This document shows, piece after piece, positions 1 through 22,106 of a stretch of DNA of 22,106 bases. Made by a program: the position numbers and the translations under genes. The notes beneath the pieces are model-generated. The model saw only the letters and a list, made by a program, of their open reading frames with translations, was not told the origin of the DNA and made no database searches. How positions within the stretch are numbered: the stretch's first letter is position 1; each line of letters opens with the position of its first letter. Source of the DNA: a virus; the IMG/VR virus record IMGVR_UViG_3300046002_004254, positions 1 to 22,106 of that record; one strand, given 5' to 3'.

Positions 1-1
1 A

Positions 2-379
2 GAAGATTTATTTCTAATTAATAAATTCTGTTTATTCCAATATGGACCAGATTTTCTTAGAAGTGGAAACAAAGCAGTAATATCAGCAATTAATAAATTA
101 ATTCAAATTGGAATTATTAATGAAATTAATGGAATATATACTCCAACGATAGAACTTGGTAAGGGTATCAATACCCTATCTATACCCTATACATACCCTA
201 TCGATACCCCCAAAGAAGAAGAAGAAGATAAAGATAAGGTTATAAATAAAATTGAAGATAAGATTGAAGAACAAGAATGGAATAATTTAAAAGATAAAAT
301 TAAAGAACAAGGTTGGAATAAATTATCAACTAAAGAAGCAAGTAGATATTATCAATTAAAAAAAACTTATAATACATAA
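2..379 (+). CDS. Partial protein with winged-helix-like part and charged tail; possible replication initiator
   Basis: The frame is open from the left edge to a TAA, giving the last 125 residues; the start is missing. The first ~50 residues (including INKLIQIGIINEINGIYTPT) look like the end of a winged-helix DNA-binding domain: a recognition-type helix followed by a short beta wing. Then comes a linker encoded by ATACCC repeats, an acidic EEEEDKDK stretch, and two copies of a 12-residue unit (EDKIEEQEWNNL / KDKIKEQGWNKL). Phage replication initiators such as lambda O carry an N-terminal winged helix and have the origin repeats inside their own gene, and the same arrangement appears here. That role is inference; it could also be a transcriptional regulator. 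The gene lies upstream of a nuclease candidate and regulatory genes, which suits an early/replication module. Confidence 0.6.
   Translation, partial: EDLFLINKFCLFQYGPDFLRSGNKAVISAINKLIQIGIINEINGIYTPTIELGKGINTLSIPYTYPIDTPKEEEEDKDKVINKIEDKIEEQEWNNLKDKIKEQGWNKLSTKEASRYYQLKKTYNT
163..209. repeat. Iteron-like ATACCC repeats with exact 11-bp period, possible origin
   Basis: ATACCC starts at 171, 182, 193 and 204, always 11 bp apart, and three of the four continue as ATACCCTAT. A reversed copy, GGGTAT at 163-168, forms a small palindrome with the first unit (GGGTATCAATACCC). Since 11 is not a multiple of three, the units fall in different reading phases of the host gene. Selection therefore seems to act on the DNA, not the protein. 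The spacing is about one helical turn, which would place bound proteins on one face. Origin iterons or an operator are the likely readings. Confidence 0.55.
255..325 (+). repeat. Imperfect 36-bp tandem repeat inside the first gene
   Basis: Bases 255-289 and 291-325 are near copies shifted by 36 bp, encoding two 12-residue units (DKIEEQEWNNLK and DKIKEQGWNKLS). This is an in-frame duplication in the charged C-terminal part of the protein. The following gene contains a related KLSTKE motif, with the shared DNA TATCAACTAAAGAA at 324-337 and 459-472. Confidence 0.55.
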
Positions 380-391
380 ACAAATATAACA

Positions 392-595
392 ATGGAAAAG
401 TATACTCAACAATGGAAATGGAGAAAAGACCAGATGCCATTAAAACAATTTTACAAACTATCAACTAAAGAAAAGGAGGAATACATCCTGCTTATACTTA
501 GTTTACCTGAATCAGAACGAGGAACGAGTGATGAGATAATCCTCAACAATTTTACTAAACTTAAACCGAAGGAAGAAAACTTTATTACACTATGA
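392..595 (+). CDS. Small protein of unknown function
   Basis: It encodes 67 residues and I do not recognise it. The N-terminus is rich in Trp, Lys and Gln (QQWKWRKDQMPLKQFYKLSTKEK), followed by a predicted helix (EEYILLILSLPESERGTSDEIILNNF). It has no signal peptide or membrane segment. Its stop overlaps the start of the next gene in an ATGA arrangement, so the two are probably translated together. The start follows A-rich sequence (ATAACAATGGAA) without a Shine-Dalgarno site. The KLSTKE motif also occurs near the C-terminus of the preceding protein, suggesting a shared helical element or a local duplication. Confidence 0.6.
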   Translation: MEKYTQQWKWRKDQMPLKQFYKLSTKEKEEYILLILSLPESERGTSDEIILNNFTKLKPKEENFITL

Positions 596-1014
596 TATTA
601 ACGCCAAGATTTCTTGCTAAATTAACTGAAAAGGTTATGTACCAATATATGTTGAATTGGTTACCTGATTTATATGATAATAATCTTGATGATGAATTTG
701 CACCGATAGATTGGTATTCACCTTCAACAGGAATGTGGATTGAATATAAGCAGCGTCATAAACATTTTGTTGGTCTAACACTTGAAAGAAAAAAGTATGA
801 CCAACTGATTAAAAAAGAAAAATCATATTATCTTAACTCAACTCCCGAAGGGATATATTTTTGGTGTATTCAAGAAATGGATGCTAATCCAATATTTACC
901 ATTAGGTCAATGAATGATAAAACTGATTTTGGAAATGCTGTTGATATTGATAAGTGGCAAACAGAAATGTATGTTGGAAAAAGTTTGGGAATAGAACAAT
1001 TAATATTCAAATAA
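592..1014 (+). CDS. Probable PD-(D/E)XK-type nuclease
   Basis: It encodes 140 residues. A nuclease-like core is visible: a helix with Glu13, then Asp40 in APIDWYS, a short strand, and Glu51-Tyr52-Lys53 in WIEYKQR. This is the D-x(n)-E-x-K arrangement of the PD-(D/E)XK metal-dependent nuclease fold, seen in Holliday-junction resolvases, lambda exonuclease-like proteins and small phage endonucleases. The following helix (LERKKYDQLIKK) and strand (GIYFWCIQE) suit the fold. The length fits small single-domain members. The likely role is branched-DNA resolution or DNA processing during replication or packaging, but substrate cannot be told from the sequence. The match is motif-based, so a non-catalytic relative is possible. 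The start overlaps the upstream stop by four bases. Confidence 0.5.
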   Translation: MILTPRFLAKLTEKVMYQYMLNWLPDLYDNNLDDEFAPIDWYSPSTGMWIEYKQRHKHFVGLTLERKKYDQLIKKEKSYYLNSTPEGIYFWCIQEMDANPIFTIRSMNDKTDFGNAVDIDKWQTEMYVGKSLGIEQLIFK

Positions 1015-1032
1015 TGTTTCTATTTATGAAAT

Positions 1033-1047
1033 AATTTCTTTATATTA
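1033..1047 (+). promoter_or_regulatory. AT-rich promoter-like motif in a gene gap
   Basis: AATTTCTTTATATTA lies in the first sizeable gap (1015-1146). A very similar string occurs at 3752-3765 and a looser one at 6255-6274, all in gaps between genes. The repeated T-run plus TATATTA could be a promoter element, but chance similarity is possible in such AT-rich DNA. Confidence 0.3.
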
Positions 1048-1073
1048 GAATATAAACATATAAAATATGTTTT

Positions 1074-1116
1074 GATCCAGTCAAATTTTTATCTCCCAGG
1101 TTTAAATGACTGGATC
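1074..1116. promoter_or_regulatory. Perfect 10-bp inverted repeat in a 5' leader, followed by T4
   Basis: GATCCAGTCA at 1074-1083 is the exact reverse complement of TGACTGGATC at 1107-1116, separated by 23 bases and followed by TTTT at 1117-1120. As RNA it forms a stable hairpin 30 bases before the start of the zinc/HTH gene. It could be an operator (the palindrome could bind a dimer), a terminator for the upstream genes, or an attenuator controlling the downstream gene. Confidence 0.55.
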
Positions 1117-1146
1117 TTTTCGTTAAAATCAGACTATTTATATAAT

Positions 1147-1857
1147 ATGGAAATCAAAACTTGTTCAAAATGTAAAGCTGATTTACCATTATCAGAATTT
1201 CAAACATATTTTCATTCAAAAGTTAATAAACATTTCACTCGCGGTCACTGTACCAAATGTTTGTATTCTACGAGAAAAAAGAACAAGATGGATAGATTAC
1301 TCATTCCAACAGAGATAGTTCAACCAGTGGTCTTAAAATTAGAACCAGAGGTAATTAAGGTAAAAGATATCAAACAGAAAACTTGTATTACCTGTCTTGA
1401 AGTCAAATCTGTTAACGAATATTACACCTCCAGGTTAACCTGCAAGAAGTGTTGTTTGGAAAAAGAACTAAAATATAGAACAGAAAAAACATATAAAAGT
1501 TTAGATAATAATGGTGGTTCATTGAGGGTGCCAATCAAACCCGGAAATTTCCACGATGAGTACCAAAGACATTATACCCACGAAATACTTCTTGCAATGG
1601 GATGGAAGTTAAATGAAGAAAATGGTAAATGGTGGAAGGATGGAATAAAAACCAAAGACGGACTATTTATTAATCTAAAGAAACCAATCCCAACTAAACA
1701 TAACTTAAAATATTATACCCTTGAAGAAAAATTAGAAAAGGTTATTATAATAAAGGAAGAAAGAAAAAAGGGTAAAACCTATGTTGAGATTGGAAAAATA
1801 ATTGATGTGTCACCACCAACCGCTTGTAAATGGTTAAAACAATATGAAAAGAGATAG
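1147..1857 (+). CDS. DNA-binding regulator candidate: two Cys4 zinc clusters plus helix-turn-helix
   Basis: It encodes 236 residues from the ATG at 1147. The frame extends upstream to a TTG at 1072, but that would run through the inverted repeat, and the ATG has the AATATGGA context common here. Two similar zinc-binding units are visible: Cys6/Cys9 with Cys35/Cys38, and Cys80/Cys83 with Cys99/Cys102. The first resembles the CSKCKxxLPLSEF units often seen at the front of phage HNH-type proteins, but I see no HNH motif. The C-terminal ~30 residues (GKTYVEIGKIIDVSPPTACK) form a good helix-turn-helix. A transcriptional regulator or DNA-metabolism accessory protein is likely; the exact function is unknown. 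The end overlaps the next start by 14 bases. Confidence 0.6.
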   Translation: MEIKTCSKCKADLPLSEFQTYFHSKVNKHFTRGHCTKCLYSTRKKNKMDRLLIPTEIVQPVVLKLEPEVIKVKDIKQKTCITCLEVKSVNEYYTSRLTCKKCCLEKELKYRTEKTYKSLDNNGGSLRVPIKPGNFHDEYQRHYTHEILLAMGWKLNEENGKWWKDGIKTKDGLFINLKKPIPTKHNLKYYTLEEKLEKVIIIKEERKKGKTYVEIGKIIDVSPPTACKWLKQYEKR

Positions 1858-2113
1858 AGAGAGTATTGATATGGGATATATTGGAATACCAAAAGGATAT
1901 TTTGTGTATGACAAGGAAACCAAAAAATTAATATGCAATGAAATCATAGATAGATTATTACTTCAAATAGATAGAGAAATAGACCCAACCATAAATAGGA
2001 TACAATTCTTGGATGAGATGATGGAATCTTCCATTGAAACAAACTTGAAAGATGAGAATTACGAAGTCGTACAGGTATTCAGCGACGTAAGAAAAATGCT
2101 TAATGAATCCTAA
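1844..2113 (+). CDS. Acidic protein of unknown function
   Basis: It encodes 89 residues and I do not recognise it. It is mostly helical and acidic in its second half (EIDPTINRIQFLDEMMESSI and the VFSDVRKML end). It has no cysteine cluster, signal peptide or membrane segment. The start is taken at the ATG at 1844, overlapping the upstream gene by 14 bases; an ATG at 1871 (residue 10) is an equally reasonable start and would remove the overlap. The end overlaps the sigma-like gene by 11 bases. Translational coupling to the sigma-like gene makes a regulatory partner conceivable, but nothing in the protein shows it. Confidence 0.6.
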   Translation: MKRDRESIDMGYIGIPKGYFVYDKETKKLICNEIIDRLLLQIDREIDPTINRIQFLDEMMESSIETNLKDENYEVVQVFSDVRKMLNES

Positions 2114-2621
2114 CATAGAGAAATGGATTGTCAAGAATTATACAGAACTACGAACGATTGCAAAAAAGATAACCAAAGATTCAGATTGGACTGATGATTT
2201 GTTGCAGGATGTTTTATTACAATTATACGAACGAAAGGAAATCAAATTAAAAACCATTGACGATAATTCCATAAAATATTATATTGTTGCTGTACTAAAG
2301 ATAAATTGGTATTCAAAGACATCACCATTTTTCCGAAAGGTCAGAATGGAATCATCCAAATACACAGAGTTATATGATATGATTGAGGTTCCTGATGACT
2401 GTGTGTTTGATGACCATAGATTGATGGAACTGATTGAGAATGAATGGACTGAGACAAATTGGTTTAACAAGATAATCTTTGAGAAATATATGATACTTGG
2501 TTCATTAAAGAAGGTATCAAAAGATACAACCATACCACTATCAAGTGTGGCAAGATATATCAAGGAAACAAAAATAACAATAAAGAATAATACAATAATA
2601 AAATTTAACCGTGATGAGTAG
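2103..2621 (+). CDS. Sigma-70-family-like (ECF-type) RNA polymerase sigma factor
   Basis: It encodes 172 residues, the size of short ECF-type sigma factors. Residues 5-75 resemble sigma region 2: a helix (IEKWIVKNYTELRTIAKKI), then the diagnostic DDLLQDVLLQLYER at 31-44, which normally binds the core-polymerase beta' subunit. Residues ~120-165 look like region 4: IIFEKYMILGSLKKVSKDT, then IPLSSVARYIKETK, a helix-turn-helix for the -35 element. The linker between holds an acidic stretch. Phage-encoded sigma factors redirect host polymerase, usually to late genes, and the packaging and tail genes lie directly downstream. Divergence is high, so it could be a sigma-like regulator that does not itself recognise promoters. 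It overlaps both neighbouring genes by a few bases. Confidence 0.65.
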   Translation: MNPNIEKWIVKNYTELRTIAKKITKDSDWTDDLLQDVLLQLYERKEIKLKTIDDNSIKYYIVAVLKINWYSKTSPFFRKVRMESSKYTELYDMIEVPDDCVFDDHRLMELIENEWTETNWFNKIIFEKYMILGSLKKVSKDTTIPLSSVARYIKETKITIKNNTIIKFNRDE

Positions 2622-2823
2622 TTCAGTAAACAGAAGATACAAAAGAAAGGTAGCAAGAGATATCAAAAAAGGAATTGCACCACCTGAAGCACAATTAAGA
2701 ATTCCATCAATAGAAGAAGTGGCAGAATATATAATGGAAAAGAAACAAGGAATTAAATTGGAAGAACCAGAAAAAATAAAATCAATATGGGAACACAAAC
2801 CATCTAACTTAAAATTTGATTAA
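2614..2823 (+). CDS. Small basic protein of unknown function
   Basis: It encodes 69 residues from the ATG at 2614; a GTG directly before it would add one Met and is less likely. The N-terminus is strongly basic (SSVNRRYKRKVARDIKKG), followed by a helix (IPSIEEVAEYIMEKKQG) and a charged tail. I do not recognise the family. The basic head could bind nucleic acid, which is inference only. It overlaps the end of the sigma-like gene by eight bases, and its stop TAA lies one base before the next ATG. Confidence 0.55.
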   Translation: MSSSVNRRYKRKVARDIKKGIAPPEAQLRIPSIEEVAEYIMEKKQGIKLEEPEKIKSIWEHKPSNLKFD

Positions 2824-2824
2824 T

Positions 2825-3013
2825 ATGGAACCAGAAGAATTAGACCCATTTTCAAACATAGATGATTTCTTTCTACCTGATGTAACAAAATACCCTGATA
2901 CACCTGATGGTCTATTAGCAAAGGAATTAAACAAATGGGTGAAAGAAGAACATCAAAGACTAATGGATGAATTAAAAGATGAGGAAGATGAATATCCTCT
3001 AATACACGATTAA
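2825..3013 (+). CDS. Small acidic protein of unknown function
   Basis: It encodes 62 residues from the ATG at 2825. An in-frame TTG at 2816 lies inside the upstream gene and is not preferred, since TTAATATGGA is the recurrent start context here. The product is very acidic, with a DPFSNIDDFFLPDVTKYP segment and a C-terminal helix ending in ELKDEEDEYPLIHD. The family is not recognised. Small acidic phage proteins may act as DNA mimics or inhibitors, but nothing here proves such a role. The next gene starts one base after its stop. Confidence 0.55.
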   Translation: MEPEELDPFSNIDDFFLPDVTKYPDTPDGLLAKELNKWVKEEHQRLMDELKDEEDEYPLIHD

Positions 3014-3014
3014 T

Positions 3015-3341
3015 ATGGACAAAGAATTAAAAGACAAATTGGAGTCTCTAAAATCCGATGGTAAGAAAAAGAAAGGTTGTAAAGATTGTAAAAATAAAGA
3101 ACCAATAACAGAATTACCAGAAATTATTGAAAACGATATATTTATACCTACAATGGAAGATATAAGAAATGCTTATGTTGAACTTGGAAATAGAGGTAAC
3201 GATAAAAGAGAATTCATTAATAAGGTATATCAATTCCTGTTTAACGATGACTTTGATTTCAGTTGTGGTTCCTGTGTCAATAAACAATCAAGAAGATTAA
3301 AGAACTATATCAACAATAACTCAGAATTAAAAGTATCATAA
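3015..3341 (+). CDS. Small protein with two CxxC pairs, unknown function
   Basis: It encodes 108 residues. Cys22/Cys25 (GCKDCKN) lie after a Lys-rich N-terminal segment, and Cys84/Cys87 (FSCGSCVNK) lie near the C-terminus. Together they could bind one zinc ion or work as two separate sites. Between them is a helical segment (MEDIRNAYVELGNRGNDKRE, then FINKVYQFLF). No catalytic motif is recognised. It directly precedes the small-terminase gene, whose ATG shares one base with this gene's TAA, so the two are almost certainly co-transcribed. A packaging or head-related role is possible from context only. Confidence 0.6.
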   Translation: MDKELKDKLESLKSDGKKKKGCKDCKNKEPITELPEIIENDIFIPTMEDIRNAYVELGNRGNDKREFINKVYQFLFNDDFDFSCGSCVNKQSRRLKNYINNNSELKVS

Positions 3342-3751
3342 TGGAACCAAAGAAAAAAGCAGGTGGACGTAAATCTAATGAAATAGAATACGAAGAAAAA
3401 ATGACCAGAGTATTTGAATTAATACTATGGGAAAAGAAATCATTTACAGAATTTAGAGACTTAGTATCAAAAGAATTTGAAATAACAACCAAAGCCGCAG
3501 AGAATATGTGGTACGATGCACGTAAAAGATTAAAGGAAAGACACACAGAAGAACACGAACAAATACTACAAGACCAACTAACAAGACTATACGACCTGTT
3601 AAATAGATGCCGTGAATCAGGTAACAGACGAGTTGAATCAGAAGTACTACGTGACCTAACAAAACTATATGGATTGGAACAAGCAAAAAAGATTGATATT
3701 ACATCAGGAGATTTACCAATTTCTGTTAATATTATTTTGAATAGTGACTAA
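3341..3751 (+). CDS. terS: Terminase small subunit (candidate)
   Basis: It encodes 136 residues, within the usual small-terminase size. After a basic start (MEPKKKAGGRK), residues ~20-64 form a helical DNA-binding-like region, with ITTKAAENMWYDARKRLKER resembling the recognition part. Residues 65-110 are an amphipathic helical segment suited to oligomerisation. The C-terminal beta part (LEQAKKIDITSGDLPISVNI) matches the style of many small terminases, which often end with a K-I-D/E-I-T pattern followed by a hydrophobic strand. The family forms a ring that recognises the packaging site and hands DNA to the large subunit. The large subunit follows after one small gene, which supports the call. 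Confidence 0.7.
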   Translation: MEPKKKAGGRKSNEIEYEEKMTRVFELILWEKKSFTEFRDLVSKEFEITTKAAENMWYDARKRLKERHTEEHEQILQDQLTRLYDLLNRCRESGNRRVESEVLRDLTKLYGLEQAKKIDITSGDLPISVNIILNSD

Positions 3752-3765
3752 TTTTTCTTATATTA
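3752..3765 (+). promoter_or_regulatory. AT-rich promoter-like motif after terS
   Basis: TTTTTCTTATATTA closely resembles AATTTCTTTATATTA at 1033-1047. Both lie at the start of a gap, upstream of a hairpin and a gene for a Cys-rich protein. A promoter is possible, with low confidence because the region is AT-rich. Confidence 0.3.
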
Positions 3766-3773
3766 TTGTATGA

Positions 3774-3791
3774 CCAAAACTTCGTTTTTGG
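3774..3791. promoter_or_regulatory. Short hairpin in the leader of the small Cys-rich gene
   Basis: CCAAAAC at 3774-3780 pairs with GTTTTTGG at 3784-3791 around a TTC loop, with one unpaired T. It is not followed by a T-run on the + strand, so it is more likely a leader hairpin or protein-binding site than a terminator. It ends 22 bases before the ATG at 3814. Confidence 0.4.
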
Positions 3792-3813
3792 ATAAAATAA
3801 ATATATATATATT

Positions 3814-4086
3814 ATGAGAAAAGAACCAATGGAAGTAGGATGTAAAACTAATATGTTAACCCTACTTGAGTACGATGAACCAGTCTATGATGGGTTTAGA
3901 ATGATTAAACGTGGAGTATTTGAATGTGAGTGTGGTCAGATTAAGACCAAGATGATACACAACGTCAAGTCAGGACAAACTAAATCCTGTGGATGTCTTT
4001 ACAGATTTATAGATAAAGAGTATATGATACAGGTGAATAAGAATAAAATAGGGATGAAGTATAAAAAGAAAATTAAAGTTGAGTGA
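3814..4086 (+). CDS. Small zinc-binding protein (CxC...CxC) between the terminase genes
   Basis: It encodes 90 residues. Cys38 and Cys40 (FECECGQ) and Cys59 and Cys61 (SCGCL) form a C-x-C-x18-C-x-C zinc-binding module with a KSGQTKSCGC end. Such modules are common as the N-terminal part of phage HNH or AP2-type homing endonucleases and in free-standing phage proteins. No nuclease or AP2 domain follows here; the remaining ~25 residues are basic. It may be a small DNA-binding protein or a leftover of a homing endonuclease inserted between terS and terL. It has its own leader with a hairpin and a promoter-like motif, and its stop overlaps the start of the terL reading frame. Confidence 0.55.
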   Translation: MRKEPMEVGCKTNMLTLLEYDEPVYDGFRMIKRGVFECECGQIKTKMIHNVKSGQTKSCGCLYRFIDKEYMIQVNKNKIGMKYKKKIKVE

Positions 4087-5404
4087 TATAAAATTAACCA
4101 AGAAACAATCTCAATGTTGGAAACTTCTAACAGATGATGTTACAAATATTATCACCTATGGAGGATCCGCTGGTGGTGGTAAGTCATATCTTGGTTGTTT
4201 ATGGATTAGTTCAATGTGTCTACAATATCCTGGTATCAGAACCTTAATAGGTCGTACCGTATTACAACAACTTAAACTAACAACTCTTAATACACTCTTT
4301 GAAGTATTACAATTAATGGGATTAAAGTCAGGAGAACATTACGTTTATAATGGACAATCCAATGTAATAACATTTCAGAACAAATCAGAGATAATATTAA
4401 AGGACCTTGCGTATCAACCATCAGACCCAAACTATGATAGTCTTGGTGGTATTGAGGTCTCAGCAATCTTTATTGATGAAGCAGCACAGGTATCACATTT
4501 ATGTTTCTCTATCCTTAAATCAAGGATACGTTATAAGTTAAATCAATATAGTTTAATACCAAAAGTATTACTGACCTGTAATCCTGGTCAGAATTGGATT
4601 AAGAAAGAGTTCTACATTCCGTTCATACAAGAGACATTGGAATTAAACAAAGCGTTTGTTCCCGCACTACCAATGGACAATCCCCATTTACCACCATCAT
4701 ATATTGAGATGTTGAAGGGATTACCTAATGCACAAAGACGTAGACTATTGGAAGGTGATTGGAATTACAATGAGGAAGATGATAGTATATTCAACTTTGA
4801 CCATATATCAAATTCTATATTCAGATTTAAACCTGAACCAACTGACAAGAAATATATGTCAGTTGACGTAGCAAGGTTTGGAACAGATAGGTCCGTAGTA
4901 ATGATTTGGAGTGGACTGGTGGTCTTGGAATGTCTCGTCTATAATAAGTTATCAACCACAGAATTATCGTCTGAAATTAGGGAGTTAATACAGAAGTACG
5001 GAATACATCCTAATAACATTATTGTGGATAGTGATGGAGTAGGTGGCGGAGTTGCTGACCAAATTAAGGGAACCAACTTTGTGAATAATTCATCACCATT
5101 ACACAAACAAAACTATTCCAATTTAAAATCTCAATGCTACGTTAAATTATCTGAACTATTTAAAGAAGGGAAGATATCAATCAATATAATGAACCCATCT
5201 GTAATTGATGACTTAACTCAGGAACTATTAGCGGTTAAGCTAAAGGATGTAGACAAAGACAATAAGGTATCCGTTCAATCAAAGGATGAGATGAAGAAGA
5301 TATTGGGTAAGTCACCCGATTTATCTGATGCACTGATGATGAGAGTTTACTACGAAATAAAGAATTTAAAATCAACAGGACGTTATGCAATAGCGTTCAC
5401 ATAA
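4079..5404 (+). CDS. terL: Terminase large subunit (packaging ATPase and nuclease)
   Basis: It encodes 441 residues, typical for the family. The N-terminal ATPase has Walker A GGSAGGGKS (28-36), Walker B AIFIDE (129-134) and the coupling motif TCNP (166-169). The C-terminal RNase H-like nuclease shows Asp263 in SVDVARFGTDRS, Asp317/Asp319 in IIVDSDGVGGG and the final acidic cluster SPDLSDA (Asp414, Asp417). The protein pumps DNA into the prohead and cuts the concatemer, working with the small subunit and the portal. The start is taken as TTG at 4079, overlapping the upstream stop by eight bases. No ATG occurs before the Walker A motif, and the Walker A position suits this start. All key residues are present, so it should be active. 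Confidence 0.95.
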   Translation: MSDIKLTKKQSQCWKLLTDDVTNIITYGGSAGGGKSYLGCLWISSMCLQYPGIRTLIGRTVLQQLKLTTLNTLFEVLQLMGLKSGEHYVYNGQSNVITFQNKSEIILKDLAYQPSDPNYDSLGGIEVSAIFIDEAAQVSHLCFSILKSRIRYKLNQYSLIPKVLLTCNPGQNWIKKEFYIPFIQETLELNKAFVPALPMDNPHLPPSYIEMLKGLPNAQRRRLLEGDWNYNEEDDSIFNFDHISNSIFRFKPEPTDKKYMSVDVARFGTDRSVVMIWSGLVVLECLVYNKLSTTELSSEIRELIQKYGIHPNNIIVDSDGVGGGVADQIKGTNFVNNSSPLHKQNYSNLKSQCYVKLSELFKEGKISINIMNPSVIDDLTQELLAVKLKDVDKDNKVSVQSKDEMKKILGKSPDLSDALMMRVYYEIKNLKSTGRYAIAFT

Positions 5405-5409
5405 AAACT

Positions 5410-6236
5410 ATGAGTGAAGTAACATTTAAATTACAAGGAAAAGATTACGAATTACCAAATTATTTATCTATTGGTGATTACGTTAAGATATTCAAAATCA
5501 AAGACTTATTTGAGGATGAGTATATGAAAGCAAAGGTTGTCAATCTATTAACAGATTGTCCAATGGAAACGTTAATAGATGCAGAAAACCATAAGGTGGA
5601 CTTCTTAGCAACAACAATATTTGCAATGGTACCACGACCACCATATAATCTTATTGATAGATTTACATTAGATGGTGTTGACTATGGTTATCTACCATCA
5701 TATAAAGAAATTACCTTCGGAGAATTTGTGGACCTTGATACCTTACTAACAAAGAAACCTGACGAGATAATGGACTATCTACATATAATCTGTGCAATAA
5801 TGTACAGACCCATAGTCTCGGAAAAATCTAAACACAATTTTAAAATTGAGAAGTATAATCAAGAGACCCTCAATGATAGGGCGGAACTCTTTAAGAATAA
5901 ATTAGAAGTCAAGTTTGCGTTAGGTGGACAGTTTTTTTTTATCAACTTCGGAAAGACGTATTTAAGCTTTACCCCTCTATCTTTGATGGGGAAGGTGAGG
6001 AGGGAATGGACGATATTAAAAATGATATGGACCCACAGGAAACTAATTTGGATCTTAGCTTTGAACAAAGGTTTGGATGGTACGTCGTCCTCAATAGAGT
6101 ATCAGAAAACTTACTTAAAGACCACGATAAAATCGTTGAAAAAAATGTTGTTGAAGTCCTAAACCAATTATTGTATTTGATAGAATACGATAAAGAACAA
6201 ATAAGATTACAGAAAAGAGCCCAAGCCCAAGGATAA
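5410..6236 (+). CDS. Frameshifted tail-assembly-chaperone-like protein (join 5410-5940, 5940-6236)
   Basis: The first 177 residues are read from the ATG at 5410 to a run of nine T (5932-5940). There the natural continuation switches to the -1 frame, which is open to a TAA at 6234-6236. The fusion is 275 residues, running QFFFYQLRKDVFKLYP across the junction. The -1 part is protein-like (FEQRFGWYVVLNRVSENL, then NQLLYLIEYDKEQ), while the unshifted frame runs 74 more codons with odd basic/hydrophobic sequence. TTT codons on the T-run form a classic U UUU UUU slippery site. Tail chaperones of phages (gpG/gpGT of lambda) are made this way, and the helical N-terminal part fits such a role. That identity is inference. 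Transcript slippage, or an indel or read error in the homopolymer, are alternatives. Confidence 0.6.
5932..5940 (+). other. T9 slippery site for -1 frameshifting
   Basis: Nine T follow CAG in the 0 frame (CAG TTT TTT TTT ATC). A -1 slip re-reads the last T as TAT and enters the downstream coding frame. The -1 frame has its last upstream stop at 5898-5900, so the shift must occur after that, and the T-run is the only obvious slippery string. A short CCCC/GGGG pairing (5972-5975 with 5988-5991) lies about 30 bases downstream and could be a weak stimulator. Confidence 0.6.
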
Positions 6237-6254
6237 TTCAGCGCACACTACGGG

Positions 6255-6274
6255 TCTTTTTATATTTAATATTG
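6255..6274 (+). promoter_or_regulatory. AT-rich motif in the gap before the duplicated-domain gene
   Basis: TCTTTTTATATTTAATATTG follows a locally GC-rich stretch (CGCACACTACGGGTC) and ends four bases before the ATG at 6279. It resembles the motifs at 1033 and 3752, and the T5 run after GGGTC also resembles the 3' half of a terminator. I could not find a convincing matching stem. Confidence 0.25.
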
Positions 6275-6278
6275 AAAG

Positions 6279-7286
6279 ATGAATATCAATTACAAACAAA
6301 TTCTAACGTACTTCAGTAGTATAGCCTACCATCACGAACAAATCCGTTCGTTTGGTTTCGGTGATTTAACTCAATGCACAAATGATATTCAAACAAAAAC
6401 AGAACCAAGATACACAAGAATGTATGTGGTCCCTGATACCGTTGAGTTAAATCAAAATCATATTCATTATAACTATAATATTATTATTATGGATATTGTT
6501 GAGGATGACTTATCCAACTTAGAAGAAGTGATGAGTGATACTCTTTCAATCGTTCAAGATGTATGGACAGTATTCTGGCAGTCATATAATGCAAACAACG
6601 GAAATTTCAGTAATATAATTATTGGTGATTGGGGTCCAAACGTTCAACCATTTCAAGAAAGGTTTCAGACAATACTTGGTGGATGGACAATGCAGATTAG
6701 AATGTCAGCACCGTTTGATTACAACAGTTGTGTATTACCAATAGCGGATGAATATCAATTCCCTCAGGATGAAAGTTATAGTTCATACCAACAGATATTA
6801 GAAGACTTTAAAAACTTTGCTTATTACCACGAACAAATTAATAGTTGGGGATTTGGTGACTATACTCAATTAACAAATGACGTAATAACAAAAAAGGAAC
6901 CACAATATCCTCGTTTATATTTTGTACCAAATACAACAAGATTTGAAGAGAACCATTTGAACATACAATATCAAGTAATCGTATGTGATAAGATTGAGGA
7001 TGATTTATCAAACCAAGCAGAGGTGCTAAGTGATACATTAGAAATATGTAAGGATTTATTCTCTTTGTCATATTTATCAGATTATGATGCTGAGTTTAAT
7101 TCATCATTGGAACCTTGGTTAGAAAGAACGGAATCAATAATTGGTGGGTGGACATTTCCATTAAACCTACAACAGAAGTTTGATTATAATAGATGCGTTC
7201 TACCAATAATAGATTTTGGTGGATTAACTTGGAAACAAGTTGCTGAGTTATGGAAAAATGTGGATGAAGATTGGAAGAATATATAA
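6279..7286 (+). CDS. Phage structural protein made of two tandem copies of one domain
   Basis: It encodes 335 residues. Residues 5-155 and 170-310 are clear copies of the same domain: YHHEQIRSFGFGDLTQ vs YYHEQINSWGFGDYTQ, IVEDDLSNLEEVMSDTLSI vs IEDDLSNQAEVLSDTLEI, ILGGWTMQ vs IIGGWTFP, and FDYNSCVLPI vs FDYNRCVLPI. The alternation of short strands with one long helix resembles tail-terminator or tail-completion folds, and the position between a chaperone candidate and tail genes fits, but I cannot name the family. The ~25-residue C-terminal tail (WKQVAELWKNVDEDWKNI) is extra. The copies have diverged, so the duplication is old. There is no signal peptide or membrane segment. Confidence 0.65.
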   Translation: MNINYKQILTYFSSIAYHHEQIRSFGFGDLTQCTNDIQTKTEPRYTRMYVVPDTVELNQNHIHYNYNIIIMDIVEDDLSNLEEVMSDTLSIVQDVWTVFWQSYNANNGNFSNIIIGDWGPNVQPFQERFQTILGGWTMQIRMSAPFDYNSCVLPIADEYQFPQDESYSSYQQILEDFKNFAYYHEQINSWGFGDYTQLTNDVITKKEPQYPRLYFVPNTTRFEENHLNIQYQVIVCDKIEDDLSNQAEVLSDTLEICKDLFSLSYLSDYDAEFNSSLEPWLERTESIIGGWTFPLNLQQKFDYNRCVLPIIDFGGLTWKQVAELWKNVDEDWKNI

Positions 7287-7314
7287 AACAAAAACAAAAA
7301 AATATTAATATAAT

Positions 7315-10300
7315 ATGGGTCAGTTAACTAATCAATATGTATCACAATCCTTTCAGGGTCTATTAAAGATGACTGATAGTACCACAGGTGTTACAGGAAC
7401 ATTACAGACAGTTCAAACAGGAGATGGTACAAATACTCCATTACAAATATCACAGACTGAAATAAATATATCAGGGTCATTCTTTATTAATAATGTTCCT
7501 ATTACCAATGGAACAAGTGGTTCATCAGGAACGAGTGGTGTTAATGGAACTAATGGTTCATCAGGTACGTCAGGTCAATCAGGTAGTTCAGGTTCAACAG
7601 GTTCAGGTGGTACTTCAGGTTCTTCAGGAACGAGTGGTGTTGGTTCATCAGGTACTAGTGGAACATCAGGAAGTAGTGGAGGAACAGGTTCATCAGGAAC
7701 GAGTGGTGTTGGTGGTTCATCAGGTACATCAGGTTCTAGTGGTATTGGTTCATCAGGAACATCAGGTAGTTCAGGTACAAGTGGAACCTCAGGTGAGAAT
7801 GGTATTAGTGCAGGTAGAACATTTTACTTTAATCAATCACAAACAAGTGATGTAAGTGGATATAAAATATTAAATGATACACCAACAACAGGTGCAACAC
7901 AAACAGTTACAAAGACATTAACTAATACACAACAAAACGTATTGGTTGAAAGTTATATCACACCTGAATTAGGATTTAGTTTAATTCCCGCAGGTGTTCA
8001 ACGTTTTCATTTACACTTATTAAAACCTGCGTCAAATGATGACATAGATGTATATGTTACATTACAACTAGCTAACTCAACAGGAGGAACTATTGGTAGT
8101 TTAATTACATCATCAGCTAATATTATTACTTGGAATAGCGGTAATCCTGCTGAGGTTTATGTGGATGTTGTTTTACCAACAATACAGATTGACCCAACAA
8201 ATAGAATGATAGTTAAAATCTATCTAAACAATAATGAAAGTTCATCTCACAATGTAATTTATTATACAGAGGGTACAGAATATTCTTATGTGATAACATC
8301 AGTTGGTGTTGTTGCTGGTACAAGTGGTACGTCAGGTACAAGTGGTGCAACAGGTTCAGCAGGTACTTCAGGTAGTTCAGGAACATCACCATCAGGTGGA
8401 GATAGAAATGGTTTAATTACCACAGGTTCAATAGTTGATACTCAACAAATTACAGGTAGTTTAATATTAGGTAATACGGTTATATCAGGTTCATTAATTG
8501 GTAATACAGTTAATGGTGGTTTAATTAAAATACAAACGGAAGCAAATATAAGTGGGTCAGTTCAATATAATATAACAGGTTCATCACCAATATCACAATC
8601 AAATATTATAATGGGTGGGTCTGGTCCAACATTACCAGGACTAACAGGTTCAGTTGTTATATCAGGTAGTAATAATATTTTATTAAATGGATTTAGACCA
8701 AACACATTAGTAACACAAGGAACATATGGTTATATCGGTGGTAGTAATAATATTGGTACAGCAATACCAACATTAGGAACAGGGTCATTATTAAGACCGA
8801 CAATATCCAATAACGCGTTACAGTCAGGAGTATCATTACAATTCACAACAAGTTCATTAGGACAACCATCTGTGGCAAGTAATTTAATATATGGTGGTGT
8901 TACTATAAATCATCAGAGTGGTAGTGGTAATTTCACTTTTAATTATGTTGGAGGTAACGGTTTTACTTCAAACGCAAATACAACAACATTAGGATTAAAC
9001 CCAATTACCTCTGCAAATATTATTGCAGGTGTTACCTTTCCTCAGATAACTTTAAATCATAATAGTTCATCAATACAATATCAAGGTAATATTGGTGGTG
9101 GTATGACGGTTACAAATAACTATTCATCATCAGTTTCAACAGCAGTAAACAACGCTACGGTTACAGGAAATATACTTGGTGGACAATCAAATACTTTAGT
9201 AATAAGTGGTTCTAACACATCAAATAGAAGAACATTTGATAGTAACGTAGTAATAGGTAGAAGTAATGTAATCACATCTCAACATAGTGGTTCATCAGCA
9301 GGACATTTAATTTCAACCGCAATATTGGGTGATAACTTAATTGTCTCAGCGTCACATACATCAACATCAAATGGTGGTACAGTTATAGTTGGTAGATATA
9401 ACGCAACAGGTTCATTACAAGAAAGTTCACAAGATGCTGTATTTGTTGTTGGAACAGGAACAGGTGCAGGTTCAAGAAGAAACGCAATACACGTTGATAG
9501 TAGTGGTAGTATAAGAATGACAGGTTCAGTTTTAATAGCGGCACCTCTCAACTTCGGTCATCAACCATCATTAGTTATTGGTTCATTTAGTGAAAATCAA
9601 GCGGCAGCAAACATAACAGGTTCAGTTGGTGTATCAGGTTCAATTAATGTATCAGGTTCATTATTTGTTAATGGTGTAGATATTAGTGCAGGTGCTTCAG
9701 GTAGTTCAGGTACATCAGGTACATCAGGACAAAATGGTTCATCAGGTACATCAGGACAAAATGGTTCATCAGGAACAAGTGGAGTTGGTGATATATCAGG
9801 TTTAATAACAACAGGTTCATTTGGTGTATCACAAACCATTAGTGGTTCACTATTACTTTCAACAGGACCAAACGCAGGTCAACCAACACCATTTGTTATA
9901 CAACCATTTAGTAATAGTTCATCAGCAGCAGTCATAACAGGGTCAGTATTAATATCAGGTTCATTAATATTAAATGGTAATACAATTACCTCAATAGATA
10001 GAAATGGTTTAATTACAACAGGTAGTAACGCAGATAACGACCAATACATAACAGGTGGATTACTTATATCAAGTAGTGGAAATTTTAATAAGCCAGCACT
10101 AACAATTAAATCAGGACCGAATGAAGGAAAGATAGGTGTTGAAAATGGTAATTTCTTATATCGTAATTCATCAACTTATAATACAGTTATAGGTGATGTA
10201 TCAGGTATTAGTGTTAGTACACCATTTACAAGTGGTTCAGAGAAAAACTTATTATTTACAGGATTTAATTTAGGATTTTTATCAGGTTCAAACAATACTG

Positions 10301-10857
10301 TTATCGTAGGGGCAGGTGGTGCAAACTTTATAAGTGGTTCAAACAATACCATCTTAGGTGGTGTTGGTAATTTACAATTTGGTAATGGTAACTTAATTAT
10401 TGGTGGAGGAATAACATCTACATTGATGGAGAATGTTATCTCAATAGGAACAAGTAATAGTCCTAATTTATTATATAAGTCAGGTTCAGTTGTTCAAATG
10501 GGTTATCCAACACAGGTAACAGGTTCATTAAATGCAACAACCGTAAGTTCAGCAACAGGTTATCAAGATATAACAGGAACGGTATCAGCGTCATTAAATC
10601 TATCTACAGCAAACGTATGGTTTGTGGATGATGATGCTGACCCTGATGGTGCACACCTTGATGTAACTAATTTAACTGATGGACAACAAATTAGTATTGT
10701 ATGGAACGCAAATTATACGGGTACTAGAACAGTAACATTTGGGTCAAATATATATAAAAGTGGTGGTGGAAGTTCAGTAAATTTAGAAGGAAATAAAAAA
10801 TACCTATTTACTGGCGCTGTATATAGTGGAATATTATATGTAAAAGTAAACTTATAA
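7315..10857 (+). CDS. Collagen-like and adhesin-head-like fibre protein
   Basis: It encodes 1180 residues. After a ~65-residue head come three Gly-Thr-Ser-rich collagen-like blocks (residues ~66-162, 334-362 and 792-823, with GTSGSSGTSG units). Between them are beta-rich stretches with recurring VISGSL, SGSNNTILGG and GLITTGS...QxITGSL motifs; GLITTGS occurs three times. The segment GSRRNAIHVDSSGSIRMTGS matches the style of trimeric fibre and YadA-type head repeats. The C-terminal ~90 residues (from TGTVSASLNLS) form a separate beta domain that likely caps the fibre. The protein is probably a trimeric virion fibre that reaches toward the host surface. Whether it sits on tail or head cannot be told. 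The repeats at DNA level could allow length change by recombination. Confidence 0.75.
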   Translation: MGQLTNQYVSQSFQGLLKMTDSTTGVTGTLQTVQTGDGTNTPLQISQTEINISGSFFINNVPITNGTSGSSGTSGVNGTNGSSGTSGQSGSSGSTGSGGTSGSSGTSGVGSSGTSGTSGSSGGTGSSGTSGVGGSSGTSGSSGIGSSGTSGSSGTSGTSGENGISAGRTFYFNQSQTSDVSGYKILNDTPTTGATQTVTKTLTNTQQNVLVESYITPELGFSLIPAGVQRFHLHLLKPASNDDIDVYVTLQLANSTGGTIGSLITSSANIITWNSGNPAEVYVDVVLPTIQIDPTNRMIVKIYLNNNESSSHNVIYYTEGTEYSYVITSVGVVAGTSGTSGTSGATGSAGTSGSSGTSPSGGDRNGLITTGSIVDTQQITGSLILGNTVISGSLIGNTVNGGLIKIQTEANISGSVQYNITGSSPISQSNIIMGGSGPTLPGLTGSVVISGSNNILLNGFRPNTLVTQGTYGYIGGSNNIGTAIPTLGTGSLLRPTISNNALQSGVSLQFTTSSLGQPSVASNLIYGGVTINHQSGSGNFTFNYVGGNGFTSNANTTTLGLNPITSANIIAGVTFPQITLNHNSSSIQYQGNIGGGMTVTNNYSSSVSTAVNNATVTGNILGGQSNTLVISGSNTSNRRTFDSNVVIGRSNVITSQHSGSSAGHLISTAILGDNLIVSASHTSTSNGGTVIVGRYNATGSLQESSQDAVFVVGTGTGAGSRRNAIHVDSSGSIRMTGSVLIAAPLNFGHQPSLVIGSFSENQAAANITGSVGVSGSINVSGSLFVNGVDISAGASGSSGTSGTSGQNGSSGTSGQNGSSGTSGVGDISGLITTGSFGVSQTISGSLLLSTGPNAGQPTPFVIQPFSNSSSAAVITGSVLISGSLILNGNTITSIDRNGLITTGSNADNDQYITGGLLISSSGNFNKPALTIKSGPNEGKIGVENGNFLYRNSSTYNTVIGDVSGISVSTPFTSGSEKNLLFTGFNLGFLSGSNNTVIVGAGGANFISGSNNTILGGVGNLQFGNGNLIIGGGITSTLMENVISIGTSNSPNLLYKSGSVVQMGYPTQVTGSLNATTVSSATGYQDITGTVSASLNLSTANVWFVDDDADPDGAHLDVTNLTDGQQISIVWNANYTGTRTVTFGSNIYKSGGGSSVNLEGNKKYLFTGAVYSGILYVKVNL
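7510..7800 (+). repeat. Collagen-like Gly-Thr-Ser repeat block, first and longest
   Basis: About 95 codons of near-perfect GXX triplets built from GTSG, GSSG and GVG units. Strings such as GGTTCATCAGGAACGAGTGG recur almost unchanged at DNA level. A second, shorter block lies at about 8314-8400 and a third at about 9688-9786. Confidence 0.8.
9721..9774 (+). repeat. 27-bp tandem repeat in the third collagen-like block
   Basis: Units at 9721-9747 and 9748-9774 differ only in the final base and encode TSGQNGSSG twice. The near-perfect match suggests a recent in-frame duplication or gene conversion. Confidence 0.8.
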
Positions 10858-10859
10858 CA

Positions 10860-11366
10860 ATGGACTTAGAAAGACTATCCCCAATTATTGAACAAATCGT
10901 CAAACAAGTATTGTCTGAAAAACGATACCCATTTGGTGTTAAAGGTGGTAAAGGAAATAAAGTTGCTTCAGGTAGATTAAGAGATAGTATCAAAGCGGTA
11001 CAAACAGATGCACAAACTATTATGGTATATGGTCCTGGTGGTAAACCATTAAACCAAACTTATGGTGCTTGGGGTGGAAATGGTGATGTTAATATTGGAA
11101 GAAATAAAAATATTAAAGGAGTACCATTAGATGCTTTAGAAAAATGGATTAAACAAAGAGGGTTGAAAGGTAGAGATAAAAAGGGTAAATTTATTACTGT
11201 CAGGAGTTTCGCCTTCGCCATACAAACAAACATAAAAAAATTCGGAATACAACCATCAAACTTTATTGAGATTTCATTAGATATTTTAGAAGAAAATAAA
11301 AAACTAATTGAAGAGATAGAGAAGATAACTTATGAAGAATTAGTAGATTTAATAGAAGGAATATAA
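10860..11366 (+). CDS. HK97-gp10-like neck/tail completion protein
   Basis: It encodes 168 residues, the usual size. The N-terminal helix is followed by KVASGRLRDSI (34-44), then a strand with YGPGG, and RSFAFAIQTNIKKFGIQPSN (~115-134). The pattern of a Gly-Arg-Leu-Arg-Asp-Ser segment plus a C-terminal FAIQ...KFGI...NF motif is typical of the HK97 gp10-like family, which sits at the head-tail interface and helps attach the tail. The basic RGLKGRDKKGKFI stretch is also characteristic. A helical acidic tail ends the protein. It starts two bases after the stop of the fibre gene, which ties it to the same transcript. Confidence 0.65.
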   Translation: MDLERLSPIIEQIVKQVLSEKRYPFGVKGGKGNKVASGRLRDSIKAVQTDAQTIMVYGPGGKPLNQTYGAWGGNGDVNIGRNKNIKGVPLDALEKWIKQRGLKGRDKKGKFITVRSFAFAIQTNIKKFGIQPSNFIEISLDILEENKKLIEEIEKITYEELVDLIEGI

Positions 11367-11368
11367 TT

Positions 11369-12952
11369 ATGCCAACATTTGGATATCAAAGACTATATAG
11401 TAATTTTCTAAATAGTAACTCACAGATAAGAAGAAGTACCGATATGGTATATCAACGTGGTGGAACGTATGAAGTCGTATTAACTGGTGACACCTATTTT
11501 TCATCAATGACATTGGATGTAGATTTATTTGCCAATGATGAGAAGGTAGGAAGAATGAATGTTGTACCATACAATACTTCACAATCAGGTGCAACGTATA
11601 CGTATAAGTTCAACATAAGACCATATGATTATATGTCCAACTATGTTAGCGCACAACACTACACATATTATTGGTTAGATGATTTTGTATCAACCACAGA
11701 TCAAATTAATTTAAATAACCCATATCCAAATAGTGCTAATGTTAATTTCAACTATGGTTACAAATATATAAGTGGTAACACAACCGTATATGAAAATACT
11801 GCAACACCAGATAATCCTTATTATCACTATACAGATATTCCTTTTTGTATAAGTGATACAGGATTTACTCCATCATTATATACCAACACAGGAAAATATT
11901 TTGATTACGTTGGTGGTACATTCCAAATGGATGAACATTTTATTCTACCAAACTTTGACCAAGAATTAGGAACAACAATAGGAACAGGATTGACAATCAG
12001 TCCTGCAAGTCTTATGAGACGTTTCTCACCTATGTCACAGTTTTTGATGGATTATCCCACCGTACCTGAACAAAGTGAAACCAGTAGGTTCTTAACAGAT
12101 GCCCCACGTATTCAACATATACAATCTGATGAAAATTATGTATTATGGTATCTGAACGGACAATCAGGAGATAGACAAGTGATAGAATCAGACTTTGCTG
12201 TGTTTGAGTTTTTTAATGAAAGTAATACAATGATTAATAAGATTAGTCAACAACTAAATTTCTCAGGTACAACGTACGCTTCACCAACAGGATTTACAGA
12301 TACATTACAAATATTCTCTTTACCGTGTGGACCTGTTGATATTAATAATATTTTAGTTGATGTTAACTTTGATGACATTGCTTATTACACAGTTCAATTA
12401 TGTTATTCATATCCAACCAATAGTGCTTCAAGAGTTACAAGTGGTGCAATAGGTCCGATATCTGAGGTGTTCTATTTCTATTTGTACGATAACTGTTTAC
12501 CTGAGAATACAAGATTGGTATGGTTAAACAATAGAGGTGGATTTGATTATTATACATTCCAATCATATAAACAAGAAACATACAAAATAAATGCACAATC
12601 ATATGATAGTAGATATTATGCTACCGATCTTGCTTCTGCCGACAGAGATTTCGGTAGAACTGTTAAAACATTTGCTACAGATGTTGACCAAGAAATCGTT
12701 TTAGAATCGGATTATATTAATTTACCTATTGGACATTGGTTAGAACAATTATTCTATTCACCACAGGTTTATATAATGAAAGGAGATTATATCTCAGAAA
12801 TTGATGTAAATGATAAAATATATAAAGACTTAACACCCGTTCAAGTGGCTTCAACTGAGGTTGATACCATTACCAAAAAACATAAAAAACTTAATAAGTA
12901 TAGAATAACATTGAAAACTGCAAACAATTTCTTTGTTAATAAAGGTTTCTAA
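11369..12952 (+). CDS. Beta-rich virion structural protein, probably tail
   Basis: It encodes 527 residues and has no named family that I can recall with certainty. It is rich in Tyr, Asn and Thr and in predicted strands, with few helices, as in tail or baseplate proteins. A segment near residues 378-395 (ENTRLVWLNNRGGFDYYTF) and a later one (~446-470; ESDYINLPIGHWLEQLFYSP, then QVYI) resemble recurrent features of unannotated tail proteins in Bacteroidota phages; this is recall, not a search. No enzymatic motif is visible. It starts three bases after the gp10-like gene and ends three bases before the next, so all three are co-transcribed. Confidence 0.6.
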   Translation: MPTFGYQRLYSNFLNSNSQIRRSTDMVYQRGGTYEVVLTGDTYFSSMTLDVDLFANDEKVGRMNVVPYNTSQSGATYTYKFNIRPYDYMSNYVSAQHYTYYWLDDFVSTTDQINLNNPYPNSANVNFNYGYKYISGNTTVYENTATPDNPYYHYTDIPFCISDTGFTPSLYTNTGKYFDYVGGTFQMDEHFILPNFDQELGTTIGTGLTISPASLMRRFSPMSQFLMDYPTVPEQSETSRFLTDAPRIQHIQSDENYVLWYLNGQSGDRQVIESDFAVFEFFNESNTMINKISQQLNFSGTTYASPTGFTDTLQIFSLPCGPVDINNILVDVNFDDIAYYTVQLCYSYPTNSASRVTSGAIGPISEVFYFYLYDNCLPENTRLVWLNNRGGFDYYTFQSYKQETYKINAQSYDSRYYATDLASADRDFGRTVKTFATDVDQEIVLESDYINLPIGHWLEQLFYSPQVYIMKGDYISEIDVNDKIYKDLTPVQVASTEVDTITKKHKKLNKYRITLKTANNFFVNKGF

Positions 12953-12955
12953 AAT

Positions 12956-15900
12956 ATGAGTCAACAGCAAACGGTATTAAGAGTTCAATTTGATAATGTA
13001 AATTCAATAACAGGAATAACTCAATATGAATTTTTAGACATATATAGTAGTATTCCACTTTTGATTAACAAGTCATTTGCGGAATTAGGAGATATAGGTA
13101 AAAGAAATTCAGACTATTCTGTTGGAGTTTTATTACCTGGTTCTAAAAAGAATAATAAGTTCTTTGAGAATTACTTTAATGTTGATGCACAATCACTTTA
13201 TTTTAATCCAAATCAAAGAGTACCTTGTCAAATACTAATCAATGATGAAGCGTATTTTACAGGGTATATGAGATTGAATAAAGTCTCAGTATTAGATTCC
13301 AAAGTAGAATATGATGTAACATTATACTCAACTCCTGCGGAATTATATGGTAGTATCGGTAACAATTTAGTTAAAGACTTAAACTTTGCTGATGATGATT
13401 ATACTTTTAACCACGTATTCAATTTAGATAATGTAACAAAAGGATTTACATACGATAACTTTTCTTTAAATCAAGAAGAACCATATCCATATTTTTATCC
13501 TGTTGTTCACAATGGTTATCTATATACAGGTGATACTGTAAACTTTACAGGTGGAACCATCTTATCAAGAACAAATTTATATACATCAACAGGACCAATA
13601 AATTCTTATGTTGATTTAGCTGCTGCTTATGCTGCTGGTGTTCAACAGTTTAGAATAAACTCACCAACACAAGGATTATATAACAACCAATTAAAACCTG
13701 GTTTAAACGTATGGAGTTTATTAAAGTTGATGTTTAAGACTTACGGGTATTCCATTACATCTGATTTCTTCAATACCCCTTGGGTGAAGACATTATATAT
13801 GTTTGGATATTTTAGTTCAGATTTAACAAAGTTTGCGTTCTCAGTTAGTTCAATTCAAACATTACCAATAGAAGGTGTTGAGGTATTTTTTGTAGATATA
13901 GAGAATAAAGTAAATGCTGTGGTTGCAAAACTTGGAACAGGTATTCCTGTTTTTTGTGCTTCAGATATAAACATCACATTAAATTATGTGGGTGGATACA
14001 CAATTAATTCAACCATACCTTATGGAACAAGTGGATTAACATTTAACACAGGGATTAATTTTGTTAGTGGTAGTTCATCAGATGTACCAAATGGTACAAC
14101 ATTAAAATACTTACCTGTAAATGTCGGAGATACTGTACCATATGTAGATGGTGACTATGTTGATTTTAGTCTCGTTGTAGACCAAAATATTAAACAGATA
14201 GATGTTTTATCATCCATTGCAAAGAAGTTCAATTTGGTCCTTATTCCTGACCCTAATAACGGTTACAATATTCGTATTGAACCATATGATTATTTTATTG
14301 GAACAGGTGAAGTTCATAATTGGACTAATCTAATTAGTTACGATAAAGGATTTACGGTTGAACCAGCACTAAACTTTATAGAAAGTGAAATTCAATTCAC
14401 AGACCAAGAGGATAATGATGAGGGAAATAGATTATTTAAAATAAATAATAATAGAATATACGGACAGAACTATGTCTATAACCCAACAAGTTTTAAATCT
14501 TCTGTTAAGAAAATTGATACAATATTCTCACCTGAGTTAATTCGTGTATGGGATAGTTCAGGTACAACGAATAATGGTAATATAGGTTTACCTTTGGGTA
14601 TTAACTATGCGGGTTCAAACAACCAAATAGAAACAGCAACAACTGAAAAGGTTAACTGGATTTACAAGGGAGTTAAAACAAAACCAAAATTGTTTTGGTG
14701 GTTGGGATGTCAAAATCCATTCCTTGATGTTTTGGGTGAAACATTTAATGCGGCAAACTTTTATAAAACATATAATATATATATACAGAACTCAAGTGGG
14801 TCAACTTATTATCAGTTAAATAACATACCTGTTATAAGTCATACGATGCCAATGGGTAACCCTGATACTAATAAGATAAATAACGACTCACAATGTATAT
14901 TATTTAATTCAGAATTACCAGCAAACGTTGATATTGGTGTACAACCATTCAACACATATACAGAAAACGATGCTTATTCTTCTTTCTATGAAGGTAGAAT
15001 AACTAATTTATACGACCCTAATACAAGAGTATTGAGTGGTTATTTTAATTTAAGTTACGCAGACTTAAAGAACTTACAACCTGAAGATTTAATTAAGGTT
15101 AACGAACAATATTTTGTTGTAAGTAAAATTGATGGTTTCAACTTAACAAATAGAGAATTAACTAAAGTTGAATTAATTCAATTTAACGGACAACCTAACA
15201 CATATATAGATAGATATTTCCAATATTACTATTGTGATGACCCGTCTACAATTTATAATTTTAAAACTGATTTTACAAATCCAAATTTATTAAATACTAA
15301 TTTTGGTTGGTCACTTTATTATGATTATCAGATAGGAACATTAGGTGGTAGTCAATCAGGATTTACAAGTACATTTAAGGACACCATTGGTGGTCAGGAT
15401 GTCTACATACCATATAACATTTATGAGGTCAATGAGGATACTTATTCAACGTCTGGTAGAAGCAGTTGGGATTGTGATTCATTACATCAACATTTTTATT
15501 CACAACCTTATGGACCATTTATTAATAGTATGCCAACGTTTTGGGTTAACTCAGGTGTAACTCAAACAGGTATAAATCTATTTACAAATTGTGCTAATTT
15601 TGAATCCGCAAGAACAACATATGGTATATTAACAGGTTCATCAATTACATATGGATTTGGATGTCCTACACCTACACCTACAGCAACTGTTACAGTTACA
15701 CCAAGTGTAACACCTTCTTTTACCCCCACTAATACAATAACACCAAGTGTAACTCCAACATATACACCAACTAAAACTGTAACACCCACTCCTACTATTA
15801 CACCTTCATTTATACCAAGTTATACTGTTAATATGAATTATACTGGAATTACATATGGTTTAACAGCAGGATTTAGTAAGGTAACAAAAGATGTTGATAT

Positions 15901-17710
15901 GTATTATAATTATGATGGACAACCACAAATTTTAGCAGGCAGTTTTAGTTATAATAATATTAGTGGAACAACAACATTTTCTAATAGTATAAAAACTAAT
16001 GTAATTCCAAATAATGGTTTTTATACATTTCAACCTTTTTATTGTTTTAACGCACCAAATCAAATTAATAGTCTACATAATGAATTTACTTTATATAAAA
16101 ATAATATTTTAATAAACGGTTCAGGAACAGAAGGGTGTAGCCCTTATGGTGGAACTTGTCCAAATAATGAACAACACTGTGGTGGAGGTGGAATTTATGT
16201 AGGTACTACACCATTATTAAGTACTGATGTTCTTACTTGGAATATTGTAAATACTTTTGGTGATGTACAAAGTGGTTTAACTCTAAATAATAATGGTAGT
16301 AACTATCCTTCTACTAATCCAAATAATCATACTTGGTTTAATCAATCAAATTCTCAAAATAAATTACCTGATGGTGTATTATCTGGATGGACTACTCCTC
16401 AATACGCACCATTTTTTGATCCTTTTAATTTTGGTGGATGGTTTAATTTTGATGGCGTTGATGATTATTGTTATTTTAGAAATGGTGATAGTAGTAAAAC
16501 TGCTAAAGTTACTTTTGGTGGATGGGTTAGAGGTTCACAATCAGCAACAGATAAAGTATTTTATAGTAGTGTAAATAAATTTGATTTAACAGATAATAAT
16601 CAATTAAGAATATATAAAAATTCATTAAATAAATTTGTTGTAAGTATTTATGGTAGTTATGAAGTTACAGGTTCTACAACAACATTAATTGATAATATTT
16701 GGAATTATGTAATTGGTATGTGGGAACCAGGAGTAGGATTATCAATATTTATTAATGGTGTATTAGAAGGAATAACATATAATTCTCAATCAACTTTAGA
16801 AAATAATTATTATTGGCAAATAGCTAAAACACAACCATCAACATTTTATCAAGTTGGTATTGGTGATTTTGAAGTATTTGATACACTTTTAACTGAAGCT
16901 GAAATATTATATAATTATAAAGTTAATAGTTATAAATATGAACCTTTTCTTACACCTACACCAACAACTACACCAACAAGTACACCATATTTAACACCAA
17001 CAATTACACCATCAACAGGAGTGAATTCAATAATTCAAAGTGGATTAACTATTAATACAAATGGTACATATTCTTCTTATACTGGAACTGGTACAGTATG
17101 GTATGATTTAAAAAATAACTATAATGGTGATTTAATAAATGGACCAACTTGGAATAGTGGAACAGGTGGATATTTCTCATTTGATGGAGTAAACGATTAT
17201 TGTTATTTTGGAGATAGTTCAAAAGGTTTAGATACAGGAAGTAGAACATTTGGTGGTTGGGTAAGGTCAACAACTTCATCAACAGATAAAGCTTTTTATT
17301 TTAGAGGTGAAGATGGGTTTCCAAGCGGAGGTGGAAATGGATGGAGTATGTCATTATATAAGGCGGGTGTTACAAATAAATTTGCTTTTACTAATATTTT
17401 TATATTTGGTGCTAATAGTGGAACTGTTACAAGTACAACAACACTTGTTGATAATACTTGGTATTATGTTATTGCAAGATGGACAGCAGGAGTTGAATTA
17501 TCAATATATGTTAATGGAGTAAAAGAAGCCACAAGTTCTAATAACCAAGGTACTTTAAGAAGTTCAAGTAGAGGTTGGGAGATTGCAAGATATAATGGAC
17601 CAACATATCGTAATATGGATATAGGAGATTTTGAATTATATGATAGGGCTTTATCTGACGCAGAAGTATTACAAAATTATAACACAAGAAAAGGAATATA
17701 TGGATATTAA
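12956..17710 (+). CDS. Large tail protein with Thr-Pro linkers and two lectin-like (LamG/concanavalin) domains
   Basis: It encodes 1584 residues. The first ~900 are a beta-rich tail/baseplate-type body: KRNSDYSVGVLLPGSKKNN, FNPNQRVPCQILI, and a segment with IKQIDVLSSIAKKFNLVLIP and NIRIEPYDYF. A Thr-Pro linker (904-955; TPTPTATVTVTPSVTPS) leads to a first lectin-like domain (FDGVDDYCYF near 1165, GGWVRG, LSIFINGVLEG). A second TP linker (1330-1356) leads to a second copy (FDGVNDYCYF near 1409, GGWVRS, LSIYVNGVKEA), 244 residues later, ending near the C-terminus. LamG/concanavalin folds bind sugars, so the tips likely recognise host surface glycans. Ligand is unknown. The C-terminal part looks more AT-rich than the body, suggesting it was acquired separately. 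Confidence 0.75.
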   Translation: MSQQQTVLRVQFDNVNSITGITQYEFLDIYSSIPLLINKSFAELGDIGKRNSDYSVGVLLPGSKKNNKFFENYFNVDAQSLYFNPNQRVPCQILINDEAYFTGYMRLNKVSVLDSKVEYDVTLYSTPAELYGSIGNNLVKDLNFADDDYTFNHVFNLDNVTKGFTYDNFSLNQEEPYPYFYPVVHNGYLYTGDTVNFTGGTILSRTNLYTSTGPINSYVDLAAAYAAGVQQFRINSPTQGLYNNQLKPGLNVWSLLKLMFKTYGYSITSDFFNTPWVKTLYMFGYFSSDLTKFAFSVSSIQTLPIEGVEVFFVDIENKVNAVVAKLGTGIPVFCASDINITLNYVGGYTINSTIPYGTSGLTFNTGINFVSGSSSDVPNGTTLKYLPVNVGDTVPYVDGDYVDFSLVVDQNIKQIDVLSSIAKKFNLVLIPDPNNGYNIRIEPYDYFIGTGEVHNWTNLISYDKGFTVEPALNFIESEIQFTDQEDNDEGNRLFKINNNRIYGQNYVYNPTSFKSSVKKIDTIFSPELIRVWDSSGTTNNGNIGLPLGINYAGSNNQIETATTEKVNWIYKGVKTKPKLFWWLGCQNPFLDVLGETFNAANFYKTYNIYIQNSSGSTYYQLNNIPVISHTMPMGNPDTNKINNDSQCILFNSELPANVDIGVQPFNTYTENDAYSSFYEGRITNLYDPNTRVLSGYFNLSYADLKNLQPEDLIKVNEQYFVVSKIDGFNLTNRELTKVELIQFNGQPNTYIDRYFQYYYCDDPSTIYNFKTDFTNPNLLNTNFGWSLYYDYQIGTLGGSQSGFTSTFKDTIGGQDVYIPYNIYEVNEDTYSTSGRSSWDCDSLHQHFYSQPYGPFINSMPTFWVNSGVTQTGINLFTNCANFESARTTYGILTGSSITYGFGCPTPTPTATVTVTPSVTPSFTPTNTITPSVTPTYTPTKTVTPTPTITPSFIPSYTVNMNYTGITYGLTAGFSKVTKDVDMYYNYDGQPQILAGSFSYNNISGTTTFSNSIKTNVIPNNGFYTFQPFYCFNAPNQINSLHNEFTLYKNNILINGSGTEGCSPYGGTCPNNEQHCGGGGIYVGTTPLLSTDVLTWNIVNTFGDVQSGLTLNNNGSNYPSTNPNNHTWFNQSNSQNKLPDGVLSGWTTPQYAPFFDPFNFGGWFNFDGVDDYCYFRNGDSSKTAKVTFGGWVRGSQSATDKVFYSSVNKFDLTDNNQLRIYKNSLNKFVVSIYGSYEVTGSTTTLIDNIWNYVIGMWEPGVGLSIFINGVLEGITYNSQSTLENNYYWQIAKTQPSTFYQVGIGDFEVFDTLLTEAEILYNYKVNSYKYEPFLTPTPTTTPTSTPYLTPTITPSTGVNSIIQSGLTINTNGTYSSYTGTGTVWYDLKNNYNGDLINGPTWNSGTGGYFSFDGVNDYCYFGDSSKGLDTGSRTFGGWVRSTTSSTDKAFYFRGEDGFPSGGGNGWSMSLYKAGVTNKFAFTNIFIFGANSGTVTSTTTLVDNTWYYVIARWTAGVELSIYVNGVKEATSSNNQGTLRSSSRGWEIARYNGPTYRNMDIGDFELYDRALSDAEVLQNYNTRKGIYGY
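15665..15820 (+). repeat. Thr-Pro-rich linker coding repeat
   Basis: It encodes a run of T-P dipeptides (TPTPTATVTVTPSVTPS and similar) with DNA repeats such as ACACCAAGTGTAAC (twice). Related linkers lie at about 16943-17020 in the same gene and at about 18446-18562 and 18788-18820 in the second modular gene. Such extended, protease-resistant linkers separate binding domains. Confidence 0.75.
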
Positions 17711-17954
17711 ATATGTAACATTTAATCTATCAGAAATAGATAAAATAAATTTTGATGAGGTATTAACTACATCAAGAGACACGATAAAATTATCAAATAA
17801 TAATCTTGGTATATTAAAATATATTGGAACAATACCACAATCTGTTCAGTCATTGGAAACCAAATCACAGGAATATACCAATGGTGAAATGGTTGAATTA
17901 ATAAGTTCTGAGGATTGGATATTAACTTATCCATCATTAACTGGAAACACATAA
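17700..17954 (+). CDS. Small protein of unknown function between two modular tail proteins
   Basis: It encodes 84 residues from the ATG at 17700, which overlaps the previous stop by 11 bases. An upstream in-frame start at 17631 would lie well inside the previous gene and is not preferred. The product is a small mixed alpha/beta protein (MDIKYVTFNLSEIDKINFDE ... EMVELISSEDWILTYPSLTG) without cysteine clusters or membrane segment. The family is not recognised. Its place between two fibre or tail genes suggests a chaperone or minor virion role, but that is inference. Confidence 0.6.
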   Translation: MDIKYVTFNLSEIDKINFDEVLTTSRDTIKLSNNNLGILKYIGTIPQSVQSLETKSQEYTNGEMVELISSEDWILTYPSLTGNT

Positions 17955-17977
17955 GACGATAAATTATATTTAATAGT

Positions 17978-19033
17978 ATGGGAAGGAAATATATAAAACA
18001 AAGAACAAGTTCAAATTTCGTATATCCAAATAATAGTTTGGAGGAATATGACGTTGAAATTGTTCACGATATCAATAACAATAGTGTTAGTGGAACGACC
18101 ACATCTATAACTGCAAGTAGTATTTCATCGTCAAGTATTACCTTTTCTTTTGATTATACTTGGTCACAGAATGGTGCTGAACCGTTTGTGTTTACAGGAA
18201 CCTCATATAGTTTCCTATCGGTTCATATGATGGAACCAAGTACCATCTATTATAAACCTTGGAGATTGGTTTCAGCAGTCACAGGTGTTGCAGCTTCAAC
18301 TAAATCAGGAACGGTTACATTTACGGTAACTCCATCAATGATGGGAGTATCTTCATTTAGTAATGGTACATATAGTTTTGAAATTAGAATGATAGGTAAA
18401 CGTGCAATATTTCCAATATGTCAAAATGTAACGGTATCAACAATACCTGGTCCAACTCCTACACCTACTGTAACAACAACTAAAACACCAACACCTACTC
18501 CTACTATGACAAGTACACCAGGTGCCAGTCCATCACCTACACCAACCATTACACCAACTAATCAAATATCAACAATATATAAATCAGGCGCAACAATTAA
18601 TGTTATTGATACAGGATGGATTAAATATGATACGAGTACAGCAACAGATGTTTATCAATTTATTAATACATTGGGAGTGGTTACATTAACCCCTTGTATA
18701 GATTGTGATTCAATATTTCCAGGAGTTCCTTTTGCGGACATTGCTAATTACACAATAATACAATGTGGAACAGGATGTAGTGGAGTACCAACACCAAGTC
18801 CAACACCGACAAGTTCACCCGCAGTAAGTTATGGACATTATCAAATGACTGATTGTCAAACGGATAATCAACAAAGATTTACACAATCAGTACTTTATGG
18901 AACATTTAATAGTGGAGATAGAGTAGAAGGAAGTCAAGGATATTTTTATGTGATAACAGGATTTACACCATCAACACCTGACCCATCATTAATATTCTAT
19001 GTAACATCAACTGGTGAATATGATTGTCCATAA
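17978..19033 (+). CDS. Modular tail/fibre protein with Thr-Pro linkers
   Basis: It encodes 351 residues in three parts. Residues 1-155 form a Ser/Thr-rich beta domain, perhaps Ig-like (SSSSITFSFDYTW, GTVTFTVTPS, GTYSFEIRMIG). A TP linker (157-195; PTPTPTVTTTKTPTPTPT) leads to a small Cys-bearing module (TPCIDCDSIFPG, ending CGTGC). A short linker (271-281; PTPSPTPTSSP) leads to the C-terminal module (GHYQMTDCQTD ... GEYDCP), whose two cysteines may form a disulfide. No enzymatic motif is seen. The shared TP-linker design with the gene upstream suggests a kit of exchangeable binding modules. The start ATG follows AT-rich sequence without a Shine-Dalgarno site. Confidence 0.65.
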   Translation: MGRKYIKQRTSSNFVYPNNSLEEYDVEIVHDINNNSVSGTTTSITASSISSSSITFSFDYTWSQNGAEPFVFTGTSYSFLSVHMMEPSTIYYKPWRLVSAVTGVAASTKSGTVTFTVTPSMMGVSSFSNGTYSFEIRMIGKRAIFPICQNVTVSTIPGPTPTPTVTTTKTPTPTPTMTSTPGASPSPTPTITPTNQISTIYKSGATINVIDTGWIKYDTSTATDVYQFINTLGVVTLTPCIDCDSIFPGVPFADIANYTIIQCGTGCSGVPTPSPTPTSSPAVSYGHYQMTDCQTDNQQRFTQSVLYGTFNSGDRVEGSQGYFYVITGFTPSTPDPSLIFYVTSTGEYDCP

Positions 19034-19063
19034 AATAAATTAAAATATATAGATATATAAAAT

Positions 19064-22000
19064 ATGGCTAAGAAAGAAATAGATTTTGTCATTAAGGTTA
19101 ACAACAAACAACTTGATTTAACTAAGGTATCATTTGAACAATTTGATAAGGTTATTAAACAAGCTAAGAAAGACTTGACTGCGTTACCCTTAAATGACCC
19201 AAGATATAAAATATTAAGTAAAGATATTAAAACGGCTGAAGCTTCTTGGAAAGCAGCACAGGAAGCAGCCAAAGGATTTGGTGAAGAAACAGAAGAATCG
19301 GGTGATAAAGTTAAAACTTATTCTCAACAGATTAGAATTGCGTCAAAAGAATTAATTTCACTTGAACAACAATTTGGTAAGAATAGTCAACAATACCAAG
19401 ACCAAGCTAATAAAATTAGTAATTTAAGAGAGAAACAAGAAGAACTAACAAGAGGTACTCAAAAGTTAGATGATGCGTTATCCAACATTCCTGGTCCTAT
19501 TGGACAGATTGGTCAGGGTATGCAAAGTCTTGATCAAATAACAGGTAGTGTAAAATCAGCGTTTAATAGTTTAACCAAGATGTTTCCAATTCTTGATAGT
19601 GCAATTGCAAAATCAGGTATTGGTGCTTTGGTACTTCTCCTTGTTGTTTTAGTTGCTGCAGTTGTAAACGCAGCTAAAAAATCAGAACCTTTACAACAGG
19701 CGTTTGCTGTTATGGGAGATGCTGTTGGTGCCTTATTTGATGCACTTAAACCTTTAACTGACTTTATTATTAATGTATTTGTTGGTGCAGTTGAGATTGC
19801 TGCGGCAGCCATTAATAGTTTAGCTTCAATTTTTGGTGGAGTTAATAGAGGATTTAAACAAGAATCCTTATTACTTGAAAAAGAAATAAAGAAAAATGAA
19901 AATTTATTAAATAATTTTAGTGAAGGATTATCAAAAAAATATACTGAAATTTTAAAAATTCTAACAGATTATCAAAAAAGAAAAAATGAAATTGATAATG
20001 AAGCGTATAAAGATGAAGAACAAAGAAAGAATGATCTTTTATTAAATGATTATAATTATGTATTAAAAAAGAATGAGATAGAAACTAGATATCAAATAGA
20101 CGCAAAAAATAGAAAATTAGAAATTTATAAATCTGAAAAAGAAATAAATTTAAAAGGTCTTGATAACAATAGACAATCAACTTTAGAAAATTTACAATTA
20201 CAGAAAAAATCTAGTGAAGATGAACTTGAAAATTTAAGAAAGGCGTCTATAAATAGGGCCAATGCGTTAGCCGTTCTTTATGAGGATAGTAAAACAGCGG
20301 GTAATAAATTTACAGCAGAAGCAACCGCAGCTTTACTTGAAGCAACTAAAGAAGAAGTTGCACTATCGGACCATTTGAATGAATTAAAGAAAAATAAAAT
20401 AAAATCAAATAATGCTGAAATATTAAAAACACAAAGAGAATTTAATAGAGAAGATATAAATTTAATTGAACAACATAGTTTAAAAGTTATTGAGGTTACA
20501 ACAAATTTAATTAAAGAAGAAAACGCACGTAATTTACAAGAAGCTAAAGATAACTTAATTCAATTAAAAGAAAATCAAAGACTTGAATTAGAACAAATTA
20601 CATTAAATCAAGGTAAAAAAAGTATAGTTTATAAAAGTGCGTTAAAGAAACAAGTTGCAGAAGAAAAACTTGCAAAAGAAGAAATTCGTAAAGCACAATT
20701 ACAATTTGACGCGTACACTCTTCAATTACAGATTAATGAAGAAGATAGAAACTTACGAGAAGAATTGTCACGTAGTAGTATAAAAATAAAGAATTTAGAA
20801 AGTTTTTATCAAAGAAAAAGAGATTTATCAACACAAGAACTTGATAGAGATTTTATACTTGCTGATGGTAGTTACGATAAAGAAGAAGAAGCAAAAACAA
20901 AACATTGGGAAAGAATACTAGCAATAGACCAAGAAGAGTTAGGTAACATTACCTCAAATCTTGAATTAGAATATCAAGGTATGTACCAAGTATCCGCTGA
21001 TGCTTTCCAAAAGTTAAGAGATATTGAGGAAGCAAAATACAAAGAACAACAAAGAGGTAACGAACAGAATTACGAAAAAATGGAAGCCTTAGCTAAAGAC
21101 CACGCTAAGAAGATGAATATGATTGATGTTGAGGAACTTAACACAATGGCTGATTTACTTCAAAGACGTGCTGAAGCAAGATATGATATTGAATTTGGGT
21201 TCTTTAAGAAAACAAGAGAAGCTGAAAGTGTATATTATGCTGCACGTGTTAAGGCTGCTGGTGACAATATTGCGTTACTTGAGGTGTTAGAACAAGAACA
21301 TTTAAAAAGATTAAGGGATATAAATAGGCAAGAATTAAACCCTTACCTACAATACGCAACCCAAATTATGGGTGCAATTCAGACTGTTATAAGTGATATG
21401 GCCAAAGTTACGGCTTTACAACAACAACTTGCAACTGAAAGATTAACCGAAGCGTATATAAAACAAAATGAACTTGATAAAAGAACCATAACTAATCAGA
21501 CTGAATTAGAGAAGAAATTATTTGCAAACAAAAAGAAGTTTGCTGAAGATGAGGATAAGTTAAAGAAAGAGGCGTTTGAACAAAATAAAAAGATACAAAT
21601 TGCACAAGCAATCATTGGAACATTACAAGGTGCGGTACAAGCGTTTACATCGTTAGCTGTTATACCTGTAGTAGGTCCTGTATTGGGTGGTATTGCAGCA
21701 GCTGCCGCTTTAGTCTTTGGTTACAAACAAGTTGACTTAATTAAACAAACAACTTATCAATCTTCTTTAGCTTTAAGTAATTCTGAATCTACTGGTTCAG
21801 GAGGAGCTGGCGGTGGAAGTGGAGGTGGTGCAACATCACCACCAAATCAATTAGGAAGAAACTATGCTGAGGGTGGTATGATACAAGGACCATCACACGC
21901 AGGTGGTGGAGTTATGATTAACGCTGAAGGTGGTGAAGTTGTGATGACTAAAGGTGCGGTTACAATGTTTGCACCATTATTGTCAATGATGAACCAAGCT

Positions 22001-22106
22001 GGTGGTGGAACATCATTCAGTAAATCAGCAATGGGTGGTGCTAAATATGATAACCCAAGAATAACTAAACAAATAACTGAACCACAGATAATAAAAACAT
22101 ATGTAG
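19064..22106 (+). CDS. Phage tail tape measure protein (partial, C-terminus cut)
   Basis: At least 1014 residues are visible, running off the right edge. The protein is dominated by long charged coiled-coil helices (residues ~35-130 and ~265-800). Hydrophobic stretches lie at ~184-204 (IGALVLLLVVLVAAVV), ~222-260 and ~846-893 (AVIPVVGPVLGGIAAAAALV). A Gly-rich linker (~911-925) is followed by the tape-measure C-terminal signature: YAEGGMIQGPSHAGGGVMIN, then AEGGEVVMTKGA (about 934-965). The tape measure sets tail length and is ejected with DNA, and its hydrophobic parts may form a membrane channel. The middle (about 19860-20560) looks more AT-rich than its flanks. Confidence 0.85.
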   Translation, partial: MAKKEIDFVIKVNNKQLDLTKVSFEQFDKVIKQAKKDLTALPLNDPRYKILSKDIKTAEASWKAAQEAAKGFGEETEESGDKVKTYSQQIRIASKELISLEQQFGKNSQQYQDQANKISNLREKQEELTRGTQKLDDALSNIPGPIGQIGQGMQSLDQITGSVKSAFNSLTKMFPILDSAIAKSGIGALVLLLVVLVAAVVNAAKKSEPLQQAFAVMGDAVGALFDALKPLTDFIINVFVGAVEIAAAAINSLASIFGGVNRGFKQESLLLEKEIKKNENLLNNFSEGLSKKYTEILKILTDYQKRKNEIDNEAYKDEEQRKNDLLLNDYNYVLKKNEIETRYQIDAKNRKLEIYKSEKEINLKGLDNNRQSTLENLQLQKKSSEDELENLRKASINRANALAVLYEDSKTAGNKFTAEATAALLEATKEEVALSDHLNELKKNKIKSNNAEILKTQREFNREDINLIEQHSLKVIEVTTNLIKEENARNLQEAKDNLIQLKENQRLELEQITLNQGKKSIVYKSALKKQVAEEKLAKEEIRKAQLQFDAYTLQLQINEEDRNLREELSRSSIKIKNLESFYQRKRDLSTQELDRDFILADGSYDKEEEAKTKHWERILAIDQEELGNITSNLELEYQGMYQVSADAFQKLRDIEEAKYKEQQRGNEQNYEKMEALAKDHAKKMNMIDVEELNTMADLLQRRAEARYDIEFGFFKKTREAESVYYAARVKAAGDNIALLEVLEQEHLKRLRDINRQELNPYLQYATQIMGAIQTVISDMAKVTALQQQLATERLTEAYIKQNELDKRTITNQTELEKKLFANKKKFAEDEDKLKKEAFEQNKKIQIAQAIIGTLQGAVQAFTSLAVIPVVGPVLGGIAAAAALVFGYKQVDLIKQTTYQSSLALSNSESTGSGGAGGGSGGGATSPPNQLGRNYAEGGMIQGPSHAGGGVMINAEGGEVVMTKGAVTMFAPLLSMMNQAGGGTSFSKSAMGGAKYDNPRITKQITEPQIIKTYV

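Follow-up and report, generated by a model that had tools for sequence, protein, structure and literature searches.

A phased array of 11-bp repeats and a hexamer track make up a candidate replication origin inside an unannotated phage gene

Results

The gene at the contig edge

The window, by which we mean the whole stretch of 22,106 nucleotides analysed here (positions 1 to 22,106 of the virus record IMGVR_UViG_3300046002_004254), opens inside a gene. On the plus strand, positions 2..379 hold the 3' part of a putative replication initiator gene (125 codons and the stop), recognised through the family alignment; its start lies beyond the contig end, and the stretch keeps only the last 125 of 197 codons. 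A complete copy is found at L001:108-701, with 197 codons of which the first read MAKRFTDNEKWQDNW, and in the overlap its product is identical to that of the window at 125 of 125 amino acids. The 197-residue protein is laid out as a predicted winged helix, a disordered linker encoded by the repeats described below, and a helix. The C-terminal part of this lineage's protein matched no family in profile searches (Pfam at E up to 0.1), and no replication genes were recognised beside the gene among those neighbours in the lineage that were scanned with domain profiles.

Several other genes of the window deserve mention in their own right. The product of 1144-1857 contains segments of zinc-ribbon type that match endonuclease VII families (1.9e-6) and a C-terminal HTH_23 domain (1.9e-5), and the small protein encoded at 2103-2621 resembles sigma-70 region 2 at a level under the Pfam cut-off (E 6.6e-4). 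By eye, the protein of 6279-7286 resembles a tandem duplication of one domain. The 1180-residue protein of 7315-10857 carries long collagen-like GTSGSSGTSG runs and is probably a tail fibre, while 12956-17710 and 17978-19033 encode large proteins with TPTPT linkers rich in threonine and proline, the former with two apparently similar C-terminal domains.

An array of four 11-bp units

Within the gene, positions 166..209 of the plus strand are occupied by an array of four 11-bp units with the consensus TATCNATACCC, candidate initiator-binding iterons whose phase is kept in relatives. The units follow one another head to tail as TATCAATACCC, TATCTATACCC, TATACATACCC and TATCGATACCC, placing the hexamer ATACCC at 171, 182, 193 and 204, exactly 11 bp apart. 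An inverted unit, GGGTAT at 163-168, faces the first ATACCC (163..176 for the pair, which has no strand of its own), the two cores being offset by 8 bp. The four phased hexamers and the inverted copy had been pointed out in an earlier note on this DNA; we reproduced all of the positions, and the phasing goes beyond what shuffled sequences produce. Taken singly, the hexamer occurs at chance level, with 14 matches in the window against a shuffle mean of 10.9, and it is the phasing, not hexamer frequency, that sets the array apart. Its period-11 self-match score is 20.5, and no other period-11 stretch of the window scores 8 or more; dinucleotide-shuffling the entire window 100 times never gave a score above 14.5. 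In a complete gene copy (L005) the array outscores all 200 synonymous-codon shuffles. The earlier note was also right that a spacing of 11 bp is not divisible by three, and for this reason the array is not a protein repeat, a reading that can be ruled out.

Immediately before the array, the window lineage has 33 nt (131..163, plus strand) that are missing in the close relative L009. This 11-codon segment equals three unit lengths and accounts for linkers of 45 and 34 codons, respectively; it may possibly consist of decayed units.

A widespread family

With the full-length protein as query, a first alignment yielded 514 relatives in virus contigs, from which the best 80 of 514 were kept. A first scan of genome contigs returned no relatives, and a broader alignment returned 23 in bacterial genome assemblies. 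The titles of these assemblies name Bacteroidota, Elusimicrobia, Omnitrophica, Desulfobacterales, Bdellovibrionaceae, Melainabacteria, Nitrospirae, a Firmicutes bin and others, host names that are only as good as the binning because most of the assemblies are metagenome bins. The window's partial protein had no match in the phage database. With the full protein as query, Pseudanabaena phage Pan5 was the only named phage to match the N-terminal part at the thresholds used; the gene is annotated as hypothetical, and no clear 11-bp array was found in it by score. A literature search, judged by titles and the openings of abstracts, found no description of this family or of 11-bp phage origin iterons, a weak negative given that subscription papers and bioRxiv lay outside its scope. 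In the collections searched, the family is widespread and unannotated.

The 80 loci were dereplicated to 49 (less than 85% identity over the first 115 residues, at least 140 residues in length), and these together with the 23 genome loci form a set of 72. For the stability comparison and the tree described below, 66 loci were used after L040, L070, L077, L080, L100 and L106 had been removed by hand because the track was weak, out of place or missing, or because the gene has an HNH-like insertion. An independent sample started from 156 loci, of which 36 had no motif-bearing open reading frame; the remaining 120 were dereplicated to 36, and 30 of these have a track. At 85% ungapped identity, this sample has no row in common with the first set.

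The phase is conserved, the letters are not

Recurrence of 6-mers in the linker-coding stretch was counted in 69 of the 72 relatives, omitting the three without a hexamer track. A direct repeat at 11, 22 or 33 bp is present in 50 of the 69 and missing in 19. By distance, 41 genes have one at 11 bp, 33 at 22 bp and 22 at 33 bp, against at most 6 of 69 at any other distance between 7 and 45 bp, and at most 7 genes at any distance in the control, an N-terminal coding stretch of equal length from the same genes. The independent sample behaves likewise: 26 of 30 genes repeat a 6-mer at 11, 22 or 33 bp and 4 do not, with 23 of 30 doing so at 11 bp compared with none in the control region. Inverted 6-mers peak at offsets of 8, 10 and 12 bp (28, 37 and 31 genes, versus 2, 3 and 2 in the control), the first of these being the offset seen in the window, which indicates that units also occur inverted in register.

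Scores based on periodicity give a similar picture. Leaving multiples of three aside, the best period from codon 91 to the end is 11 in 32 of the 49 virus-contig genes and 22 in another 10. Compared with 200 synonymous-codon shuffles, only 20 of the 49 have a period-11 score above every shuffle, and in 31 the score is reached by at most 10 of the 200. When each whole locus is searched for its highest-scoring period-11 stretch, this falls within the 3' part of the gene at 42 of 72 loci, where 4.3 would be expected by length, and in 7 of 10 long contigs no period-11 stretch elsewhere on the contig scores higher. Two genes among the 72, L100 and L106, have neither a clear array nor a clear track.

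The letters of the repeats vary by lineage, with ATACCCTAT-, AAGGGGCTT-, TAATGATTA-, TAACCCTTA- and ATGAAC-type units among others. Many units resemble, by eye, a 9-bp sequence with mirror-like ends and an asymmetric core, followed by two spacer bases. Mapped onto a tree of the DNA-binding domain, the iteron class changes 21 times, whereas shuffled labels change 37 times on average and none of 200 shuffles is as low, a result that is only descriptive because the classes were defined by hand from patterns already seen. Linker lengths mostly step by 11 codons, that is, by 33 bp or three units, the smallest step to preserve both the reading frame and the 11-bp phase. In the ATACCC clade, 10 distinct sequences have a 34-codon linker, against 45 codons in the window lineage; other sister groups have 32 versus 43 and 60 versus 71 codons, with single sequences at 35 and 59. 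The earlier note had named repeats that vary freely or are absent in relatives as a result that would count against it, and the outcome favours its reading: the letters do change, and the 11-bp phase stays in most. Judged by sequence, phase and position are conserved between lineages and the repeat letters are not.

A hexamer-periodic track follows the array

Shortly after the array, at 213..237 on the plus strand, a purine-rich track with hexamer periodicity begins, which together with the A+T-rich DNA that follows it is a candidate unwinding region. In the complete gene copy L005, the track (gene positions 427-452) is 92% purine. A hexamer track is found downstream in 69 of the 72 dereplicated relatives; it has a period of 6 bp and a purine content of 82%, compared with 55% in the N-terminal part of the genes. 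Array and track are separated by a median of 3 bp, and the gap lies between -15 and +40 bp in 37 of 43 genes with a score for both features (72 examined).

The track also stands out in predicted duplex stability. At the median of the 66 loci, it is less stable than 90% of 40-bp windows; for the array the figure is an ordinary 53%. In the window itself, the 40-bp stretches with start positions from 221 to 281 rank between the 89th and the 97th percentile, a region of low stability extending across 221-300. On predicted stability, then, an A+T-rich and easily melted tract adjoins the repeats, as in the intragenic origins of the lambda type.

Is the track maintained as protein or as DNA? Residues encoded by 99 tracks are chiefly K, D and E, next M, V, Q and I, with R and S rare, and ATA accounts for 41 of 46 isoleucine codons in tracks against 295 of 738 in codons 1-95. 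The composition and the ATA bias fit a pattern kept in the DNA better than a charged linker, with the reservation that the codon counts are biased because the tracks were picked by DNA periodicity.

The encoded protein

In the predicted model, based on 27 sequences and with a mean pLDDT of 84, the chain is arranged as a winged helix up to about residue 120, with confidence over residues 11-120. Residues 132-145, which the array encodes, fall below a pLDDT of 50, consistent with a flexible linker, and are followed by a long helix. The repeats thus sit inside the putative initiator gene between the two parts of its protein, as they do in lambda-type systems. A fold of the ParR/parC type was considered and rejected, the elements of the model being those of a winged helix and not of a ribbon-helix-helix. 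In the VIA structural comparison the best match was CRP (Z 7.3, 62 residues, rmsd 2.4), followed by the winged helices of ORC2 and MCM8 at 7.2; rows with Z near 7 are common winged helices, under the level that shows kinship. A further VIA row, the C-terminal domain of DnaG (Z 7.1), covers residues 139-197 in a helical arrangement. Foldseek returned no match in the PDB at E 0.001 or better, nor did the family profile match a PDB sequence at E 0.1.

The C-terminal parts differ among relatives. PHROG 270, 'replication initiation protein', matches those of L088 (8.6e-22) and L093 (5.2e-12), and Pfam Phg_2220_C that of L086 (9.3e-14); matches of one or the other type were obtained for L088, L093, L066, L073 and L086 and none for the window lineage. 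A weak C-terminal match to a DnaD-like loader family also appears in relatives. As a separate matter, translations inspected by eye show an HNH-endonuclease-like domain after the winged helix at L070:4001-5050, L077:4001-4816 and L106:6001-6639, with an 11-residue (33-bp) repeat following this domain in L077.

Neighbouring genes and GC skew

In seven relatives (L101, L092, L058, L071, L102, L065 and L070) a DnaB helicase gene starts within 20 nt of the end of the gene, directly after it in L101 and L092, and in L074 and L066 it starts about 160 nt after. An IstB/DnaC-type ATPase, a loader, follows the gene in L088 and L093. A search for DnaB_C in the records of 50 relatives was positive in only 8, 7 of them above the cut-off. 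The cumulative GC skew, which the earlier note had suggested as a check for an origin, lent no support: in 10 long contigs the nearest detrended extremum lies at a mean circular distance of 0.178 of the contig against 0.167 for random positions, and this says little about the origin because the skew runs mostly one way along the contig.

Discussion

What might such an arrangement do? It would be a variant of the known intragenic iteron origin. The array, its phase, its position, the track and the replication genes around relatives can be read off the sequences directly, and we infer the binding of the array by the protein, the melting of the track and the start of replication. We consider it probable that the gene carries a lambda-like intragenic origin at which the initiator would bind the array and open the adjacent track, and where replication would start. 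The product of the first gene would then be the phage's replication initiator, its N-terminal winged-helix domain binding the 11-bp iterons in the stretch that encodes its own linker. One winged-helix domain would occupy each helical turn and, since there is one unit per turn, all of the bound domains would lie on one face of the DNA. The resulting nucleoprotein complex may strain and open the adjoining A+T-rich purine track, and the C-terminal part may recruit a helicase loader or the helicase. The earlier note had proposed an origin or an operator bound by the encoded winged-helix protein, and that proposal gains from the predicted fold, from the place of the array in most relatives, from the initiator C-terminal domains of relatives and from the helicase or loader genes downstream in several of them.

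The operator half of that proposal has some appeal of its own. The protein could repress its own transcript by acting as a roadblock on the array, with replication starting elsewhere; phased winged-helix sites would fit a repressor, and the window lineage has no recognised replication gene next door. We nevertheless regard this as unlikely, given that throughout the family the array is accompanied by a melting-prone track, that relatives have initiator-type C-terminal domains and adjacent helicases, and that inspection by eye found no ATACCC in the 107 bp 5' of the gene in L001, nor in the upstream stretch of L003. Less probable still is that the repeats merely reflect a low-complexity protein linker, or slippage during replication, and do nothing as DNA: the linker is indeed predicted to be disordered, and the simple-sequence track adjoining it could expand by slippage, but because 11 is not a multiple of three any slip by one unit would shift the reading frame, the direct repeats have their peaks at 11, 22 and 33 bp and not at 9, 12 or 15, lineages carry different repeats at one common period, and 20 of 49 genes outscore all of their synonymous shuffles.

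Repeats of the same length are known from plasmid partition. ParR of plasmid R1 is a ribbon-helix-helix protein with a role in segregation, which separates it from the predicted winged helix of this family, and we know of no parC site located inside an initiator gene. The 11-bp direct repeats that the array has in common with R1 parC, of which ParR requires at least two (PMC9426499), make a centromere-like partition site conceivable, and it is the least credible of the readings, as the predicted fold is a winged helix and not a ribbon-helix-helix, the array lies inside the initiator gene ahead of a melting-prone track, and no ParM- or ParA-like gene was recognised among the subset of neighbours scanned.

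The lambda-like origin, which we favour, has known counterparts. In lambda, O-binding repeats lie in the middle of gene O and an adjacent A+T-rich tract of 38-40 bp opens (PMC7466680, PMC3349717, PMC5043065). Lambda and its Stx phage relatives resemble the present family in this respect, with repeated sites for the initiator placed centrally in the gene that encodes it and an A+T-rich tract directly after, and differ in that lambda has four iterons of 18 or 19 bp, each an inverted repeat bound by dimers, whereas the present family has 11-bp units, mostly head to tail and some inverted in register, at about two to eight per array. Pfam scans of the window lineage (E up to 0.1) and of 10 relatives (E up to 0.01) listed no lambda O family. 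The staphylococcal plasmid pSK41 likewise has its origin in the linker-coding part of the initiator gene, with four Rep boxes placed centrally in rep and bound by the N-terminal domain (PMC5703833). It differs in being a plasmid with a RepA_N initiator, a domain for which the Pfam scans of the window lineage and 10 relatives listed no match, where the present case is a phage.

Annotated phage initiators resemble the family only in part. PHROG 270, Acinetobacter phage IME-AB2, Citrobacter phage phiNP (its 'replication protein O') and Streptococcus phage Javan310 have C-terminal domains in common with some relatives, and their matches to the family are limited to these parts. None of six annotated initiator genes sharing only the C-terminal domain contains a clear 11-bp array. 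In IME-AB2 (L131:634-1512), 23-bp repeats with a period of 23 lie inside the annotated initiator gene, next to DnaB. The annotated initiator gene of Javan310 (L134:718-1479) has a GATATA hexamer track, preceded by a weak 11-bp repeat that does not rise above shuffles.

A broader proposition, which we put forward tentatively and regard as possible but less probable than its contrary, is that these genes constitute a widespread, unannotated initiator family with a two-part intragenic origin. One part would be the one-turn iterons, whose letters would co-evolve with the binding domain under a fixed phase and whose number would grow in 33-bp steps; the other would be the purine-rich hexamer track, often of AWR-GWT codons with K, M or I alternating with D or V, kept as DNA and serving as a repeating single-strand binding element for the initiator or the loader. 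In concept, such a track would resemble the DnaA-trio found in origins of bacteria. Should the reading of the array as an origin hold, it would supply a rule for locating the origin from sequence in hundreds of uncultured phages and prophages with unannotated initiators, spanning hosts from Bacteroidota to Elusimicrobiota, Omnitrophota and others. It would also offer a natural series in which the letters of the site change and the spacing stays fixed, so that the co-evolution of winged-helix specificity and site under the constraint of a reading frame would be open to direct test.

Follow-up and report, generated by a model that had tools for sequence, protein, structure and literature searches.

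An ECF-type sigma factor, encoded at positions 2103-2621 (+ strand) of the 22,106-nt viral DNA stretch analysed here (the window), probably acts as a late-gene switch in an uncultured phage family, because in this group the promoters of the virion genes differ in class from the early ones. Judged from its sequence and predicted structure, the protein is a divergent, small, virus-borne member of the ECF type.

A divergent ECF-type sigma factor and its relatives

An open reading frame with an ATG start occupies exactly the interval given in the original prediction and encodes 172 aa (family c1). It is not a chance frame, since relatives at 42-59% identity keep 13 residues invariant across a 62-sequence alignment, including L33, L34, V37, Q40, N68, S74, and P75. 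One relative is 96% identical, and by stepwise widening of the profile we found at least 179 stretches in IMG/VR that encode relatives. The reading as a phage-encoded ECF-like sigma factor is borne out by profile searches, in which both region 2 and full-length ECF models match the protein or its relatives. The window protein matches Pfam Sigma70_r2 over residues 11-44 (E=6.6e-4, 19.9 bits, below the curated cut-off of 24 bits), TIGR02985 (Sig70_bacteroi1) over residues 11-162, spanning regions 2 and 4 (E=1.2e-4), and TIGR02937 (sigma70-ECF, E=1.9e-4); it misses the curated NCBIfam cut-offs of the latter two (22.4 vs 126.4 bits and 21 vs 43 bits). Among the 62 alignment members, 60 match TIGR02937 (best 2.5e-11), 53 match TIGR02985, 48 match the PHROG annotated as RNA polymerase sigma factor (best 6.7e-9), and 32 match Sigma70_r2 (best 2.4e-6).

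Regions 1.1 and 3 are absent, and regions 2 and 4 are connected by a short linker, the layout of group 4 (ECF) sigma factors. Region 2 covers approximately residues 6-90 (2118-2372, +) and includes the loop KTSPF (residues 72-76) between its helices; region 4, with a helix-turn-helix (HTH), covers approximately residues 104-170 (2412-2612, +). The helix segment on which the original prediction drew, DDLLQDVLLQLYER, comprises residues 31-44 and falls within the stretch matching Sigma70_r2. Conservation peaks at the helix end and loop N68-W69...S74-P75-F76, with W69 and F76 kept in ≥90% of the 62 relatives, and at the HTH (G133, S134, V138, S148, Y152). Following the usual layout of sigma factors, these two parts would be the -10 and -35 reading elements.

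That the protein has a sigma fold is very probable. An AlphaFold2 model built from the 62 sequences (mean pLDDT 84, pTM 0.45) has two helical domains joined by a low-confidence linker at approximately residues 87-103, with helices at 54-70 and 75-86 in region 2 and, in agreement with the predicted C-terminal HTH, at 120-132, 135-142, and 146-170. The C-terminal part matches region 4 of sigmaE bound to -35 DNA (2h27) with a TM score of 0.72-0.77 and an rmsd of 1.5-3.2 A. When the model was compared with the PDB, the sigma fold was retrieved: nearly all leading matches were ECF sigma factors, with probabilities up to 1.00 and E values from 3e-3 upward. Whole-chain scores are modest because the domain arrangement of the model is untrustworthy. 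The best PDB fold match was chain C of 9n9q, an RNA-guided transcription complex (20-22% identity, E 3e-3 to 6e-3); that complex is guide-RNA-directed, whereas nothing comparable is seen beside the window sigma gene. The nearest viral model is A0A6J7WFY6 in BFVD, from an uncultured Caudovirales phage and annotated as RNA polymerase sigma-70 region 2, which belongs to the same family (54% identity, E=1.3e-15) and is itself an uncharacterised, predicted protein.

A tblastn search with three family members against 50,697 phage records gave no match at E≤1, and bacterial genome contigs searched with a six-member alignment yielded none, hence no prophage or host copy at that sensitivity. PDB sequence searches with the single protein and with profiles returned nothing meaningful, the top matches being fragments of Sleeping Beauty and tetanus toxin at E 0.17-1, which we judged to be chance. 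The large terminase subunit (TerL) of the window is closest to those of Flavobacterium phage 11b (46%) and Cellulophaga phage phi10:1 (41%), and a flavobacterial host is therefore likely. Both of these phages and Bacteroides phage Versailles lacked a sigma match by tblastn. Size-matched proteins upstream of TerL in the three phages were considered as counterparts and rejected as unlike by eye. In the literature on flavobacterial phage sigma factors, we found no description of the present family.

Gene order and the leader of the sigma operon

The sigma gene sits in a fixed gene order across 80-odd loci. A leftward early block is followed rightward by c8, c4, c3, sigma, small genes, c5, optional HNH-type inserts, TerL, c6, c7, fibre and other virion genes, the tape measure gene, c67, c27, c20, c19, the portal gene (c14, directly after c19), and several smaller genes. 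The sigma operon opens with c4 (1147-1857, +), an HTH protein with a possible zinc finger (HTH_23, E=2.2e-5; PHROG endonuclease VII, 1.5e-7), which is the second gene upstream of sigma in 54 of 60 loci. It is followed by c3 (1844-2113, +), which encodes 89 aa with no assigned function; its last 11 nt are shared with the start of the sigma gene, and it immediately precedes sigma in 57/62 loci. Downstream lies c5 (3341-3751, +), a putative small terminase subunit (TerS) by size and position only, with no convincing family match in Pfam and PHROG searches, found within 2.5 kb downstream of sigma in 56 of 61 loci. TerL itself (4079-5404, +; PHROG_2, 5.8e-38) lies within 5 kb of sigma in all 38 loci. 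Further on, c7 (6279-7286, +), which is preceded by late-type sites in the relatives, heads the late virion operon, and the window ORFs downstream of it match tail fibre, virion structural, and tape measure families. Presence of c7 goes together with presence of sigma: 14 of the 15 c7-bearing loci that reach well upstream of TerL encode sigma, and the exception (L161) begins downstream of its place, such that all 14 loci covering the place have it.

The original placement of sigma ahead of the late genes is thus right, with terminase and virion genes following it, and "just before packaging genes" is roughly so, the putative TerS gene lying 720 nt and TerL ~1.46 kb downstream. The packaging genes look like part of sigma's own operon, because no late-type promoter sits between sigma and TerL in the window; the first one precedes the ORF at 6279.

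Several other features of these loci were observed. The gene after TerL, c6 (5410-6236 in the window), carries a slippery T run at 5932-5940. In 46 of 51 distinct c6 genes such a run is combined with an open -1 frame extension of ~97-100 aa, and the run has exactly nine T in 35; the arrangement resembles programmed -1 frameshifting of the kind seen in genes for tail assembly chaperones. The predicted -1 product in the window ends at 6236, right before the late promoter. A hairpin-like element, AAAACTTCGTTTTTG (often followed by AC), lies at 3776-3790 ahead of the HNH-type gene and recurs 3-23 nt before the ATG of near-terminase genes (L030, L045, L058, L060, L066, and others), with 14-22 forward and 0 reverse intergenic copies. 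On the leftward strand of the early block, host-like promoters in L016, L027, L039, L058, L072, and L076 are followed by 150-420 nt free of ORFs, which might correspond to non-coding RNAs or to extended leader regions.

The leader of the sigma operon contains an intrinsic terminator (1074-1120, +), a hairpin at 1074-1116 followed by TTTT, which is a candidate attenuator. Counting hairpins with T-tracts against shuffled sequences, we found a terminator before c4 in 41 of 46 non-redundant relatives (1/46 after shuffling), before c8 in none of 33, and before c6 in none of 44. The stem sequences differ among relatives while pairing is kept, and the loop is often CTCCCAT or CTTCCAT; an Rfam search gave no family in the window or in eight relatives. 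At or just before the c4 start, the sequence TATTTAT (1135-1141, +) is identical in 33 of 33 aligned leaders. This leader suggests that the sigma operon is under attenuation, because its promoter sits ~30-40 nt before the terminator.

Two promoter classes built on one box

To find the promoter box we counted intergenic 10-mers without favoring any motif, and TTTATATTTA proved strongly oriented (47 forward and 1 reverse copies; 2.8 expected). We then sorted the boxes by downstream gene and removed similar sequences, which left two promoter classes that have the box TATATTT(A) in common. The host-like class precedes regulatory genes (c4, c8, and leftward c16), including sigma's own operon; here a TT[G/T] at positions -23 to -21, ending 20 nt before the box, is present in 53 of 66 sites. 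The late class precedes the two virion operons, headed by c7 and by c19, the small gene before portal, and has TT[G/T] at these positions in 0 of 37 sites. Late sites have a C at -15 in 30/37 cases (c7, 20/27; c19, 10/10) vs 4/66 for host-like sites (c4, 4/35; c8, 0/20; c16, 0/11), and TT at -2 and -1, directly before the box, in 31/37 vs 5/66. Fisher's p values for the main class features are 4e-15 and below, which is overstated as the sequences share descent.

The two sets of late sites predict one another. With the box left out, a matrix trained on c7 sites separates c19 sites from host-like sites with an AUC of 0.97-1.0, and one trained on c19 sites separates c7 sites with an AUC of 0.90-0.97. 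The features common to c7 and c19 sites are few, namely the C at -15 and the TT ending at -1: c7 sites carry AATTTCA near -24, which c19 sites are without, and in a subgroup of c7 sites the C is shifted by one or two positions. For a held-out set we scanned with the c7 protein, not with sigma, and obtained 73 newly fetched loci with 16 non-redundant c7 upstream regions, all unlike the training sites. By score, 15 of the 16 fall into the late class; TT[G/T] is missing from every region, and in 10 the C sits precisely at -15. We also counted 20 late matches in halves of 10 near-complete genomes (30-35 kb), or about two per genome; nearly every one precedes c7 or c19, and host-like sites cluster in the regulatory region. 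Four phages with a related TerL and no detectable sigma had 0 late matches in 51 kb. That matches are confined to c7 and c19 partly reflects how the matrix was built, because it was trained on those sites; this does not apply to the absence of other late matches, to the cross-training, or to the held-out set.

The -33 element of the host is TTTG. Flavobacterium host promoters have a -7 box of the form TAnnTTTG (PMC9723704), and the host-like class resembles this pattern. ECF-type sites of Flavobacterium have CGT (PMC9723704); the candidate late promoters have a TATATTTA box and not the CGT-type -10 element that is typical, not defining, of ECF sigma factors.

In the window we observe a single late site (6246-6268, +), with C at 6246 and box TATATTTA at 6261-6268, scoring 29.6 bits; 20 shuffled windows contained 0 such matches, and the c19-portal operon falls outside the window. 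The c7 box is only ~7-11 nt from the ATG, and the late mRNA would therefore have almost no leader, provided that transcription starts at the same place relative to the box as in the host. The promoter position of the c4-c3-sigma operon (1017-1048, +) has TTTC at 1017-1020 and box TATATTAG at 1041-1048; it is a diverged member of the host-like class whose score of 7.4 is below the cut-off, and TT[G/T]-N20-TATATTT is found upstream of c4 at the same position in 35-38 non-redundant relatives. A further host-like box, at 3759, precedes the inserted HNH-type gene. Three sites, at 1033, 3752, and 6255, had been proposed as promoters of the sigma factor. Only that at 6255 proves to be of the late class (late/early matrix scores 29.6/0.1), and the other two are host-like (box 1041, -9.8/7.4; box 3759, -10.4/13.0).

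A proposed late-gene cascade

The simplest reading of these data, we infer, would be a two-step cascade, in which the host holoenzyme acts first and host core polymerase carrying the phage sigma takes over. In the first step, the early genes and the c4-c3-sigma-TerS-TerL operon would be read by host RNA polymerase and the host's primary sigma from promoters with a TTTG-like element and TATATTTA. The sigma-operon transcript would have to get past the leader terminator, where it may be regulated. The new sigma would then bind host core polymerase and redirect it to the late promoters, with binding, recognition, and timing all as predicted by the model. These promoters would keep TATATTTA and, in place of the TTTG element, would have one with a C ~15 nt ahead of the box, together with a TT that abuts it; they would head the c7-fibre-tape measure and c19-portal operons. 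We consider this model probable. Points that weigh against it are the lack of CGT in the late box, the small number of features common to c7 and c19 sites, the exact -15 position of the C in only 10 of 16 held-out sites, and the sub-threshold Pfam and NCBIfam scores of the window protein. We put forward only tentatively a more specific picture, of an uncultured, probably Flavobacteriaceae-infecting lineage in which an ECF-type sigma keeps TATATTTA and re-specifies the upstream contact and the box-adjacent bases, with a minimal regulon of two promoters and with sigma itself gated by phage-controlled attenuation at the leader terminator and its CTCCCAT/CTTCCAT loop.

Different assignments of the sigma-like protein could account for part of these observations. 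The host primary sigma could read the late promoters with the help of a phage activator, most likely c4, that replaces the -33 contact, the ECF-like protein being otherwise employed. Such an arrangement would fit the late promoters, which retain the TATATTTA box, near the host TAnnTTTG (PMC9723704), and lack only the -33 element, as well as the co-conservation of c4 with sigma and the HTH_23 match of c4. We nevertheless consider it unlikely, as the phage protein has both sigma domains with a near-invariant region 2 loop and HTH residues, the shared C at -15 is near a possible region 4 contact, and c4 also resembles endonuclease VII-like proteins.

Still less probable is that the protein, for all its likeness to a sigma factor, is a regulator of another kind, binding DNA close to the terminase genes through its HTH and keeping region 2 as a relic. 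ArpU/RinA-type proteins, the late regulators of Firmicutes phages, would be the model for this, and the position ahead of the terminase genes and the weak region 2 score of the window protein are in its favor. However, region 2 is, with the HTH, among the most conserved parts of the family, with N68, S74, P75, L33, L34, V37, and Q40 all invariant, and ECF models match the protein over its full length. We give very little credence to the earlier proposal that sigma uses promoters with the motif TTTCTTTATATTA at 1033, 3752, and 6255. Similar AT-rich strings do occur at all three places, but the motif is at or near chance level and two of the sites are host-like when compared with relatives. An exact copy is present once (1035-1047), matches with ≤2 mismatches number 11 in the window vs 6.3 +/- 2.4 in shuffles, and the related form TTTNTTATATTA occurs 5 times vs 6.2 by chance. 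What survives of the proposed distinct late circuit is that the phage group has its own class of virion-gene promoters; the motif does not.

Phage-encoded late sigma factors are already known as a kind. For the cascade favored here, the best precedent is Salmonella phage 7-11 (phiEco32-like), whose late sigma SaPh711_gp47 is also phage-encoded with a region 4 and reads bipartite late promoters, while host sigma70 reads the early ones (PMC8948821). Phage 7-11 is, however, an enterobacterial podovirus, whereas no deposited phage yielded a sequence match to the window sigma; unlike in 7-11, late and host-like promoters of the window group share their box, and a terminator lies in the leader of the sigma operon. 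The phi32_gp36 protein of phiEco32 is likewise a phage sigma, for middle and late genes, but it shows no homology to region 4 and recognises one element only, tAATGTAtA (PMC8948821); the window sigma has region 4, and in its group the upstream bases differ between promoter classes. As to descent from the phiEco32-like/7-11 sigma family, the tblastn search of phage records found no similarity at its threshold.

Together, these observations provide a candidate switch to late gene expression in phages that we know here from metagenomes alone, with a candidate regulon of about two promoters per genome. In this group, two sigma specificities that share one box could be compared in a natural setting. 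Standard genetic parts perform poorly in Bacteroidota (PMC9723704), for which this system would supply promoter parts and an orthogonal sigma factor.
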